DNA from: Aggregatimonas sangjinii
GTDB taxonomy: Bacteria > Bacteroidota > Bacteroidia > Flavobacteriales > Flavobacteriaceae
Assembly (NCBI RefSeq): GCF_005943945.1
Contig: NZ_CP040710.1
Location: forward strand, 1,809,001-1,873,000
DNA: 64,000 nucleotides
Direction: 5' to 3'
This document shows, piece after piece, positions 1 through 64,000 of this stretch. The notes beneath the pieces are model-generated. The model did no database searches, had not been told where the DNA came from, and saw nothing but the letters and a program-made list of their open reading frames with translations. The translations under genes were made by a program, and so were the position numbers. Within the stretch, counting starts at the first letter, position 1. Each line of letters opens with the position of its first letter.

Positions 1-171
1 ATCGCGACCCCAAGGTTGACTTTCGCGGCAGGCTTAATGTATTCTCAGGGTCAGGATTTAGCCAACGGTGGCAACTACAAACAAAGTTGGACAATGCGTT
101 TTCATATGTATTATTCCCCTGATTTTAGAAAGGTACGAAACAAGTTGCCGGAAATACATCTCGACGATTAA
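1..171 (+). CDS. 3' end of an unidentified protein (partial)
   Basis: An open frame runs from the first base of the window to a TAA at 169-171 and gives the last 56 residues of a protein whose start lies outside. The segment alternates polar and hydrophobic residues (for example MRFHMYYSP) as in beta-rich or outer-membrane strands, and ends in acidic residues. It lies 34 bp upstream of the MORN-repeat gene on the same strand, so the two may share a transcript. I do not recognise the family. Confidence 0.6.
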   Translation: MATPRLTFAAGLMYSQGQDLANGGNYKQSWTMRFHMYYSPDFRKVRNKLPEIHLDD

Positions 172-205
172 TATGCAAACGGCCTAATCTTGTAAAAGCA
201 AAGCC

Positions 206-1054
206 ATGAAAAAAAGAACTTTCATTCCTTACCTCCTTTTCGTGCTGGCCGCTGTTGCCGTTTTGGTATTGATGTTCAAAACTAGATCGCTACAGCAAAA
301 AGTGGATAAAAATAGAGAAGTACAAGACTCATTGACGACGAAAATAACGGATTACGAGGCCGTTTTTCAGGTCGACTCTATGCTGATCGATGGCGATTAC
401 AATCAGGCTTTGCAATCGTATTCTGAAAATTTAGGTGCGATACAGGACGGCAAATCGATTCTTCCTTTGCGCATTGCCGTAGCCGAGAAAATGAAACAGT
501 TAAATAGGGGAGCAAATTTCAATTCAAGCGGAGTTCCCGACGACCGAGATACCTTAGCAGTACCGAATACCGCTGGAAAACTGGGTGTACGTCAAGCTGA
601 TTCACTAAGTTTCGCATTAGAAAAGGCAAAAGTTGAATTAAACAATTTGCGAAGGCAATTACAACTGAAATCTTTTGGGGAATATCTTACTTTCAAGAGC
701 AAGAAAGGAAATTTGTTGCACTACGTAGGGCAGGTAAAGAACGGTCAGGCCAATGGTACGGGTATCGCGATATTGGATACGGGAAGCCGATACGAGGGCG
801 AATGGAAGAACAATCAACGCTCCGGAAGGGGTATTTTCTATTGGGCCGATGGGCAGCATTACGAGGGGAGCTATGCCAACGACATGAGAAATGGGCTGGG
901 TACCTACTATTGGCCCAACAAGGAAAAATACGTAGGCCAATGGAAAAATGATAAGCGCGATGGCCAAGGCGCTTTCTATGGTGCCGATGGCAAAGTAGTG
1001 GCCAAGGGCATTTGGAAAGCCGATAAGCTGGAGAAAGACGATAAAGACGGTTAG
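206..1054 (+). CDS. Membrane-anchored MORN-repeat protein
   Basis: This 282-residue protein has one N-terminal membrane segment (about residues 8-24), then a coiled-coil-like, charged region with a short helical part (residues 25-165). Four consecutive MORN repeats follow at about residues 172-270, recognisable as YxGxWKNxxRxGxGxxYWxxG. MORN repeats usually act as protein- or lipid-binding surfaces, so a scaffold role at the inner membrane facing the periplasm is plausible. No catalytic motif is visible. The gene follows closely the partial gene at the window start. Confidence 0.85.
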   Translation: MKKRTFIPYLLFVLAAVAVLVLMFKTRSLQQKVDKNREVQDSLTTKITDYEAVFQVDSMLIDGDYNQALQSYSENLGAIQDGKSILPLRIAVAEKMKQLNRGANFNSSGVPDDRDTLAVPNTAGKLGVRQADSLSFALEKAKVELNNLRRQLQLKSFGEYLTFKSKKGNLLHYVGQVKNGQANGTGIAILDTGSRYEGEWKNNQRSGRGIFYWADGQHYEGSYANDMRNGLGTYYWPNKEKYVGQWKNDKRDGQGAFYGADGKVVAKGIWKADKLEKDDKDG

Positions 1055-1280
1055 AACGACAATCCCCTGACCCCGTTGCATACACCGTAGCATATCCTAT
1101 TCTGCTTTCCTTTGAATACTGATCAGAGCCTATTCAAAATTCGTATTGATTATTCCCCCTGACCTCTACAAATTCGTACTCCTATATTTTTTTACCATCA
1201 GATTTGTTGAGCATATCGAACTTCAGGAATTCCATATAATCCAGCAATAAGTAATAAGGTTTCGTTAAAGCGCTTTATTT

Positions 1281-1312
1281 TTGTTTAATATTATTTAATT
1301 TTGATTAAACAA
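1281..1312. promoter_or_regulatory. Inverted repeat upstream of the CIA30 gene
   Basis: The half-sites TTGTTTAAT (1281-1289) and ATTAAACAA (1304-1312) form a perfect 9-bp inverted repeat with a 14-base spacer, ending two bases before the ATG at 1314. The same half-sites with the same 14-base spacer occur at 2761-2798 in front of the fasciclin gene. The matching geometry suggests an operator for a shared dimeric regulator. That role is inference. Confidence 0.45.
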
Positions 1313-1313
1313 T

Positions 1314-1853
1314 ATGATGAAAGCAATTCTACTCATCCTAACGCTAAGTTTTATGTACCAAGAAACTTCCTTGATTATCTGTGATTTTAGTAATGACGAA
1401 GTCGTTAAAAATTGGTACGTGGTCGATGATGGGGTAATGGGTGGATTGTCCGAAGGGTCTTTCAATAGCACGTCAGCAGGAAACGCGCTATATTCCGGTA
1501 CGGTGCGTACTGAAAATAATGGCGGATTTTCTTCGGTACGCTATGGTTTTAAGACGAAGGATGTTTCGAACTATAAAACCGTAAAACTTCGATTGAAAGG
1601 CGATGGAAAATCATATCAGTTTCGAGTAAAGGCAGATCGGGATACACGGTATTCCTACATCAATAGCTTTGAGACTTCTGGCGAGTGGGAGACGATTTCA
1701 CTATCCCTGGCGTCCTTTTATCCGAGTTTCCGGGGAAATCGATTGAACAAACCTAATTTTGGTGGTGATACGATGGAAGAAATCGCGATACTGATCGGGA
1801 ATAAAACAAAGGAGTCGTTTTCGCTTGAAATCGAAAAAGTCTATTTGGAATAG
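1314..1853 (+). CDS. CIA30 family protein (NDUFAF1-like fold)
   Basis: The 179-residue product matches the CIA30 family: FSNDEVVKNWYVVDDGVMGG at the start, a central GGFSSVR motif and a long beta-sandwich-like remainder. Residues 1-20 are hydrophobic and may be a signal sequence. The eukaryotic relative is an assembly factor for respiratory complex I. Bacterial members are common and have no firmly assigned role, so I do not assign one. A DoxX-like gene follows 58 bp downstream on the same strand, possibly in one transcript. The promoter region holds an inverted repeat shared with the fasciclin gene. Confidence 0.85.
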   Translation: MMKAILLILTLSFMYQETSLIICDFSNDEVVKNWYVVDDGVMGGLSEGSFNSTSAGNALYSGTVRTENNGGFSSVRYGFKTKDVSNYKTVKLRLKGDGKSYQFRVKADRDTRYSYINSFETSGEWETISLSLASFYPSFRGNRLNKPNFGGDTMEEIAILIGNKTKESFSLEIEKVYLE

Positions 1854-1911
1854 CAAAAGCGCTGAACGGAATTAATGATATCCATATTAAACCATTTAAA
1901 ATAAGGAAGAA

Positions 1912-2292
1912 ATGAATTACATTACTATCGCATTACAATGTATAGTTGCTATAAGCATACTCAATGTTTGGCTGGTTCAAAATAAAAAGGCCACACAATG
2001 GCGCGGAGGAAATGCCACGACGATTATCGAGGAATTCGAAGTGTACGGTCTTCCCGTATGGATGTGCTATGTTATAGGAACTTTAAAGGTTTTATTTGCC
2101 CTGGGGCTTATCGCAGCTATCTGGTACCCGGAACTCAAAGAGCCCTCGGCAATAGGACTTGCCGTTCTTTTGATGGGATCTATTGCTATGCACATCAAAA
2201 TAAGCGACCCCATAAAAAAGTCTTTCCCGGCGTTCTTGTTTCTATGCATGTGCGTATATATCGCTTTTTCCGATAAGATCGTACTTTCATAA
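1912..2292 (+). CDS. DoxX-like membrane protein
   Basis: A 126-residue protein with four hydrophobic segments (about residues 3-20, 48-70, 80-97, 102-122). The pattern and size fit the DoxX-like family. It lies downstream of the CIA30 gene, and its last six bases overlap the convergent gene at 2287-2634, which is also DoxX-like. Members are linked loosely to oxidative stress or quinone-related functions; no activity can be read from the sequence. Confidence 0.75.
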   Translation: MNYITIALQCIVAISILNVWLVQNKKATQWRGGNATTIIEEFEVYGLPVWMCYVIGTLKVLFALGLIAAIWYPELKEPSAIGLAVLLMGSIAMHIKISDPIKKSFPAFLFLCMCVYIAFSDKIVLS

Positions 2293-2634
2293 AGTGTCTA
2301 CCAAGCCCACTCCTATAAAGGCATTTATTACCGCATAGATTAGCGAAGGCGCGGCTTGCAGGACTGTATCCCTTATCTTCAGGCGTACTACGAATCCGCA
2401 GGCCATCAACAAGCAAAGACCTACGGCGGCAGCGAACTGTAGATTGGGAGAGTAAAAATATCCAAAAATCAAGCCTAAGGCACCTGCCAATTGTAGTACC
2501 CCGACAATTCTTCTGAACGCTGCAAGTCCATACCTTTCAAACTCTTTCTTCATTTGTGGTGCTACAAAACAGCCAAGCCCGAAAAATAAAAAGGATATTG
2601 CAGAGAAAAATGTTAAGACTGAAAGTGTCGTCAT
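2287..2634 (-). CDS. DoxX-like membrane protein
   Basis: A 115-residue protein with four membrane segments, including the pattern RRIVGVLQLAGALGLIFGYF typical of DoxX-like proteins (the helix pair around a conserved R...G.LQ). It converges tail to tail with another DoxX-like gene, with six bases shared. It probably starts at the ATG complementing 2632-2634. No catalytic residues are evident. The two proteins are too different to be a recent duplication. Confidence 0.75.
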   Translation of the reverse strand: MTTLSVLTFFSAISFLFFGLGCFVAPQMKKEFERYGLAAFRRIVGVLQLAGALGLIFGYFYSPNLQFAAAVGLCLLMACGFVVRLKIRDTVLQAAPSLIYAVINAFIGVGLVDTL

Positions 2635-2760
2635 TGGCTAAATATTACAAGGTCATTCTACATAAGTGTAGAGAAACGAGTTACTATGAATTCATACGGT
2701 ATTCTCCACAACGCTTTTGAGCTGTCCAATGTAAACAACATTAGCTGCTTATATTTTATT

Positions 2761-2798
2761 TTTTTGTTTAATCTTATGTTAAATTAATTAAACAAAAA
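2761..2798. promoter_or_regulatory. Inverted repeat upstream of the fasciclin gene
   Basis: TTTTTGTTTAAT (2761-2772) and ATTAAACAAAAA (2787-2798) are perfect 12-bp inverted half-sites with a 14-base spacer, 45 bp before the fasciclin ATG. The core and spacing equal those of the element at 1281-1312. A shared operator is the simplest reading, but the regulator is not in this window. Confidence 0.5.
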
Positions 2799-2843
2799 TA
2801 ATTTCACAGTATCTTCGAGACTTAATTAAAACAAATTACACCT

Positions 2844-3422
2844 ATGAACACATTTAAAACACTTGGTATTTTCGCTTTTGCATTATTGGTCACGTCCTGT
2901 GGCGAAAAGAAAAAAGAAATGCCAGCCGAAGAGCCAGTTGAGGAAACGACTGAAATGGAAACTATGGAAGAGACCGGTCCGAATATCGTTGAAGTTGCTG
3001 CCGGCAATGATGCATTTTCGACCTTGGTTGCCGCGGTGAAAGCTGCAGAATTGGTAGAGACGCTAAGTGGCGACGGACCTTTCACGGTATTTGCACCGAC
3101 AAACGATGCTTTTTCAAAATTACCCGAAGGCACGGTCGATAATCTTTTGTTGCCGGAAAGTAAAGATGCTTTGACCGGAATTCTTACTTACCACGTCGTT
3201 TCCGGAAAATATGAGGCCGCGGCCGTGATCGAAGCGATAAATGCAAATGATGGAAAATTTACGGTTCCTACCGTTCAAGGAGGAAGCATCGATTTGAGTC
3301 TAAAGGACGGCAATGTGATGTTGACCGATGCTAAAGGAGGCATGTCTACCGTTGTAATCGCCGATGTTGCGGCTTCCAATGGCGTAATTCACGCTTTGGA
3401 TACCGTGGTGATGCCGGAGTAA
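2844..3422 (+). CDS. Fasciclin (FAS1) domain lipoprotein
   Basis: The 192-residue protein starts with a lipoprotein signal ending LVTSC (Cys19), followed by a linker of Glu, Thr and Met (residues 20-47). One FAS1 domain covers about residues 50-190, with the typical FSTLVAAVKAAELVETL, GPFTVFAPTNDAF and VIHALDTVVMP motifs. It is expected on the cell surface or in the periplasm as an adhesion or matrix-interaction domain. A strong terminator follows at 3448-3478. An inverted repeat upstream is shared with the CIA30 gene. Confidence 0.92.
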   Translation: MNTFKTLGIFAFALLVTSCGEKKKEMPAEEPVEETTEMETMEETGPNIVEVAAGNDAFSTLVAAVKAAELVETLSGDGPFTVFAPTNDAFSKLPEGTVDNLLLPESKDALTGILTYHVVSGKYEAAAVIEAINANDGKFTVPTVQGGSIDLSLKDGNVMLTDAKGGMSTVVIADVAASNGVIHALDTVVMPE

Positions 3423-3447
3423 AAACTACGCTATGAATTAGAGTTTA

Positions 3448-3478
3448 AAAAGCCACTGCCTTGTGCAATGGCTTTTTG
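3448..3478 (+). terminator. Rho-independent terminator of the fasciclin gene
   Basis: AAAAAGCCA (3448-3456) pairs perfectly with TGGCTTTTT (3470-3478), and the T-run forms the 3' arm. It lies 25 bp after the fasciclin stop codon. Confidence 0.85.
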
Positions 3479-3547
3479 CCGTATAGAGTGCTTTGAAAGC
3501 AGCTATTTTAGCAAACTTTCCGTTGAATTGAAAAGTTTATCGGTTAA

Positions 3548-3581
3548 TTGGCTATTAATCAAATTAATGGCGTCACCTTTG
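3548..3581 (+). promoter_or_regulatory. Probable flavobacterial promoter of the cold-shock gene
   Basis: TTG (3548-3550), a 23-base spacer and CACCTTTG (3574-3581) approximate the Bacteroidota TTG / TAnnTTTG promoter, with one mismatch in the -7 box. It leaves a short A+T-rich leader of about 30 bases before the ATG at 3619. Confidence 0.45.
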
Positions 3582-3618
3582 CATTTCACAATAGTATATT
3601 AATTTAATTACATTAAAA

Positions 3619-3810
3619 ATGAATAAAGGAACAGTAAAATTTTTCAACGACACAAAAGGTTTTGGTTTTATCACCGAAGAAGGAGTTGAAAAAGACCACT
3701 TTGTGCACATTTCCGGCTTGATAGATGAAATTCGTGAAGGCGATGAAGTTGAATTTGATCTTCAAGAAGGCAACAAAGGCTTAAATGCAGTAAACGTAAA
3801 AGTTATTTAA
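3619..3810 (+). CDS. Cold-shock domain protein, 63 residues
   Basis: A single cold-shock (OB-fold) domain with the RNP1-type KGFGFI and RNP2-type HFVHI motifs, which bind single-stranded RNA or DNA. At 63 residues it is a few residues shorter than E. coli CspA, a length I associate with flavobacterial Csp proteins. A near-identical second copy is at 26402-26593. It is monocistronic, between a promoter and a perfect 11-bp-stem terminator. Likely role: RNA chaperone. Confidence 0.95.
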   Translation: MNKGTVKFFNDTKGFGFITEEGVEKDHFVHISGLIDEIREGDEVEFDLQEGNKGLNAVNVKVI

Positions 3811-3832
3811 TATACTTTTCAAGTTTAGCAAG

Positions 3833-3863
3833 AACCCATTCTCTAACCGGAGAATGGGTTTTT
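3833..3863 (+). terminator. Rho-independent terminator of the cold-shock gene
   Basis: AACCCATTCTC (3833-3843) and GAGAATGGGTT (3850-3860) form a perfect 11-bp stem with a six-base loop, followed by T residues. Confidence 0.9.
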
Positions 3864-3867
3864 CGTT

Positions 3868-4479
3868 TTAGGTGCCGATTGTTTTGGCCCGTTCCATAAA
3901 GTACGACTCGAAGCGTTTTAATTTTGGATTTAGTTTTTCGGAGTACAATACATACTGGCATTTTGGAATACTCTGTGTAATGGATAGTATGGCGTTCCAG
4001 TCCGATTTTTGAAGCAGGAATTCCGCATCGTCTACACTGAACAATAACAATTGCGAGATACTTACCCCGTTCAATAAAAACAACTTGTTCATGTTCTTAG
4101 GGGTGGTGATCAAGATATCCACACCTTCGAAAATTTCCGATTTCTGGATATCGATATGCAAGGCTTCGTATCCGACATACACCCGTAACGAAGTGTGTTT
4201 GGCGAAGTTCAAGAATGCACGGTATAGCTCCAAGGCCTTTTCTTTATTTTCGACCAAAACGACCGCTCTCGGTGCATTCCCCACTGCCTCGCATTTTAAC
4301 TTTTGTAGGGTCGTCAGGATTAATGTGGTTGTTTTCCCAGCGCTTACGGAGGCCGTACAAAACACATTGACACCACTTTTTATGACCGGAATGCTGCGTT
4401 CCTGAAAAGGGGTGGCGTTTGTTATTTCCAAACGTGCTAAGGCTTCAAGTATATCGGGTTGCAATTTTTTAAACGGCAT
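3868..4479 (-). CDS. Short DEAD-box helicase-like protein, N-terminal lobe only
   Basis: The preferred ATG at 4479 gives 203 residues, beginning MPFKKLQPDILEALARL as DEAD-box proteins do; a longer frame to 4605 lacks homology-like sequence. A Q-motif (ATPFQERSIP), a Walker A-like motif I (SVSAGKT), an ITTPKN motif and a VDDA in place of DEAD are present. The second helicase lobe is absent, and motif III SAT is not recognisable. Complete helicases need both lobes, so this may be an ATP- or RNA-binding regulator or a decaying gene. It stops close to the cold-shock terminator. Confidence 0.75.
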   Translation of the reverse strand: MPFKKLQPDILEALARLEITNATPFQERSIPVIKSGVNVFCTASVSAGKTTTLILTTLQKLKCEAVGNAPRAVVLVENKEKALELYRAFLNFAKHTSLRVYVGYEALHIDIQKSEIFEGVDILITTPKNMNKLFLLNGVSISQLLLFSVDDAEFLLQKSDWNAILSITQSIPKCQYVLYSEKLNPKLKRFESYFMERAKTIGT

Positions 4480-4690
4480 GGAAATGGATGAATTGATTTT
4501 TTCAGAGTGTATGAAACCTTCACTACCGCAAATATACCACCCAAAACCGGATAAAGATTGTGATGCATGATGGACATACCATGGTCTATCGCGCCAGTTG
4601 AACAAATTGTGGATTTGCTGTGTAGATATAGCATATGACTATCGTTTGGCATTCGATAAGAGTTACGGTTTGGCAAGCTGAGCCTACCAC

Positions 4691-4727
4691 CTAAAAAGCA
4701 AGAGCCGACTTTTTTCAAGTCGGCTCT
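4691..4727 (-). terminator. Rho-independent terminator of the sigma-factor gene
   Basis: The arms at 4701-4711 (AGAGCCGACTT) and 4717-4727 (AAGTCGGCTCT) form a perfect 11-bp stem. Read on the minus strand, it is followed by TGCTTTTT, 27 bp past the sigma-factor stop codon. Confidence 0.85.
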
Positions 4728-4753
4728 GTTGCTGCGAATATTCTTGTTTGCGT

Positions 4754-5614
4754 CTATAAATAGGCTTTTAAAACCTGATTCTGCGATCTATTACGTAGGA
4801 TGCGGATTGCTTTTTCCCTGATTTGTCGTACCCTTTCACGGGTAATGTCAAAAAGTTCACCGATTTCGCTTAGACTCTTTGGGTGTCTTTCACCGATACC
4901 GTAATACAGTTTGATGATTTCACCCTCCCGTTCGGGAAGCGACTTCAATGCCAATTCGATATCGGTAGTCAGGGAATCCTTCATCATTTTCTCATCCGGC
5001 CTGTTGGCATCTTTCGACTGTATGACATTATATAGGTTGGAGGATTCGCCTTCCGAAAAAGGGGCATCCATAGAGAGATGTTTTCCGGAATTTTTCATCG
5101 CCAATTTCACCTGTGCGGCACTCATATCGAGCTCCCTAGCAATTTCCACTGCACTTGGTGGGCGTTGGTAGGTTTGCTCCAATGAGGAATAGACTTTCTT
5201 GATTTTACTGATTTCACCGATTTTATTCAAGGGAAGACGTACCATTCGGGATTGTTCGGACATGGCCTGTAGTATGCTTTGACGAATCCACCATACGGCA
5301 TAGGAAATAAACTTAAATCCCCGTGTCTCATCAAAGCGCTTGGCAGCTTTGACCAATCCGATATTGCCTTCGTTAATCAAATCGGAAAGGCGTATACCGC
5401 TTCCTTGGTACTGTTTTGCGGCGGAAACCACAAATCGCAAATTGGCATTTACTAATTTATTAAGGGCAACTTGATCTCCTTCACGTATTCTAACGGCCAG
5501 TTCTACTTCCTCCTCCGCGGTAATTAAATCTATCTTCGATATTTCTTGAAAGTACTTTTCTAATGATTTGGTGTCTCTGTTTGTGATTTGTTTCGTGATC
5601 TTTAATTGCCTCAT
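4754..5614 (-). CDS. RpoD-like sigma-70 factor (diverged, probably group 2)
   Basis: The 286-residue protein has sigma regions 1.2, 2, 3 and 4 and no region 1.1, as in flavobacterial RpoD. Region 2 is well kept (LINEGNIGLVKAAKRFDETR and FKFISYAVWWIRQSI), as is the region 4 helix-turn-helix (FDITRERVRQIREKAIR). Many positions that are invariant in the primary factor as I recall it differ, for example GSGIRLSDL instead of NQGLTLPDL. I therefore read it as an alternative paralogue rather than the housekeeping sigma. It is transcribed alone and has its own terminator. Confidence 0.85.
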   Translation of the reverse strand: MRQLKITKQITNRDTKSLEKYFQEISKIDLITAEEEVELAVRIREGDQVALNKLVNANLRFVVSAAKQYQGSGIRLSDLINEGNIGLVKAAKRFDETRGFKFISYAVWWIRQSILQAMSEQSRMVRLPLNKIGEISKIKKVYSSLEQTYQRPPSAVEIARELDMSAAQVKLAMKNSGKHLSMDAPFSEGESSNLYNVIQSKDANRPDEKMMKDSLTTDIELALKSLPEREGEIIKLYYGIGERHPKSLSEIGELFDITRERVRQIREKAIRILRNRSQNQVLKAYL

Positions 5615-5828
5615 ATATATCTTTAGGTTTAAATTATGTTCTAATAACTTAAGAAAATTTAGCGAAAAACCTAATAAAAGGGGATTTTCTTTCCATTTTA
5701 GGCCGTTTTTGACTAAAAATGACGCAAAAAGGCGGATTTTTTACTCAAATTGTCTTCGCATGCACAAAATTGATTTTTATGTGGTTGAGGCCAATAATCA
5801 AAGCTAATGTTCTAGGGAAAACTGATTT

Positions 5829-6899
5829 CTAAAGCGCATCGGAATCGATCAAACAGCTCACAGGGTAGTGGTCCGAGGCTGTCGGGAACGCTTTATAAAA
5901 GGGAACGGGCTTCCCGCCATCTTCGCCCGGGAGGGATTTGCTGATCGTTCCTTCCGTAATCCAATCGGTATCCGTTCGGGAATAGAGGATATGGTCGATC
6001 CACACTTTACGGTATTTTCCAGTGAAAATGGGATCTCGAAAACTGGTAGTCGATAAGCTGCGGAAGTCCAATTCCTCCCGATTTTCAGCATCCAAGGCAT
6101 CGAATACCGCATTGCCGAGACAGAGGTTCGGATGCCAGACGGAACCCATCAAGCTTTCAATACCGCTTGATTGTAGTCTCATTTCACTGGTATCGAAACC
6201 GGGCCCATCATTGATGTCGCCACAAACAATCAAAGGAATGTCTTTGGTGGCATTGTCCTGCAGGTATTTGTTTAAAAAATGCTGTCGCAATTGAAAGCAT
6301 TGGGCAACGATTTTCTTCCGGTTGCCATCGGCTCTCGACCACCATTTCGACCATTCCAGCGCATTTCCAAAAATGCCCTTACTTTTTAAATGTAGGCCAA
6401 GAACCCGGAATTCCTTTCCGTTCTTTAGGTGAATCGTCGCATAAATGGGGGTTCGCTCGAATTTGTGCACTTCATCCAAGCCATCACTATCCGTATCCAT
6501 TTGAAATTCGTTGGTCGCCAAGCGTAAAGATTCGGCCTCATCATTCGTTTTTACATCATACCACGTCAACGGCACGTCGGCAAAGTTAGCCCTATCGGTT
6601 CTTACCGCTATCCCCAAACTTTGGGCACCGGAGGGTTGCACAGCGCATTTCCAATCGCCGTTTACGTTAGGGTCGTCAAAGAAAAGCTGTAGTTCGCTCA
6701 CCTGATTTGGCCCTTCCACGATCACCCAAATATCCGAATCGATATGGTTCAGGATTCCGCTTAAATCTTCGCGACGCGCTTTGATCAGGTGTTTGCTTCG
6801 GTATCCCTTGTCGTCATCCGCCCTGAATCGTGGCGGATCGCCCTCGAACAATTCGTTCATCCATTCCATATTCCATACCGAAAATTTGACCTTACCCAT
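5829..6899 (-). CDS. Endonuclease/exonuclease/phosphatase-fold hydrolase
   Basis: The 356-residue protein has the DNase I-like metal-dependent fold: SVWNMEWMN near the start, VIVEGPNQ (acidic metal ligand), GLHLKSKG, CGDINDGPG and the terminal SDHYPVSC. A WIDHILYS motif precedes the last block. These are the catalytic Glu, Asp, Asn and His positions of the family, whose substrates range from DNA to phosphoinositides and other phosphodiesters. No signal peptide is seen, so it is probably cytoplasmic. The substrate is not predictable. Confidence 0.88.
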   Translation of the reverse strand: MGKVKFSVWNMEWMNELFEGDPPRFRADDDKGYRSKHLIKARREDLSGILNHIDSDIWVIVEGPNQVSELQLFFDDPNVNGDWKCAVQPSGAQSLGIAVRTDRANFADVPLTWYDVKTNDEAESLRLATNEFQMDTDSDGLDEVHKFERTPIYATIHLKNGKEFRVLGLHLKSKGIFGNALEWSKWWSRADGNRKKIVAQCFQLRQHFLNKYLQDNATKDIPLIVCGDINDGPGFDTSEMRLQSSGIESLMGSVWHPNLCLGNAVFDALDAENREELDFRSLSTTSFRDPIFTGKYRKVWIDHILYSRTDTDWITEGTISKSLPGEDGGKPVPFYKAFPTASDHYPVSCLIDSDAL

Positions 6900-7474
6900 A
6901 CCTGTATCCCTAAATTATTTTAAAAACCGACTTGCCCATGGTGTATCGATTGCCCCATCGCATATATCAATTACTTGCTTGCACCCGCGTGATGCAAATG
7001 GCTATCACCGAATGGTCGTTCTATAAACGCTATTTCTAAAAATAAGACTTTTATGGTCAATTACCCACGTCCTATGAATGCCAATATGGAGTACTGACTT
7101 GCGAACCTACTCCTTCGGACCATACAAGATGGACTTTTTAGGTCGACTCTGATGCGGATTTTGACCAAAACGATATCTGAACCACTTGTAATCCCAATTT
7201 CACATTAGGTTGGGTCAAGTAGGTCACCCAGACAAAATCAATAGCGTTGAGGGCGAAGTGTACCGTAATAAAATAGATATGCTCCAATACACTTGAAGAA
7301 GAGTATTTTGGTAAAGGAGCAAACTGATTAGAAACACTTGCATGCCGCTGGATATCATCCAGCAAATTGTTATAAAAATATTGTAATTGGCTACGAATAG
7401 TATTAAATTTAACAGCAGCTCCAAATAGGAGCTGTTTTTATGACTAATTTTTAACTAATAACATTTTATCTATT
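6900..7474. other. Intergenic region without a convincing gene
   Basis: The 575 bases between the divergent nuclease and metalloprotease genes hold only overlapping minus-strand frames that look like chance. The only clear structure is a hairpin-T terminator at 7416-7440, just ahead of the metalloprotease start. A short non-coding transcript or leader is possible. Confidence 0.5.
7416..7440 (+). terminator. Terminator-like hairpin 35 bp before the metalloprotease ATG
   Basis: CAGCTCC (7416-7422) pairs with GGAGCTG (7428-7434) over an AAATA loop, followed by five T. No gene lies upstream on this strand, so it is either an attenuator in the leader of the following gene or the end of a small RNA. 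Confidence 0.6.
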
Positions 7475-8509
7475 ATGAAGTACACATTAAAAAGTTCCCT
7501 ACGTTTAATTGGTTGCGGTCTGGTTTTCGGCAGTTTATCCCTAACATCCTGTTCTGAGGAAGCCTTACCAGAGGAAACACTTTCCGCACCCGATGCACAA
7601 GAATTAACTCTTGCATTAAAAGCACCCTCCGCCGATCCGATCATCATTAATGATTTGGGTACCGATGCCCTAAAAACGACCGAGGCACCCGGTATTGACC
7701 GTGGGCGATTCAATATTACCTTGAGTTACCTATTGCCCCCAACGCCGAGACAAGTCGAGGTTTTTGAAGCTGCGGCCGCGCGCTGGGAAAAAATCATTAT
7801 CAAAGACGAGCCGTCGTTCACAGGTTCGATTCCTTCAGCTTTTGAAGGCTTTCCACCGTTGGTAGACGAGGGTGTTGTCGATGATATTATTATTGAGGTA
7901 GCCTTGGCACCAATTGACGGACCTGGTAATGTTCTTGGCCAGGCCGGACCACGTTTTGTACGTACCGATGACTTCTTGACACTGTCAGGAATTATGTTCT
8001 TTGACGTGGCCGACCTTGACTTTTTAGAGGAATTGGATTTGTTCGAGGAAGTAATCGTTCATGAAATGGGCCACGTTCTGGGTGTGGGTACCCTTTGGAA
8101 TGTCGCGCCTTTCGGTTTTGACAGAACACTACGAGGAGGCTCCGATGAAGCGCCTTACTTCCTAGGTAAAAAAGCCAATGTTTTCTGGAACGCCGAGGGC
8201 GGCACTTTAGAATTGCCAATTGAAGGTGATTTTGGTCCTGGAACACGATTCGGACACTGGGATGAAGCAGCGTTGGACAATGAATTGATGACAGGTTTCC
8301 TGAATTTAGGCGATAACCCACTCAGTAGAATCACAGCAGGTTCGATGAAAGATTTGGGGTATGGTTCAGCCTCTGTTGGGGAGTCTTATGACCTGCCAAA
8401 AGGAACCGCTGGTGTAGCAGCCAAAGGGTCTACATCTGGTGAAGGACTTCATATCGCTGCAATGGAAGAACTATTGCAACCGGTTGGCTTTGTGAACATG
8501 AAGAAATAG
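7475..8509 (+). CDS. Leishmanolysin-like zinc metalloprotease lipoprotein
   Basis: This 344-residue protein has a lipoprotein signal with Cys26 in LTSC. Zinc ligands are visible as HEMGH (His196, Glu197, His200), then GHWDE with a candidate third ligand at His261, and a Met-turn at about Met272 in DNELMTGF. The spacing and the GTRFGHWDE motif fit the bacterial M8 (leishmanolysin) family. It is expected to be anchored in the outer membrane and to cut extracellular proteins. A strong terminator follows. A hairpin-T element directly upstream may attenuate expression. Confidence 0.88.
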   Translation: MKYTLKSSLRLIGCGLVFGSLSLTSCSEEALPEETLSAPDAQELTLALKAPSADPIIINDLGTDALKTTEAPGIDRGRFNITLSYLLPPTPRQVEVFEAAAARWEKIIIKDEPSFTGSIPSAFEGFPPLVDEGVVDDIIIEVALAPIDGPGNVLGQAGPRFVRTDDFLTLSGIMFFDVADLDFLEELDLFEEVIVHEMGHVLGVGTLWNVAPFGFDRTLRGGSDEAPYFLGKKANVFWNAEGGTLELPIEGDFGPGTRFGHWDEAALDNELMTGFLNLGDNPLSRITAGSMKDLGYGSASVGESYDLPKGTAGVAAKGSTSGEGLHIAAMEELLQPVGFVNMKK

Positions 8510-8827
8510 AAAATAGAGAACCGATTACTTTTCATGCGGTACGCATTGAAAAGTCTGAAGAAAAAAGCTTGTAACGACTAAACGGTTGTTTTACAAGCTT
8601 TTTTTTGCCAAGGTATTTCCGAAATCACCAAATAGCTATTGTAATTGCTGATCCATCTACCGGTAGGCCACTGTACGAAATGAGAATATATTGCCAAATC
8701 ATATCGATTTTGGGTAGTTCATCGAATATGCGGTATAAAAGGTAGGGTAGGGGCGTTCTCCTTTGTTTAAGGGTGCTGAGACCTCTTATTTTGAGGCTCG
8801 TCCAAATACATCTTAAATATTTAACCT
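8510..8827. other. Intergenic spacer with terminator
   Basis: 318 bases. The first part contains the metalloprotease terminator (8561-8606). The rest shows no open frame or clear RNA motif. A CTGAGA near 8778 was considered as part of a TPP riboswitch, but the partner motif is missing. Confidence 0.5.
8561..8606 (+). terminator. Rho-independent terminator of the metalloprotease gene
   Basis: AAAAAAGCTTGTAA (8561-8574) pairs perfectly with TTACAAGCTTTTTT (8591-8604), with a 16-base loop and a T-run in the 3' arm. Confidence 0.9.
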
Positions 8828-9694
8828 ATGAAATCCAATTTTATTTCCATTGCAATTATTGTTTTCGGTTTCCTGTTCATCAGTTGCTCAAACAGCGAGA
8901 ATCCCAATGATTATGGCCGATTAAAGGTACAGCTAACCGACGCACCGTTTCCACATGACTTGGTTGCAGAGGCCAATGTGACTATTTTCAAAGTCGATGC
9001 CCGTTACAAAGGTGATGTTGCGCTTGATATGCAAGCTATGGACAGTACCGATGTGCTCATTGAAACCGATCAGGGAAATCCTTTCGTAGTGCTCATGGAA
9101 AATGAAGTGCAGGTTAACCTTTTGGAGTTGACCAATGGCATTACCACCACCTTGGTAGATACCGATGTACCCGTCGGGTCGTATGATCTGATCAGGGTCT
9201 ATGTAAAGGGAATCAACGTCGTTCTGACCGATGGAACCGTTTTTAATTTGGATGTCCCCAGTGGTGCACAATCGGGCATCAAGGTTTTTATCAAACCTGG
9301 ATTGATAGTGAATGGCGGGCTCTCTTCCGACCTGCTGCTTGATTTTGATGTGAGCAAATCGTTCGTTCAAAAATCAGGTGGTTTCAACTTTAAACCCGTA
9401 ATCAAAGCAAGCAACTTATCCACGGCAGGAACCTTAATGGGTACCGTTACGGCGATGGAACAAGATGCCCTTGAGGGTATTGAAGGTGCTCAGGTAGCGG
9501 TCTTCATTGCCGACACCTTAAATACGACCACTTTTTCCGATATTGACGGAGGTTACATGCTCATGGGCTTGGAAGCCGGTTCCTACCGTGTAGAAGTAGA
9601 AAAAGATGGCTATAGCATGCAAACGGTGGATGATATTCAAATCAATGCCGCGAATAAAACGACCCAAGATTTTGAATTGGTCTTAGAAGAATAG
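8828..9694 (+). CDS. DUF4382 lipoprotein with carboxypeptidase-like regulatory domain
   Basis: The 288-residue protein begins with a lipoprotein signal (FISCS, Cys20). Residues 28-190 fit DUF4382 (GRLKVQLTDAPFP start, LLELTNG, VPVGSYDLIRVYV, LLLDFDVSKSF). Residues 200-288 form a beta-sandwich of the carboxypeptidase regulatory type (DIDGGYMLMGLEAGSYRVEV). Both are binding or structural modules; no catalytic site is seen. A perfect palindromic terminator follows. Confidence 0.88.
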   Translation: MKSNFISIAIIVFGFLFISCSNSENPNDYGRLKVQLTDAPFPHDLVAEANVTIFKVDARYKGDVALDMQAMDSTDVLIETDQGNPFVVLMENEVQVNLLELTNGITTTLVDTDVPVGSYDLIRVYVKGINVVLTDGTVFNLDVPSGAQSGIKVFIKPGLIVNGGLSSDLLLDFDVSKSFVQKSGGFNFKPVIKASNLSTAGTLMGTVTAMEQDALEGIEGAQVAVFIADTLNTTTFSDIDGGYMLMGLEAGSYRVEVEKDGYSMQTVDDIQINAANKTTQDFELVLEE

Positions 9695-9714
9695 TAGCAC
9701 AAACAAAAAAGGAT

Positions 9715-9744
9715 AAAAGCGGGATAATTATCCCGCTTTTTTTG
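9715..9744 (+). terminator. Rho-independent terminator of the DUF4382 gene
   Basis: A perfect 26-base palindrome (AAAAGCGGGATAA and its complement, 9715-9740), followed by further T. Confidence 0.9.
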
Positions 9745-9791
9745 TGTTTAAATAGGAAGCACCTCATACTTAGTTCGCCAATTTCAATCCT

Positions 9792-10352
9792 ATGAACAAA
9801 AATATTGTCATTTTATGCCTCATACTCTGTACAGCTTGTAGCAAAACCATGGAAATCAATACCAACGCAAATTTTGAAGCGGTTGTACTTCCAGATGGTT
9901 CACAAGTATACCTGAACCACGACAGCACGATTTCCTATGAAGAGCATTTCGATCCGAGAACGGTATCCCTCAGTGGGGAAGCATTCTTCATTGTGGTTTC
10001 CGATACATCCGATTTTACGGTGACCACAAAACATGGTACCGTGAAGGTTTTAGGCACGGAATTCAATGTGAAAACCACCTCAAAGCAGCTGGCCGTTGAT
10101 GTCAAACAAGGACTGGTCGCCTTGAAAACCGAGTACGAGACGAGTAAGGTGAAGAAGGGTATCAAAGCCATCTATAAAGATGGGGAACAAGCTGTTCAAC
10201 ACATCAAATCGAACCGGGAATACCGAAAATGGATACGCTCCTTAAAAAAAGAATTTAGAACATTAGGCAATGAGGTGAAACCGATTCTCAATGAAATAGG
10301 CAGTGAACTTGAAAAAGCCGGGGAAAAAATCGGTAATGAATTTAAAAATTAG
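9792..10352 (+). CDS. Stand-alone FecR-domain lipoprotein
   Basis: The 186-residue protein has a lipobox (CTACS, Cys16), then a FecR core at about residues 28-115 (LPDGSQVYLNHDSTISY, VSLSGEAFFIV, VKVLGTEFNVK). A charged, helical tail of about 65 residues follows. Classical FecR anti-sigma proteins have an N-terminal sigma-binding domain and a membrane helix, with a sigma gene next door. Here both are absent and the domain is lipid-anchored, so anti-sigma function is unlikely. A periplasmic structural or ligand-sensing role is conceivable. Confidence 0.8.
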   Translation: MNKNIVILCLILCTACSKTMEINTNANFEAVVLPDGSQVYLNHDSTISYEEHFDPRTVSLSGEAFFIVVSDTSDFTVTTKHGTVKVLGTEFNVKTTSKQLAVDVKQGLVALKTEYETSKVKKGIKAIYKDGEQAVQHIKSNREYRKWIRSLKKEFRTLGNEVKPILNEIGSELEKAGEKIGNEFKN

Positions 10353-10515
10353 GCTTCATCAAGGGTTTATCGGGATGTAGGCCAGAGCGCTAGAAAATAT
10401 GTGCTAACCGTTTCGGATGCCATTCTGAAGAGTATCTGAAATCGGATAGTGCTGGCCGCCCGGCAAAAGGTCTCTTAAGTGTGTTTTCAAGGAATGATCT
10501 AGGGTTACGGTCGTT

Positions 10516-11460
10516 TTACTGGCTTGCTAAAAAAGATAGCATCTTTTCGTTTACCGTTTCCGCTTGATCAATCGATAAAAAATGTCCTGAATTTCGGATT
10601 ACTTCTCCCGTCCCGTTCGGAAGCGTGTTCGCAATTTCGATGGTTTTATCCGCATTGATCATATCGTCATCGCCGATTAATACCAACACGGGCATTTGTA
10701 AAGACCTTAATTCGTCGTTGGAAAAAGGTTTCATGCTTGCCATAAATCTGTTTTTCATGTTTTGCGACAAACCAATCCGATATTGTTCAAGATATATATC
10801 GCTAATGTGTGACGGTCTGCTAGACAGTGTCTCTAAACTTTTAGCTATCTGTTTTTCCTCGGAATACAGCAGGGCGACCACATTTTTAAATACATCCGTG
10901 CTGGGCCGAATCCACGTAAAGGTTTGAGCAGGACTCAAGAGGATCAAGCTTTTTATTTTTGCGCTATGGTCTAACGCGAGGCTTACGGCCATCCAACCCC
11001 CTTTTGAAGCACCGATAATATGAAACGCTTCCAGGTCCAAAACGAATAGCACCTCTTGGTACCAATCGATAACCTCGTCCATACCTTCGATTTCGTTGTA
11101 CATATGTGATTTGCCGGGTTCCAGAATAAGGTCGATTGCAAATACGCGATGGTTTTTACTCAGTGCCTCGATATTCGGATACCACATGGTAGCGCTGGCA
11201 TTCATTCCATGGAGTAATACGATAGGTTCCGTATTTTCAGGACCGCTTACGATTACATGAGCGATTCCGTTGGTGGTGGGAATATATAATTCTTCATAGG
11301 AGACGTCCCATAATTTCAAGGTCTCGTCATACGCATCAAAATAGGCCTTATCCGAACCGGAGGCCTCGGTGATGTAATCCGGTACTTTATGGTATTCGTC
11401 GTATTTGTTCGTGCAACCAATAAATATAATACTTAACGCCAGCAGTAAAAAAATCCTCAT
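10516..11460 (-). CDS. Alpha/beta hydrolase lipoprotein
   Basis: The 314-residue protein has a lipoprotein signal (IFIGC, Cys16) and a full alpha/beta-hydrolase domain: the oxyanion HGMN motif, the nucleophile elbow GASKGG, the acid in LIGDDDMI and the terminal His in NSGHFLS. It is likely a periplasmic or surface esterase, lipase or related enzyme. The substrate cannot be predicted. It is monocistronic as far as visible. Confidence 0.88.
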   Translation of the reverse strand: MRIFLLLALSIIFIGCTNKYDEYHKVPDYITEASGSDKAYFDAYDETLKLWDVSYEELYIPTTNGIAHVIVSGPENTEPIVLLHGMNASATMWYPNIEALSKNHRVFAIDLILEPGKSHMYNEIEGMDEVIDWYQEVLFVLDLEAFHIIGASKGGWMAVSLALDHSAKIKSLILLSPAQTFTWIRPSTDVFKNVVALLYSEEKQIAKSLETLSSRPSHISDIYLEQYRIGLSQNMKNRFMASMKPFSNDELRSLQMPVLVLIGDDDMINADKTIEIANTLPNGTGEVIRNSGHFLSIDQAETVNEKMLSFLASQ

Positions 11461-11675
11461 ACACTAAATTTTGTTGTACAAAAACATGCCATTGTATGAT
11501 GTCTCTGTGTTTTACCAAAGGTTTATGGAAGCTCTACATGGGTTCACCTTGTTGAATATTTTATTCGGTAAAGAAATGTTTACTATAACGCAAGCGTCGT
11601 TTCGCGGGCATTTATAGAGTACATATAAAATAGCTCCCAGATTTGGATAATGGTAACTACTCGACAAATTTACAA

Positions 11676-12119
11676 CTAGTCGCCTTCGCTCAAAGAAAAA
11701 CTACCATCGCCATCAAAAGAAACAACGCTTATGGTAACGGACCAAAGGCCGGAGGTTCCCGCATCGGTTACTCCTGAAAAAGAATCGGGTTCGACCGCTC
11801 CGCTCAATGTTCTGTTTAAAACGATATTTCCGTCGGCATCCAATACGGTCATTTCAAAAGTACCTTCCGCAGCGGCTGTAATATCGGCATTGTAGTCTGC
11901 AGTAGTGAAATTGTTCAACCAGAAAAATGTTCTTGTCGCACTCTCACCGGTACCCCTAAAATCACCATCGATATCTCCATTGAAATCATCCCCATTGTCA
12001 AAAACGACCCCATTTACTTGAATTTGGGCCATGGTAGTATCATCATTGTCGCTACATCCGAAAAAGCCAAGTGTAACGGCAGCGGTAAAAATTGTAAAAA
12101 ATAATTTTGCAGGTTTCAT
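11676..12119 (-). CDS. Small lipoprotein of unknown function
   Basis: A start at 12119 gives 147 residues with a good lipoprotein signal (LGFFGCSD, Cys22); the longer frame to 12272 adds 51 residues unlike a signal peptide. The mature part is acidic, Asp- and Gly-rich and beta-structured, with three DGD or DDF patches that could bind calcium. I do not recognise the family. Confidence 0.75.
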   Translation of the reverse strand: MKPAKLFFTIFTAAVTLGFFGCSDNDDTTMAQIQVNGVVFDNGDDFNGDIDGDFRGTGESATRTFFWLNNFTTADYNADITAAAEGTFEMTVLDADGNIVLNRTLSGAVEPDSFSGVTDAGTSGLWSVTISVVSFDGDGSFSLSEGD

Positions 12120-12311
12120 ATCTTGATAGGATTTGGTTTTTAAACTTAGGATATCTACTAAAAACGTTGGATACCCTGCTTTATTACTTTCGTCAGGATA
12201 CCTGTCTATTGTAGGCAAGTATATGGACTTGTATTTTATCGAAAAACGTTCCAAATAATAAAAGCGTTGCATTAATTTTGTGCCTTAAACGCTTTACCTA
12301 AACGCTACGAT

Positions 12312-12911
12312 TTGTTAGAAAAAAGACCGCAGTTGCCCCAAGAACAAGCAACAGCTACAACGCACTTTATTTACTGCTTGGAAGCGGTTGACGATATCGA
12401 AACGGACGTAGTTACCGAAGCGGAAAAAAGCCTTGAGCATTTGGCCATGCAGTATGGTATAGCCAGTATTTATAACACCTGCGACACCATTGAAGGCTTG
12501 GAAGAGAGTTTGAATACCTTGGTCTTGGATGATCATTATTTTAAGGATTACGAAATCATCTACTTGATCATGACAGGGGAAGCCAACAGTATTTGTCTCA
12601 ACGATTATTACTACAGTCTACAGGAAATCGCGGAAATTTTTGAGGGAAGGCTAAAGGGGAAGATTTTACATTTTTCGAATGCCAAAGTGTTGGATCTGGA
12701 CGAAGAGGAAGCGCAATATTTTTTGGATATCACCGGTGCCAAAGGGGTTTCCGGGTATGGTCATCCTTTTGATGGGATAACGAGCTCCCATCTCGATAAA
12801 GCCTTCTTCAACCTATTCAAAGAGGACGATGATATGCTGGCCGTGGTAGAAGAATTGCATCAGCGGCATTACAATGTCTGTAAATTATTGGATTTTAGAT
12901 TGTACTATTAA
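12312..12911 (+). CDS. DUF6642-like protein, TTG start
   Basis: The 199-residue acidic protein resembles the DUF6642 family: an FIYCLEAVDD start, a central helix and strand run, LKGKILHFSNAKVLDL and GAKGVSGYGHPFDG, in a layout loosely like caspase-type folds. No His-Cys dyad can be asserted. No ATG precedes the conserved part in frame, because stops lie at 12273-12275, so TTG at 12312 is the best start. It is probably cytoplasmic. The family assignment is from memory and moderate. Confidence 0.65.
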   Translation: MLEKRPQLPQEQATATTHFIYCLEAVDDIETDVVTEAEKSLEHLAMQYGIASIYNTCDTIEGLEESLNTLVLDDHYFKDYEIIYLIMTGEANSICLNDYYYSLQEIAEIFEGRLKGKILHFSNAKVLDLDEEEAQYFLDITGAKGVSGYGHPFDGITSSHLDKAFFNLFKEDDDMLAVVEELHQRHYNVCKLLDFRLYY

Positions 12912-13533
12912 GCCAATATCCCCATGTGCAGGTATTCCATACACAACACATTTTTTCCTTTAAAATGCTTCCTGGGCCCACCAAGACCCATCTAGTAAAG
13001 GTTCATATACGGACGATATTATACTATTGCCTTTAGAAATCCTTCGATAGCAGGCAGCTTTTGCCTTTTGGATTTACTTGATTATGTTGTGAACTCAGTT
13101 AGTTGACCTTCTATTTTTTGAGCAGCCTCTCCGCTTTTGGTAGAGGTTAGCGCGCCTATCTATTTTGTACTACATCCCCTTTATTTTTCTACCGATATGT
13201 TCTCTCCAAAAAAAATAGTACGACCGAACCTTTTTAAGAGGTTCATGAATTCCCTTGAAAAAATAGCCGGAAATGCGTAAACACATATTATGCGACCAGA
13301 CTAGCTTGTCCGCTCTATGCGCCTATGGCCGAGAAGGAGGATAGGAGGGGAGTGAAATCGACGTAAGGGATTCACAAATACCGTTGAAAAGCTATATGCA
13401 ACGTATTTGTAAATGTTTGTGGAATGGGGTGTATTCGGTATTTCACTTACCAAATTATCTTTTAATCTGACGGAATTATCATTTACTCATTATTTGAAGT
13501 ATATAATCAGGTATTTAGCCTAAAAATAATATC
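12912..13533. other. Gene-free spacer with dispersed repeat
   Basis: 622 bases with no credible open frame. Bases 13104-13160 closely resemble 15827-15885, and a later part (about 13268-13300, ATTATGCG and GTCCGC) resembles 16028-16048. It marks the beginning of a segment where three spacers share degenerate repeat sequence. Confidence 0.55.
13104..13160 (+). repeat. Degenerate dispersed spacer repeat, copy A
   Basis: The core GAGCAGCCTCTCCGC, then TTTTGGTAGAGGTTAGCGCG, matches GAGCAGCCTGTCCGCC, then TTTTGGTGGAGGTTGGCGCG, at 15840-15880. Both are preceded by GACCTT and a T-run. Confidence 0.6.
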
Positions 13534-14640
13534 ATGTTCAAAAAATATCGAATACTTAAGTGGGTGTCCATTTTTTTCCTCTGTCTAATTGTTGCAATCG
13601 TCTCTTTTGGTTTATGGTTTAAGAGTTTAATTCCTCCAAGGGATGTTAAAATTGAATCCACTTTAGTTGAAAACCTGCCTTATTTATCCGAAGATGTTGT
13701 ACCATTTCGTGGTAAAATCCTAGCAGTGGTAACAAGCACTGCGGTTATGGGCGATACGGATAAAACTACGGGATATGAATTATCGGAATTGGCACGTGCC
13801 TATTATACGTTTCAAGCGAATGGCTTCGAAGTAGACATTGCAAGTCCTAAAGGAGGCAACCCCCCTGTTGTCATTGACGATGAAGACATGGGCGCCTACG
13901 ATTTTGCATTTTTAAACGACTCCATAGCGCAATATAAAACGAAGCATACCATAAAACTGGAAAATGTAGTTCCAGAGGATTATGAAGCCATCTTTTTCGC
14001 AGGAGGAAAAGGAGCTATGTTCGATTTTCCAGATGATATGACAATTCAATCCATAGTAAAGGATTACTATCAAAGCGGCAAAGTAATCGGAGCGGTTTGT
14101 CATGGCCCTGCTGCTTTGGTCAACGTCACCTTGGATAACGGACGGCCACTTTTGGAGCAGAAAAGCGTAAGTGGTTTTACGAATAAAGAAGAATTGCTTT
14201 TGATAGCTGAAGCAAAATCGATATTTCCCTTTCTTTTACAGGATAAGATGGTGAAACAAGGCGCCCGTTTTAATGAAGGCCCCATGTATTTGGAGAAAAT
14301 AAGCCAAGACAAAAATCTGATTACGGGCCAAAATCCGTGGTCAACATGGCGGTTGGCCGAAAGTATGATCTCACAATTGGGATATCGGCCAAAACACCGA
14401 GAAATAACGGATGAAGAAAATGCCATTCAAATTCTATCTATTTACGAAGCAGCTGGTAAGGAAAAAGCAAGGAAAATGATTGAGACCATGTTAGTGAAAG
14501 AAAAGAAACCCGTTGATAGGGTGTTAATAGCAAAGCATGGTTTACTAGCGGCTATGAAAGGTGAAGTAGGGCAGTTTTATCATCTTATTCGATTGGTATC
14601 CTTTGCGAAAAAATGTGAATCCAAATATGCCGATATTTAA
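13534..14640 (+). CDS. Membrane-anchored DJ-1/PfpI (Hsp31-like) protein
   Basis: The 368-residue protein has one N-terminal membrane helix (about residues 9-28) and a DJ-1/PfpI domain at about residues 60-285. The nucleophile elbow is GAVCHGPAAL (Cys189, His190), with candidate Glu82 in TGYELSEL. AGGKGAMFDF and GPMYLE fit Hsp31-type glyoxalase, chaperone or deglycase members. A C-terminal extension of about 75 residues is charged. An AraC-type regulator follows after 23 bp on the same strand, suggesting co-regulation, perhaps in response to reactive aldehydes (inference). Confidence 0.85.
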   Translation: MFKKYRILKWVSIFFLCLIVAIVSFGLWFKSLIPPRDVKIESTLVENLPYLSEDVVPFRGKILAVVTSTAVMGDTDKTTGYELSELARAYYTFQANGFEVDIASPKGGNPPVVIDDEDMGAYDFAFLNDSIAQYKTKHTIKLENVVPEDYEAIFFAGGKGAMFDFPDDMTIQSIVKDYYQSGKVIGAVCHGPAALVNVTLDNGRPLLEQKSVSGFTNKEELLLIAEAKSIFPFLLQDKMVKQGARFNEGPMYLEKISQDKNLITGQNPWSTWRLAESMISQLGYRPKHREITDEENAIQILSIYEAAGKEKARKMIETMLVKEKKPVDRVLIAKHGLLAAMKGEVGQFYHLIRLVSFAKKCESKYADI

Positions 14641-14663
14641 TTACTTTCGGAAAAAATAACTTC

Positions 14664-15713
14664 TTGAACTTATTGGATGTACTTCTTGTAATCATTAGTA
14701 GTGCAGGTCTATTACATGGCCTTGCATTTGCTGTATATCTATGTTTTTTCAAAAAAAAGAAAACGATAAGCAATTATCTTTTGGCATTAATTCTGGTTTT
14801 CATGGCTTTCAGAATCGGGAAGTCGGTTATGTTGAATTTTGGTAATGATTTAGAGCCGATTTTCATTTTTGCCGGTTTGGCTTTTCTACTTTTAATAGGT
14901 CCTTTATTACGATGGCATGTTGCCGGAATGACCCAAGTCGATTTTAAATTACCCCCTCGGTTTTATTTGGAAATAGTACCGTTTGCGTTGTTTTTTACAT
15001 CGAGCTTCTTCATCGACAAAAATTGGTTTGAGGCCAATAACAAAGAGGCTGTCATAGTTTTTGCCAGCGTGCTTATTTTTATTTATTTACATTTTGCTTT
15101 TTATATTTTCATTGCTTATCGGCAACTAAAAAGAGTAAGGAACGACCACGTCAAAGCATTGCGGACTAAATCTCAGAAAGCGATAATCTTGTGGTTACAA
15201 CTATTGATTATTGGTTTTGTAGTCATATGGGTTTCTTATTTTTTGAATATTATTGAAAACGCCGTTCCATACGTCGTAGGACCACTTATGTATTCTGCGG
15301 TCGTTTATTTTTTGAGCCTTAAAGCCTATCAACTTAAAATAACCGATATGGATGGCAAAGTCTTCAAAATGAACGATGACATTGAATTATTCGCTCAAAT
15401 ATCAAAAATAATTTCTACTGATAAATTTTATTTGGAACCTAATGTATCCCTTTCCAGCCTAAGCAAGCTAATTAATAAAAGCACTCAAAAAACCTCTGAA
15501 GTAATCAATCAATATTCAAAAAAGAATTTTAACGATTTTATCAATTACTACAGGGTCGGGGAAGCCAAAAAAATGCTCTCAAGCGGCAATAAGTATACGA
15601 TATCCACTATTGCTTATGATTCTGGCTTTAGCAGTTTGTCGTCATTCAATAGTGCTTTTAAAAAGTTTGAAGGCAAAACTCCATCTTTATATAGGAAAGA
15701 AAATAGTCTTTAA
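14664..15713 (+). CDS. AraC-family regulator with multi-span membrane sensor domain
   Basis: The 349-residue protein starts at TTG because no in-frame ATG precedes the first helix. Six to seven membrane segments fill residues 5-220, and a C-terminal AraC helix-turn-helix pair covers about residues 245-345 (FNDFINYYRVGEAKKML; TISTIAYDSGFSSLSSFNSA). This membrane-embedded AraC architecture is widespread in Bacteroidota. It lies directly after the DJ-1-like gene and probably controls it. A terminator follows at 15817-15840. Confidence 0.85.
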   Translation: MNLLDVLLVIISSAGLLHGLAFAVYLCFFKKKKTISNYLLALILVFMAFRIGKSVMLNFGNDLEPIFIFAGLAFLLLIGPLLRWHVAGMTQVDFKLPPRFYLEIVPFALFFTSSFFIDKNWFEANNKEAVIVFASVLIFIYLHFAFYIFIAYRQLKRVRNDHVKALRTKSQKAIILWLQLLIIGFVVIWVSYFLNIIENAVPYVVGPLMYSAVVYFLSLKAYQLKITDMDGKVFKMNDDIELFAQISKIISTDKFYLEPNVSLSSLSKLINKSTQKTSEVINQYSKKNFNDFINYYRVGEAKKMLSSGNKYTISTIAYDSGFSSLSSFNSAFKKFEGKTPSLYRKENSL

Positions 15714-15816
15714 AAGCGATTATGTTAGGAGTTTGCTGCTGGCAAACGGCCTAAGGGAACTTTAGTTGATGGCTAATGGCTTCGGCGGATCACTTTGCTT
15801 TGACGGAATAAAATAG

Positions 15817-15840
15817 AAGGTCAAGTAGACCTTTTTTTTT
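15817..15840 (+). terminator. Rho-independent terminator after the AraC-type gene
   Basis: AAGGTC (15817-15822) pairs with GACCTT (15828-15833) over AAGTA, followed by a run of T. Confidence 0.8.
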
Positions 15841-16060
15841 GAGCAGCCTGTCCGCCCTTTTGGTGGAGGTTGGCGCGTGCGTATTTGGCACTTCACTTTT
15901 TTTGCCAACGCTTCATCTCGCCGAAAAAAGCAATCACCCACTGGGTAATTACTTTTTCTCGCGTCTAAAAACTCTCTCTGGAAAGGTAATGCAACCCACC
16001 TACAGTAAACTTTCGGTGGCCAAAGCACTTATTATGCGCCTGTCCGCCTACTGGCGGAAG
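15827..16060 (+). repeat. Degenerate dispersed spacer repeat, copy B
   Basis: The 5' part (15827-15885) matches copy A at 13104. The middle part (15949-15995, TCTAAAAACTCTCTCTGGAA and onward) matches copy C at 18384-18431. The 3' part carries ATTATGCGCCTGTCCGCC and a 6-bp perfect hairpin. It is the most complete copy. Confidence 0.55.
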
Positions 16061-16372
16061 CCGGACCCTAATGAATCGATATTCCTTCTAGGCTTTTAAG
16101 GTTGCTTGTCCACCGCCCGAGTGTGCTGAAGCTTTAGCGGAGGCACAAGTAGGCTAGCGGACACCTTCGGCCAAAGCTTATGGCGTCGGACGAGGTACAA
16201 GTTCCTTATTCCAACAAAAGAGGTATGTAATGCCCGGCCCGCGGCAGGCAAGTGTGTCTTCAGTCGTGTCATTTAAATCTGTTTCTTACTAAGAATCTGT
16301 TCAAGTAGGTTAACCCTTACAGAAAACCACCATTAAGATCATAGAGGAAATATTAATTTAAAATTTAACGCT

Positions 16373-17860
16373 ATGAAAACTTTAATGACAACAAAGAAAC
16401 TTATATGGTCTATACTAATTATGGTGTGCATTCCGTATTGTACATTTTCCCAAGAAGATGATATTGGCTCTACAAGTTCGGAATTACGGCAAGGAGCTGC
16501 CGACGTAAACACGCCAACCGCCAACGCGACGGTGAAGGTAGGCACATGTACGGGAACACTTATTGCCAACAATATTGTTCTTACTTCCGGCCATTGTTTC
16601 GATGAGGACCTTAGACAGGTACAAGGAAGTAGAACCGCATACCCACATGGTTGTAACGATTGGGAAAACCCGACGCAATGGTATCCTTTTAATGGCGGGG
16701 TAACGATTCCTGTTCGGATAGGGAACGATTCGGAAAACTGGGAAGCCACATACCAAGCCAATGCATACTCACTGCCAGGCTGTGTGGATATAATCATGTT
16801 GAGACTGGCTAATCCCGTGCCGAGATCTGTTGCCATTCCGGCCACGGTTGCCACGCAATTGACGGTGAGCTCCCTTCAAGATCAGCAACTGCAAATGGTT
16901 GGTTGGGGTTCATCCGGTCTAGAAGACCTATGGAAAAAATCTACCGTCAATACGAATGTGAATGCTGGCTGGGATTTAATCGGCCATGCGAACCTTGTAA
17001 CCGGAATGGCCGAAAGTGAGGGTAATTTGTTTGCGGCCACCGAAGGAAATACGCTTTGGATGCGACCCGCGTCCGGTGCGAATGTGCGATGGCAAAAAAT
17101 CGGACATGCAAATAATGTTATCGCTATGGCGGCCCTCGATGGTAAATTATTTGCTGCAACCAGTGATGATAAACTATGGGTTCGCGATGCCGTACCCATA
17201 AATGTCAATTGGCAAAGCATTGGCCACGCAAATGGTATAACAGCTATGACAGCGATCGATAACGAATTGTATGCGACCACAAATTCCAATCGGTTGGTAG
17301 TGCGCGAACCGGTTCTGGAAGATGCTCCCTGGGCCAATATAGGTCACGCAAATGATATTATCGCCCTAGCTTCCTCAAACGGTAGAATTTATGGAGCACA
17401 AGCAACCAACACCATGTGGTCCAGACCGACAGGGCGCCGAGACCTCGATTGGCGTTATGAGGGAGAGGCGAACGATATTAGGGCTATGGCCGCGACCGAT
17501 ACGGAAATATTCGCCACTAATAGGCCGGGGGATGGTTTCCCCCAAAATTCTAGACGCCTAAGACAAACCGGGCTGGCCACTTTTGGAGGTTTTCTATGCG
17601 GAACTGGCAGCGCAGCAAGTAGGCGAGCGCAGTTTTGTGCCAATGGTATTGGCGGGGCAAGAATTCTACCTGGTGATTCCGGAGGGCCTATTTACTGGTT
17701 ACGTCCAGGCTTGCCTCGCGTGTTGATCGGCGTTACTAGACAGACTAATAGCGTAGGAGGAACTTTTGTCGCCACTTTTTTCAATAGGACCGCAACAGGA
17801 GTTGACACCATGAACATTGGTCGATGGATAAGCCGTATGGCGAATCCGCAGACCCCTTAG
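16373..17860 (+). CDS. Secreted trypsin-like protease with five propeller repeats inserted in the fold
   Basis: The 495-residue protein has a signal peptide (residues 1-26) and chymotrypsin-fold motifs in order: TSGHC (His74), CVDIIML (Asp139), VGWGSSG at 176-182 and GDSGGP (Ser436). Between the GWG strand and the Ser-bearing half, residues 200-399 hold five repeats of exactly 40 residues, each opening W-x2-IGHAN or a variant (Trp200, 240, 280, 320, 360) and containing a LFAATxxxxLWxR-type strand. They resemble tectonin- or lectin-type beta-propeller blades. The insert falls where the autolysis loop of trypsin lies. A surface-targeted or glycan-guided protease is a reasonable inference. Confidence 0.88.
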   Translation: MKTLMTTKKLIWSILIMVCIPYCTFSQEDDIGSTSSELRQGAADVNTPTANATVKVGTCTGTLIANNIVLTSGHCFDEDLRQVQGSRTAYPHGCNDWENPTQWYPFNGGVTIPVRIGNDSENWEATYQANAYSLPGCVDIIMLRLANPVPRSVAIPATVATQLTVSSLQDQQLQMVGWGSSGLEDLWKKSTVNTNVNAGWDLIGHANLVTGMAESEGNLFAATEGNTLWMRPASGANVRWQKIGHANNVIAMAALDGKLFAATSDDKLWVRDAVPINVNWQSIGHANGITAMTAIDNELYATTNSNRLVVREPVLEDAPWANIGHANDIIALASSNGRIYGAQATNTMWSRPTGRRDLDWRYEGEANDIRAMAATDTEIFATNRPGDGFPQNSRRLRQTGLATFGGFLCGTGSAASRRAQFCANGIGGARILPGDSGGPIYWLRPGLPRVLIGVTRQTNSVGGTFVATFFNRTATGVDTMNIGRWISRMANPQTP

Positions 17861-17948
17861 TCCTAAGCAAGATTATTCCAATGATAGCTGTAGCTAAAGC
17901 TTAGGGCATAAGGTACCGGTGGGCAAGTAGAGCCATATATGCGCGAAA

Positions 17949-18248
17949 ATGGCCGTTTATAAACTCTCCAGCAAAGCCGAAATTGATTTGGCTGAACTAT
18001 ATGAGTTTGGCAGATACAAATTTGGGCTATTCCAGGCGTAGAAGTATTTTTATGGTACGCATGAAACATTTGAAATACTATTTGAAAATAGGAACTTAGG
18101 CCGAGATGCTTCAGAATTTATTACTGACTTAAAAAGATTCCCTTATAAAGCACACACTATATTTCATCTGCATACGGCAAGCGGAATTTTTATTCTTTGG
18201 GTGCTAAGTCAACGCATGGACTATGAGCGCAACCTACAAAATAGCTAG
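17949..18248 (+). pseudogene. ParE/RelE-type toxin relic with one in-frame TAG
   Basis: Ninety-nine codons in one frame, from ATG at 17949 to TAG at 18246-18248, are broken only by a TAG at 18039-18041, where CAG (Gln) would be a single-base change. The conceptual product reads as a plasmid-type ParE toxin: AEIDLAELYEFG near the start, YKAHTIFHLHTASGIFILWV in the core and SQRMDYERNL at the end. No ParD antitoxin is visible in the 88 bases upstream. It is probably an inactivated orphan left from a toxin-antitoxin pair. Confidence 0.75.
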
Positions 18249-18513
18249 GAATTAGTTGAAATTACTTATAACTTATCGCTATTTTATATAACGTCGGATT
18301 ATGTTCCTTTTTGGAACATAATGTCTTGCATTATGACACTTTGCTTTGGTAAAGCAAAGTAATTGGTACTACTTCTCCTTTAAATTTTTCTTCTAAAACT
18401 TTCTCTGAAAGGGTAATGAAACACTTATTAACTGACCGACGGTAGGAGGGAAGGCAATGTGTGTGGAATGGAAATAATTCTTTAAATTCATAAAGAAATG
18501 ATAAGGTTAAATT
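18249..18513. other. Spacer with two perfect hairpins and a repeat copy
   Basis: Two hairpins stand close together: ATTATGTTCC / GGAACATAAT (18298-18322) and CTTTGCTTT / AAAGCAAAG (18339-18359). Repeat copy C follows at 18384-18431. No open frame is seen. Base composition turns clearly A+T-rich from here. Confidence 0.55.
18384..18431 (+). repeat. Degenerate dispersed spacer repeat, copy C
   Basis: TTCTAAAACTTTCTCTGAAA, then GGGTAATG and ACACTTATTA, align with 15949-15995 and 16022-16033 of copy B. Confidence 0.5.
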
Positions 18514-19119
18514 ATGGCAGAGTCTAAGCTTAAAGGGGTAATCGATGTTTGTGCTTTAATAATAGCGGCAGCAGCTTTGGCATATACAATATATCAACAT
18601 AAACTGTCTGTCGTTAAGGAGCGAGAACAAACAGAAAGGTCAATTGCACTAGAAAATGAAAAATCAAGACCTTATGTACAACTTGAATTTTTAAAAGCCG
18701 ATTACGAGGAGATGAAGGGAATCATTGTATATAATATTGGACATGGACCAGCAAAAATAGAATCATTCAAATATTCTATAAACGAACAAGATTTTCAAAA
18801 GAAAATATTTTCTTCTAGTTGGGTTGATAAAAATCGAATATTAACATTTACAAAAGATAGTCTTCAATTTGAAAAACTTAACACTTTGCCAAAAGACTAT
18901 GTAATTACTGTTGGGAAAGAAAATAAAATATTTCTTCTTGGGGATACTAGTCAAAATTTTTATGAAACTCTTGTTAGAAAAGACATGGAGAACCTGATAA
19001 TAGAAATTGAATATTCAAGTTTGAGTTCTCTCGACTCAACTAATTATTTTGTCAGATATTGCGAAAATTTTATAAGCAATAACATTAGAGATAAGAATGA
19101 ACCAAACATCTATGAATAG
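18514..19119 (+). CDS. Unknown protein with N-terminal membrane helix
   Basis: The 201-residue protein has one helix at about residues 9-27, then a short coiled coil (KEREQTERSIALENEK) and a beta-rich domain with the pattern IIVYNIGHGPAKIESF. The last is reminiscent of domains in many small membrane-anchored proteins of unknown function. The composition is A+T-rich, unlike the surrounding core genes, which suggests acquisition. A perfect hairpin (19104-19125) overlaps its stop codon. Confidence 0.7.
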   Translation: MAESKLKGVIDVCALIIAAAALAYTIYQHKLSVVKEREQTERSIALENEKSRPYVQLEFLKADYEEMKGIIVYNIGHGPAKIESFKYSINEQDFQKKIFSSSWVDKNRILTFTKDSLQFEKLNTLPKDYVITVGKENKIFLLGDTSQNFYETLVRKDMENLIIEIEYSSLSSLDSTNYFVRYCENFISNNIRDKNEPNIYE

Positions 19120-19125
19120 ATGTTT
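19104..19125. terminator. Hairpin between convergent genes
   Basis: AAACATCTAT (19104-19113) and ATAGATGTTT (19116-19125) pair perfectly and overlap the stop codon of the plus-strand gene. It has no strong T-run on either side, so its role as a terminator is uncertain. Confidence 0.4.
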
Positions 19126-19129
19126 CCAA

Positions 19130-20218
19130 TTAATTGCTTTTTATTGGTACTTCAGCATCTATAAGGATTTCATTGAGTTTAGAGTTTCCAACATAGTCCA
19201 AAAAGTCGTGAGCATGGTTCCCCGCGGAAAAGTCATATTTTTTAAATTTAGGAGAGTCATATATCTCCATAAGGACACCTACTTCAGAACCATCATAACC
19301 AATACCCGTTGGATTTAGTTTATTTGTTAAACTTTTAAAAATTTTCTTAAGGATAACATCATGCTTGTTAACGGTATAATATACTTCTGAAAACTGTGAA
19401 TCAAACAGACGATAATTGTCATGGTTTAAAATATAATCGTCTTTCCTTCTAAATTTGAAAAAATCCACGTTTCCAATAGCGGGAGCCAACATAATACTTT
19501 TGATTGTATTATCGTTTTTTAATAAACCTTTGGGTTTTAAAAACCTTTCTCTAAGGGAGCCTGCAGTCTTGATATAAAAATTCTTATCCCAGGATGGATC
19601 ACTGATTGCGCTGAGGATAACAGAAGCCCCACGACTATGAGAAATTAGGAATATCTCTTTATTGTTAAGTTGATTTAAAATTGGGCGTAGGCCTAAGACA
19701 CCCGACATTTGGCTATAACCTGCTGCATTAGACCAAATCTTAGCTGAACCAATACCTTTTCCAATTAACCCGTCCCAGTAGAATTCAACAACTTCGTCAT
19801 TTATTGGGTCAATATTAATTTTCTTAATTAATTTTGAAAACGCACGTTTGGCTTGTATTTCATTATTGTTGTAGCCATGCACCAGTATGTAAATTCTATC
19901 TTTGGATTTAACTTTCTCCCTAAAATCCGCTAAAAAATCATCCCTAAATCGATATAGAATTTCTTCCTTATCTACATTACTATATGCCAAAAATAACGAT
20001 GATTTAATCTTATTTGGTTTAATTTGACTTTGCCAATTATTTGGATAATAGTCTCCATTCACATCCACAAAAACCTTTGTGATACCGACAGTAGCTATGC
20101 TTGTAGTGGGAGATGATAAGGGCCTATTGTAAGAATAGCATCCCAATAACAAAACTGTAAAAATTAAGAATACTAATCTAACAATGAAAAGCTTATAAAA
20201 AGACAATTTTTCTTCCAT
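19130..20218 (-). CDS. Alpha/beta hydrolase-like lipoprotein (DUF900-type)
   Basis: The 362-residue protein has a lipoprotein signal ending LLLGC (about Cys27). An alpha/beta hydrolase core is visible: VHGYNNNEIQAKRAF and the nucleophile elbow SHSRGA, with a C-terminal NHAHDF that may supply the His. VHGYNN is characteristic of DUF900-type hydrolases. The gene is A+T-rich and lies 16 bp downstream of another secreted-protein gene on the same strand, so the two form a likely operon of acquired origin. The substrate is unknown. Confidence 0.75.
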   Translation of the reverse strand: MEEKLSFYKLFIVRLVFLIFTVLLLGCYSYNRPLSSPTTSIATVGITKVFVDVNGDYYPNNWQSQIKPNKIKSSLFLAYSNVDKEEILYRFRDDFLADFREKVKSKDRIYILVHGYNNNEIQAKRAFSKLIKKINIDPINDEVVEFYWDGLIGKGIGSAKIWSNAAGYSQMSGVLGLRPILNQLNNKEIFLISHSRGASVILSAISDPSWDKNFYIKTAGSLRERFLKPKGLLKNDNTIKSIMLAPAIGNVDFFKFRRKDDYILNHDNYRLFDSQFSEVYYTVNKHDVILKKIFKSLTNKLNPTGIGYDGSEVGVLMEIYDSPKFKKYDFSAGNHAHDFLDYVGNSKLNEILIDAEVPIKSN

Positions 20219-20234
20219 TGATTGATGGTTTTAA

Positions 20235-21137
20235 TTAATAAGTCCTCGCCAATAATGAAACAAAGACAAGGTCGTATTTAGAAGGAACTACTTTTTCAAT
20301 TTCCCTCTCAAGTTCCCTTTTAACCTGAATTTTAAGTATACTCTCAAGCGTTTTATCTATTCCCAAATCCAAATCTTTATCTAAATCAATAACTGACGAG
20401 ACATCATATTCAATGATCCCCATACCACCAATAAATGCCAATCGGTCGTTTTTTAAATATGGATGTTTTCTTAAAGGATTTTTTATCTTAGTTGTATCAA
20501 GTACTTCAATAGCAGTGGGATTTTGGTTTAGTGCCTCTTTATACCAATTGCCATTGAGTTTTATGCTATGATATACAAGATTGATACGCATCCCTTTTCT
20601 TTTGATTCGACTATATATTTGACTAAGTTCATTTTCTACCTTGCTAAAATTACCCTCTATAAACTTTTCTAAACCAACAATTTCCCCCGCAACTGCCGCA
20701 GACAATATATTATCAATCGAACCTTTAATATCGAATGTATTGATTATTGAGTCCTTCAGAGTTATTCTGACTGAAGCTTTATGTATATCTATGTATTCCT
20801 TTTCTTTAAATGCCTTTTGTAAATGATCTGCTGCTGGTACGGGTAGTTTTTGATTTACCATTATTCCCCCAATATATTTATGGGCGATATCATGAATGTC
20901 TAAAGTTTCATCATTAGTTGTTCTATTTTTTGATTTTTCCTTTGTTGGAAAGCACCATCTTCTTTTTTGTAGAACCAATGGGGTGCCATAAGGAAAAGGA
21001 TTACAATGTTTGGCAAAGCCTAGTTCAGCGCACAAATCACTTTGTTTGAATTTAGTGCCCAATACCAATATCTTTTTCTGCGCATGGCAGCTTGAAAAAT
21101 GAACTAATAAAACTATAAGAAATACATAGTTCTTCAT
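20235..21137 (-). CDS. Unknown secreted protein paired with the hydrolase
   Basis: A start at 21137 gives 300 residues with a hydrophobic signal (about residues 3-17) ending SSCHAQ, so Cys18 could be lipidated or the site cut by signal peptidase I after AQ. The mature protein has an early Cys-containing region (LCAELGFAKHC) and a mixed alpha/beta remainder. I do not recognise a family. It is probably cotranscribed with the downstream hydrolase (16 bp gap) and shares its A+T-rich composition. Confidence 0.7.
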   Translation of the reverse strand: MKNYVFLIVLLVHFSSCHAQKKILVLGTKFKQSDLCAELGFAKHCNPFPYGTPLVLQKRRWCFPTKEKSKNRTTNDETLDIHDIAHKYIGGIMVNQKLPVPAADHLQKAFKEKEYIDIHKASVRITLKDSIINTFDIKGSIDNILSAAVAGEIVGLEKFIEGNFSKVENELSQIYSRIKRKGMRINLVYHSIKLNGNWYKEALNQNPTAIEVLDTTKIKNPLRKHPYLKNDRLAFIGGMGIIEYDVSSVIDLDKDLDLGIDKTLESILKIQVKRELEREIEKVVPSKYDLVFVSLLARTY

Positions 21138-21401
21138 AAAAGAGGAGTTTGGTTGGCACAAATGTTTTGTAGGGGAAGATATTAAATGTAAGAAATTTAC
21201 GTATAATCAGCAAAAGTAGAAATCCAATTTACTTCACGAATTCAAAATTAGAGGAGAGTGGAATATGAGTGAAATGGGGTCAATCACTACATTTCTCCTA
21301 TTGTTAAAAAGTAGTGTATTGAAATTTTCAAAAAGCATTTTAATAAATATCAAAAACTGATAATTTAGAAGCTCTAATCTATTTAATAATAATTAAGGAA
21401 T

Positions 21402-22694
21402 ATGCCAATTAAAGTTGTGGAGCTTTTTGCAGGAGTTGGAGGATTTAGAATAGGTCTTGAAGGTTATCCTAAAAGGGAAGATTCTAATTATGAAGTTGTT
21501 TGGAGCAATCAATGGGAACCAAGCACCAAAACTCAACATGCTAATATGGTATACAATGAACGTTGGCCAAACGCCAATCATTGTAAGGAAAATATTGAAG
21601 AAGTAGTTGAAAACAACTTTGACATTATACCAGATCACGACTTACTAGTTGGAGGTTTTCCTTGTCAAGATTATTCGGTTGCTACTACCTTAAGAAACTC
21701 TAAAGGTCTTATTGGAAAAAAGGGGGTTCTCTGGTGGAGTATTGAAGCTATTTTGAGAAGAAAGGAAAATAAACCCAAATATTTATTACTTGAAAATGTA
21801 GATAGATTACTTAAGTCGCCTTCAAAACAAAGAGGAAGAGATTTTGCTGTAATGCTCGCATCTTTGAATAATCTTGGTTATGCAGTAGAATGGAGAGTAA
21901 TAAATGCAGCCGAATATGGAATGCCACAAAGAAGAAGAAGAGTTTTTTTCACTGCTTATCATAATAGTACAGCCATTTATAAAAGATTGAAAGAAACCCA
22001 AACAAAAGTGGACTGGTTAGATTCTGAAGGAGTTTTGGCGAATTCATTTCCCATTAGAGAAATAACAGAAAAAGTTACAGAGGGTAAAGTTGGAAAAAAC
22101 TTAATCAAGGTTTCGGATGAATTTAATTTGAATAAAAAATTAAGTCCATTTCAAAATTGTGGGTTGATGATTGATGGTAAATTTCATACTGTAAAATCAA
22201 TTCCATCTTATAATGGTCCTTACAGAACCTTAGGGTCTGTCTTAATTGATTTTGAAGATGTTCCAGAAGAGTATTTCATTACACAAGAAGAAGTGAATAA
22301 AGAGAAAGGCTGGAAATATTTAAAAGGCTCTAAGAACGAGCCAAGATATAATAAGAAGTTGGACTATTATTATAATTATACTGAAGGTAGTATGATATTT
22401 CCCGATGCATTGGACAACGCATCTCGAACTATTATAACTGGGGAGGGTGGTAAATCTCCTTCAAGATTCAAGCATGTTATAAAACAAAACGGAAGATTAC
22501 GAAGACTTACGCCATTAGAATTAGAGAGATTAAATACCTTTCCTGAAAATCATACAGAACATCCTCAAATTACTGATACCAAAAGAGCCTTTTTTATGGG
22601 CAATGCACTTGTCGTTGAGTTGATTGAAAGAATTGGCATTGAGCTTTTTGAACAAATAGAAAATTGTAGTATACCCGAAACTGTACTTTGTTAA
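21402..22694 (+). CDS. DNA cytosine-5 methyltransferase
   Basis: The 430-residue protein has the C5-methyltransferase motifs: motif I VVELFAGVGGFRIGLEG, motif IV GGFPCQDYSVA with the catalytic Cys, motif VI ENVDRLL, motif VIII QRRRRVFF and C-terminal motif X GNALVVELI. A long target-recognition region separates VIII and X. It methylates cytosine within a target sequence that cannot be read from the protein. It converges, with a three-base gap, on a BglII-type endonuclease gene, completing a type II system. Both genes are A+T-rich. Confidence 0.93.
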   Translation: MPIKVVELFAGVGGFRIGLEGYPKREDSNYEVVWSNQWEPSTKTQHANMVYNERWPNANHCKENIEEVVENNFDIIPDHDLLVGGFPCQDYSVATTLRNSKGLIGKKGVLWWSIEAILRRKENKPKYLLLENVDRLLKSPSKQRGRDFAVMLASLNNLGYAVEWRVINAAEYGMPQRRRRVFFTAYHNSTAIYKRLKETQTKVDWLDSEGVLANSFPIREITEKVTEGKVGKNLIKVSDEFNLNKKLSPFQNCGLMIDGKFHTVKSIPSYNGPYRTLGSVLIDFEDVPEEYFITQEEVNKEKGWKYLKGSKNEPRYNKKLDYYYNYTEGSMIFPDALDNASRTIITGEGGKSPSRFKHVIKQNGRLRRLTPLELERLNTFPENHTEHPQITDTKRAFFMGNALVVELIERIGIELFEQIENCSIPETVLC

Positions 22695-22697
22695 TTT

Positions 22698-23327
22698 CTA
22701 TGGGTTAATTACCACACGACCAATTTTTTTTCTAGGTGCAAATTGTTCTTGAACAATATGAAAACTTTCTGGTGCTTCAAGACCAATTATAAAAAGTGGA
22801 GCCGTTAACATATTTTGTAGAGGAGGCAGATAATCAAGGTACTTTTCATAAGTCCCAATTGCATTATCGAATCCACCTCTGGTTTTTAAATTTGACGTTG
22901 CAGTTATTAAAATTCCAATTTTAGTTTGAATAGCCTTTTCAACGTGGTTTAATTCGCTTGCTAGAACGGGTTTTATGAGATTCCAAGCTATGACAGAAGA
23001 ATGATTAAAACCAACCTCAATTGAAATTGTTTCTTTGGCAAAATCTAAGCGCCAAGTATCTCCAGTATAGTTAGGGTTTTGAAAAATAGCAGATTCGGCT
23101 GACCATTCGTTAGCGACAAACCTTTCCTTGAGCAAGTCATTAATGGCCTTTGAAAGGCTTTTAGGTGTTCTTACAAGGTTATCTGCCCCATAACTTTCAT
23201 GTTTTGCAATTAAATCTTCATCAGATATTCCAGTTAATAAATCTGTCATTTCTGTAAATAAGTCAATGAATTCAGGTTCATTTAAAATTACCTCCGAATG
23301 CCTGAATGAATGCGTAACATAATTCAT
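22698..23327 (-). CDS. BglII-like type II restriction endonuclease
   Basis: The 209-residue protein resembles the BglII family: the catalytic region WRLDFAKETISIEVGF holds Asp95 and Glu104, the same nine-residue spacing as Asp84 and Glu93 of BglII. The third active-site position, two residues after the Glu (Gln in BglII), is Gly106 here. It stands tail to tail with the cytosine-5 methyltransferase, which argues for a restriction-modification pair. Family assignment is by motif and context; activity is not assured. Confidence 0.75.
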   Translation of the reverse strand: MNYVTHSFRHSEVILNEPEFIDLFTEMTDLLTGISDEDLIAKHESYGADNLVRTPKSLSKAINDLLKERFVANEWSAESAIFQNPNYTGDTWRLDFAKETISIEVGFNHSSVIAWNLIKPVLASELNHVEKAIQTKIGILITATSNLKTRGGFDNAIGTYEKYLDYLPPLQNMLTAPLFIIGLEAPESFHIVQEQFAPRKKIGRVVINP

Positions 23328-23536
23328 ACTAAATTTCTAAGTAAAATTCAATATAAGATAATAATTAAAAAACGTATTCATTGGGCAATAGTATTTTACT
23401 ACATTTTTTGTTTGCCTAACGGATTTCCGTAATTCATTACTTGTTAAATTTTAATATATTTGAAAGTATAGTCTTTCCCCAAAAATTAATCTTTAAACAA
23501 TTTAAAATTTTCTATTATGGAAGAACAAATATGTAA
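23328..23536. other. Leader region interrupted by the IS element
   Basis: A TATATTTG box at 23455-23462 precedes an A+T-rich leader and ATG at 23518. That frame runs six codons (MEEQIC) before the IS left end at 23537. Joined across the element, it would end after 12 codons. Whether this was ever a gene is unclear. Confidence 0.35.
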
Positions 23537-23600
23537 TGAGCATCCCCCCGAAAATAGGTCAGTAAATTAAGTTCCCAAAAAGAAACTTAAATTTACTTAT

Positions 23601-23876
23601 ATGACACGAAGAAAATTCACACCCAAATTCAAGACAAAGGTAGTTTTGGAGGCTCTTAAAGAGCGTGAAACGGCTCAAGAACTTGCTCAGCGGTTCGAGA
23701 TATCACCGCAACAGGTAAACCTTTGGAAACGGGAGTTTCTGGCCCAAGCGGAGTCGGTTTTCATAAAAGGCCCGAAATCGGCAAAGAGCGAAGCTGAAGA
23801 AAAAGAGGACCATCTTTTAAAGGTGATAGGCAAGCAGAAAGTGGAACTCGATTTTTTAAAGAACGCCTTGCGCTGA
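23601..23876 (+). CDS. IS3-family OrfA (helix-turn-helix protein)
   Basis: The 91-residue protein has the IS3/IS911 OrfA layout: RRKFTPKFKTKVVLEALKE, a helix-turn-helix (AQELAQRFEISPQQVNLWKR) and a leucine-zipper-like C-terminus (DHLLKVIGKQKVELDFLKNA). It binds the element ends and regulates transposition. Its last codons contain the slippery heptamer at 23852-23858, through which the OrfAB transposase is made. Confidence 0.93.
   Translation: MTRRKFTPKFKTKVVLEALKERETAQELAQRFEISPQQVNLWKREFLAQAESVFIKGPKSAKSEAEEKEDHLLKVIGKQKVELDFLKNALR
23852..23858 (+). other. Probable -1 programmed frameshift site
   Basis: The heptamer T TTT TTA is in frame with orfA, fits X XXY YYZ and is followed by AAG. 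A -1 slip here enters the orfB frame, which is open from this point through 24730. This is the standard way IS3-family elements make the fused transposase. Confidence 0.7.
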
Positions 23877-23881
23877 GACCA

Positions 23882-24730
23882 TTGAAAGAACGTCGAGAAA
23901 TGATAAGCAAGGATCATTCCAACCTAAGTATCGCAAAACAGAGCGAGCTTTTGAAATTGCACCGTTCAGGTCTTTATTATAAGCCCAAGGGCGAGAGTGA
24001 ACTGAACCTGGAACTCATGCGCTTGATGGACGAACATTACGCCGACCACTATTTTAAAGGGGCCAAACGTATGCACACTTGGCTGACCATGGACAAGGGA
24101 TACAAAGTGAACCAAAAGCGTATAGATCGTTTGTATTACCGTGTAATGGGCCTGAGTGCCATTATGCCGGGAAAGCATACTTCCAGGCGCAACAAGGCCC
24201 ATAAAGTGTATCCTTACCTGCTCAGGAACCTGAAGGTCTATAGACCGAACCAGGTATGGGCAACCGATATCACCTATATACCGATGCGCAAAGGTTTCAT
24301 GTACTTGGTAGCCATCATAGACCTGCATAGCCGTTATGTATTGAACTGGTCAGTGTCCAATACCATGGACGCACAATGGTGCAAAGAAACCTTGGAAGTG
24401 GCTATGACGAAACATGGAAAGCCGGAAATCGTCAATACCGATCAGGGCAGTCAGTTTACCTCCGAGGTGTTTACACATCTGGTCTTGTCAAATGATATCA
24501 AGCTGAGTATGGACGGTAAGGGAAGGGCCATAGACAATGTGTTTATAGAACGGCTGTGGAGAAGCGTTAAATATGAAAGTATCTATCTCAATCCCCCAGA
24601 CTCAGGAATCGATCTATACGAACAACTCAACGGATATTTTGACTATTACAATAACAGAAGAAGACATCAGGGAATCGACAATCAAATACCTTTTAAAAGG
24701 TATTTGAAACAACAACAAAAAGCAGCATAA
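23882..24730 (+). CDS. IS3-family OrfB transposase (DDE integrase core)
   Basis: The 282-residue frame (TTG at 23882 is only nominal) carries the retroviral-integrase-type DDE domain: VWATDITYIPM (first Asp), VNTDQGSQFTS (second Asp), IERLWRSVKYE (Glu) and the terminal NNRRRHQGIDNQIP. An HTH_21-like region precedes it (RLMDEHYADHYFKGAKRMHT). It is probably expressed as an OrfAB fusion through the upstream frameshift site. Confidence 0.93.
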   Translation: MKERREMISKDHSNLSIAKQSELLKLHRSGLYYKPKGESELNLELMRLMDEHYADHYFKGAKRMHTWLTMDKGYKVNQKRIDRLYYRVMGLSAIMPGKHTSRRNKAHKVYPYLLRNLKVYRPNQVWATDITYIPMRKGFMYLVAIIDLHSRYVLNWSVSNTMDAQWCKETLEVAMTKHGKPEIVNTDQGSQFTSEVFTHLVLSNDIKLSMDGKGRAIDNVFIERLWRSVKYESIYLNPPDSGIDLYEQLNGYFDYYNNRRRHQGIDNQIPFKRYLKQQQKAA

Positions 24731-24952
24731 TGATCAATAACCAGAACTTAGTTTAATGTAAAACCTGTCCTATTTTCGGGGGGATGCTCAGTAGTTATAA
24801 CGCAACTATGTAAAATAGCGCTATTCGCCAAATGGCTACTTTTGCACCATAATTTATATTATGTAAAATAGATTTTTTGAGCCCTTGCCCTGCTATACTT
24901 GATTTAGCTGCCTTTTGTATTCTTTTAAGATTTCTACAACCGAAGGTTTACC

Positions 24953-25651
24953 TTAGTCTTTTGCACGTGTAAGCGGTACAAAGCGTACCGCCATCAAATT
25001 CTTTTTTACAAGCCTGTTTTTCTTTTTGATAAACAACTGCAGCTGTCGTGTTCCGTTATGTGGACCTACGGGAATGGTCAAGCGGCCGCCTGGTTTGAGT
25101 TGGTTCACCAAAGCTTCTGGAATGTACTCTGCACCAGCGGTGACAATTACGGCATCAAAAGGTGCTTTTTCGGGCCATCCGTGATAGCCGTCGCCTGCTT
25201 TTACGCTGATATTACCATATTGCAGTTCTCCTAACCGTTTTTTGGCCGCTAACGCCAGTTTCTCCACAATTTCAATCGTATAGACCGAATCTACGATTTG
25301 TGCCAATACCGCTGCCTGATATCCGGATCCGGTGCCAATTTCCAATACCTTATCGGACTTTTTTAATTGCAACGTCTCAGTCATAAACGCCACGATATAG
25401 GGTTGCGAAATGGTCTGGCCTTGGCCAATGGGCAACGGATGGTCGTTATACGCCTGTATCTGCAACTCCTCCGGCACAAATTTGTGTCGTGGCACGGTGC
25501 GCATGGCCTCTAGCGTAGCCGAATGGCGAATACCGCGGACTTCTAGCTGATTTTCGACCATCGCCTTTCGGAGTTCGTCGTAATCGACTTGGGCCTCGGC
25601 TAGCCCGAAACACAACAACATACTTATCCCTGAAAGAAGAATCAACCTCAT
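24953..25651 (-). CDS. pcm: Secreted protein-L-isoaspartate O-methyltransferase
   Basis: From ATG at 25651 the product has 232 residues and a cleavable signal peptide (cut near AEAQ). The PIMT fold is clear: MVENQLEVRGI, VPRHKFVP, GQGQTISQPYIVAFMTE and SAM motif I LEIGTGSGYQAA, then GDGYHGWPEKAPFDAVIVTA. It repairs isoaspartyl residues by methylation using S-adenosylmethionine. The signal peptide points to the periplasm, where SAM supply is an open question. The upstream region contains a tract of tandem 8-bp repeats. Confidence 0.9.
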   Translation of the reverse strand: MRLILLSGISMLLCFGLAEAQVDYDELRKAMVENQLEVRGIRHSATLEAMRTVPRHKFVPEELQIQAYNDHPLPIGQGQTISQPYIVAFMTETLQLKKSDKVLEIGTGSGYQAAVLAQIVDSVYTIEIVEKLALAAKKRLGELQYGNISVKAGDGYHGWPEKAPFDAVIVTAGAEYIPEALVNQLKPGGRLTIPVGPHNGTRQLQLFIKKKNRLVKKNLMAVRFVPLTRAKD

Positions 25652-25679
25652 TGTCAATAAGTTACGAAAAAATGTTTTT

Positions 25680-25740
25680 ATTGGGTTATTGGGTTATTGG
25701 GTTATTGGTTATTAGGTTTATGGGTTTATAGGTTTATGGA
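25680..25740. repeat. Tandem 8-bp repeats between two divergent genes
   Basis: About seven imperfect units of ATTGGGTT (later ATGGGTTT, ATAGGTTT) occupy 25680-25740, ending exactly where the -33 TTG of the FKBP promoter begins and 29 bp above the isoaspartyl methyltransferase ATG. Slippage at such tracts can change copy number. Confidence 0.8.
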
Positions 25741-25768
25741 TTGTTCTTTCTAAGGAAATGTATCTTTG
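25741..25768 (+). promoter_or_regulatory. Flavobacterial promoter of the FKBP gene
   Basis: TTG (25741-25743), a 17-base spacer and TATCTTTG (25761-25768) match the Bacteroidota consensus fully. Transcription would start about ten bases before the ATG at 25785. Confidence 0.75.
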
Positions 25769-25784
25769 CACCAAATCCATATCC

Positions 25785-26237
25785 ATGAAATTCGCTCCCC
25801 TTTTTCTTTTGTTTCTATCGCTTTTGTCCTGCAACTCCAAGGAACAGACCGATTTTTTGGCCAAAAATGAAACGGAGATTATCCAATACCTTTCCGATAA
25901 TGATTTAAATGCCCAAAGAACCAGTTCTGGCCTATATTATATCATCGAGGATCAAGGCAATGGTGCTCGTCCTACCGCTTCTTCGAACGTCACGGTAGCC
26001 TATAAAGGATATTTTCTAGACGGATCGGTTTTTGACGAAAGCAGTTCCGCAGGTGTCTCCTTTAACTTGAACCAAGTGATTCCCGGATGGACCGAAGGTA
26101 TTCCCCTTTTTCAAGAAGGTGGAAACGGGATGTTGTTGGTTCCCTCCCATCTGGGATACGGCAGTTCCAATAATCGCGGTATTCCCGGAGGTTCGGTCCT
26201 GCTGTTCGATATCGAGCTGATCGCTGTAAACGACTAA
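25785..26237 (+). CDS. FKBP-type peptidyl-prolyl isomerase lipoprotein
   Basis: From ATG at 25785 the product has 150 residues, with a lipoprotein signal (LSLLSC, Cys16); the longer frame adds nine residues overlapping the promoter. The FKBP domain covers about residues 50-150 (VTVAYKGYFLDGSVFDES, VIPGWTEGIPLFQEGGNGML, LLFDIELI). It assists folding of periplasmic or surface proteins by proline isomerisation. It is monocistronic, with a textbook promoter next to a tandem-repeat tract. Confidence 0.93.
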   Translation: MKFAPLFLLFLSLLSCNSKEQTDFLAKNETEIIQYLSDNDLNAQRTSSGLYYIIEDQGNGARPTASSNVTVAYKGYFLDGSVFDESSSAGVSFNLNQVIPGWTEGIPLFQEGGNGMLLVPSHLGYGSSNNRGIPGGSVLLFDIELIAVND

Positions 26238-26343
26238 TTTTTCACACGTGAAACGCGACCAAACCCGACCCCATACCACATTGGGTTACCCAGTTGTCAA
26301 GGAATCTCATTGGAAAGCCCCTGTGCCTACCTAGCCATTGCAT

Positions 26344-26376
26344 AAAAAAAGCCCATCCGCATGGTAGCGAATGGGC
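26344..26376 (-). terminator. Rho-independent terminator of the second cold-shock gene
   Basis: GCCCATCCGC (26351-26360) pairs with GCGAATGGGC (26367-26376) with one mismatch. Read on the minus strand it is followed by seven T. Confidence 0.85.
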
Positions 26377-26401
26377 CTCTGGTGTAAAGTTTAAGCGTCT
26401 T

Positions 26402-26593
26402 TTATAGTACTGTTACGTTTACCGCGTTTAATCCTTTTTTACCCTGGGTCAGTTCGAAGGTTACTTCATCGCCTTCGCGAATCTCATCTACCAATCCAGA
26501 AATGTGAACAAAATGTTCCTCGTTTGAACCTTCCTCCGTAATAAAACCAAAACCTTTGGTCTCATTAAAGAATTTTACTGTTCCTTTACTCAT
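26402..26593 (-). CDS. Cold-shock domain protein, 63 residues (second copy)
   Basis: A single cold-shock domain with KGFGFI and HFVHI motifs. It is nearly identical to the protein at 3619-3810, differing mainly in the loop after EEG and in one strand (VTFELTQGKKG). It is monocistronic with its own terminator. Two closely related copies suggest dosage or differential regulation. Confidence 0.95.
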   Translation of the reverse strand: MSKGTVKFFNETKGFGFITEEGSNEEHFVHISGLVDEIREGDEVTFELTQGKKGLNAVNVTVL

Positions 26594-26654
26594 TGTAAGC
26601 TAATTTAATGTTACTAATTACAGTGGGTAGCTCAATTATGGTGCCACAATTTTT

Positions 26655-26688
26655 TACGCTATGCGCTTGGCGCTATTCGCTGTACGCT
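26655..26688. repeat. Short tandem CGCTAT-type repeat
   Basis: The tract TACGCTATGCG, CTTGGCG, CTATTCG, CTGTACGC is an imperfect tandem array in a non-coding gap. Confidence 0.45.
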
Positions 26689-26747
26689 TTTTGAGCCTGA
26701 GGTCGTTGTTATCGTTCTACGACATCTATAAAATTGGCCTAGCAAGC

Positions 26748-27971
26748 TCAAAAATCAGCAACTGGAACCGTCGTTACGCGCACTTGGGTATTTTCGTCGG
26801 TGATATCTGTCCATGCGAAGTGGATGTTCTCCCCCACCACTTGCATTTGCGGGAAGCCGGAAGCTCGCGAAGCATCCATTACGGTGATGACCTTTGGAAC
26901 CAAATGCATACCCCTTCGAGAAACCCTCGCCGCTTTCAGTTGTGCCTGTCGGTCATGGGTTTCCATCCAGCTGATTAGCGCGGTGTCGGCATCCAGTACG
27001 GCCACATCCACCCTTCCTAAGGAACTGGCTCCCGCTACGGATATGGGTGCATCAAAATGTGCCCCGCCATCGCCTGAAAAGGCAAGTTGCACCCTTGGAC
27101 TTTTCCGTGCGCCCGTAAACCAGGCGACTGCCAGTGTATTCCCCAGTGCTGCGGCCTTGGGTCCATTTACGGGACACCCCTTTATTTGCCAGCCATCGTT
27201 ATGGATTATTTGGGGCGTTGTCCATTTCCCATTGATTTGCCTTACGATACCGATATCCCTGATTTCGTCTTCCGAACGGTCCCGATAGAGCACTACCAGT
27301 CCCTTAGCGGTTACCGCGGCGGTTGTCGAACAGCAATCGCAAACCCGCGCATCCAATTTGCTTTCGGCGGAAATAAGACCCTGTGCGGAAAGCTCGGCAG
27401 CCCTTAAGGTCATGGCACCCCGCTCCCCTAGCTCATTTTCCAGCGTATTGCGTCCATCGAGCCAGGTCACAAAAAGGCCGTCTTGATATGGTAAGACCGA
27501 AATAAAACCGTGTTCTGTTGGCGTCTTATCGGTATGCAGCGCTATATCGGTTTGCCATTCCTTGTTTCCCTCGGTGAGGATATTCATTTTAATGTCGTAA
27601 GAATAGGTATCCGCCGCGGATTTTTGAAGAACATGGGACCATAACGTCCCTTTATTTTCAGCAATCATCGGTAAATCCGCCCAATTGACGAACCAGTCCG
27701 AACCGCGCAGGATTTCCTTGGGCGGTTGCCATTCCCCATTTATCCACGCGGTGTAATGCAACACCGCCATGCTATCACCCTTTTGCTCAACGAAGGAAAG
27801 CAAGGTTTGCGCCCCGTTGGAAAATAAAAAAGGCAGCGAACTGTTCGTACCGATGGGCATGCCCACAACAACAGGTGCTTCCAACTCCTTCTCCTGGGAT
27901 GCCTTTTTGGGATGCTCAACGCAGCTGATAAGTAACACTGACAGGATACTAGCTCTTATAATTCGATGCAT
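26748..27971 (-). CDS. Sialidase-fold lipoprotein of unknown substrate
   Basis: The 407-residue protein has a lipobox (LLISC, Cys17) and a beta-propeller-like sequence with BNR/Asp-box-type motifs (SGDGGAHFDAPI) and repeated strands such as WLDGRNTL and AFSGDGG. A distinctive VCDCCSTTAAVT segment contains three Cys. This fits the exo-alpha-sialidase-like superfamily, but the catalytic Arg triad cannot be placed with confidence, so binding rather than hydrolysis is possible. It sits 64 bp below a TlpA-like gene and is probably cotranscribed with it. Confidence 0.75.
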   Translation of the reverse strand: MHRIIRASILSVLLISCVEHPKKASQEKELEAPVVVGMPIGTNSSLPFLFSNGAQTLLSFVEQKGDSMAVLHYTAWINGEWQPPKEILRGSDWFVNWADLPMIAENKGTLWSHVLQKSAADTYSYDIKMNILTEGNKEWQTDIALHTDKTPTEHGFISVLPYQDGLFVTWLDGRNTLENELGERGAMTLRAAELSAQGLISAESKLDARVCDCCSTTAAVTAKGLVVLYRDRSEDEIRDIGIVRQINGKWTTPQIIHNDGWQIKGCPVNGPKAAALGNTLAVAWFTGARKSPRVQLAFSGDGGAHFDAPISVAGASSLGRVDVAVLDADTALISWMETHDRQAQLKAARVSRRGMHLVPKVITVMDASRASGFPQMQVVGENIHFAWTDITDENTQVRVTTVPVADF

Positions 27972-28035
27972 TCATTTTGTTTCGGTTCAAAATCTAACCA
28001 TTTCAAGGCTATAAGGTACCCTTTCGGTACTTTGG

Positions 28036-28548
28036 TTAATGTAGCTCTTTTAATTTTTGAAGCATGGCGGGAGTCTCCCAGTCCATGACCCCGTCAAATC
28101 GCGCAAGCTGCTCCCCTGCACTAGTATAGATTATGCTGACTGGTAAGGCCATGATGTCTTGGTCCGCCCAGGTCCCATTATACTTGATGAAGGTCAAGTC
28201 GAAATCCTTGGTTTTTTTGAATTTTTCGATGATGGCAATGGACTGATCCGAGGCGAATAAAAAAACGTAATCTCCGGTCGATAGCGCTGTTTGCAAACGT
28301 TGTAACACAGGCATTTCTTCGATACAGGGTTTGCACCAAGTAGCCCAATAGTTCAAGAATATGCGTTTGCCTTTGAAATCGCTAAGATGGACGGGGTTTC
28401 CATCCATATCTTCGTAAACGGATGCTGGAGTTTGTTCGGGGGCTAGGACAGCCGGCTCCTCTTGCATAGGAAGTTCTTTGAACTTGGTTTCCTTACAAGC
28501 CGATAGGGCTAAAAATAGTACAATACCAACGGCAAGTAGTCCCCTCAT
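28036..28548 (-). CDS. TlpA-like thiol-disulfide oxidoreductase lipoprotein
   Basis: The 170-residue protein has a lipobox (ALSAC, Cys18) and a thioredoxin fold with the redox motif WATWCKPC, preceded by VHLSDFKGKRIFLNYW and followed by the cis-Pro strand ALPVSIIYT. It probably reduces or isomerises disulfides in the periplasm. It lies between the DUF4251 gene (37 bp upstream) and the sialidase-fold gene, which has a three-Cys segment and could be a partner (inference). Confidence 0.9.
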   Translation of the reverse strand: MRGLLAVGIVLFLALSACKETKFKELPMQEEPAVLAPEQTPASVYEDMDGNPVHLSDFKGKRIFLNYWATWCKPCIEEMPVLQRLQTALSTGDYVFLFASDQSIAIIEKFKKTKDFDLTFIKYNGTWADQDIMALPVSIIYTSAGEQLARFDGVMDWETPAMLQKLKELH

Positions 28549-28585
28549 GAAATTTGATCGTTTCTCGTCTCCATCTTAAAATAGG

Positions 28586-29146
28586 CTACTCCTCTTCCTG
28601 CAAGGCGTTCACGGTTCCTGTATAGCCTATCCTAGTTCGGTGTGAGCTAACCACGTCCACGGTTCCCGATAAATTGGGATTGATTTGAACGTATACGTTG
28701 TACCACTCCATGTCTTCCTTGATGCTGAAGTTGATATTGTATCGCTCTTTCTTTTCATCCTTGGTAATTTCCATATCCTGCGGTACGCCCTCGAATACGA
28801 TACCCGTATTGTTACCGTATGCACCACCACCCAATTGTCTTTCACCATAATACGCCAAATTCGCAGACACTGAATCGCCGGCAATCTTAAGAAAATTTGC
28901 AGTCCCCCCCAAATCGATGCGCCCAACGGAATTTCCCGGGGCTAGGAGTCCACTTTGTGCAATTTGGCTTATCGCATTCGTAACCATGGGACGCGCCGTT
29001 CTAGCGTTGAACTCAAAGCGCTCTTTTTGGACCATAGTGTCTAAATCAGCGTTCGCCATTGGCGCCTTTTTCGATGATGAACATCCGATAAGCGTCAGAC
29101 CTATCGCCAACCCACATACTATGCTTTGTAATCGTTTCCTGTACAT
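28586..29146 (-). CDS. DUF4251 lipoprotein
   Basis: The 186-residue protein has a lipoprotein signal (LTLIGC, Cys22) and fits DUF4251: an ERFEFNARTARPM start, SVGRIDLGGTANFLKI, VSANLAYYGERQ and INFSIKEDMEWYNVYVQIN. The family is a beta-sandwich periplasmic protein of unknown role in Bacteroidota. It is the first gene of a likely three-gene operon with the TlpA-like and sialidase-fold genes. Confidence 0.88.
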   Translation of the reverse strand: MYRKRLQSIVCGLAIGLTLIGCSSSKKAPMANADLDTMVQKERFEFNARTARPMVTNAISQIAQSGLLAPGNSVGRIDLGGTANFLKIAGDSVSANLAYYGERQLGGGAYGNNTGIVFEGVPQDMEITKDEKKERYNINFSIKEDMEWYNVYVQINPNLSGTVDVVSSHRTRIGYTGTVNALQEEE

Positions 29147-29260
29147 CTTGTCTTCAAATTAAGGTTCAGTTAGACACTTCAAAAACTGCACCAAAGTTTC
29201 TACTGCAACAGTTTAAAATTACGAATAAATGGAATACCACAAAGTGAATATACTCCATAT

Positions 29261-29304
29261 AAAACGCCATCCGCTTACCTTTCAAGAAGAGTAAACGGAT
29301 GGCG
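29261..29304 (-). terminator. Terminator of the S41-like gene
   Basis: CGCCATCCGCTTAC (29265-29278) and GTAAACGGATGGCG (29291-29304) pair with one mismatch. Read on the minus strand, the stem is followed by TTTT and then A+T-rich sequence. Confidence 0.75.
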
Positions 29305-29399
29305 TGTACAATTGGACTTAACCAAAATTTAAAAACCTTTCGAGCTATTCACAAAAACTATCGCTAGGGGAAAAAATTCCATCCTCAACGGATAGCGTT

Positions 29400-31010
29400 T
29401 TAATCGTTTTTCGATAAGGCAGCGGCCTTGGCAAAGGCCTCCTCTGCTTCCTTGGTTTTGCCAAGGCCTTTTAGGGAATTCCCTAACCCCTCCCAAAAAA
29501 TAACATTTTCGGGAAAGGACTCCGTAAACATTCCATATAAAAATAGCGCACTTTCGAATTGATTCTGGGCCAACATATTCGATCCGATCTGGGTAAATTG
29601 TTCCTCAAAGGGAATATGCGCGTACATGGGGTCATTCAGTATTTGTGCGGCATCGGTGCGCAATTGCTCCATTTCCCCGGCCATAAATAATTTGGTAAAA
29701 TGGTCCATCGGATTGGTTATCAGTTCGTCGTAATCATACCCCATGGCCATTTCCAGCACAGGATCTTGATTCGTACGGTATTCCTCAAAGGTCATCTCCT
29801 TTAAAAAATGCGGCGTTGTGGCATCGGCATTCTCCCATTGCGGTTTGTCTTGCCACCAGGCAAAAGAGAGATAGGCACTGATTTCGGAGTTGGGCAGTAC
29901 GATTTTCTTGGCGTCTCCATAGAAATTCTTGTTCTCCGAAGTGGGCTGGCCCAACATAATGGCATTGGTATAGGTTTCGATTTCGTTGGTCAGGTTCTGG
30001 CAGGCCGAAAAGGTGTCATTCCCGATAATGTAAAAGAATTTTCCTTCCGCATTGATTTTTGGGCGGGCCATGATTCCTTGAATTAGGGGCTTGTTATTGT
30101 AATTGTTGCCACCGCCATTCAATCGCACATCATAAATGAATTTGTCGATGTCATTGGTATCCACAAAGGCGAATAGCCTTTCGTAGAAGTCCGTAAGTTT
30201 TTCCGTTTCATGGCTAAACACGGAACTCTGTCGCACATAGAGGGTTTTGGATTTCGGCAGGTACTCAAAGTAATAGTATTTTTCGTCCAGATGCTTCAGA
30301 TACAGCGGTGTCTCCCCTTCCGCTCGTGAACCGACCCATTCGTTATTGGGAATGGTGAAGCCATAGCCCCGGGACAGCTCGTCTAAAGGTATCGTGGGTA
30401 AGGTATACTGGATCAACTTTCCCTCTTTTTCCAAGGTGAGGCTGACATTTTCATTGTATGAGGGGATAACGCCCTGCGCATGCAATACGGCTGGAACGGT
30501 CAGGAACCGCAAGCCATAGCGTTTGAAATAGTATTTGTTTTCGACGGGAACGACGGGGCGAATCATCGCCAAAGCTTCTTCCACAGGAATATTGGCAACT
30601 TCTACGACCTTGGCACCCAATATCTTTTCGTGTGCTTTCTGTGTTCCCTCTACATAGATACCATCTTTGAAATGGTAAAGATTGACCGGCAGGACTCCCT
30701 TCTGGGCTACTGTACTAAATGGAATCTGTGTATGGCCGTACTCAAAAAGGGATACCATTCGGGCCAGGCCTACAGTGATCTCATGTGGTTCTAAATTTGG
30801 AATTTCCGCATACAAGCTATCTACTTCGGCATTCCAGACCTCCTTTGTTACTTTTTTGAATAGAAATGGAAAGTTAGCGTTGACCGTCTCCTGTAAATAG
30901 GTAAGATCGGCCTGCCATTGCTGGGTCGATAGCTCTTGCTGCCCTATAGCGCTGTACGTCAGTGTGAAGAAAGCCAGCAATAGGATAAACTTTTGAATAG
31001 TGGTTTTCAT
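29400..31010 (-). CDS. S41-like peptidase-fold protein with C-terminal TPR
   Basis: The 536-residue protein has a signal peptide (residues 1-23). An S41 (tail-specific protease-like) core follows: YEYGH-like VSLFEYGHTQI early, LYVRQSSVFSH, DKFIYDVRLNGGGNN and the nucleophile region IGNDTFSACQNLTNEIE. A tetratricopeptide-like C-terminus (about residues 465-530) ends AEEAFAKAAALSK. The Ser in TFSACQ fits the catalytic position, while the Lys of the dyad is not obvious. It may be a periplasmic protease or an inactive binding relative. Confidence 0.8.
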   Translation of the reverse strand: MKTTIQKFILLLAFFTLTYSAIGQQELSTQQWQADLTYLQETVNANFPFLFKKVTKEVWNAEVDSLYAEIPNLEPHEITVGLARMVSLFEYGHTQIPFSTVAQKGVLPVNLYHFKDGIYVEGTQKAHEKILGAKVVEVANIPVEEALAMIRPVVPVENKYYFKRYGLRFLTVPAVLHAQGVIPSYNENVSLTLEKEGKLIQYTLPTIPLDELSRGYGFTIPNNEWVGSRAEGETPLYLKHLDEKYYYFEYLPKSKTLYVRQSSVFSHETEKLTDFYERLFAFVDTNDIDKFIYDVRLNGGGNNYNNKPLIQGIMARPKINAEGKFFYIIGNDTFSACQNLTNEIETYTNAIMLGQPTSENKNFYGDAKKIVLPNSEISAYLSFAWWQDKPQWENADATTPHFLKEMTFEEYRTNQDPVLEMAMGYDYDELITNPMDHFTKLFMAGEMEQLRTDAAQILNDPMYAHIPFEEQFTQIGSNMLAQNQFESALFLYGMFTESFPENVIFWEGLGNSLKGLGKTKEAEEAFAKAAALSKND

Positions 31011-31262
31011 GATATCGTATTTGAATGATTACACTGCAAAGAAGCGATACAAGCTAGTAACGGAACGAACTTAGTTGACCGAAATGTCGAAAAAAGGGCT
31101 TGGATTGTAGATTTTGTGTTGTAACGGCGTGTTGCTCCTGTCGTCTGATTTATAAATCGTTTTGTTATAATGAAGTTCTCTTGCGGCCTAACTAGTGGCA
31201 GTCAAGTTTGTGCTGATACATTTGAATCGTTTTCAGATTCCGTCATGCGGATGGAAGAAGTC

Positions 31263-32030
31263 TTATCGAATATGACTTCCGGCATTCACATCGATGGTTG
31301 CTCCTGTAGCATGGTCCATACCTCCGCTGCACATCAAGGCTACTAGGGGGGCCAAGTCTTCCGGTCGGGTCAGCTCCTTCAAAGCGATCTCGTTGAGCAC
31401 GCGCTCTTCCCCATAGGTAGCAATAAAACTCTCGGCCATTCGGGTTCGGGTAAATCCAGGGGAAACGATAAACGATTTGATGTTTTGTTTCCCGAAGGAA
31501 CGGGCGACACTACGCGCCAAGGATGTTAGGCCGCCTTTAGAGGCCGCATAGGCCAAATATTCTTCGGTTTCGCCTCGAAAAGCGGCCCGACTCCCGATAT
31601 AAACAAAACGCCCTTTGCCCCTTGGCAAAAAATGGTCCAGACCAAGTTTGGTCAGTAGGCCTACCGCATCCAAATTGATGGCCATGGTCTTTTTCCATAC
31701 GGCCAGCCATTCCTCTGTAATGGCTGTAGACGAGTGTTTTAAAAAGACACCAGCGTTCAATATAATGGTATCCAATTTTCCGAAATGCCCCACTACCCTT
31801 TCGAATAGTTCAATGACAGCCTTTTCCTGGGAAAGGTCCGCTTGAAAGGCTTTCGCTAGGTCCGGGTATTGCTCTTCCAAGTCTTTTGCAGAGGCCTCAT
31901 TACTATTGTAATGTACGGCGACGCTTGCCCCCATTCGAAGCAAATACGCTGCAAGCGCTTTTCCAATACCGTCCGAAGCACCGGTAAGCAGGATAGTCTT
32001 ATTTGTTAAATCGAAATGGGTGGTGCTCAT
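31263..32030 (-). CDS. SDR-family oxidoreductase
   Basis: The 255-residue protein is a classical short-chain dehydrogenase: TGASDGIG cofactor motif (17-24), NAGV, catalytic Ser147 and Tyr161-x3-Lys165 (YAASK) and the C-terminal VNAGS. It is probably NAD(P)-dependent. It belongs to a minus-strand group with a sugar-isomerase-like and a cupin protein, which suggests carbohydrate or uronate metabolism, but the substrate is not evident. A 66-bp tandem repeat separates it from the cupin gene. Confidence 0.9.
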   Translation of the reverse strand: MSTTHFDLTNKTILLTGASDGIGKALAAYLLRMGASVAVHYNSNEASAKDLEEQYPDLAKAFQADLSQEKAVIELFERVVGHFGKLDTIILNAGVFLKHSSTAITEEWLAVWKKTMAINLDAVGLLTKLGLDHFLPRGKGRFVYIGSRAAFRGETEEYLAYAASKGGLTSLARSVARSFGKQNIKSFIVSPGFTRTRMAESFIATYGEERVLNEIALKELTRPEDLAPLVALMCSGGMDHATGATIDVNAGSHIR

Positions 32031-32045
32031 GGTGTTTAATTTTTA

Positions 32046-32203
32046 CACTTCGACTGCGATAAGGGTGACTTGTTGGGTGCTCGATGCGCGATGCTCGGTG
32101 CCCTATGTGTGCACTTCGACTGGGCTCAGTGTGACTTGTTGGGTGCTCGATGCGTGATGCTCGGTGCTCGGTGTTTGCACTTCGACTGCGCTCAGTGTGA
32201 CAT
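32046..32203. repeat. 66-bp tandem repeat, 2.4 copies
   Basis: CACTTCGACTG recurs at 32046, 32112 and 32178, exactly 66 bp apart, each time followed by a GTGAC and a GTTGG stretch, with TGCTCGATGCG and GATGCTCGGTG in the two full units. A further copy in inverse orientation lies at 45355-45430. Its reverse translation gives the HTERSRS-type frame often miscalled as protein. Confidence 0.88.
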
Positions 32204-32228
32204 GTTGGAAATTGATTTATATAATAAT

Positions 32229-32588
32229 TTATTCCCGCAGATAGGTGTCCGTTCCGTCTAGCCAATCTTTGCGGATGGGTGCCCAGGTATCGATTTCCTC
32301 CACATCGCCGATCATTAGGGCTTCATGGGGTACGTTCGCCGGAATAACGACGACTTCCCCGGCATTTAAATCGAAGGTCTGTTCCTTGTCGGCCCCGAAC
32401 CAAAACCGTATCGTTCCCGACAGTACCGAGGTAATCTGCTCGTTCTCATGATAGTGCAAGGGTACGCGAAAGCCGTCCTTGAACTTCATTTTGGCAACCA
32501 TTACTTTCTCACCATAGACCAACTTCCGCTCCATCTGTGGAGTTACTTTTTCGGTCGGGATGGCATCCCAGTGAATTTTTTCTACCAT
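32229..32588 (-). CDS. Cupin-domain protein
   Basis: The 119-residue protein is a single cupin: motif 1 PLHYHENEQITSVLSGTIRF and motif 2 GEVVVIPANVPHEAL, giving the usual His, His, Glu and His metal ligands. It probably binds a small acid or sugar, or acts as an isomerase or regulator-like protein. It lies 25 bp below the sugar-isomerase-like gene, indicating cotranscription. Confidence 0.9.
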   Translation of the reverse strand: MVEKIHWDAIPTEKVTPQMERKLVYGEKVMVAKMKFKDGFRVPLHYHENEQITSVLSGTIRFWFGADKEQTFDLNAGEVVVIPANVPHEALMIGDVEEIDTWAPIRKDWLDGTDTYLRE

Positions 32589-32613
32589 AGTATCTTTTTA
32601 AATGTCTGTGTCA

Positions 32614-33528
32614 TTATAAGTAGCGCTGCAGGTGTTTTTTAAAATAGTTGGCACTATCCGCAATACTCTGCATCGAATTGTTGGCGTAATTACCTCCCTG
32701 CTCCAGATAGTAATATTCCAAGGCGTCCGTATCGATGGTTGAGAGCATATCCGTATAATCAATCGAACCATTACCAAGTTCGGTATAATCCCGGGTCTTT
32801 TTATCCATGTCTTTGATATGCCACATGACATAGCGACCCGGTTGGCTGGCGATAAGCTCAGCAGGACTCGATTTGGAGGAATGTACCACCCAATAGAGAT
32901 CCATTTGCAATTTTACGAGCTCGGGATCGGTTTGTTCAAGAATAATATCGTAACCGGTCTGCCCGTCATGGTCCGTAAACTCAAAATCATGATTGTGGTA
33001 GGCAAATCCCAGTCCCGCTGCCGTGACCTGTTCGCCAATACGATTTAGTTTTTCCGCGAGTATTTTAAAATGCTCCAAGGTTCTGTACTGGGGATGTAAC
33101 CATGGCCAAACGATATACTTTTTATCCAAGGTATGTGCCCCCGAAATACATTGTTCAACATATCGAAAAAGCTCTTCCTTCGATTTCTCGAAATAATCCG
33201 AAAATCCGTAATGACCACTCGTAGCCGTAAGGTTCAAATCGTCGAGAATTTGTTTAAAGGCCTTGGCCTTACATCCGTAATAGGAATCGGTAACAACATC
33301 ATAACCGTAGGTTTCCAAATCGGCATATCCTAAAGCGGCCACCGCCTTTAGGCTTCCTAGCGGGTCTTTTTCCATGGCATCTCGTATGGTAAAAAGTTGC
33401 AAGCCCATTTTATAATTGGGTTCGATATCCATTGCAAAATTGTGTAAGGGTACCAGCGTGGCAGCGGCAGCTAAACCGGATTTTTTGAGAAAATTTCTTC
33501 GAGAGGTGCTATTTGGGCCGGTGTTCAT
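32614..33528 (-). CDS. Secreted sugar phosphate isomerase/epimerase-like TIM barrel
   Basis: From ATG at 33528 the product has 304 residues, with a Tat-type signal (TSRRNFLKKSGLAAAATL). The AP-endonuclease-2/xylose-isomerase-type TIM barrel follows, with metal-ligand motifs YHNHDFEF, MDLYWV and WHIKDMDKK. Proteins of this group with Tat signals are common in Bacteroidota and act on sugars or polyols. It heads a group with a cupin and an SDR. Confidence 0.9.
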   Translation of the reverse strand: MNTGPNSTSRRNFLKKSGLAAAATLVPLHNFAMDIEPNYKMGLQLFTIRDAMEKDPLGSLKAVAALGYADLETYGYDVVTDSYYGCKAKAFKQILDDLNLTATSGHYGFSDYFEKSKEELFRYVEQCISGAHTLDKKYIVWPWLHPQYRTLEHFKILAEKLNRIGEQVTAAGLGFAYHNHDFEFTDHDGQTGYDIILEQTDPELVKLQMDLYWVVHSSKSSPAELIASQPGRYVMWHIKDMDKKTRDYTELGNGSIDYTDMLSTIDTDALEYYYLEQGGNYANNSMQSIADSANYFKKHLQRYL

Positions 33529-33718
33529 ATGCTTAGTATAGTTGTCCACTAAAATAAGCAATAATTATTGGTCACAACGGGATAAGGAAAGACAGGCAGC
33601 GTAGGAAAATATAGGATGCGTATTTCAGATTAACACGAATTTTACTACTGCTTATTTGTTCCTTTCATGGGGGAATCGTAACTTAATAAGCTCTAAAACA
33701 GTCAACACCCCACTACCT

Positions 33719-34030
33719 ATGAACATCAATTTTAAGTATGATGGCGTAAAAGCTAGCAATCGATTGGAAATAATGGCCGCACAACGTATCGAAAAGTTGT
33801 TCGATAAGTTTGATTTTATCGTTCGTGCCGATGTTTTCTTTAAGACCGAAAATACTTCGGACCCGGATACGGGTATGATTTGCAATGTGCGTTTGAGTAT
33901 TCCGGGACCCCGACTTTTTGCCGAATCGAGCAATAGTTCGTTTGAGGCCTCCATCGCGGAGTCAACGATTGATTTGGAGCGACAATTGCAAAAGCGCAAG
34001 TCTAAAATGAGGGCGCATTACAGTAAATAG
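33719..34030 (+). CDS. Ribosome hibernation factor, short HPF/RaiA type
   Basis: From ATG at 33719 the product has 103 residues with the HPF fold: MNINFKYDGVKAS, a long helix (RLEIMAAQRIEKLFDKF), strand VRADVFFK and the C-terminal helix IAESTIDLERQLQKRKSK. It binds the 30S decoding region to shut down translation in stationary phase. It lacks the dimerisation domain of long HPF. Confidence 0.9.
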   Translation: MNINFKYDGVKASNRLEIMAAQRIEKLFDKFDFIVRADVFFKTENTSDPDTGMICNVRLSIPGPRLFAESSNSSFEASIAESTIDLERQLQKRKSKMRAHYSK

Positions 34031-34059
34031 CAATTTGTACGGTCCGAAAAGATTTTCGG

Positions 34060-34431
34060 TCAGTCTTTTATAATCTCATCCCCTTCTTCAAAATTGATTT
34101 CTGCCATGGCCTGGTTGACACGGTCAGAATAGGGTTTGTTGATCAAGTCGGCCAAAATCTTTCTTTTCTTACGACGTGAAATGTCCATCGTGTCCAAAGC
34201 CTTTTTCAACTTTTCGATTTCAGCCAGATGCGCCAACCTTTTTTGTTTGCGTTCTTCTAGTGTAAACAAATCTTCAGATGCGAATTGTTCCATAACGGTA
34301 TGGCGCTGTACATCCACTTCTTTTTTACTGTTTTCAGGAGCTGTCTGCTGCGCCGAAAGCTGCATGGCTGCGAGCAAAACAACGACAAGTCCCAATAACT
34401 TGTTTCTTGGTATTCTCATTGCAATTTTCAT
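34060..34431 (-). CDS. Small secreted protein, paralogue of its neighbour
   Basis: From ATG at 34431 the product has 123 residues, with a signal peptide (to about SAQQ). The mature part is highly charged and helical, with the core LDTMDISRRKKRKILADL and an acidic tail (INFEEGDE). This core clearly matches LDTLDIPERRKRKLLKDL of the gene 117 bp upstream, so the two arose by tandem duplication. I know no function. Helical, charged small periplasmic proteins resemble Spy/CpxP-type chaperones in style only. Confidence 0.75.
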   Translation of the reverse strand: MKIAMRIPRNKLLGLVVVLLAAMQLSAQQTAPENSKKEVDVQRHTVMEQFASEDLFTLEERKQKRLAHLAEIEKLKKALDTMDISRRKKRKILADLINKPYSDRVNQAMAEINFEEGDEIIKD

Positions 34432-34548
34432 AATGTTCTCCTTTAAAAGTACGCTTTTTACGTCATCGGTGATAATTTCGTAGGTTACGAAACAATTCAT
34501 CGAAAATGGGATGCACTTCATCGATGAATTATACTTCGCCCAGTTACG

Positions 34549-34890
34549 CTATTCATCTACATCCTCGAAATTAATATCGGCTAAAACCGATTTGGATAGT
34601 CGATCCGTAATACCGTTTTTGTAGAGGTCTTTCAGTAATTTTCGTTTGCGACGTTCGGGAATGTCAAGGGTATCCAATATTCTTCTAGCCCGTTCGATAC
34701 GCGCCATTTTCGCTTCTTTCTTAGCCATAATATCGGGTTCGAACTTGAACATGCTGGGACCGTCCTCCTCTTCTTCGGCAATTTGCTTGTGCGTAGGGTT
34801 CGGTTTGGGCTCTTGTTGCTGGGCCTGTAGTTGTTGGCATCCAAGAGCAAGAAAGCATCCGCAAACGGATAATGTCAGTAGTTTTTTCAT
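34549..34890 (-). CDS. Small secreted protein, paralogue of its neighbour
   Basis: From ATG at 34890 the product has 113 residues, with a signal peptide (LALGCQQLQAQ; Cys18 could also be a lipobox). The mature part is charged and helical, with the core LDTLDIPERRKRKLLKDL and an acidic end (INFEDVDE). It pairs with the next gene downstream as a tandem duplicate. No function can be assigned. Confidence 0.75.
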   Translation of the reverse strand: MKKLLTLSVCGCFLALGCQQLQAQQQEPKPNPTHKQIAEEEEDGPSMFKFEPDIMAKKEAKMARIERARRILDTLDIPERRKRKLLKDLYKNGITDRLSKSVLADINFEDVDE

Positions 34891-35042
34891 TTTAAAATAG
34901 TGTATCTGCGTGCAATGTAAGATTTTCAACCGATATGAAACCTATAAGGCTCATATTTTGTCCGTATCCTCACAGACTGTAACTCCTAAAAATTTTAAAT
35001 CGGTAACTTTGGTTTTACAACCAAGTTATAAATGCTCACATT

Positions 35043-35597
35043 ATGCCATTAAGTTACTCAAAAAAGTTAAGAAGTCCAATAGCAGGAATATATACAATAG
35101 TGCTTGTTTTTTTTCTACTAGTGCCGCCTTTTTCGCTATTCGGGCAAACACCAAAAACGATTTCCTCGGCAGAAATCACCTTTATTTTTATTTCGAATGA
35201 TACCGATGGCAGTATTTCGGGTTTCAGCTCTTCTTCCACCATTGACACCGAAAACCCTTCAAATTCTGTTTTTAAGGGCGAAGTAAAGGCTGAGACCTTA
35301 GAAACCGGGAACTTTTTAAGAAATTGGTCCTTGCGGGGAAGTAAGTATTTCGATGTCGATACCTACCCTACTATCACCTTCACTAGCACCTCGGTGAGCG
35401 AGACCGGCTCGGGCTATTCCGTAAAAGGAAATTTGACCATCAAGGATGTCACCAAACCGATAACCATTTCATTTACCAGAAACGGAAAAAAATTGACGGG
35501 GACTACAACCTTGTATGCATCCGATTTTGGCATTAACATCAAAAAGAAGCGGGAAGACAATAAAGTCTCCGTCAAGATGGTGTTTCAATTGAACTAG
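35043..35597 (+). CDS. YceI-family protein
   Basis: The 184-residue protein has a signal peptide (to about FGQ), then a lipocalin-like YceI domain: ISSAEITFIF, SVFKGEVKAETLETGNFLRN, KYFDVDTYPTITFTS and VKGNLTIKDVTKPI. YceI proteins bind isoprenoid-type lipids in the periplasm. A TAACTTTG box at 35004-35011 is a plausible -7 element. It converges with the small secreted-protein gene at 35602 with a four-base gap. Confidence 0.9.
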   Translation: MPLSYSKKLRSPIAGIYTIVLVFFLLVPPFSLFGQTPKTISSAEITFIFISNDTDGSISGFSSSSTIDTENPSNSVFKGEVKAETLETGNFLRNWSLRGSKYFDVDTYPTITFTSTSVSETGSGYSVKGNLTIKDVTKPITISFTRNGKKLTGTTTLYASDFGINIKKKREDNKVSVKMVFQLN

Positions 35598-35601
35598 CCG
35601 T

Positions 35602-35979
35602 TCAGTCCTCCACTTCGCCTACAACGACCTGAACGGGCTGTATTTTTTTCTTGAGTCTTCTGTATTTTCTCAATTGCCGTCGCGTAAGAATATTGGCCAT
35701 TTCGGCGGTTTCTTGATCGGATAATTGCTGCAACAAATCCAACTTTTCGGATACCGGTACGTCCATGGCGTCTATTTTCTGTTTGCGCAGCACGAACTCC
35801 TCTATCTTGTTCATAAACCGGGTCGTTTGGTCTACGGGCATACCCATTTTTCCACGATATTGTTTTGTTATTTCTTCAGAGATGTATTCCGATTCTTGGG
35901 TCGAATTCTGCAAATAGGGATCTTGGCCCATAGCTTGAAAGGAACACAATGCGATTGCAATCCAAAAAATGTATTTCAT
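35602..35979 (-). CDS. Small secreted helical protein
   Basis: The 125-residue protein has a signal peptide (to about AMGQ). The helical mature part has KIDAMDVPVSEKLDLLQQLS and a basic RRQLRKYRRLKKK stretch. The layout is similar to the proteins at 34060 and 34549 (a DxMDx-P/S-x-K-LL pattern after a charged helix), which suggests a distant third paralogue; the similarity is weak. The function is unknown. Confidence 0.7.
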   Translation of the reverse strand: MKYIFWIAIALCSFQAMGQDPYLQNSTQESEYISEEITKQYRGKMGMPVDQTTRFMNKIEEFVLRKQKIDAMDVPVSEKLDLLQQLSDQETAEMANILTRRQLRKYRRLKKKIQPVQVVVGEVED

Positions 35980-36086
35980 AAGAATGTTTTTTTAGTTGAA
36001 GTGACAATTTAGGTGATTCACTCCCCGGCCTTTGACTCATTCGCATAAATCTTAATCGCAATTCGTACCGGTTCTTAAAATATTGT

Positions 36087-36115
36087 TTGCCGTAACCAAA
36101 TGATCAGTACCTTCG
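36087..36115 (+). promoter_or_regulatory. Candidate promoter of the TerC-family gene
   Basis: TTG (36087-36089), an 18-base spacer and TACCTTCG (36108-36115) are close to the consensus. Transcription would begin around 36121, after the upstream ATG at 36117, which supports the internal ATG at 36135. Confidence 0.45.
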
Positions 36116-36134
36116 CATGCTAAATGCGATTCGT

Positions 36135-37088
36135 ATGTGGGTATGGACTCTCTTTTTGGCCCTGGTCATTTTATTTTTGGCGTTGGACCTTGGCGTTTTT
36201 CATAAAGAAGACCACGTGGTCAAAAGCAAGGAAGCCGGTATTTGGACGGCCATTTGGGTAAGCGTGGCACTCGGTTTCAGTGGGGTTATCTATTGGCTTT
36301 TTTCGAATGGCATGGTCGATAACCCGACAGGATTAACGCCAGACAAGGCAGTGCTAAAATATATTACCGGCTATCTGATCGAGCTGTCCCTGAGTATCGA
36401 CAACGTTTTTGTCATCGCCGTTATCTTCTCTTCTTTCAAAATTCCGGCACTGTATCAGCATCGGGTCTTGTTTTGGGGTATTTTAGGGGCAATCGTCTTT
36501 CGCGGACTCACCATCCTTTTCGGGGTGGCCTTGATAACGAAGTTCGATTGGATCATCTATGTGTTCGGTGTATTTCTATTGTGGACAGCCTTCAAAATGC
36601 TAAAAGGTGGGGACGACGACTTTGATCCGAAAAATTCGTTTGTCTTTCGACAAGTTAAAAAAATCTATCCCATCACTGGAAACATACAAGGCAATCGGTT
36701 TTTTGTTCGAAAAATGGGCATCAAAGCGGCCACTCCCCTCTTCGTCGCCCTCGTAATTATAGAATTGACGGATATTCTATTTGCCTTGGATAGCATCCCG
36801 GCCATCTTGGCGATCACTTCCAATCCGTTTATCGTGTTCAGTTCCAATATTTTGGCGATACTCGGTTTGCGTTCGATGTATTTTCTGGTATCACGGATGC
36901 TAGAGAAATTCCGATTCATCAATTACAGTCTTGTGGTCATATTGGCTTTCGTAGGCCTTAAGATGCTGTTTTCACATCAAATCGAACTGCCGGAATGGTT
37001 GTCTCTCGTCGTCATATCGCTCGCTTTAATTGCCGGAGTTGTGGCTTCCTTATTGATACCCGAGAAAAACATCGAACCGACCGAATAG
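36135..37088 (+). CDS. TerC/Alx-family membrane protein
   Basis: From ATG at 36135 the product has 317 residues, with seven to nine membrane helices. The TerC motifs are clear: LALDLGVFHK, LSLSIDNVFVIAVIF and ELTDILFALDSIPAI, which carry the acidic intramembrane residues. The family exports or handles metal ions such as manganese (Alx), or is linked to tellurite resistance. An upstream ATG at 36117 adds six residues but would precede the predicted transcription start. It is followed by an MscS gene 102 bp downstream. Confidence 0.92.
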   Translation: MWVWTLFLALVILFLALDLGVFHKEDHVVKSKEAGIWTAIWVSVALGFSGVIYWLFSNGMVDNPTGLTPDKAVLKYITGYLIELSLSIDNVFVIAVIFSSFKIPALYQHRVLFWGILGAIVFRGLTILFGVALITKFDWIIYVFGVFLLWTAFKMLKGGDDDFDPKNSFVFRQVKKIYPITGNIQGNRFFVRKMGIKAATPLFVALVIIELTDILFALDSIPAILAITSNPFIVFSSNILAILGLRSMYFLVSRMLEKFRFINYSLVVILAFVGLKMLFSHQIELPEWLSLVVISLALIAGVVASLLIPEKNIEPTE

Positions 37089-37190
37089 GTAAGAAATCGA
37101 TTCGGAATGGTCTTGGGTTAGTTATTTCCTTTTTTGAGTACAAATACCGCTGCAGTTTACAGTAATTTATCCGCTTTAAAATAAAAGGTC

Positions 37191-38105
37191 ATGCCACAAT
37201 CCACTACCTCTATAAGCGAATCGCTATCTTCTTTTTACGACCAATTCATCGCGCAACTTCCAGGCATTGCAATGGGAGTTTTAATTATTGTCCTGGGCCT
37301 TTTGATTGGATCATGGTTAGGCCAATTTGCCCGTAAAAAAATATCGGCAAGAACCGAAGACCCACTTATGAGCCGCTTTCTGGGGCAGGCGATCAAGTAT
37401 ACGCTCATCGTCATCGCCATAATGCTGGCCCTCAGGGCCGCAGGTCTAGGAGGTATCGCAACAGGCGTTTTAACCGCTGCCGGAGCAAGTGCCGTTGTTT
37501 TGGGCTTTGCGTTCAAGGACATAGGTGAAAATTTTATTGCAGGGATTATTCTGGCATTCAGTCGCCCTTTCAATGTAAACGACACGGTAGAAATCGGCGC
37601 GAATTTCGGAAAAGTCAAGGCGCTGGAGTTCCGCTATACAAAGTTGAAAACTTTTAATGGCAAAGACGTCTATATTCCGAATAGTGACGTGCTCACCAAA
37701 CCGGTTACCAATTATACTGAAGATGGTTTTTATCGTTGGGATTTCGTCATCGGAATCGCCTATGAGGACAATATCAAGGGAGCCAAAGATACCGTGTTGG
37801 AAGCATTACGCAGAGAGCCAAACGTCATAGAGGATGATCAACACGAAAATTTTGTCGTCGAAGACGAGCTGGCTACAAGTACGGTTAATTTGAAGGTATT
37901 CTTCTGGGTGGATACGAAGGACTTTAGAAGAATGGCGTTGATCACTAAAGGAAACGTGGTGAAAAACGTGAAGGAAGCCTTGGAGGATGCTGGTTACTAC
38001 ATGCCAGCCGACATTCATGAGATTAAGCTCTATGGCGGCGAAACGGAATTTCCAGTGCGCTTACAACCCGAACAATCAAAAAACAAAAATCCATCCGACA
38101 ATTGA
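37191..38105 (+). CDS. MscS-family mechanosensitive channel
   Basis: The 304-residue protein has three N-terminal membrane helices, of which the third carries the MscS pore motif (GVLTAAGASAVVLGFAFKDI). A cytosolic beta domain follows (PFNVNDTVEIG, LKTFNGKDVYIPNSDVL). It opens under membrane tension to release solutes on osmotic downshock. It is close in size to E. coli MscS. Confidence 0.95.
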   Translation: MPQSTTSISESLSSFYDQFIAQLPGIAMGVLIIVLGLLIGSWLGQFARKKISARTEDPLMSRFLGQAIKYTLIVIAIMLALRAAGLGGIATGVLTAAGASAVVLGFAFKDIGENFIAGIILAFSRPFNVNDTVEIGANFGKVKALEFRYTKLKTFNGKDVYIPNSDVLTKPVTNYTEDGFYRWDFVIGIAYEDNIKGAKDTVLEALRREPNVIEDDQHENFVVEDELATSTVNLKVFFWVDTKDFRRMALITKGNVVKNVKEALEDAGYYMPADIHEIKLYGGETEFPVRLQPEQSKNKNPSDN

Positions 38106-38158
38106 TTTTCAATTGCCGGTACGAAAAGGTTTTTTGAAAAACCTTAGTAGAATGCTTA

Positions 38159-38494
38159 TCAATGGTACGATTTTACCATTCGGGTGTAATCAAAAACGCC
38201 TTTTTGCAACTCGTTAAAGTCACGTAGTTGTTTTTTGACCACCTTGGCAACGTCTTCAAAAGTTTTTTTGCGCTGCTTTACCGAACTAAGTACTTCATTA
38301 TTCGAGCTTTTCAGCTGTTCCATGCGGCTTCTCAGAGATTGTACCTGTTCATAATGGGTTTGGGTACAGGGCTCGCAGGTATAGCTGTTGAGCGTGTTGC
38401 TCAGCTGCATCAAGTCTTTGTTGGCGCGTTGTAGGCGCAAAATTTCATTGGTGCTGGGCAGATTGCCTCCAATACGGTTGTGGGTTTTTTTCAT
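38159..38494 (-). CDS. Small coiled-coil protein of unknown function
   Basis: From ATG at 38494 the product has 111 residues without a signal sequence. It is mostly helical and charged, with a central YTCEPCTQTHYEQ segment holding a CxxC pair. The CxxC could bind a metal or be redox-active, but there is no clear family. It lies alone on the minus strand, converging with the MscS gene. Confidence 0.6.
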   Translation of the reverse strand: MKKTHNRIGGNLPSTNEILRLQRANKDLMQLSNTLNSYTCEPCTQTHYEQVQSLRSRMEQLKSSNNEVLSSVKQRKKTFEDVAKVVKKQLRDFNELQKGVFDYTRMVKSYH

Positions 38495-38829
38495 GCCGTT
38501 CAGATTTTGGGTTGTTAACAAAATAAGCACCGCACACGTCGTGCGATAAGGATAAAAAATCGATTAAATTCGCCAATGAGCCGTCAATCGGGGGAAGAAA
38601 AAAATACAACTAATCCATCGGCAAAGGTAACTCTCGTATAGGATTCTCGTTTGTGCCCAAGGCACTTTATTGGTTGGACTCTTAAAGTTATAAAAATTGT
38701 AGGAATTTAGAAACAATCACTACTGTTAAAATTGGAAATTTAACTTTTTCATAATGCAGTTTGCCATTACACCATTAGGACCAGCTAATAACCATAGTTA
38801 ACCAGCGGGCGTATCGCGGGTAAAATTGG

Positions 38830-39261
38830 TTATGGGTCGATTTTGAAAAACAAATGATAGAGTCTTCCTACGCCCCAATTGCCCAAGGGAAAATAGAGCG
38901 CGAAGAACATGGCCATTCCCAGGCTAAAATTCCGAATCCCAAAGACCTTATCCAAAACATTATCGGGATAGGCATAAGATGATTCGAGGGCGTATCCCGC
39001 GAACTCCAAGAGGCACATGGCAATGAGACCGTACGCATATTGCGCGTGAAAAGGCAGTTTGCGCAATAAAAGAGAGATGGGAACCATGTAGAGGATATAA
39101 CAGGTAATTACCTGCCACCAATATGTAAAACGAGCGATTTCGACCTGGGTCCCGAACCAATCCATCGCCATACCCCAGCTAAAATAAACGATACAGTACA
39201 GGGCTATCAATCGCTTGTCTACCTGTAGTTTATCCTTAGCCCAAATCAAAAAACTGTTCAT
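38830..39261 (-). CDS. Unknown membrane protein in the polyketide cluster
   Basis: The 143-residue protein has four to five hydrophobic helices (for example RLIALYCIVYFSWG and GLIAMCLLEFAGYALE). I do not recognise the family. It lies 11 bp downstream of the acyl carrier protein gene and is probably the last gene of the operon with the ketosynthase and dehydratase, so it may move or modify the product. Confidence 0.75.
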   Translation of the reverse strand: MNSFLIWAKDKLQVDKRLIALYCIVYFSWGMAMDWFGTQVEIARFTYWWQVITCYILYMVPISLLLRKLPFHAQYAYGLIAMCLLEFAGYALESSYAYPDNVLDKVFGIRNFSLGMAMFFALYFPLGNWGVGRLYHLFFKIDP

Positions 39262-39272
39262 GGCAAATGGGC

Positions 39273-39533
39273 TTAGGAACTATGCTTGGCATCGATAATA
39301 TCCAACGCATTTTGTACCGTTTGCATCTTATCCATGTCCTCATTTTCAATTTGGATATCAAAGGCATCCTCTACATCGAGTACAATATCGACCAAATTGG
39401 CGGAATTGATATTCAGCTCTCCCGTAAAATCACTTTCAGGGGTAATCCCGTCAACGGCTACATCCTCAGGGAGGTAAATCGCCACAATGTCTTTGAGCTT
39501 TTGGTAACGTTCTTCTTTCGTCATAGCATTCAT
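39273..39533 (-). CDS. Acyl carrier protein (dedicated, noncanonical DSL motif)
   Basis: The 86-residue protein is an acyl carrier protein: YLPEDVAVDGITPESDF, then LNINSANLVDIVLDVEDAF. Ser44 is in the phosphopantetheine position, but the usual DSL reads NSA. This variant resembles carrier proteins of aryl-polyene and flexirubin-type clusters as I recall them. It would carry the growing acyl chain for the adjacent ketosynthase and dehydratase. Start at 39533, or four codons in at 39524. Confidence 0.88.
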   Translation of the reverse strand: MNAMTKEERYQKLKDIVAIYLPEDVAVDGITPESDFTGELNINSANLVDIVLDVEDAFDIQIENEDMDKMQTVQNALDIIDAKHSS

Positions 39534-39599
39534 TTAAACCCTATGAAATCTTGGGTTTGGTATTTTAAAATTCATCTCGTTTATTGGCCACACATGGTA

Positions 39600-40874
39600 T
39601 CAGTCGCAATATTGGCCAAAAATAACACATGCATTTACATCCCCAAAACCAAAACTCGCCTTGGCAAGGAAACGCGGTTGGTGTAAGATGGTTTTTTGTG
39701 GAATTTTCGTAGCATCGACCTGTTCCAGTATATTCGGGTTCAAATCCTCGCAATTTAAATTACCGAACACCTGACCTTTGGCAATTTGTAAAACGGAAGC
39801 AACACATTCTACACTTCCAGCAGCTGCCAGGCAATGCCCGAAATGCCCCTTGAAGGAATTTACAAAGGGGAAGTTCATGCCTGAAACACCTAAGGCCGTC
39901 TTCCAATTCTCTATTTCCAGGGCATCCTTGCCCGTAGCAGTAAGGTGTCCGTTGATGGTATCGATATCGGAAGCTTGCACTCCCGAATTACCAATCGCTT
40001 CCCGAATACAGCGGATTACGGCTTCGCTGTTCGGTGCCGTCATACTGCCCTCGCCGCGTTGCCCACCACTATTGACGGCGCCGCCTAAGACCTCGGCATA
40101 AATATGCGCGTTGCGCTCTTGGGCACTTTCCAAAGATTCCAATACCAAAGCCCCTGCCCCACTTCCTGGAACAAAACCGGCCGCGCTGGCACTCATTGGT
40201 CTACTGGCGCGCGTCGGGTCGTCATTGTATTTTCGCGGCAGGATACGCATACTGTCGAAACCTGCCCATATGTAGGGTCCACTATCGCTACAACTCCCTA
40301 CAAGCATACGCTCTGCCTTTCCCGCCCGAATACGCTCATAGCCCATGATCACCCCCTCCGTTCCTGTACTACAGGCCGATGAATTGGTGGTGACTTGATT
40401 GCCACAACCTAAAATACCCCCTAAATAGGCACTGATACCACTGGCCATGACCTGCATGACCGACCCGCTGCCCAGTTTGCGAACGTTGTTGGCATCGATT
40501 TGATAGATGGACTCCCGGAACTTATCGGCCCCAAGGATTCCCGTTCCAAATAAAATACCGCTATTCCAATCAGGGGTTCCTTTGGCCACAATCGCTAAAC
40601 CGGCATCCTTCCAAGCATCACGCCCCGCAATAACGCCATAGACAAGTCCGCTTGAATTGAGTCCACGCAACTGTAAGGGCGTAAAATAGTTGGCCAGTAG
40701 ATTGTCTTTAATCAACGGCTCCCCTGCCACTTGACAAGAAAAGCCGAGCTGTTTGAGCTTTGGATGATGACGAATACCGCTACGTCCTGTTTGCATGGCA
40801 CGGGTGAAATTTTCCAAGCCAACGCCATTAGGGGCACAAACTCCCAAACCGGTAACCACGACACGTTTATCCAT
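39600..40874 (-). CDS. Beta-ketoacyl-ACP synthase, FabF-like
   Basis: The 424-residue protein has the thiolase fold with the catalytic Cys168 (TNSSACSTG), His310 in NGHLTATGKD, Lys342 and His347 (SFKGHFGHCLAAAG). The His310 motif departs from the usual HGTST pattern, pointing to a specialised enzyme. It condenses malonyl-ACP with an acyl starter. It overlaps the dehydratase gene by eight bases and lies upstream of the dedicated ACP, forming an operon. Confidence 0.92.
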   Translation of the reverse strand: MDKRVVVTGLGVCAPNGVGLENFTRAMQTGRSGIRHHPKLKQLGFSCQVAGEPLIKDNLLANYFTPLQLRGLNSSGLVYGVIAGRDAWKDAGLAIVAKGTPDWNSGILFGTGILGADKFRESIYQIDANNVRKLGSGSVMQVMASGISAYLGGILGCGNQVTTNSSACSTGTEGVIMGYERIRAGKAERMLVGSCSDSGPYIWAGFDSMRILPRKYNDDPTRASRPMSASAAGFVPGSGAGALVLESLESAQERNAHIYAEVLGGAVNSGGQRGEGSMTAPNSEAVIRCIREAIGNSGVQASDIDTINGHLTATGKDALEIENWKTALGVSGMNFPFVNSFKGHFGHCLAAAGSVECVASVLQIAKGQVFGNLNCEDLNPNILEQVDATKIPQKTILHQPRFLAKASFGFGDVNACVIFGQYCD

Positions 40875-41319
40875 CTACCTTTGTTTTTAGCATGCCAGAG
40901 AGGACGCCCCTGCACACCAATTCCCCTTGGGCATTATGCATTCGTACTTTGCATTTTAGTTTCTGAAATCGAAAATAAACCTTTTCCGAAGACACCGTTA
41001 CCGTCTCATTGGGCAGTATAGGTATCAAGAATTCCATTTCGGAACTGCTCATTCCGATTTGAAGTCCGGCTGTGGAACTATTTTCTTTTAGCAGCAACCA
41101 AATTCCAAAGCAAACCAAGCCAATCTGAGCGCAGCACTCGGTCAAGATCACACCTGGAGTAATCGGCCTATTTTTAAAATGGCCCCTGTAGAAATATGAG
41201 CCTTTCTTAAATGTATAGGTACCCGTAACTCCTTCATCACTTATTGAGCTCAAGGTATCCACAAAAAGAAAGGGTTCGGTATACGGAAGTGCGGCCATGA
41301 TTTCGTTCTCTATCGCCAT
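40867..41319 (-). CDS. FabZ/FabA-like hydroxyacyl-ACP dehydratase
   Basis: The 150-residue protein has a hot-dog fold with the active-site pattern YRGHFKNRPITPGVILTECC: His47 and Glu61 at the usual catalytic positions. It would dehydrate beta-hydroxyacyl-ACP in chain elongation. It is translationally coupled to the ketosynthase (eight-base overlap). It is the first gene of the minus-strand arm. Confidence 0.9.
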   Translation of the reverse strand: MAIENEIMAALPYTEPFLFVDTLSSISDEGVTGTYTFKKGSYFYRGHFKNRPITPGVILTECCAQIGLVCFGIWLLLKENSSTAGLQIGMSSSEMEFLIPILPNETVTVSSEKVYFRFQKLKCKVRMHNAQGELVCRGVLSGMLKTKVDG

Positions 41320-41739
41320 GTGGTTATTTTCAAATTCTATTATGCTTAAGAAAGTATTCCGCTACGCAACTAGTATAGCTACGTTTCTTCAAAAATAGCG
41401 CTTAATCCCGAAGCTTCGCACCATTTGACACGCTCAAAATAAATACGTTTGTTAAACATCTTGGAAGAGGCCATTTAAGCGTATCCAATTCCTGAACGGA
41501 ATACCGAGAATATGTATGCTTAACAGTAGCCCATACACATCGAAAGTACATTACCACTCCAGAAATCGGAAATACTACAATTTTATCGTCTTAAAAATGA
41601 GAGTTCAGAAGCTATTCCTTCATCCCGCAGCCTTTGAGAGCCTTTAGGAAAATTTCACCTGTAAAAACCCTCCTACAATTTTAGGGTAATTCTTACGTTG
41701 TAAAAAGAGATCTTTTTTTAAATTAAAACCAATACCGTT
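41320..41739. other. Divergent intergenic region
   Basis: 420 bases separate the dehydratase operon (minus) and the histidine kinase (plus). It must hold both promoters. No open frame, terminator or clear box was found. Confidence 0.5.
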
Positions 41740-43932
41740 TTGGAAACACTTTCCGTTAATTTTCTCATCAAAGACTCTCCGACCGCCGTCGCCATTCTGG
41801 ACAAGGATATGTGCTTTATCGGTCATTCTAAGGTATGGCTTGAGGAGTTTCCTTCAAAGTCCGCTTCATTGATCGGTAAATCGTATTACGAAGTCCTTCC
41901 CACTACTCCTTTAGCGCTTAAAAAAATACATCTGCAATGCCTAAAAGGCAAACTAAATCAGCATAAAGGGAAGAAATTCGTTCATGCCAACGGCACCGTA
42001 CAATGGCTCAAATGGAAAATCAATGCATGGAAAGACGAAGCGGGAAATATAGGAGGACTAATCATCGTACAGGAAGACATTACCGAAACCAAACGGCGTG
42101 AGGAATTGCTGTTAATAGCCGAAAAAGTTGCCAAAATTGGGGGTTGGGAAGTAGACATGGCGACCAGTAAAGTATATTGGACGGAAGTTACCAAAGAAAT
42201 TCATGAGGTACCGCAAGACTATGAGCCGAATCTCGAGGAGGGCATCAACTTCTATAAAAAAGGAGAACATCGGGATAATATCACCCGTATGGTCAGTGAA
42301 GCCATCCAAAACGGAACCCCATGGGATACCGAGCTCATCATCGTAACCGCAAAGCACAAAGAATTATGGGTGCGGGCCAAGGGCGAAGCCGAGGTCATAG
42401 ATGGCGAATGTGTGCGTATTTATGGTACATTTCAGGATATTGATGAACAAAAGAAGACAGAACTGGCGTTTTTAAAAGCAACCGAAAGGCTCTCCGTTGC
42501 CACTCAAGGGGCAAAAGTAGGCATTTGGGACTATGACATCGTGAACAACAAATTGGTATGGGACGATAATATGTATAGTCTTTATGGCGTCAATAAAAGC
42601 GACTTTAAGGGTGAATATGAGGCTTGGCAGGCCGGATTATATCCAGAGGATAAAGCCCGCGGCGACCGAGAAATTAAAATGGCCATTTCAGGCAAAAAGG
42701 AATTTGATACCATGTTTCGCGTGGTTTGGCCATCAGGTGAAATACGCCATATTCGCGCCATTGCCGTAACCCAAAGAGATGCTGATGGTAAAGCGATTAA
42801 AATGACCGGCACCAACTGGGATATTACGGAACTGAAAAACACCCAGTTACAGCTTGTGCGCAGTAAGGAATCTTTTAAAAATACCTTTAAAAATTCGGCC
42901 ATCGGCCTGGTAACAGTCAGCTTAGATGGGACTTTTATGGAAGTAAATCAAAGTATGTGCAAGAGTTTGGGCTATTCTGAAGAGGACTTATGCAAACTGA
43001 CATTTAAGGATATTACACATCCCGATGACTTGAAAAAGGACTTGGCGCTATTCAAAAAAATTACGGATAGAAAACAGGATAGTTTTCAAACCGAAAAACG
43101 GTATTTCCACAAAAATGGAACTATTGTTCATGCCATTCTTACCGTAAGTGCCGGCAAGGATATCCACGGTAAACTGTCTTATTTTATTGGTCAAATCATT
43201 GATATTTCAGAAAGAATCAAAATCAAGGATAAATTGACCCACTATGCTGAGATAACCAAAGAGCAAAATGAGAGCCTGCTGAATTTTGCCCACATTGTAT
43301 CGCATAACCTCAGATCACATTCCAGTAATCTGTCCATGATATCCGGTTTTCTCCATACGGAAAAAGACGAATCGGAACGTGGTAATTTGCTGGGTATGCT
43401 AAGCGAGGCCTCGGACAGCCTTATGGAGACCGTATTACATTTGAACGAAGTGGTTCAGGTAAAAGTGGGCGCACCTGAAAAGATGAAAAAGGTGAACCTC
43501 TACAATACCATCAAAAATGTTGAAAAAAATCTAAGCCTTCTTATCCAGGAAAAAAATGCCAGCAGTTGTATCGATATACCAAAGAATCAAACCATAAGCG
43601 CCATTCCGGCCTATTTGGATAGTATTCTCTTGAACCTTTATACGAATAGCATCAAATATAGTTCCCCTAATCGGGCACCAATTATAAAAATAAGCGCCAC
43701 GCAAACGGCTAATAATTTGGTCGTGACATTTAACGATAATGGTCTTGGGATAGATATGGATAGACATGGCAGTAAACTGTTCGGCATGTACAAAACATTC
43801 CATCGTAATAAGGACGCCAAGGGAATAGGCCTGTTTATCACAAAAAATCAGATCGAGGCTATGAGCGGTAAAATAGCGGTAGAAAGCGCCGTTGATGTAG
43901 GAACGACGTTCACCTTACATTTTGTACTCTAA
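41740..43932 (+). CDS. Multi-PAS hybrid-free sensor histidine kinase
   Basis: The 730-residue protein starts at TTG; the PAS homology begins at once and an in-frame stop lies at 41719. About four PAS/PAC domains cover residues 10-490, with no membrane segment. An atypical phosphoacceptor region follows (IVSHNLRSHSSNLS, His522), then a HATPase domain with the N-box (Asn636) and DNGLGID. It senses an internal signal and phosphorylates a regulator. A CheY-like gene follows 30 bp downstream and is the obvious partner. Confidence 0.9.
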   Translation: METLSVNFLIKDSPTAVAILDKDMCFIGHSKVWLEEFPSKSASLIGKSYYEVLPTTPLALKKIHLQCLKGKLNQHKGKKFVHANGTVQWLKWKINAWKDEAGNIGGLIIVQEDITETKRREELLLIAEKVAKIGGWEVDMATSKVYWTEVTKEIHEVPQDYEPNLEEGINFYKKGEHRDNITRMVSEAIQNGTPWDTELIIVTAKHKELWVRAKGEAEVIDGECVRIYGTFQDIDEQKKTELAFLKATERLSVATQGAKVGIWDYDIVNNKLVWDDNMYSLYGVNKSDFKGEYEAWQAGLYPEDKARGDREIKMAISGKKEFDTMFRVVWPSGEIRHIRAIAVTQRDADGKAIKMTGTNWDITELKNTQLQLVRSKESFKNTFKNSAIGLVTVSLDGTFMEVNQSMCKSLGYSEEDLCKLTFKDITHPDDLKKDLALFKKITDRKQDSFQTEKRYFHKNGTIVHAILTVSAGKDIHGKLSYFIGQIIDISERIKIKDKLTHYAEITKEQNESLLNFAHIVSHNLRSHSSNLSMISGFLHTEKDESERGNLLGMLSEASDSLMETVLHLNEVVQVKVGAPEKMKKVNLYNTIKNVEKNLSLLIQEKNASSCIDIPKNQTISAIPAYLDSILLNLYTNSIKYSSPNRAPIIKISATQTANNLVVTFNDNGLGIDMDRHGSKLFGMYKTFHRNKDAKGIGLFITKNQIEAMSGKIAVESAVDVGTTFTLHFVL

Positions 43933-43962
43933 ACCTATATAAAACTCTAAATTAAGTGACAA

Positions 43963-44364
43963 ATGAACAAAGTGAGAAGCACTTGTATAATCGACGATGA
44001 TCATATTTTCGTATATGGTACCAAGCGTCTCATCAAAGAAATCGGTTTTAGTGATAACATTTTGGTATTCAATAATGGACAAGATGCTATCGACGGCTTG
44101 AACCAAATGACCGCCAATGGAGAAGAACTACCATCGGTGATATTTCTCGACTTGAATATGCCCATCATGAACGGATGGGAATTTTTGGAAGACTTTGTAA
44201 AAATACCCAATAACAATAGGGAAAAAGTAACTATCTATATGATTAGTTCTTCCGTTAACCCTAGAGATTTAGAAAGAATCAAGGAATACCACATTGTTAA
44301 TGATTATATCCTCAAACCGATGTCTTCGGACGATTTACAGCGCGTACTTAAACAAGCCGTATAG
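43963..44364 (+). CDS. Single-domain response regulator
   Basis: The 133-residue protein is a receiver domain alone: acidic pocket CIIDDDH, phosphoacceptor Asp in FLDLNMP, and YILKPM with the conserved Lys. There is no output domain, so it acts by protein-protein contact or in a phosphorelay. It directly follows the PAS kinase. It lies between the two arms of the polyketide cluster. Confidence 0.92.
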   Translation: MNKVRSTCIIDDDHIFVYGTKRLIKEIGFSDNILVFNNGQDAIDGLNQMTANGEELPSVIFLDLNMPIMNGWEFLEDFVKIPNNNREKVTIYMISSSVNPRDLERIKEYHIVNDYILKPMSSDDLQRVLKQAV

Positions 44365-44433
44365 TGCATAAATAAGGTGGTATTGCTTACAAAACGAAAT
44401 CAAAAGAGCCCTGTAACGACTGCTTCCAAACTT

Positions 44434-45237
44434 TTATCGTAAACTTTCACCTCCATCGACTTTGATGACTGTCCCGGTAATCCATTTTGCGTCTTCGGTA
44501 GTAAGAAGATAAGCTACATTGGCAACATCTTCCGGGCTTGTCAATCGCCCGTTGGGGTTTCGCAACAAGGCATTTTTTTTAAGCGCTTCATGGCCCGGAA
44601 TCATACGAAAAGAGGTGGTGTCAGTGATACCGGCTTGTAAACAATTCGCTTTTATTCCCGAATCGGCAAATTCCAATGCAATATTTCTCGTTATGGCTTC
44701 CAATACGGCCTTGGCCGCGGAAACCGCGGCATAGTTGGCCCATGCCTTTTGGTTTCCTTCGCTGGTAAACGAAATCACCCTGGAATCCTCTGCGAATAAT
44801 TGTTCCGCATGCAGGGCCTTTACCCAATCGTATAAACTAAGGGCCATTGCATCAACTGTCAATTGAAAATCGGCATTTGAAAGTGTACGACCGCCCTCGG
44901 AACGCATCGGTTTCAAATTGCCCTTTGCAATACTGTGCACCAACACCCGTATGCCCTGCGAATTTTTCAACATTGTCTTTAAGGAGCGGATGATTTCAGC
45001 TCTTTTCTCCAGATTAACGGCATCCATATTAAAAGATTCTAGCCGTACGCGCTCTAAACTGATCTCCTTAAAATGGGCGTCAATGCGCATCGCATCGGCT
45101 TTTCTATCCCTATGAACAATAAGGATATCAAATCCGTTCTTGGCCAATTTTTTCGCCGTTGCCAGCCCCAGGCCGCTACTACCACCCAGAATTAAGGCCC
45201 ATCCTTTTTTATCTTTTTTGTCCATTTTCAAATACAT
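44434..45237 (-). CDS. Enoyl-ACP reductase-type SDR (FabL/FabI-like)
   Basis: The 267-residue protein has the cofactor motif GGSSGLG (18-24). Its Tyr169 and Lys176 are separated by six residues (Y-x6-K), the signature of enoyl reductases, not the Y-x3-K of ketoreductases. It would complete the chain-elongation set (ketosynthase, dehydratase, ACP) in this cluster; a ketoreductase is not in the window. It follows the type III synthase gene by 226 bases, so it may have its own promoter. Confidence 0.82.
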   Translation of the reverse strand: MYLKMDKKDKKGWALILGGSSGLGLATAKKLAKNGFDILIVHRDRKADAMRIDAHFKEISLERVRLESFNMDAVNLEKRAEIIRSLKTMLKNSQGIRVLVHSIAKGNLKPMRSEGGRTLSNADFQLTVDAMALSLYDWVKALHAEQLFAEDSRVISFTSEGNQKAWANYAAVSAAKAVLEAITRNIALEFADSGIKANCLQAGITDTTSFRMIPGHEALKKNALLRNPNGRLTSPEDVANVAYLLTTEDAKWITGTVIKVDGGESLR

Positions 45238-45354
45238 TAAATCGCAAACACAAATTCAAGATTCAAATAACGAGGCGTTAAAGGCTTTCTGACATGATTG
45301 CGCATTGCCAAGAAAGACATCTGAATTTAAGATTTTTTAGATATTCTACCTCGC

Positions 45355-45430
45355 GCATGAGACACCGAGCATCGTGCATCAAACACCGAACATCTTAAAT
45401 TACATACTAAGCGCAGTCGAAGTGCAAACA
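45355..45430. repeat. Inverse copy of the CACTTCGACTG dispersed repeat
   Basis: The complement reads CACTTCGACTGCGCTTAGT (45408-45426) and GATGCTCGGTG (about 45363-45373), the same elements as in the 66-bp repeats at 32046-32203. Confidence 0.7.
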
Positions 45431-45463
45431 TCGACTATCCAATAGCCAACACCCATTACCACC

Positions 45464-46519
45464 TTACCATTCCAACAATACACGCTGGGCTGAAAATCCC
45501 GGTCCAAAACTGAGCATCAGCCCCTGCTCTCCTTTCTTTATATCCTGTTCCATAAAACGTTCGAGGACATACAGCACCGTGGCGCTGCTCATATTGCCAT
45601 ATTGTCTAAGCACTTCCCGTGTCTCATCGATATCCTTGCCCAATTCCCCAAAGAGGGATTCAACGGTTTGAACGATTTTTTTTCCTCCGGGATGAAAGAT
45701 CAAATGATCTACTTGGGCTATGGAACTGCCCATCTTTGCTAAAAAGGGATGAACAATGTGTTCGAAATTGTCTGAAATCGCCTGAGGTACACTGGGATCT
45801 AGAATCATTTTAAGCCCGAAATTCGTCAGGTCAAAACCCATGAGATGCGTAGAATCGGGGAAATGAAACATCTCGCTCCCAACGATTTTTGGTCCAGTAG
45901 TCCCCTTTTTAGATGATAACAGGACACAAGCCGCACCATCACCAAAAATCGCGGCACTGACCATATTTGCCATGGAGTAGTCATTGAGCTGAAAGGTAGC
46001 GGTCGGACTCTCGACTGCGACCACGGCCGCACGTTTACCGGGATTCGCCCTTAAAAAGTTTTCGGCATAGATCAAGCCCGAAATACCGGCCGCGCAGCCC
46101 ATTTCGGTAACAGGCAAGCGCACGACATCGTCCCTTAAGTTCAATGTGTTGATCAAATAAGCATCCAAAGACGGTATCATGATACCCGTACAGCTTACCG
46201 TAATGATAAAATCCAAGGATTTGGCCTTCCATGCGGCATTTTTAAGCGCTTTTGTGAGCACTTGGGAACCCAATTTTTTTACTTCACGAGCATAAATAGC
46301 ATTCTTATCCTCGAACGAGGTGGCGGTAAAGACCTCTTCGGGATCCATGATACTATACCGCTTATCGACGGCCGCACCTTCAAAAATTTTGATAACCTTA
46401 CGTCGAAAGCGTTCCTCCCGGTCACCAAGCCAAAGCTCCACAAATGGAATAATATCGGCTGTAGCCTTAGCATATTTTGGAAGCTGCTTGGCAACTGTTT
46501 TAATACGGATGTCGTTCAT
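45464..46519 (-). CDS. Type III polyketide synthase
   Basis: From ATG at 46519 the product has 351 residues with the chalcone-synthase-like fold. The catalytic triad is visible as Cys142 (EMGCAAGISG), His276 (IFHPGGKK) and Asn309 (YGNMSSA), with the C-terminal FGPGFS. It extends an acyl starter with malonyl-CoA and cyclises it. The neighbours, a methyltransferase (four-base overlap) and an FAD oxidoreductase, match the synthase-methylase-hydroxylase set of bacterial alkylresorcinol and quinone clusters. The dedicated ACP arm suggests a long acyl starter (inference). Confidence 0.93.
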   Translation of the reverse strand: MNDIRIKTVAKQLPKYAKATADIIPFVELWLGDREERFRRKVIKIFEGAAVDKRYSIMDPEEVFTATSFEDKNAIYAREVKKLGSQVLTKALKNAAWKAKSLDFIITVSCTGIMIPSLDAYLINTLNLRDDVVRLPVTEMGCAAGISGLIYAENFLRANPGKRAAVVAVESPTATFQLNDYSMANMVSAAIFGDGAACVLLSSKKGTTGPKIVGSEMFHFPDSTHLMGFDLTNFGLKMILDPSVPQAISDNFEHIVHPFLAKMGSSIAQVDHLIFHPGGKKIVQTVESLFGELGKDIDETREVLRQYGNMSSATVLYVLERFMEQDIKKGEQGLMLSFGPGFSAQRVLLEW

Positions 46520-47241
46520 GGTGTGTTTGGTCGTTTGGGTTGCATAATCCATACATAGCGAAATGCCCATTTCCATTCGATAATATGGCGCATATGGGGT
46601 AAATCTTTGGCGAAATTCAGTAAATCATGCTTTTTGAAACCTTTACGAATAGATATGAGTCCGTCGATCTTGGCGGTATTCGTTTTAATGAATATCAAAC
46701 TGAATATCTTGAAGAGATAAAAGGCCACGCGGCTTCGGTGCAGGTCGTTATTGATGACACCGATTTTTGCCAGGCGGGCGCATTGTTTCAATAATGCCGG
46801 TAATTGCTCATTGCTAAAATGATGTGTGGTCAGGGTTGTAATCAGGATGTCGCAGTTCAAATCGGTTTGGTTCAATTCCAATACATCTTGTTTCAAAAAT
46901 CGAATTTCAGGATAACCGACCGATGCCTCTTGGGCGATTTGTAGCGTGTTGGTATTCAGGTCGATACCGATAAAATCAGCATTTATTTCACGCTTTCGGC
47001 AATATTGGGCTACTTCCCGCAACATCGTGCCATCACCACAACCGACATCTAAAACAATATAACGTTCTTGTGGATGCTCCCGTACCAATTTGGCAAACGC
47101 TTCGATGGTAATGGCGTTGCCCCCCAAAATCCGATTAACCCGATTAATGTCGTCCAAAACTTCTTTCAATTGTGTTCCCCCCCTTTTGAAGTCATCCATA
47201 ATTTCGGTCTCCGTGCTCCTTTTCTTTAATCTTCCTAGCAT
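46516..47241 (-). CDS. SAM-dependent methyltransferase
   Basis: The 241-residue protein has a class I methyltransferase fold: motif I VLDVGCGDGTMLRE, motif II ADFIGIDLN, and the LITTLTTHHF stretch of the fourth strand. It probably methylates the product of the adjacent type III polyketide synthase. Its genes overlap by four bases (synthase) and seven bases (oxidoreductase), so translation is coupled. Confidence 0.9.
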   Translation of the reverse strand: MLGRLKKRSTETEIMDDFKRGGTQLKEVLDDINRVNRILGGNAITIEAFAKLVREHPQERYIVLDVGCGDGTMLREVAQYCRKREINADFIGIDLNTNTLQIAQEASVGYPEIRFLKQDVLELNQTDLNCDILITTLTTHHFSNEQLPALLKQCARLAKIGVINNDLHRSRVAFYLFKIFSLIFIKTNTAKIDGLISIRKGFKKHDLLNFAKDLPHMRHIIEWKWAFRYVWIMQPKRPNTP

Positions 47242-48362
47242 ATGATGGGTTTACCATGGGTTTGTGCGATCAGTTTTTGTAGAAGCCATGATGATTTGGC
47301 AAGTGTGGCCATGGCCACATTGGAAAGGGATTCGTTCAACAAGATCGATTGCAACTGCCTCCCTCTGTTTAAACGTCTTTCAAAATTCGTATTCCAAGTC
47401 GACGTGTATGCCATCTCCAAGTCGGATCGATCGACATCCTTACAGTCAAAATAGTGAAGAACATGTTCCGCAGCTATTTTAGCACTATGAATGGCCATAG
47501 CCATCCCATTCCCGCAAAGTGGATGGATCAATCCGGCAGCATCGCCGCACATCAACATATGATTCACGACAGCCTTTTTCGATTCAAATGATATTTGGGC
47601 AATCGTCAAGGGAGCCTCGAAAATAGGCGTCGCATCTCGCAGAAAATCGCCTAGGAACGGATTTTGGCTTATGACTTTATTGTTAAAGTTAAGAATGTCT
47701 TTGTAGTGCTTAAAGCTTTCATAAGAAGTCAAGTAGCAAAAATTCACTGCGCCCGTTTCTGTTTTAGATAGTCCACCGTAGCCCCCCTTAAAATTGTGCA
47801 AGGCCACCTTGTTTTTTGGAAAATCCGGGTAGTCATAATGGCATTTTACACCTAGCCATGAAGATGGTTGGCGCATGAATTTTCGGTTCAATCGCTTATC
47901 GATATTGGAGCGTTTACCGAAAGCACCTATGGCAATTTGTCCGAGGTATGCCTGGTTTTGCGCATCGGTACACTCAAAGGAATCATTTTGAAACGTTACG
48001 GAGGTAATCGAATGGAAAACGAACTCTACTCCTACGGCCAACGCCTTTTTGTACAATAATTCATCAAAAGCATACCTGCTGATGCCTATCCCGCCCAGGG
48101 GAAGCTCCAATTCCGTAAACCGTCCTTCTCGTGTGCTCAGTAGCAAGGTGTCTATCGCCACTGAGGTATCAGATAGAAAAATTTGCAAAGATTCCAGATA
48201 GGGAATGACTTCATTGGAAACGTACTCGCCGCAGACCTTATGCCGTGGGTAGGCTTCCTTTTCAAAAACGCAAACAGAACGGCCTTTTCCCGCCAAGTGA
48301 ATGGCTGCTGTCAGCCCCGCAAGGCCACCGCCGATAATAAGTACATCATAAGGCTTCTTCAT
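47235..48362 (-). CDS. FAD-dependent oxidoreductase (geranylgeranyl reductase/hydroxylase-like)
   Basis: From ATG at 48362 the product has 375 residues. The Rossmann FAD motif is VLIIGGGLAGLTAA at the start, with the second FAD region LMCGDAAGLIHPLCGNG. It belongs to the flavin monooxygenase/geranylgeranyl-reductase superfamily. It would hydroxylate the ring or reduce the chain of the polyketide product, like SrsC next to SrsA and SrsB in Streptomyces. It is the first gene of the operon. Confidence 0.9.
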   Translation of the reverse strand: MKKPYDVLIIGGGLAGLTAAIHLAGKGRSVCVFEKEAYPRHKVCGEYVSNEVIPYLESLQIFLSDTSVAIDTLLLSTREGRFTELELPLGGIGISRYAFDELLYKKALAVGVEFVFHSITSVTFQNDSFECTDAQNQAYLGQIAIGAFGKRSNIDKRLNRKFMRQPSSWLGVKCHYDYPDFPKNKVALHNFKGGYGGLSKTETGAVNFCYLTSYESFKHYKDILNFNNKVISQNPFLGDFLRDATPIFEAPLTIAQISFESKKAVVNHMLMCGDAAGLIHPLCGNGMAMAIHSAKIAAEHVLHYFDCKDVDRSDLEMAYTSTWNTNFERRLNRGRQLQSILLNESLSNVAMATLAKSSWLLQKLIAQTHGKPIIC

Positions 48363-48387
48363 CAATGGTGAAGATAGCACATAAACA

Positions 48388-48417
48388 AAAAAAATCCCGC
48401 CTTATTGGACGGGATTT
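48388..48417 (-). terminator. Terminator of the OmpA-lipocalin operon
   Basis: AAATCCCG (48392-48399) and CGGGATTT (48410-48417) pair perfectly. Read on the minus strand, the stem is followed by a T-run. It ends about 30 bp before the oxidoreductase ATG. Confidence 0.8.
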
Positions 48418-48433
48418 AAGAAAATATATTGAC

Positions 48434-49129
48434 TCATTCGCCAGTTTTCATCTTGGCTTCTTTCTTCAATTCTTCATCAGCAATTATAGCTAATTCCACT
48501 CTACGGTTCTTGGCTTTGCCTTCCTTGGTTTCATTATCACCGATAGGCTGGGTCTCTCCATACCATTTTGTTGTAAATCGTGAGGCATCCAACCCTTTTG
48601 ATGTGAGGTATTGGGTAACGGACTTCGCACGTTGTTCGGATAAGGTTTCGTTGTACTCGTCCGGTCCGGCGCTATCGGTATGGCCCTCTACGAGGATATA
48701 GGAATTCGGGTATTCTTGAAAAATATCCGCCAACTTATTCAAGGTAGTCGCCGAAGTTCCCTTTACATTCGACTTATTGGTATCGAAATAAACACCGGCG
48801 TCTTCTGTAAAAGTCACATTAATGCCTTCCCCAACACGAGTTACCACTGCTCCTGGAATCTCTTCCTCGATTCGCTGGGCCTGTTTATCCATTCGGTTTC
48901 CGATATAACCACCCGCAGCACCACCTACGGCGGCACCAATGATGGCACCCAACACGGTATTTCCACCTTTTCCAATGTTATTTCCTAAGACCCCTCCTAT
49001 CGCTGCACCGCCGGCAGCGCCTATAACAGCTCCTTTTTGGGTCTTATTCGCGTTTTTAGTAGCATTACAGCCAATGAGCAATGTCATCGCCATAAACGTA
49101 TAAATCAATTTTCTTCCTTTATGTATCAT
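48434..49129 (-). CDS. OmpA-family lipoprotein with glycine zipper
   Basis: The 231-residue protein has a lipoprotein signal (LLIGC, Cys21) and a glycine-zipper region (GGAAIGGVLGNNIGKGG and GGAAGGYIGNRM). The OmpA C-terminal peptidoglycan-binding domain covers about residues 115-225 (YILVEGHTDSAGPDEYN, LSEQRAKSVTQYL). It anchors the outer membrane to the cell wall. It is four bases downstream of a lipocalin gene and has its own terminator. Confidence 0.93.
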   Translation of the reverse strand: MIHKGRKLIYTFMAMTLLIGCNATKNANKTQKGAVIGAAGGAAIGGVLGNNIGKGGNTVLGAIIGAAVGGAAGGYIGNRMDKQAQRIEEEIPGAVVTRVGEGINVTFTEDAGVYFDTNKSNVKGTSATTLNKLADIFQEYPNSYILVEGHTDSAGPDEYNETLSEQRAKSVTQYLTSKGLDASRFTTKWYGETQPIGDNETKEGKAKNRRVELAIIADEELKKEAKMKTGE

Positions 49130-49132
49130 GTT

Positions 49133-49606
49133 CTATTTTTTTGTGAATTCATATACAATCGTGACGCGCTCTGCACCTACCGAAACATTCGATTTTAAAA
49201 CCATCGCATTTTCCGTCATTTCCGAGATGTTGAGCCTGTAGCCTACACCGCCAGAAATATCCTTGTATTTTTCATCGATACGTTTTAGCTGTAATTGATT
49301 CGGGCTGCCGTCTACGACCGACCAGCGAATGTAGCGGTCTCCCCCTTCACACAGGGTAGATTGTGCAATCGTGTAACGCCCGGTATTGTTGTTGTTTCTA
49401 AAAAACCAATTACTACCCTCGAAACATATGTCTTTGGCATCGTTGAAAATGACCGATGAGAAATTGCCCTCACCGTTTTCATAGGATACGTTGTTCAATA
49501 TCCATGTGCCACTGAGCGTATTTTCCTGTTGCCTTGCCTGTTTCGAGACCGAGCAGGACGACAACGCGGTTGCCAGTGCAGCGAATAGAATAAGTGTTTT
49601 GTTCAT
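49133..49606 (-). CDS. Lipocalin-like lipoprotein
   Basis: The 157-residue protein has a lipobox (LSSCS, Cys18) and a lipocalin-family pattern: LSGTWILNNVSYE at the start, strands with NTGRYTIAQS and a C-terminal VTIVYEF. It is likely an outer-membrane lipid-binding protein. It is cotranscribed with the OmpA-family gene, three bases apart. Confidence 0.82.
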   Translation of the reverse strand: MNKTLILFAALATALSSCSVSKQARQQENTLSGTWILNNVSYENGEGNFSSVIFNDAKDICFEGSNWFFRNNNNTGRYTIAQSTLCEGGDRYIRWSVVDGSPNQLQLKRIDEKYKDISGGVGYRLNISEMTENAMVLKSNVSVGAERVTIVYEFTKK

Positions 49607-50073
49607 ATTTCAGTTTTTGTTTTGATTTATAGATGTACGTTGCGGTACCTTTTTTAGTTGGCGCCCAACCTACGATCTATCATAAGTTTAACAGTTGCAA
49701 AGCAAAAGCATCATGAGGAAACCTGATAGGCGGAAAGATTTTAATGTTGACTCATTTGCCCGAAATCCGATGAAATGCTCCTTGAGGAGTCGTAATCCAT
49801 TGAGCTTTCTGCCGGACGGGTAGCGTCAAAATCTTGGATTAGAGAACCATCGCGGTATTTGTCTCGACCCGAACCGTCGGAATCGAGGGAAGAATCCTGG
49901 CGTTGTTTGTTTTAAAAATCATAAATCTGTTGGCAGGCGAACTAAACTTTTTGTCTTAACTCTTGAATCTAGCCTCTTATCGCTATGGAACGTAAATAAC
50001 TTAATGCTACGCCCAAGGCGGAGCCTTTCGGAATTTTATTGATCAAGGCACTTCATCGCAATGTAAAAGGAGT
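49607..50073. other. Long intergenic region with a short unexplained open frame
   Basis: 467 bases downstream of the E1 gene. On the minus strand a frame from 49909 to a stop at 49741-49743 reads as an acidic, Ser-rich peptide (LIQDFDATRPAESSMDYDSS), but it has no usual start codon. It may be a remnant. A TTGGATTAG near 49836 is not otherwise explained. Confidence 0.4.
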
Positions 50074-52050
50074 TTAATAGGCCAATAAGTCAAGCAGTGC
50101 TCCTTCAAAACGCCTTTTGGGCAAATAATTATCTTCCAACTTTTTGGCAAACGGTATTGGGGTTTCCAAGCTGGCTACGCGTTTTACGGGTGCATCCAAA
50201 TGCTCGAAACAGTTTTCCATAACAAGGGCGGAAATGTCACTGGCAATGCCCCCAAAGAGGCTGTCCTCTTGTAAAATAATCAACTTTCCGGTCTTTCTGA
50301 CCGATGTGTACACCGTCTCGATGTCCAATGGCTGCAAAGTCCGCAAATCGATAAGGTCCGTTTTGATTTCGGAATGCGCTTTTAAGGTATCCAAGGCCCA
50401 ATGCACTCCTGCGCCGTAGGACACGATCGTAATGTCGTTTCCTTCCCGAAGTAACGCCGCACGACCGAATGGCAGGGTGTAGTAATCCGTTGGAACATCT
50501 TGGTAAACACTTCTGTACAGGGCTTTGTGCTCGAAGAATAGCACCGGATTGGGGTCTTCGATAGCGGTAGCCAATAGTCCTTTTGCGTCATAAGGAAAAG
50601 CAGGATATACCACCTTTAGCCCAGGGGTCTTCGTAAACCAAGCCTCATTTGTCTGGGAGTGAAATGGCCCGGCGCCTACGTCTCCCCCGCAAGGCATTCG
50701 AATGACCACATCGGCATGCTCGCCCCAACGGTAATGGCTTTTGGCCAAATAATTCACCACAGGATTAAAACCACTGCTCACAAAGTCGGCAAACTGCATT
50801 TCCACGACCGCTTTCATCCCGTTGATGGAGAGCCCCATTGCCGCTGCAACGACAGCGGACTCACATATAGGCGTATTGCGAATCCTTTCCGGGCCAAAAG
50901 CTTCCATAAAACCGTCGGTGATTTTAAAGACACCCCCATAATCGGCGACGTCCTGCCCCATAATAACGAGCTCATCGTACTTTTCCATGGCTAGTCTTAA
51001 GCCTTCGGATATTGCATCGACCAAACGAATATTTTTAGTTTCTATGGATGGCTTAACTTCCTCATAGTTAAACGACTTGTAAACTTCTTCTAATTCTTTA
51101 CTTTCGTTCAATTCTACCGCTGGCTCCTCAAAGGACAACTTTAAATCGGCATCGATTTCGGTAGTGATTTCATCTTTTAATGCTTCGATTTTGGCTGTGG
51201 TCAGCACATCCTGTTCCAATAGAAACGCTTCATAATTCGCAATCGGATCTTTCTGCGTCCACTTGTCCATCAATTCCTGAGGCACGTATTTTGTGCCGCT
51301 CGCTTCTTCGTGTCCCCGCATTCGAAAGGTCTTGAATTCCAATAAAATCGGTCGGGGTTTTTTACGTACACTCTCTGTTAACCTTTTCAATAAGGTGTAG
51401 ACTTCAAGAATATTATTTCCATCAACCATATGGGATTCCATCCCGTAACCCACTCCCTTATCCACCAAATGTTGACAATGGTATTGCTGATTGGTAGGGG
51501 TGGAAAGTCCGTAACCGTTATTCTCAATGCAAAAAAGCACCGGAAGTTGCCAAACCGATGCGATGTTGAGCGCCTCGTGAAAATCGCCTTCGCTCGTACC
51601 GCCTTCCCCGGTAAATACAGCGGTCACCTTTTTTTCGCCTCTGAGCACGTTGGCCAGGGCGATACCAGTAGCTACGCCCAACTGCGGGCCTAAATGGGAA
51701 ATCATTCCCACGATTTTATACTCTTGGGTACCAAAGTGAAAACTACGATCGCGACCGTTCGTAAATCCGTTGGCTTTACCCTGCCATTGGGAAAACAGGC
51801 GATGCAAGGGTATGTTGCGACTCGTAAATACGCCTAGGTTACGGTGCATGGGCAGCACGTACTCCTCCGCGTCCAAAGCGGCCGTTACTCCTACCGAAAT
51901 CGCTTCCTGCCCGATACCGCTGAACCATTTTGAGATTTTTCCCTGACGTAGGAGAATAAGCATTTTTTCCTCGATCATTCGCGGCTTCAGCATATTCCGG
52001 TACAACTGCAATTGCATTTCTTCCGAAACGCCCCTATTTTGGTAGTTCAT
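50074..52050 (-). CDS. Branched-chain 2-oxo-acid dehydrogenase E1, fused alpha and beta
   Basis: The 658-residue protein joins E1-alpha (about residues 1-310) and E1-beta (about 335-658). In alpha the thiamine diphosphate motif is GEGGTSEGDFHEALNIAS, ending NNGYGL; in beta RIRNTPICESAV and MPCGGDVGAGPFHSQ. It decarboxylates branched-chain oxo acids and feeds acyl-CoA to fatty-acid or energy metabolism. The fused form is typical of Bacteroidota. Iso-branched starters from here could also serve the polyketide cluster upstream (inference). Confidence 0.93.
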   Translation of the reverse strand: MNYQNRGVSEEMQLQLYRNMLKPRMIEEKMLILLRQGKISKWFSGIGQEAISVGVTAALDAEEYVLPMHRNLGVFTSRNIPLHRLFSQWQGKANGFTNGRDRSFHFGTQEYKIVGMISHLGPQLGVATGIALANVLRGEKKVTAVFTGEGGTSEGDFHEALNIASVWQLPVLFCIENNGYGLSTPTNQQYHCQHLVDKGVGYGMESHMVDGNNILEVYTLLKRLTESVRKKPRPILLEFKTFRMRGHEEASGTKYVPQELMDKWTQKDPIANYEAFLLEQDVLTTAKIEALKDEITTEIDADLKLSFEEPAVELNESKELEEVYKSFNYEEVKPSIETKNIRLVDAISEGLRLAMEKYDELVIMGQDVADYGGVFKITDGFMEAFGPERIRNTPICESAVVAAAMGLSINGMKAVVEMQFADFVSSGFNPVVNYLAKSHYRWGEHADVVIRMPCGGDVGAGPFHSQTNEAWFTKTPGLKVVYPAFPYDAKGLLATAIEDPNPVLFFEHKALYRSVYQDVPTDYYTLPFGRAALLREGNDITIVSYGAGVHWALDTLKAHSEIKTDLIDLRTLQPLDIETVYTSVRKTGKLIILQEDSLFGGIASDISALVMENCFEHLDAPVKRVASLETPIPFAKKLEDNYLPKRRFEGALLDLLAY

Positions 52051-52118
52051 GTTACATTAATCCTAAGTAATCCCATTTCAAGCGATAAATGTAACAAAAA
52101 CGCAATCAAAAAGTATAA

Positions 52119-52148
52119 TTGTATTCCTTACCGATTTTATTAACTTCG
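52119..52148 (+). promoter_or_regulatory. Flavobacterial promoter of the oxygenase gene
   Basis: TTG (52119-52121), a 19-base spacer and TAACTTCG (52141-52148) approximate the consensus, 21 bp before the ATG at 52170. Confidence 0.6.
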
Positions 52149-52169
52149 TCTAAACTTAAATCAGAGGCC

Positions 52170-53120
52170 ATGAGCGGGATACCTAGCGTAGATCTACAGG
52201 ATTTCATTTCGGGGGATAATGAACGGAAACAACAATTTATCGCTGATATCGGTAAGGCTTTTGGGGATATTGGCTTTGTGGCGTTAAGCGGACACTTTCT
52301 TTCCGAGGAATTAGTCGATAAGCTCTATGCCGAAATCAAGAAGTTTTTTGAATTGCCCCAAGAAGTTAAAGATTCCTATGAAATCGAGGGAATCGGCGGC
52401 CAACGTGGCTATACCTCCTTCGGAAAAGAACACGCTAAAGGCCGGAAAGTCGGTGACCTCAAGGAATTCTGGCACTTTGGACAGTATGTTGAAGACAATC
52501 CAAAACTGGAAGCCGAATACCCTGACAATGTAATCGTAAAGGAATTGCCAGCCTTTAACGAGGTAGGAAAGGAGACCTTTCGAATGTTGGAAAAAACGGC
52601 CAAACATGTTTTAAGGGCGCTCGCCCTACACCTTGGTTTGCAGGAAACCTATTTTGACGACTATATCAAGAACGGTAATTCCATCCTACGCCCCATACAC
52701 TATCCCCCGATTACTGAAGAACCCAAAAATGCCGAGCGTGCCGCGGCCCATGGCGATATTAACTTGATTACGCTGCTCATGGGTGCCCAAGGCCGTGGTC
52801 TACAGGTGCAAAATCATAAGGGCGAATGGATTGATGCCATCGCCCGTCCCGATCAATTGATGATCAATGTCGGCGATATGCTTTCCAGGTTAACGAACAA
52901 TAAGCTGAAATCTACGATCCACAAAGTGGTAAACCCACCACGGGAACTTTGGGGGTCCTCCCGTTATTCCATCCCATTTTTCATGCACCCGGTAAGTGAA
53001 ATGCCTTTGAATTGTTTGGAAGAATGCATCGATGACGAACATCCGAAGGCGTTCAAAGATATTACTGCCGGAGAATTCCTGCACGAACGATTATTGGAGT
53101 TAGGATTGATAAAAGAGTAA
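52170..53120 (+). CDS. Isopenicillin-N-synthase-like 2-oxoglutarate/Fe(II) oxygenase
   Basis: From ATG at 52170 the product has 316 residues. The N-terminal IPSVDLQDF and the core HGDINLITLLMG carry the His and Asp of the Fe(II) triad, with the second His in STIHKVVNPP and the co-substrate Arg in SSRYSIPFFM. It is a soluble dioxygenase of the plant-type family whose substrate is unknown. It starts a five-gene plus-strand run, one base before the SUI1 gene. Confidence 0.92.
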   Translation: MSGIPSVDLQDFISGDNERKQQFIADIGKAFGDIGFVALSGHFLSEELVDKLYAEIKKFFELPQEVKDSYEIEGIGGQRGYTSFGKEHAKGRKVGDLKEFWHFGQYVEDNPKLEAEYPDNVIVKELPAFNEVGKETFRMLEKTAKHVLRALALHLGLQETYFDDYIKNGNSILRPIHYPPITEEPKNAERAAAHGDINLITLLMGAQGRGLQVQNHKGEWIDAIARPDQLMINVGDMLSRLTNNKLKSTIHKVVNPPRELWGSSRYSIPFFMHPVSEMPLNCLEECIDDEHPKAFKDITAGEFLHERLLELGLIKE

Positions 53121-53121
53121 T

Positions 53122-53448
53122 ATGAGTTTGGAGGACCAACTTAAAAATCTGTTTCCAGAACATGTTCCGGAAGAGACCACGCCCGAAAAGCCCGAAAGCG
53201 ATATTTGGATGCAGGACGATCCGATTATCTGTAAATACGAGAAGCGCAAGGGCAAACCCATCACCATTCTGGAAGGGTATAACGGATCGGACACCGACTT
53301 GAAAACCCTGGCAAAGGAATTAAAGACCAAACTCAGTGTAGGGGGAACGGTTAAACAAAACAAAATAATCATTCAAGGGGATTCTCGAGATAAAATCATG
53401 CAACTTCTTAAAAATAAGGGGTTTCAGGTAAAACGGGTCGGTGGCTAG
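53122..53448 (+). CDS. SUI1/eIF1-like translation factor (YciH family)
   Basis: The 108-residue protein has a SUI1 domain at about residues 38-105: KRKGKPITILEGYNGSD, LKTLAKELKTKLSVGGTVKQ and IIIQGDSRDKIMQLLKNKGF. Bacterial members affect start-codon fidelity of translation. It follows the oxygenase by one base. Confidence 0.9.
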   Translation: MSLEDQLKNLFPEHVPEETTPEKPESDIWMQDDPIICKYEKRKGKPITILEGYNGSDTDLKTLAKELKTKLSVGGTVKQNKIIIQGDSRDKIMQLLKNKGFQVKRVGG

Positions 53449-53477
53449 TATCGTTACTCCCGAGCACAAAGCACGAC

Positions 53478-53491
53478 ACAAAACGTTTTGT
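53478..53491. promoter_or_regulatory. Perfect 14-bp palindrome before the DUF1835 gene
   Basis: ACAAAACGTTTTGT is a perfect palindrome in the 131-base gap. It could be an operator or simply the stem of a weak terminator for the preceding pair. Confidence 0.4.
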
Positions 53492-53579
53492 TTAAAACTT
53501 ATTAATTTTTTCTGTTAATTTTTTTCATTGCTTTCTATTAAATACTATTTTTAGTTAATCGAAAACCCGACACGCTAAT

Positions 53580-54512
53580 ATGAGCTCCCTACTACACATT
53601 ACCAATGGAGACAGCTTTACCGAAAGGCTGAATTCCCTCAAAATTAAGGGCGATATCATTACATGGCGCGAGATGTTGTGCGAGGGAAAAACACTGACCA
53701 ACGTCGGTAGTGAATCTTTTTGGAAAACACGATTTGACTTTCTTCACAAAAATTATAAGGTCTCCAAATCAATTTTTATTGAAAAGACCCTTAAGGAATA
53801 CCGTTCACTCTGCAACCACAAGCAGCAGGACGAGATAGTTCTTTGGTTTGAATACGATCTTTTTTGTCAAGTGAATATGATTGCGGTATTGAGTTGGCTG
53901 AAAACCCATCGCAAATATGCGCAGATATCCTTGGTTTGCAGTGGTAAGGAAGATGAGACGGATAAAATGTATGCCCTAAACGAGCTGACCGATGAAAAGC
54001 TACTGGAATTGTACGAGAACAAGACCATATTAAAACAAGACGACATTGAATATGCCGATTACGTTTGGCAACTGTACTGTAGTGACAACCCCATCCGTTT
54101 AGAAAATCTTTCCGATTTCGAAAATTACCGTTTTGATTATCTATCCCAGGCCATTGATGATCACTTGCACCGTTTTCCTTCCATTAAAAATGGACTGAAC
54201 GACATGGAGAACAATATTCTTCGGCAAGCTTTGGAGAAAAAACCCTCGAACAAGAAGAAGTTCCTATCGACACTTTTGCAAAATCAAGGCTCCCTAGGTT
54301 TCGGAGATTCCCAGTATGAAAGGGCTATCGGTCGGTTAAAGCCATTGTTCAGCGGGTTCAACCCGGTACGGCTTTCCAGAAAAGGCAAACAAATATTAGA
54401 GGGCAAAACAAGTTATTATTCCCATATGCGGGATAGTGAAGTATATCTTGGTGGTTCCCTTAAATACAATTACCTCTACAATACCGACAATAGTAGAATT
54501 CTTAAGCTCTAG
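53580..54512 (+). CDS. DUF1835-domain protein
   Basis: The 310-residue protein begins LHITNGDSFTERLNSLKIKG, the DUF1835 signature, and continues with EIVLWFEYDLFCQVNMI and a helical C-terminal half. The domain is a Rossmann-like unit of unknown function in Bacteroidota and Firmicutes. The next gene, a nucleoside phosphorylase, starts two bases after its stop, which hints at a link to nucleoside metabolism. Confidence 0.88.
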   Translation: MSSLLHITNGDSFTERLNSLKIKGDIITWREMLCEGKTLTNVGSESFWKTRFDFLHKNYKVSKSIFIEKTLKEYRSLCNHKQQDEIVLWFEYDLFCQVNMIAVLSWLKTHRKYAQISLVCSGKEDETDKMYALNELTDEKLLELYENKTILKQDDIEYADYVWQLYCSDNPIRLENLSDFENYRFDYLSQAIDDHLHRFPSIKNGLNDMENNILRQALEKKPSNKKKFLSTLLQNQGSLGFGDSQYERAIGRLKPLFSGFNPVRLSRKGKQILEGKTSYYSHMRDSEVYLGGSLKYNYLYNTDNSRILKL

Positions 54513-54513
54513 C

Positions 54514-55383
54514 ATGGCATTAGGTTCTTCCGAGCTTATTCTCAATGCCGATGGCAGTATATACCATTTAAACCTTCTTCCTTCGGACATCGCTACCACC
54601 ATCATTACCGTTGGCGACCCTGATCGGGTGCATGATGTTTCCAAATACTTCGATACCCTTACCGTCAAAAAGGGAAAACGGGAGTTCCATACCCATACGG
54701 GCATATTGAATGGGAAGCGATTATCGGTCATATCAACGGGAATTGGAACGGACAATATCGATATCGTTCTAAATGAATTGGACGCCTTGGTCAATATCGA
54801 TTTTAATTCAAAAAAGGTAAAATCTGATTTTACACAGCTCGACCTTGTGCGCATCGGAACTTCCGGTGCTATTCAACCTGAGATAAAAGTCGATTCCTTT
54901 TTGACCAGCGAATTCGCGCTTGGCCTAGATGGCCTATTGCACTTTTACCAACATCAAATAACGACTGACGATAATTTTATCGAAGCCTTTGTAGCGCAAA
55001 CGGGATGGGACGTTAAAAAAGCACTCCCCTATTTGGTAAAATGCGATGAAACCCTCTTAAAATTAATGGACTCAAATCGTATACGATTCGGAACAACCGC
55101 AACAAATTCAGGATTTTACGGACCACAAGGAAGAAATTTAAGATTGCAATCCCAAGATCCGGGTCTTAATGAAAAATTGATGAAATTCCAGTACCAAACA
55201 ATGAAAGTGACCAACCTCGAAATGGAAACTGCCGGAATTTATGCCTTGGCCAAATTGTTGGGCCACCGTGCCATATCTATGAACTGTATCTTGGCGAACA
55301 GAAGTACGGAGACCTTTAGTGCAACTCCGCGGCAATCCGTAAATGAATTGATCGAATACGTATTAGAACGACTTGTAGCATGA
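54514..55383 (+). CDS. Uridine-phosphorylase-like nucleoside phosphorylase
   Basis: From ATG at 54514 the product has 289 residues. PNP/UDP-phosphorylase motifs are visible: TIITVGDPDRVHDVSKYFD, VRIGTSGAIQPEI and the C-terminal VTNLEMETAGIYALAKLLG. It cleaves nucleosides with phosphate to base and ribose-1-phosphate. It overlaps the next gene by four bases. Confidence 0.92.
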   Translation: MALGSSELILNADGSIYHLNLLPSDIATTIITVGDPDRVHDVSKYFDTLTVKKGKREFHTHTGILNGKRLSVISTGIGTDNIDIVLNELDALVNIDFNSKKVKSDFTQLDLVRIGTSGAIQPEIKVDSFLTSEFALGLDGLLHFYQHQITTDDNFIEAFVAQTGWDVKKALPYLVKCDETLLKLMDSNRIRFGTTATNSGFYGPQGRNLRLQSQDPGLNEKLMKFQYQTMKVTNLEMETAGIYALAKLLGHRAISMNCILANRSTETFSATPRQSVNELIEYVLERLVA

Positions 55384-56225
55384 AAACAGTACGAATAATC
55401 GGGGTGCCGGAGCATTTTAACCTACCATGGCATTTGGCCATCGAAGAAGGTGCCTTTGAAGAAAAGGGTATTAACTTGCAATGGACCGATATCCCCGAAG
55501 GTACTGGCCGGATGTGCCAAATGCTCCAAGATAACGCAACAGATGTAGCAATAATCCTCACGGAGGGTCTTATAAAGAGTATTACAGCGGGAAATCCCTC
55601 TAAAATCGTTCAAGAATTTATTGGTACACCTTTGCAATGGGGCATTCATGTGGCCTCGAATAGCGATTACAAGGCCTTAAAGGAACTTAAGGACACTAAA
55701 GCCGCAATTAGTCGTTTCGGTAGCGGAAGTCACCTTATGGCTTATGTAAACGCCCAAAATCAGTCTTGGGATACCGGTTCATTGCAATTTGAAATCGTGC
55801 ATCACCTCGACGGGGCGATTGAAGCACTCACGAAAGGCCAGGCCGACTATTTTATGTGGGAGCACTTTACCACGAAACCCTTGGTCGATAACGGAACCTT
55901 TAGAAGATTGGGCGACTGCCCTACCCCATGGCCATGTTTCGTTATCGCCGCTACCGAGAAGTTCATTGCAGAAGAGAACAATGTTTTACAGCACCTTTTA
56001 GAAATTATTAATCTGTATACCGGGGAGTTCAAGACCATTCCCAGTATCGACAGAACCTTGGCCAATCGTTACAGGCAACAATTGACCGATATTCAAGAGT
56101 GGCTATCGATGACACGGTGGAGCCAAAGCCAAATCGCTTCAAAAACAGTTCGTGAGATACAGGAGACCCTAATGAAACTTGATTTGATCGATACCCTTTT
56201 GGGTCCGGATGCGATTTTGGTATAG
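55380..56225 (+). CDS. Solute-binding-like protein without signal peptide
   Basis: The 281-residue protein has a type II periplasmic-binding fold (VRIIGVPEHFNLPWHLAIEEG, TDVAIILTEGLIKSI, ISRFGSGSHLMAYV), like NMT1/THI5 or SsuA proteins. No signal peptide or lipobox is present, so it is probably cytoplasmic, perhaps an enzyme or ligand sensor rather than a transporter subunit. It is translationally coupled to the nucleoside phosphorylase (ATG overlaps the stop). Confidence 0.82.
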   Translation: MKTVRIIGVPEHFNLPWHLAIEEGAFEEKGINLQWTDIPEGTGRMCQMLQDNATDVAIILTEGLIKSITAGNPSKIVQEFIGTPLQWGIHVASNSDYKALKELKDTKAAISRFGSGSHLMAYVNAQNQSWDTGSLQFEIVHHLDGAIEALTKGQADYFMWEHFTTKPLVDNGTFRRLGDCPTPWPCFVIAATEKFIAEENNVLQHLLEIINLYTGEFKTIPSIDRTLANRYRQQLTDIQEWLSMTRWSQSQIASKTVREIQETLMKLDLIDTLLGPDAILV

Positions 56226-56272
56226 TTGGCGATAGGCCGAGCGCAGGACCTATTCGATAATAGGATATGTTC

Positions 56273-56707
56273 CTAAAAGTACTTTTGAATAAGTCTTCTG
56301 AACTTGAGGTCCGATACGGGTTTTTGTATAAAATGTTTTACGTACGGATTCTTTCTAGCCTTGGAAACATCTGCCTTTTCACCACTGACGCTGATTACCA
56401 CGATAGTAATTAAATCCTTTATTTTCTTTGGTACGCTTTGATGAAAGGCTTCCAGAAATTCCCAACCATCCATTACCGGCATTTGCAGGTCTAAAATCAC
56501 CAAACAGGGCGTAGTCACCTTGTCGGAGATGTGAGCCAGGGCCTCCTCTCCATTCAATGCAATATCGACAGTAACGTCCAAATTTAGTTGGTTAATGAAT
56601 ATTTTGTTTAGAAAATTATTAGAGTGGTCGTCATCTACCAGCAAGATAGATTGTAGGGCGGGGGGTTTGGGTTTCAATGCTTTTGTTTTAGGGCTTAAGA
56701 CTTCCAT
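56273..56707 (-). CDS. Single-domain response regulator
   Basis: The 144-residue protein is a receiver domain: LLVDDDHSN (acidic pocket), phosphoacceptor Asp in ILDLQMP, and FIQKPV with the conserved Lys. An N-terminal Lys- and Pro-rich segment of about 18 residues precedes it. No kinase gene is adjacent. It is the same type as the regulator at 43963. Confidence 0.9.
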   Translation of the reverse strand: MEVLSPKTKALKPKPPALQSILLVDDDHSNNFLNKIFINQLNLDVTVDIALNGEEALAHISDKVTTPCLVILDLQMPVMDGWEFLEAFHQSVPKKIKDLITIVVISVSGEKADVSKARKNPYVKHFIQKPVSDLKFRRLIQKYF

Positions 56708-56759
56708 GAAGTAAGTATTTTCCCATAAAATAAAGGCAAAAATCTAGATGGACTACTCC

Positions 56760-57425
56760 TTACCAGTTGATTGGCACTAAATTTCGTTGAAGTAGCAATT
56801 CATTGGTTTTACTAAAATGCTTATTGCCAAACCAATATCCACGATTGGCACTTAATGGCGATGGATGACCTGAGGTGAGGATATGATGTTTTTCAGAATC
56901 GATCAAACTTGCTTTTTTCTTTGCAAAACCGCCCCAGAGCAGGAAAATCAGTCCTTTCCGTTCTTGCGATAGTCGCTTGATCACCGCATCGGTAAACTGC
57001 TCCCATCCCTTCTTCTGATGGCTACCCGCCTCATGTGCGCGTACTGTCAGGGTAGCGTTTAGCAGTAGTACACCTTGATCTGCCCATCGCTGCAAATTTC
57101 CGCTTTTCGGGTAAGGCACTCCCAGATCGGTCTCGATTTCCCTGAAAATATTGACCAAGGAAGGCGGATGCGCAATTCCCTCCATAACCGAAAAACAGAG
57201 TCCGTTCGCTTGCCCAGGTCCATGGTAAGGGTCTTGGCCCAATATGACGACCTTTGTGGCATCGAAGTGGCAATGATCGAAAGCCGAGAAAATATCCTGG
57301 CCTTTTGGGTAGCAGGTATGCTGGCGGTATTCCGACCGTACAAAATCGGTCAATTCAGTGAAATAATCCTTTTGGAATTCTGGAGAGAGCTGGGATTTCC
57401 AACTCTCATCTATGGTAACGTTCAT
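56760..57425 (-). CDS. ung: Uracil-DNA glycosylase
   Basis: The 221-residue protein is a family 1 uracil-DNA glycosylase: the catalytic Asp motif GQDPYHGPGQANGLCFSV, PPSLVNIFREIETD, LLLNATLTVR and the C-terminal HPSPLSANRG. It excises uracil from DNA in base-excision repair. It is the typical length for the family. Confidence 0.97.
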   Translation of the reverse strand: MNVTIDESWKSQLSPEFQKDYFTELTDFVRSEYRQHTCYPKGQDIFSAFDHCHFDATKVVILGQDPYHGPGQANGLCFSVMEGIAHPPSLVNIFREIETDLGVPYPKSGNLQRWADQGVLLLNATLTVRAHEAGSHQKKGWEQFTDAVIKRLSQERKGLIFLLWGGFAKKKASLIDSEKHHILTSGHPSPLSANRGYWFGNKHFSKTNELLLQRNLVPINW

Positions 57426-57518
57426 CGCAATTCGCTTCTTGTTATTGCGATAAAAATATGCTTTTTGAGGTGACCGAACAAACCCGTTAAAATACCGATG
57501 TATCGGTACGTTCTAGGT

Positions 57519-58583
57519 TTATTTGGAAAATTCCAGTGCTACCATTTGTTGTTGTAACAACGACTGATCGGCGATCCGTTTTTGAAGGGTATCTATATAG
57601 TTCAAATATAGCTTGTCATCTTGAATCTCGTAAGCCTTGGTCTCTAGGGACAGTGCATTTTCCAATTCCTCCATGCGCTCATGGGCCACGGCTAGATTGT
57701 GGTAGGCCCTACTCCGTACTTTCGCGTTAGGATTTTCGGTCTCCTCGTTCCACAAGGCACTCGCTTCCTGCCAATTACCCGCAGAGGCCTTTTCGGCAGC
57801 GTAAACCATTTTCTCACTTCCTTTTACAAAGTACTCCCTGGACACGGAGTTCTCAGAAGGCAACAACCGTTGGCCGTACGTGCTTCCGGTATTTCTGCTA
57901 CTCTTAAGCATGGTTTCTTTACGGTCTCCGATTGCCCTGTAGGCCAATACAGGATTTACCCCTGTTCCTTTTGAGATTATTTGGTCGTTAAAAACGATTT
58001 CGTCTACAAGTCGTTGGTTCATGGGGTCATAGATCCTCCAACCATTTTCGATGAACGTTTCCAAGGTGAGTTCCTGGGCCGAAACTTCCTGTAGTTCACG
58101 CATCATATCCGCTTGCTGCATTTTCGTTTTTTTCAGGGAAACCTTGGTGTCGGCATCATAAAAGGCCAATGAGAAAACCGCATCGATCCCGTTCGTTTCG
58201 CATAATGCCGTTATGGAGGACCAAGCGATAGCATCAGGGGTCGCTCCCATGGCCAGGACGTCTTCGGGCACATTCTCCAATAGTTTTACGATTTCAAAGC
58301 GATCATCTTTCAACAATTCGTCGAATAAGCCGGTAATCGCGGCATCCGTACCGTTCTCGGTCAGCCATTTTTCTTCCGCTGCCAATATTTGGTCGATTTT
58401 GTTGGTTCCTTTGGTCACTGCGATGTGCGCGCTTCTGTCAATAATCCCAATTTTTTTGATACTGTTCGAAATGACTACAGGAGATGGCTCCATGGTAGTC
58501 AATACTAGCTGCTGCGTTGTGCTACAACTCATAAAATTTACGAGAATTCCTAAGACCAAGAATCGGTATACGTATTTTTTCAT
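57519..58583 (-). CDS. DUF6340-type lipoprotein
   Basis: From ATG at 58583 the product has 354 residues with a lipobox (VNFMSCS, Cys20). The remainder has strands such as IKKIGIIDRS and GIDAVFSLAFYDADTK and a tetratricopeptide-like C-terminus (RAYHNLAVAHERMEELENAL). This fits a family common in flavobacteria (DUF6340 as I recall). The function is unknown; it is expected at the outer membrane facing the periplasm. Confidence 0.8.
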   Translation of the reverse strand: MKKYVYRFLVLGILVNFMSCSTTQQLVLTTMEPSPVVISNSIKKIGIIDRSAHIAVTKGTNKIDQILAAEEKWLTENGTDAAITGLFDELLKDDRFEIVKLLENVPEDVLAMGATPDAIAWSSITALCETNGIDAVFSLAFYDADTKVSLKKTKMQQADMMRELQEVSAQELTLETFIENGWRIYDPMNQRLVDEIVFNDQIISKGTGVNPVLAYRAIGDRKETMLKSSRNTGSTYGQRLLPSENSVSREYFVKGSEKMVYAAEKASAGNWQEASALWNEETENPNAKVRSRAYHNLAVAHERMEELENALSLETKAYEIQDDKLYLNYIDTLQKRIADQSLLQQQMVALEFSK

Positions 58584-58745
58584 TGGTTTATTCAGTTTGA
58601 GTTTCTTACCGGAAACCGCCATTATGGTCTGTATAAAACTGGTCTTGGCCCCATTTTATTGCATTGGTTCCAAAAAATCAGTAGCAGCATTTCATCCCTA
58701 AGTAATTGAGCGATTAGGAATTGCGTCCATTGGAATTGTGAATTA

Positions 58746-58775
58746 CTTACAGGTCGGCCCTATTCGCTACCTTTG
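58746..58775 (+). promoter_or_regulatory. Probable promoter of the mutS2 gene
   Basis: TACCTTTG (58768-58775) is a full -7 match. TTA at 58746-58748 would be an imperfect -33 box with a 19-base spacer. The ATG at 58794 follows 18 bases later. Confidence 0.5.
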
Positions 58776-58793
58776 CAATCATTTTTATGTTAG

Positions 58794-60965
58794 ATGGATA
58801 AAATCCTTAAGAAAACCCTTCAAGACCTTGAATTCCCAACTGTTTTACAGCAGGTTAGCGACCATTGTAATACGGAGATGGGAAAGGAGCGCGCTTTGCA
58901 GATAGGTCCCTTGCCTGATTTGGATACAATTGTGGAAGCGCTTGGGAAGACCTCCGAATACCAAAGTTCCTTAATAAGTGAAAATCGCATTCCCAATCAC
59001 GGATTCGATGCGATTACCACCGAATTACGATTATTGAAAATCGAGAATACCACTTTGGAAGTCTCTAGCTTTAAACGAATTTCAAGTATTTGTAAGACGG
59101 TAGTATCCCACAAGAAGTTTTTTAAAAAGTTCAAGGAATACTATCCGCTTTGGTATAACGAAACATTGAAGATCGAGGAAAACACCACGATTATTGTTGA
59201 AATCGATGCCGTAATAGACCGTTTTGGGGAGGTGAAAGACAAGGCCTCGGACGAGCTGTTCCGAATTCGAAGGGAAATGAACCATGTGAGGGGAAAGATA
59301 GGTCAGAGTTTTGCTTCGGCCCTAAATACCTATCACGGCTCTGACTATTTGGACGATATTCGGGAATCGGTCTACGAAAACAGACGGGTTTTGGCAGTGA
59401 AAGCCATGTATCGGCGTAAGGTTAAGGGTGCCATAATGGGCAATTCGAAAACAGGAAGTATCGTTTATATCGAACCCGAGGCCACGCTACGCTACAGTCG
59501 TGAATTGAACAATCTAGAGTTCGATGAAAGGGAGGAAATACAGCGGATACTTCATTCGCTCACTGATTTCATTAGGCCATTTGGAGACCTTCTTCAAGAC
59601 TATCAGCAGTTCCTGACCCAAGTGGACATTACGGCGGCCAAGGCAAAGTATGCGGCGAAGATGGATGCCCTGATGCCCGAAATCAATACGAAAAAGCGAC
59701 TTTTTCTAAGGGATGCCTACCACCCGCTACTTCTTTTAAGCAATCGGTTACGCGATGAGAAAACGCATCCCCAGACGATAGAATTGCACCCCGAAAACCG
59801 GATTACGGTGATTTCCGGACCCAATGCCGGCGGAAAAAGCATCACCCTTAAAACCATCGGACTTCTGCAAATCATGCTGCAAAGCGGACTTTTGATTCCC
59901 GTGCACGAGCGTAGCTCGGTATGTCTGTTTGAAAAAATCCTAACGGATATTGGCGACAACCAATCCATTGAAAATCATTTGAGTACGTACAGTTATCGGC
60001 TTAAGAACATGAATCAATTTCTGAAGAAGTGTAATAGCGAAACACTTTTTCTTATCGACGAATTCGGTACGGGAAGTGATCCGGAACTGGGCGGAGCATT
60101 GGCGGAAGCCTTCTTAGAAGTATTTTACGAACGCGGTGCATATGGAGTCATAACGACCCATTACGCCAATCTCAAGGCTTTGGCCGACGAACTGCCACAC
60201 ACCACGAATGCCAATATGCTTTTCGATGGCAGCACCTTGGAACCGACTTTCCAACTCGTTTTGGGAGAGGCTGGTAGTTCGTTTACTTTCGAGGTGGCAC
60301 AGAAAAATGGTATCCCTTACTCCTTGATCAATAAGGCAAAGAAAAAGATCGCACGCGGTAAAGTCCGTTTCGATGCCACTATAGCCAAATTGCAGAAAGA
60401 GCGCAGCAAAATGGCCAAAACGGGCTCTAGATTGCAGGAAGAGGAGTCCAAAGCGCGGGAGGAAGCAGTGAAATTGGAAAAATTGAACGCGAAAATCAAA
60501 TCCAAATTGGAAAACTACCAAGAATTGTACGATCATGACCAGCGGATGATCCACTTGGGAAATAAGGTCAATACGGCCGCTGATAAGTATTTCCAGGATA
60601 AGAAAAAACGTGCTTTGGTCTCTGAATTGCTCCGAATCGTGGAAACCGAGAATAGTAAACGAAAAAAGAAAACGGCCAATCAGGCTAAAGCGGAACGTAC
60701 CAAAAAAGCAAAGGTAGCCCAAGAAGTACAGCAAGAAGTAAAGGTGATCAGGGAAAAAAAGAAGATTAACAAGAAGACGGCCGTAAAAAAACAGCCCAAA
60801 CCACGACCAACGTTTAAACTCGGAGATCGCGTACGTATGACCGATGGTAAGGCCGTGGGCAGTATAGACAAGCTGGAAAAGGGCAAGGCCACCGTTAATT
60901 ACGGTATGTTTACGACGAATGTTAGCGTAGAGCAGTTGGAGTTAGTGGAACAGACAAAAAGGTAA
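58794..60965 (+). CDS. mutS2: MutS2-family ATPase lacking the Smr domain
   Basis: The 723-residue protein has the MutS core, Walker A GPNAGGKS (about residue 342) and Walker B LIDEFGTGSDPELGG (about 420), followed by the long coiled coil of MutS2 (AKLQKERSKMAKTGSRLQEE onward). A C-terminal KOW/SH3-like end (FKLGDRVRMTDGKAVG) finishes the protein. The usual Smr nuclease domain is absent. MutS2 acts on recombination intermediates or stalled ribosomes rather than mismatches. Confidence 0.93.
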   Translation: MDKILKKTLQDLEFPTVLQQVSDHCNTEMGKERALQIGPLPDLDTIVEALGKTSEYQSSLISENRIPNHGFDAITTELRLLKIENTTLEVSSFKRISSICKTVVSHKKFFKKFKEYYPLWYNETLKIEENTTIIVEIDAVIDRFGEVKDKASDELFRIRREMNHVRGKIGQSFASALNTYHGSDYLDDIRESVYENRRVLAVKAMYRRKVKGAIMGNSKTGSIVYIEPEATLRYSRELNNLEFDEREEIQRILHSLTDFIRPFGDLLQDYQQFLTQVDITAAKAKYAAKMDALMPEINTKKRLFLRDAYHPLLLLSNRLRDEKTHPQTIELHPENRITVISGPNAGGKSITLKTIGLLQIMLQSGLLIPVHERSSVCLFEKILTDIGDNQSIENHLSTYSYRLKNMNQFLKKCNSETLFLIDEFGTGSDPELGGALAEAFLEVFYERGAYGVITTHYANLKALADELPHTTNANMLFDGSTLEPTFQLVLGEAGSSFTFEVAQKNGIPYSLINKAKKKIARGKVRFDATIAKLQKERSKMAKTGSRLQEEESKAREEAVKLEKLNAKIKSKLENYQELYDHDQRMIHLGNKVNTAADKYFQDKKKRALVSELLRIVETENSKRKKKTANQAKAERTKKAKVAQEVQQEVKVIREKKKINKKTAVKKQPKPRPTFKLGDRVRMTDGKAVGSIDKLEKGKATVNYGMFTTNVSVEQLELVEQTKR

Positions 60966-60970
60966 AGTTG

Positions 60971-61411
60971 ATGAGCGAAAAATCGGTTGTTCAGAAGGCA
61001 TATAAAATCATTCTATTCGATGGGGTTTGCAACCTCTGCAACAGCTCGGTTCAGTTTGTAATCAATAGAGACAGCAAGGATGTTTTTAGATTCGCGGCAC
61101 TGCAGAGCGATATCGGTCAAAAACTTGTCATGGAACGGGGAATAGACACTGCACAAACCGATTCCATCATTTTAATCGAACCGGGAATTGCTTATTATAC
61201 AAAATCCGATGCCGCGCTGCAGATAGGGCGTCATTTGAAAGGATATCGCACTATATCTAAGATTTTAAATTTGATTCCCAGTACGTTACGAAATATCGTA
61301 TACGATTTTGTTGCGCGCAATCGATACCGCTGGTATGGAAAAAGGGAAGAATGTATGGTCCCTACTCCTGAGTTAAAGTCCAAGTTTTTGGATTCACTAC
61401 CCCAGAAGTAG
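60971..61411 (+). CDS. DCC-family thiol-disulfide protein (DUF393)
   Basis: From ATG at 60971 the product has 146 residues with the DUF393 motif LFDGVCNLCNSSVQFVINRD (the DxxCxxC pattern), then FAALQSDIGQ and a tail with FVARNRYRWYGK. It is a thioredoxin-like family of predicted redox function. It follows mutS2 by five bases and is probably cotranscribed. Confidence 0.92.
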   Translation: MSEKSVVQKAYKIILFDGVCNLCNSSVQFVINRDSKDVFRFAALQSDIGQKLVMERGIDTAQTDSIILIEPGIAYYTKSDAALQIGRHLKGYRTISKILNLIPSTLRNIVYDFVARNRYRWYGKREECMVPTPELKSKFLDSLPQK

Positions 61412-61501
61412 TTTTCCCTAACTACAAGCACCCTCTTCCTCATTTTTAGTTTTAAATAGTAAAGCCCCGACTTAGGTTTGCCTAAACAACTAAAACTAAA
61501 G

Positions 61502-63598
61502 ATGATGAAAAAACTTCTCCTTTTGCTTTTCGCTTTACCCCTTTTTACATTTGCAGTCGATACCCAGATTCCGTCTACGATCAAAGCGGTAACCGTATAT
61601 CTAAGTGGCGCCCATATCACCAGAACGGCCGAATGCCGTCTTCCTTCGGGAACATCGGAAATGGTCTTCACAGGACTTTCCACAAATATCGATGAAAGCA
61701 GTATTCAGATTTCCGGCCTACAGTCGGTTTCGATTTTATCGCTATCCTTTGACATCGATTATTTAGTAAAAGCGGTAACTACCTCCGAGTCCTCGGCCCT
61801 GCAATTGGAAATCGAGGGCTTACAAAACCAAATCGCCCTATTAAAAAATAAAATCTCCGGGCTCGAGGAAGAGGAGCAGGTAATTCATACCAATCGGGCG
61901 GTAAGCAGTAAGCTGCAGTCCTTCGATTTGGAAAAAATAAAAGCCGTAAGCAGCTACTACCGGGAGCGAATCACGGCGATAAAAGATGAAATTTTCAAAA
62001 ACAATCTGGAAATCAATTCGTTGGGCGTTACGATCCGAGCCGTACAAAAGCAAATGGCCGAAGCCAATAATGCCCCGGAAAAAGAACAGGGTGAGATTAC
62101 CATCAAATTCGACGCCCCTATCACCACTACCCTGGAATTGACCTTATCGTACGAGGTGGACAATGCCGGTTGGATACCGAACTACGAGTTCAAATCAAAA
62201 GACATCAATTCACCCTTGACTTTGGCCTACAAAGCGCATGTCTACCAAAAAACGGGCACGAATTGGGACAATGTAAAGGTTACCCTCTCTACCGGAAACC
62301 CGACTATCAATGTGGCCAAGCCCAACTTGGGAACGAAATATTTGAATTTTACGAACGGGTATCAAAATACAAGCACTAACAGTATAAAAAAGCGGAAATA
62401 TATGTACAATCCGACTGTAAAAGAAGTTTCTGGGGTCGTTTTGGATCAATCCGGAGCTCCTTTGGCGGGAGCCAATGTATTGGTCAAAGGGACTACAACG
62501 GGTACGACTACGGATTTTGATGGGCACTATTCCCTAAAGGTGCAACACGGGCAGGAATTGGTGATATCGTACATAGGTTTCCGTTCTGAAGTGCTCCCGA
62601 TTTACTCATCGGTAATGAACATAGGCCTGGAGGAGGATGCGTCGGCCCTTGAGGAAGTTGTTGTAACTGGATATGGCTCTAAAAAGCGGAACTTCACAAC
62701 CGGGTCCGTGAGTTCCGTATCTACTGAACGACTTTTACAGGGAAGGGCCGCAGGGGTAGAAATTCAAGGTACTTCATCGATAAAAGGGAAATCTTATATT
62801 TCCCCTTCACAATTGCCACTATATGTGGTGGATGGCGTTATTGTCGAGGGTTTTGTGGATGGCGATCTGGACATGGACGAAATACAATCCGTAAAGGTAC
62901 TAAAAGGCTCAAACGCCAATGCCCTTTATGGATATAATGGAGCAAAGGAAATCGTGGTGATTACAACCAAGAAGAGCACTATCCAGGACGATATTACCAA
63001 CACCAAATTCGTCATCAAAAAGCCGTATTCCATTGTTTCTGATGGCGATATTACCGCCATCGAAATCAACACCTTCACCTTAAACGCCAAATACGAATAC
63101 CTTGCGGTCCCCATTGTCAACGAAAATGTGTTCCTAACAACCACTTTCACTGATTGGGAGCAATACAATTTACTGCCCGGTGAAGCCAGTGTTTATTTTA
63201 AAGGCACCTATGCGGGAAAAACGACCATCGACCCTTACACCACCAAAAAGGAGATGACGGTTTCCTTGGGAATCGACCCTAATATTACGGTGACCAGAAA
63301 GCAAGACAGGAACTTTAAGAGCAAATCGTTTACCGGCAGCAATCGTATCCTGGACAAAACCTACGATTTGGAAATCAAGAACAACAAGGCCAAAACCGTC
63401 AACATCAGATTAATGGATAGAATTCCTATTTCCCAAAACAAGGATATCAAGGTAGACGATGTGGTGACAAACGATGCGGAATACGATAAAAAGACCGGCT
63501 TATTGACCTGGAAACTGCACTTGGCCGGTAATGAAGGCCTTACAAAGCGTTTTTCCTTTCAACTAAGGTACCCAAAATACAAGCGCATTTCACTTTAG
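61502..63598 (+). CDS. MuiA/DUF4139 protein with inserted SusC-type plug domain
   Basis: From ATG at 61502 the product has 698 residues with a signal peptide (1-18). DUF4140 covers about 25-125 and a coiled coil 95-190; DUF4139 begins near 200 (ITIKFDAPITTTLELTLSYE, NAGWIPNYEF) and resumes at about 500-698. Between, residues 307-385 form a carboxypeptidase-like domain (SGVVLDQSGAPLAGANVLVK) and 382-491 a SusC-type plug (EEVVVTGYGSKK, LLQGRAAGVEI, LPLYVVDGV, ALYGYNGAKEIVVITTKK) without its beta-barrel. This is a domain insertion. The protein is expected in the periplasm or at the outer membrane; the role is unknown. Confidence 0.9.
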   Translation: MMKKLLLLLFALPLFTFAVDTQIPSTIKAVTVYLSGAHITRTAECRLPSGTSEMVFTGLSTNIDESSIQISGLQSVSILSLSFDIDYLVKAVTTSESSALQLEIEGLQNQIALLKNKISGLEEEEQVIHTNRAVSSKLQSFDLEKIKAVSSYYRERITAIKDEIFKNNLEINSLGVTIRAVQKQMAEANNAPEKEQGEITIKFDAPITTTLELTLSYEVDNAGWIPNYEFKSKDINSPLTLAYKAHVYQKTGTNWDNVKVTLSTGNPTINVAKPNLGTKYLNFTNGYQNTSTNSIKKRKYMYNPTVKEVSGVVLDQSGAPLAGANVLVKGTTTGTTTDFDGHYSLKVQHGQELVISYIGFRSEVLPIYSSVMNIGLEEDASALEEVVVTGYGSKKRNFTTGSVSSVSTERLLQGRAAGVEIQGTSSIKGKSYISPSQLPLYVVDGVIVEGFVDGDLDMDEIQSVKVLKGSNANALYGYNGAKEIVVITTKKSTIQDDITNTKFVIKKPYSIVSDGDITAIEINTFTLNAKYEYLAVPIVNENVFLTTTFTDWEQYNLLPGEASVYFKGTYAGKTTIDPYTTKKEMTVSLGIDPNITVTRKQDRNFKSKSFTGSNRILDKTYDLEIKNNKAKTVNIRLMDRIPISQNKDIKVDDVVTNDAEYDKKTGLLTWKLHLAGNEGLTKRFSFQLRYPKYKRISL

Positions 63599-63695
63599 CA
63601 AAGGCCGAACTGTCCATTTGGGCGCAGTCCGTAATCTGACCTCGGTTATTTTGACTGCACCCAATGTGACAGTTACCTTGGTTTCTGCTTTCGAA

Positions 63696-64000
63696 CTAGA
63701 GCGTGGCCAATCTACTATTAAACAAATAATCCGGGTACATCTTCTTGTAATTCACTTTCTTTTCGATGGATTTAATAACCTCGGTAGCAAAGTCGACTTC
63801 GTACATTTTGCCCATCATATTTAGTCCACCTGGACTAAATACATTGATTTCCATTAATTTATCGCCCACAATATCGATTCCCACTAAGAACATCCCGTCC
63901 TGAACCAATTTAGGACGGACGATTTCGGCCAGTTCGAGTATTTGATCGGTGATTTTCTTTCCCTCCGTTGTACCCCCTGCATGTACGTTACTGCGGATGT
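63696..64000 (-). CDS. Glutathione-synthetase-like ATP-grasp enzyme, C-terminal part
   Basis: The minus-strand frame is open to the window edge and gives the last 100 residues of an ATP-grasp protein. The signatures RSNVHAGGT, FLVGIDIVGDKLMEIN and VFSPGGL match the GshB-type glutathione synthetase, including metal-binding Glu and Asn. The N-terminus lies beyond base 64000. It converges with the MuiA-like gene across 97 bases. Confidence 0.85.
   Translation of the reverse strand, partial: IRSNVHAGGTTEGKKITDQILELAEIVRPKLVQDGMFLVGIDIVGDKLMEINVFSPGGLNMMGKMYEVDFATEVIKSIEKKVNYKKMYPDYLFNSRLATL

Follow-up and report, generated by a model that had tools for sequence, protein, structure and literature searches.

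A SusC-derived module within a DUF4139 protein of Aggregatimonas sangjinii and its possible role as a TonB-facing appendage

TonB is the energy coupler of outer-membrane transporters. In the SusC protein Bt1763 the Ton box reads DEVVVTG and occupies residues 82-88, the N-terminal extension (NTE) of SusC corresponds to PF13715 and has an Ig-like fold, and deletion of the NTE is harmful, as described in the published report (PMC7782687). The other family relevant here is MuiA (TIGR02231), whose members combine the domains DUF4139 (PF13598) and DUF4140 (PF13600); a draw of 138 genomes from the phylum yielded DUF4139 in 57, and the literature searched offered no function for DUF4139/MuiA proteins. 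The name MuiA implies inhibition of mucoidy, and two papers mention the two terms together. The same kind of search, in which subscription journals were thinly covered, returned, among the matches listed, no report of a plug in a DUF4139 protein or of SusC plugs lacking a barrel.

The DUF4139 host protein and its inserted module

The window, a stretch of 64,000 nucleotides of the A. sangjinii genome, contains at positions 61502..63598 of the forward strand, on which the parts of the gene given below also lie, an ATG-initiated open reading frame encoding a MuiA/DUF4139 protein of 698 aa, identified by Pfam and NCBIfam matches. The protein starts with MMKKLLLLLFALPLFTFA and, judged by eye, has a hydrophobic Sec-type leader at its N-terminus; a simple pattern search of its first 32 residues found no lipobox cysteine, and L133 was the lone match to this pattern among the 116 homologues considered below. 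The host domains are complete, with scores above the model cut-offs: DUF4140 (residues 30-127, 61589..61882) reached 79.2 bits (cut-off 27), DUF4139 157 bits (cut-off 31.8) and the MuiA model TIGR02231 239.1 bits (cut-off 112.6). This is the single DUF4139 match in the genome.

The DUF4139 match spans 480 residues (213-692), yet uses the entire 205-position profile. Its first part covers residues 213 to about 276 (62138..62329), the latter limit being our chosen loop border, and its second part residues 497-692 (62990..63577), where TIGR02231 matches 489-696. Between them Pfam places a CarbopepD_reg_2 domain at 309-388 and a Plug domain (PF07715) at 403-480, the latter scoring 22.9 bits with hmmscan and 26.3 bits in the genome search against a cut-off of 23.9. 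The sequence-only reading that DUF4139 is split by an insert and resumes after it is thus borne out, as is the missing beta-barrel: Pfam matches up to E 1 include no barrel family, and DUF4139 fills the stretch after the plug to residue 692.

The proposed origin of the insert, a carboxypeptidase-like domain plus plug from a SusC protein, was likewise confirmed. The module (residues 307-492, 62420..62977) matches the SusC/RagA model TIGR04056 over residues 308-493 only (E 5.2e-52; 177.3 bits, missing the cut-off of 368.25), and the TIGR04057 signature gave 31.6 bits, below its cut-off of 46.2. The top matches among solved structures are SusC homologues over residues 309-492 (8aa4_A, E 1.3e-24) and RagA. 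All four expected motifs, VVVTGYG, LQGRAAGV, PLYVVDGV and ALYGYNGA, are present. The module comprises the NTE, a carboxypeptidase-regulatory-like Ig domain assigned to residues 309-381 (62426..62644; Pfam 309-388), followed by the Ton box LEEVVVTG at residues 383-390 (62648..62671), which is the sequence expected of a putative TonB client and is also recognised by our Ton block HMM. Next comes a stretch under looser constraint that contains the LQGRAAGV motif (residues 393-438, 62678..62815), and after it the plug's C-terminal half, PLYVVDGV ... ALYGYNGAKEIVVITTKKS (residues 439-492, 62816..62977), identified by the corresponding block HMM. Counted between the Ton box and the ITTKK strand, the window protein has 104 residues, with a median of 107 in 23 DUF4139 rows versus 126 in 73 SusC rows; the plug is condensed relative to SusC.

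By eye, the neighbours of the gene in the window resemble genes of the MutS2, DCC, ATP-grasp and similar kinds, and no SusC-size ORF adjoins it within the window; a polysaccharide-locus context was rejected on these two grounds. At 17 loci of relatives, many with only 1.5 kb of flanking sequence, a MutS2- or DCC-like gene was present in five (L004, L033, L035, L103, L107), a DUF1704-like neighbour in seven and a transporter-like gene in four, so that the surroundings are shared among relatives in part only. Elsewhere in the genome four TonB_C matches were found in three ORFs. One of these, at G000:C1:3510227-3510904 (L211, L213), is a 658-aa ORF with two TonB_C domains, which we take to be perhaps an M56-type protein.

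Loop variation, history and constraint among homologues

A draw of 397 genomes from the family of A. sangjinii was searched for nearly whole-protein matches with E below 1e-150. The full-length version was found in 45 of them (own genome included), in open frames of 677-746 aa, and all 45 genes carry the block for the C-terminal half of the plug; several of these genomes are single-contig. Other relatives are 600-660 aa long and still others 520-565 aa. Identities of 59-70% were found for six further records, of which one is partial. Among the relatives, three of six named records bear the name Maribacter, including the nearest (L032).

To compare the insertion site, 129 ORF hits were reduced to 116 homologues by removing four duplicates of the window gene (L001, L002, L068, L101), six fragments from disrupted or split reading frames (L203, L204, L205) and the three incomplete genes L010, L037 and L206. 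This set is non-random, since most members were fetched for matching the window protein and it is enriched for its relatives. From each homologue the loop matching window residues 276-503 was cut and searched with four block HMMs (NTE, Ton, LQG-IRG and plug C-half) made from 31 SusC-like proteins, a comparison blind to out-of-frame or reverse-strand insertions. The blocks were found in 89, 88, 59 and 59 of the 116 loops, respectively, compared with none for any block in the remainder of the same 116 proteins and 1, 1, 0 and 1 in 1160 shuffled stretches. SusC blocks therefore occur in DUF4139 loops far beyond chance.

The blocks are combined in various ways. All four are present in 35 of the 116 loops, and NTE, Ton and C-half without LQG-IRG in 20, while 28 have NTE and Ton without the C-half (including L153, whose loop is 57 aa long and whose NTE hit is weak and overlapping). 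Three (L131, L133, L195) combine LQG-IRG with the C-half and lack the NTE, and Ton alone was found in five, other mixtures in seven and no block in 18. The long-loop rows with NTE and without the plug C-half number 32, and 27 of these retain the Ton block. Loop length ranges from 51 to 265 aa with many intermediates; in the 25 loops shorter than 100 aa, Ton is the sole block in five. Over the whole set the Ton block went undetected in 28 of the 116 homologues. A DUF4139 protein from a different family of the phylum (L128) has an NTE followed by KEVVVTAERQ, a sequence that resembles the Ton box of non-SusC TonB receptors.

The history of the plug was analysed on 100 segments, comprising 23 from DUF4139 proteins, 73 from SusC and four from alpha-2-macroglobulins (A2M). 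The DUF4139 rows were the 21 of 59 plug-bearing rows in which the SusC plug profile was matched nearly end to end, plus the partial genes L010 and L037, and the SusC rows came from few genomes, many being chosen as nearest to query sequences. Repeat rows of twelve loci were removed because their DUF4139 genes were already included, twelve more rows were dropped beforehand (a window-gene copy, L202, L098, four far TonB receptors, one A2M and four of unclear host), and two rows were relabelled from SusC to DUF4139. A DUF4139 clade appeared in none of 200 bootstrap trees of the plug, and a single DUF4139 plug clade was rejected (delta lnL 147.5, p-AU 5.5e-5). On the NTE tree of the same 100 genes, a clade with support 97/91 unites 22 of the 23 DUF4139 rows, and the AU test does not reject a single NTE clade (p-AU 0.39), the NTE test being the less powerful one with 84 alignment columns versus 140 for the plug.

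By pairwise identity, the nearest NTE is another DUF4139 NTE for all 23 rows with near-complete plugs. The nearest plug is from DUF4139 in 17, tied in one and from SusC in five (L121, L164, L168, L170, L172), counted with the sister row excluded for L170/L172 and L160/L161; with its sister included the L170 plug is still nearer SusC (0.73 vs 0.68). The plugs of L164, L170 and L172 are 62-73% identical to a SusC from the same genome, and that of L172 is 69% identical to its own-genome SusC, equal to its sister L170, and 53% to the closest remaining DUF4139 plug. Between L121 and L160, identity is 76% in the NTE and 41% in the plug. The window's own plug is 58% identical to the nearest DUF4139 plugs and 50% to SusC, and thus as a whole shows no capture. 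Donor-pair AU tests were borderline: forcing the NTE with the donor SusC gave p 0.055 and 0.052, and a test of the plug subset of L170/L172 plus 13 others gave p 0.12.

Mapped on a tree built from the host domains alone, the distribution of the plug C-half requires 13 changes, compared with a shuffled mean of 38.9. The sequence directly after the Ton box occurs in two flavours, labelled here A (GYGxxKKxxxTGAVSSV) and B (GIKREKxALGYAVSSV), both of which occur in SusC proteins; 27 A and 10 B rows require nine changes on the host tree versus a shuffled mean of 9.06, i.e. they are scattered as at random. L003 (B) and L007 (A), which are sister genes, differ most in this stretch: they are 48-58% identical in DNA over L003 residues 391-431 versus 62-90% in other 15-codon windows, with a smaller dip in the linker 492-506. 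In the pair L034/L035, the tract 271-390 shows 67% DNA identity versus 87% upstream and 94% downstream; this is weak evidence for capture from SusC, because the nearest relatives of the tract are other DUF4139 genes and both sequences are metagenome assemblies. Judged from these trees and identities, a single acquisition of the NTE, followed by vertical inheritance with the host gene, is probable. Because the DUF4139 plugs are not one clade, the sequence after the Ton box was probably overwritten in part or wholly from SusC genes several times, or lost; gene conversion or recombination would be the means.

Selection was estimated from six close pairs out of 16 pairs, with the L034/L035 mosaic, a pair lacking the insert and more distant pairs left out. 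The host domains gave dN/dS of 0.06-0.08 and the NTE 0.13 (0.09-0.17), and the plug C-half (residues 438-492) also gave 0.13 (0.06-0.25) on 117 codons, almost all from the two plug-bearing pairs L160/L161 and L159/L166. The stretch between the Ton box and the plug C-half (392-437) has many gaps and a dN/dS of 0.36 (0.24-0.52). Purifying selection acts on the NTE and plug C-half, and the difference from the intervening stretch indicates that the folded parts are retained while the middle is loose. The Ton core EEVVVTGY (residues 384-391), with a dN/dS of 0.20 (95% 0.05-0.47) on 48 codons, is not measurably tighter than its flanks. Pooling all 16 pairs gave much the same dN/dS order, with dS partly saturated. 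An entropy profile was anchored on the motif, making it partly circular, and is not counted as evidence.

SusC-derived pieces in other barrel-less proteins

The motifs had been taken to occur otherwise only at the N-terminus of SusC channels, which proved wrong: barrel-less carriers are present in the same genome, and A2M proteins carry them in relatives. The A. sangjinii genome holds 46 Plug-model matches, and its plug or NTE proteins with no Pfam barrel match include a 666-aa YfbK-type VWA protein, in which the NTE is present and Pfam misses the plug because of its degeneracy, a protein of 209 aa that has two plug stretches, and proteins of 729, 585 and 191 aa. Four of these lie in a same-strand gene run (L098:1011-11091, contig about 2122010-2132090) whose members have an NTE and/or plug and no barrel match: the 585-aa protein (weak TPR match), the 729-aa protein, the YfbK-type VWA protein (L098:8453-10450, with a Sec-type leader by eye) and the 209-aa protein with its two mini-plugs. 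By eye, the run also includes a look-alike 581-aa neighbour and a peptidase-like gene. The 191-aa protein (L100:2147-2722), encoded a short way downstream of what by eye seems to be a sigma-factor gene, has mini-plug stretches, two by eye and one as a whole-protein Plug match. A 325-aa SusC N-terminal fragment with NTE and full plug and without barrel (L099:1819-2796), preceding a glycoside-hydrolase-like gene (by eye), is probably a SusC remnant.

In the 2190-aa alpha-2-macroglobulin L199, an NTE (1205-1284) and a Plug (1292-1391) lie between the bait-region and A2M domains. In a set of 34 A2M loops, made up of 30 loci and four chosen for their plug, 26 contain at least one SusC block and eight none, Ton being the commonest (23 of 34, or 19 of 30 without the four plug-chosen rows). 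Six of the loops (L274, L275, L277, L280, L281, L283), all without an NTE block, have SusC plug motifs in non-SusC order in the linker that precedes the A2M domain. There an IRG-type motif comes first and the Ton box last, with an LSGR-type motif between them in three of the loops, which reverses the arrangement seen in SusC. Among the DUF4139 loops, L151 is likewise out of order. These counts were obtained by reading the output of a regular-expression scan, which takes the NTE string VKGTT for IRG and had initially marked 11 A2M and 28 DUF4139 rows. As controls, one of 73 SusC rows was out of order, and shuffled loops with at least two motif kinds gave 0.02 (A2M) and 0.08 (DUF4139) rows per pass. 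It is unlikely that the misordered loops adopt the fold of a plug; this places weight on the Ton box and also on the idea of a tolerant insertion site.

Interpretation and comparison with known systems

The explanation favoured here, tentatively and just short of an even chance, is that the module may be a folded TonB-facing appendage on a periplasmic DUF4139 protein, with an NTE acquired once and a plug region repeatedly overwritten. A long variable loop of DUF4139 would carry the periplasm-facing half of SusC without its barrel, namely the Ig-like NTE, the Ton box and the plug in condensed form. The NTE would have been gained once and then passed on with the host gene, and the region downstream of the Ton box would have been rewritten several times from SusC genes, or lost. 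The Ton box may pair with the C-terminal domain of TonB, and through this pairing the DUF4139 protein would be positioned or pulled at TonB-ExbBD without being part of a transporter. As the NTE and Ton box are the commonest surviving elements, a TonB-facing appendage would be the most economical function, and the retained Ton box is read most naturally as a site for TonB docking; its retention may instead reflect shared ancestry rather than function.

A plausible, though less probable, explanation is that the loop is a permissive site fed with SusC pieces, of which the folded ones are kept to spare the host domain from misfolding and not for TonB. SusC N-terminal DNA is multicopy in these genomes, as the number of Plug-model matches in A. 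sangjinii illustrates, so recombination would keep supplying pieces. The continuum of loop lengths, the relaxed and gapped stretch between the Ton box and plug C-half, the non-SusC motif order in A2M loops and L151, the short-loop homologues that manage without the module, and the same kinds of pieces in the unrelated host A2M all fit such a site. The strong purifying selection on the NTE and plug C-half argues against it, as do the 27 of 32 rows lacking the C-half in which the NTE is accompanied by the Ton box.

An improbable possibility is that the working part is the Ig-like NTE, which would contact a partner or select among TonB paralogues, with the plug as a passenger. The NTE is the commonest block and appears to have a single origin, the several TonB_C matches in the genome would offer paralogues to choose from, and in Bt1763 loss of the NTE is harmful (PMC7782687), but plug blocks occur without an NTE block in L131, L133 and L195, and the plug C-half is equally constrained. 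The sequence-only reading had raised docking on a partner barrel or on TonB, and a role as a decoy or adaptor in outer-membrane transport. Docking of the plug in a SusC barrel, or another contact with SusCD in which it serves as decoy, inhibitor or adaptor, is quite improbable. The four SusC blocks do occur together in 35 of 116 rows, and the plugs of L164, L170 and L172 closely resemble SusC of the same genome; however, the window plug is condensed, a barrel already contains its own plug, and the module would be trapped between the DUF4139 halves. The 27 of 116 relatives with NTE and Ton box and no detectable C-half argue against docking as a general function. Finally, an assembly artefact or chimeric gene, for which the window gene gives no indication and which could in part explain only the L034/L035 mosaic, is exceedingly improbable given the full-length version in 45 of 397 family genomes, several single-contig and all with the plug C-half, and the six further records.

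Returning to the TonB-facing appendage, the module is present in three kinds of non-transporter envelope protein, which makes the idea of a TonB handle general and testable. In this wider form, which we regard as doubtful, non-transporter Bacteroidota envelope proteins (DUF4139, A2M and YfbK-type VWA) would have been fitted with SusC-derived TonB handles whose plug-side loops are continually gene-converted while the NTE and Ton box last. If this is true, TonB would power or position periplasmic proteins besides outer-membrane import, a conserved Ton box on barrel-less periplasmic proteins would widen the list of TonB clients, and a testable handle on DUF4139/MuiA proteins would be available. 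An inherited NTE beside a repeatedly replaced plug would also be a natural case of fragments from a large paralogous family entering unrelated hosts.

Compared with known systems, the window protein passes the cut-offs of the MuiA/DUF4139-DUF4140 families with its host domains complete, and differs from the 25 short-loop homologues (521-565 aa), which are without the module, a few having a Ton-like or LQG-like remnant. The module shares with SusC/RagA (TIGR04056; PDB 8aa4, 6sli, 5t3r) the order NTE, Ton box, plug, and is about 40-50% identical to SusC-size ORFs of its own genome; unlike SusC/RagA, the window protein has no barrel, its module is internal rather than N-terminal and its plug is condensed. 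The YfbK-type VWA proteins (L098:8453-10450 and L202) resemble it in having an NTE and Ton box with no barrel family matched, but their module is N-terminal, and the plug is above the Pfam cut-off in L202 only. The Bacteroidota alpha-2-macroglobulins, such as L199, contain the same internal module in a similar series of partial states, although the host is unrelated and the motif order differs in six of 34 loops.
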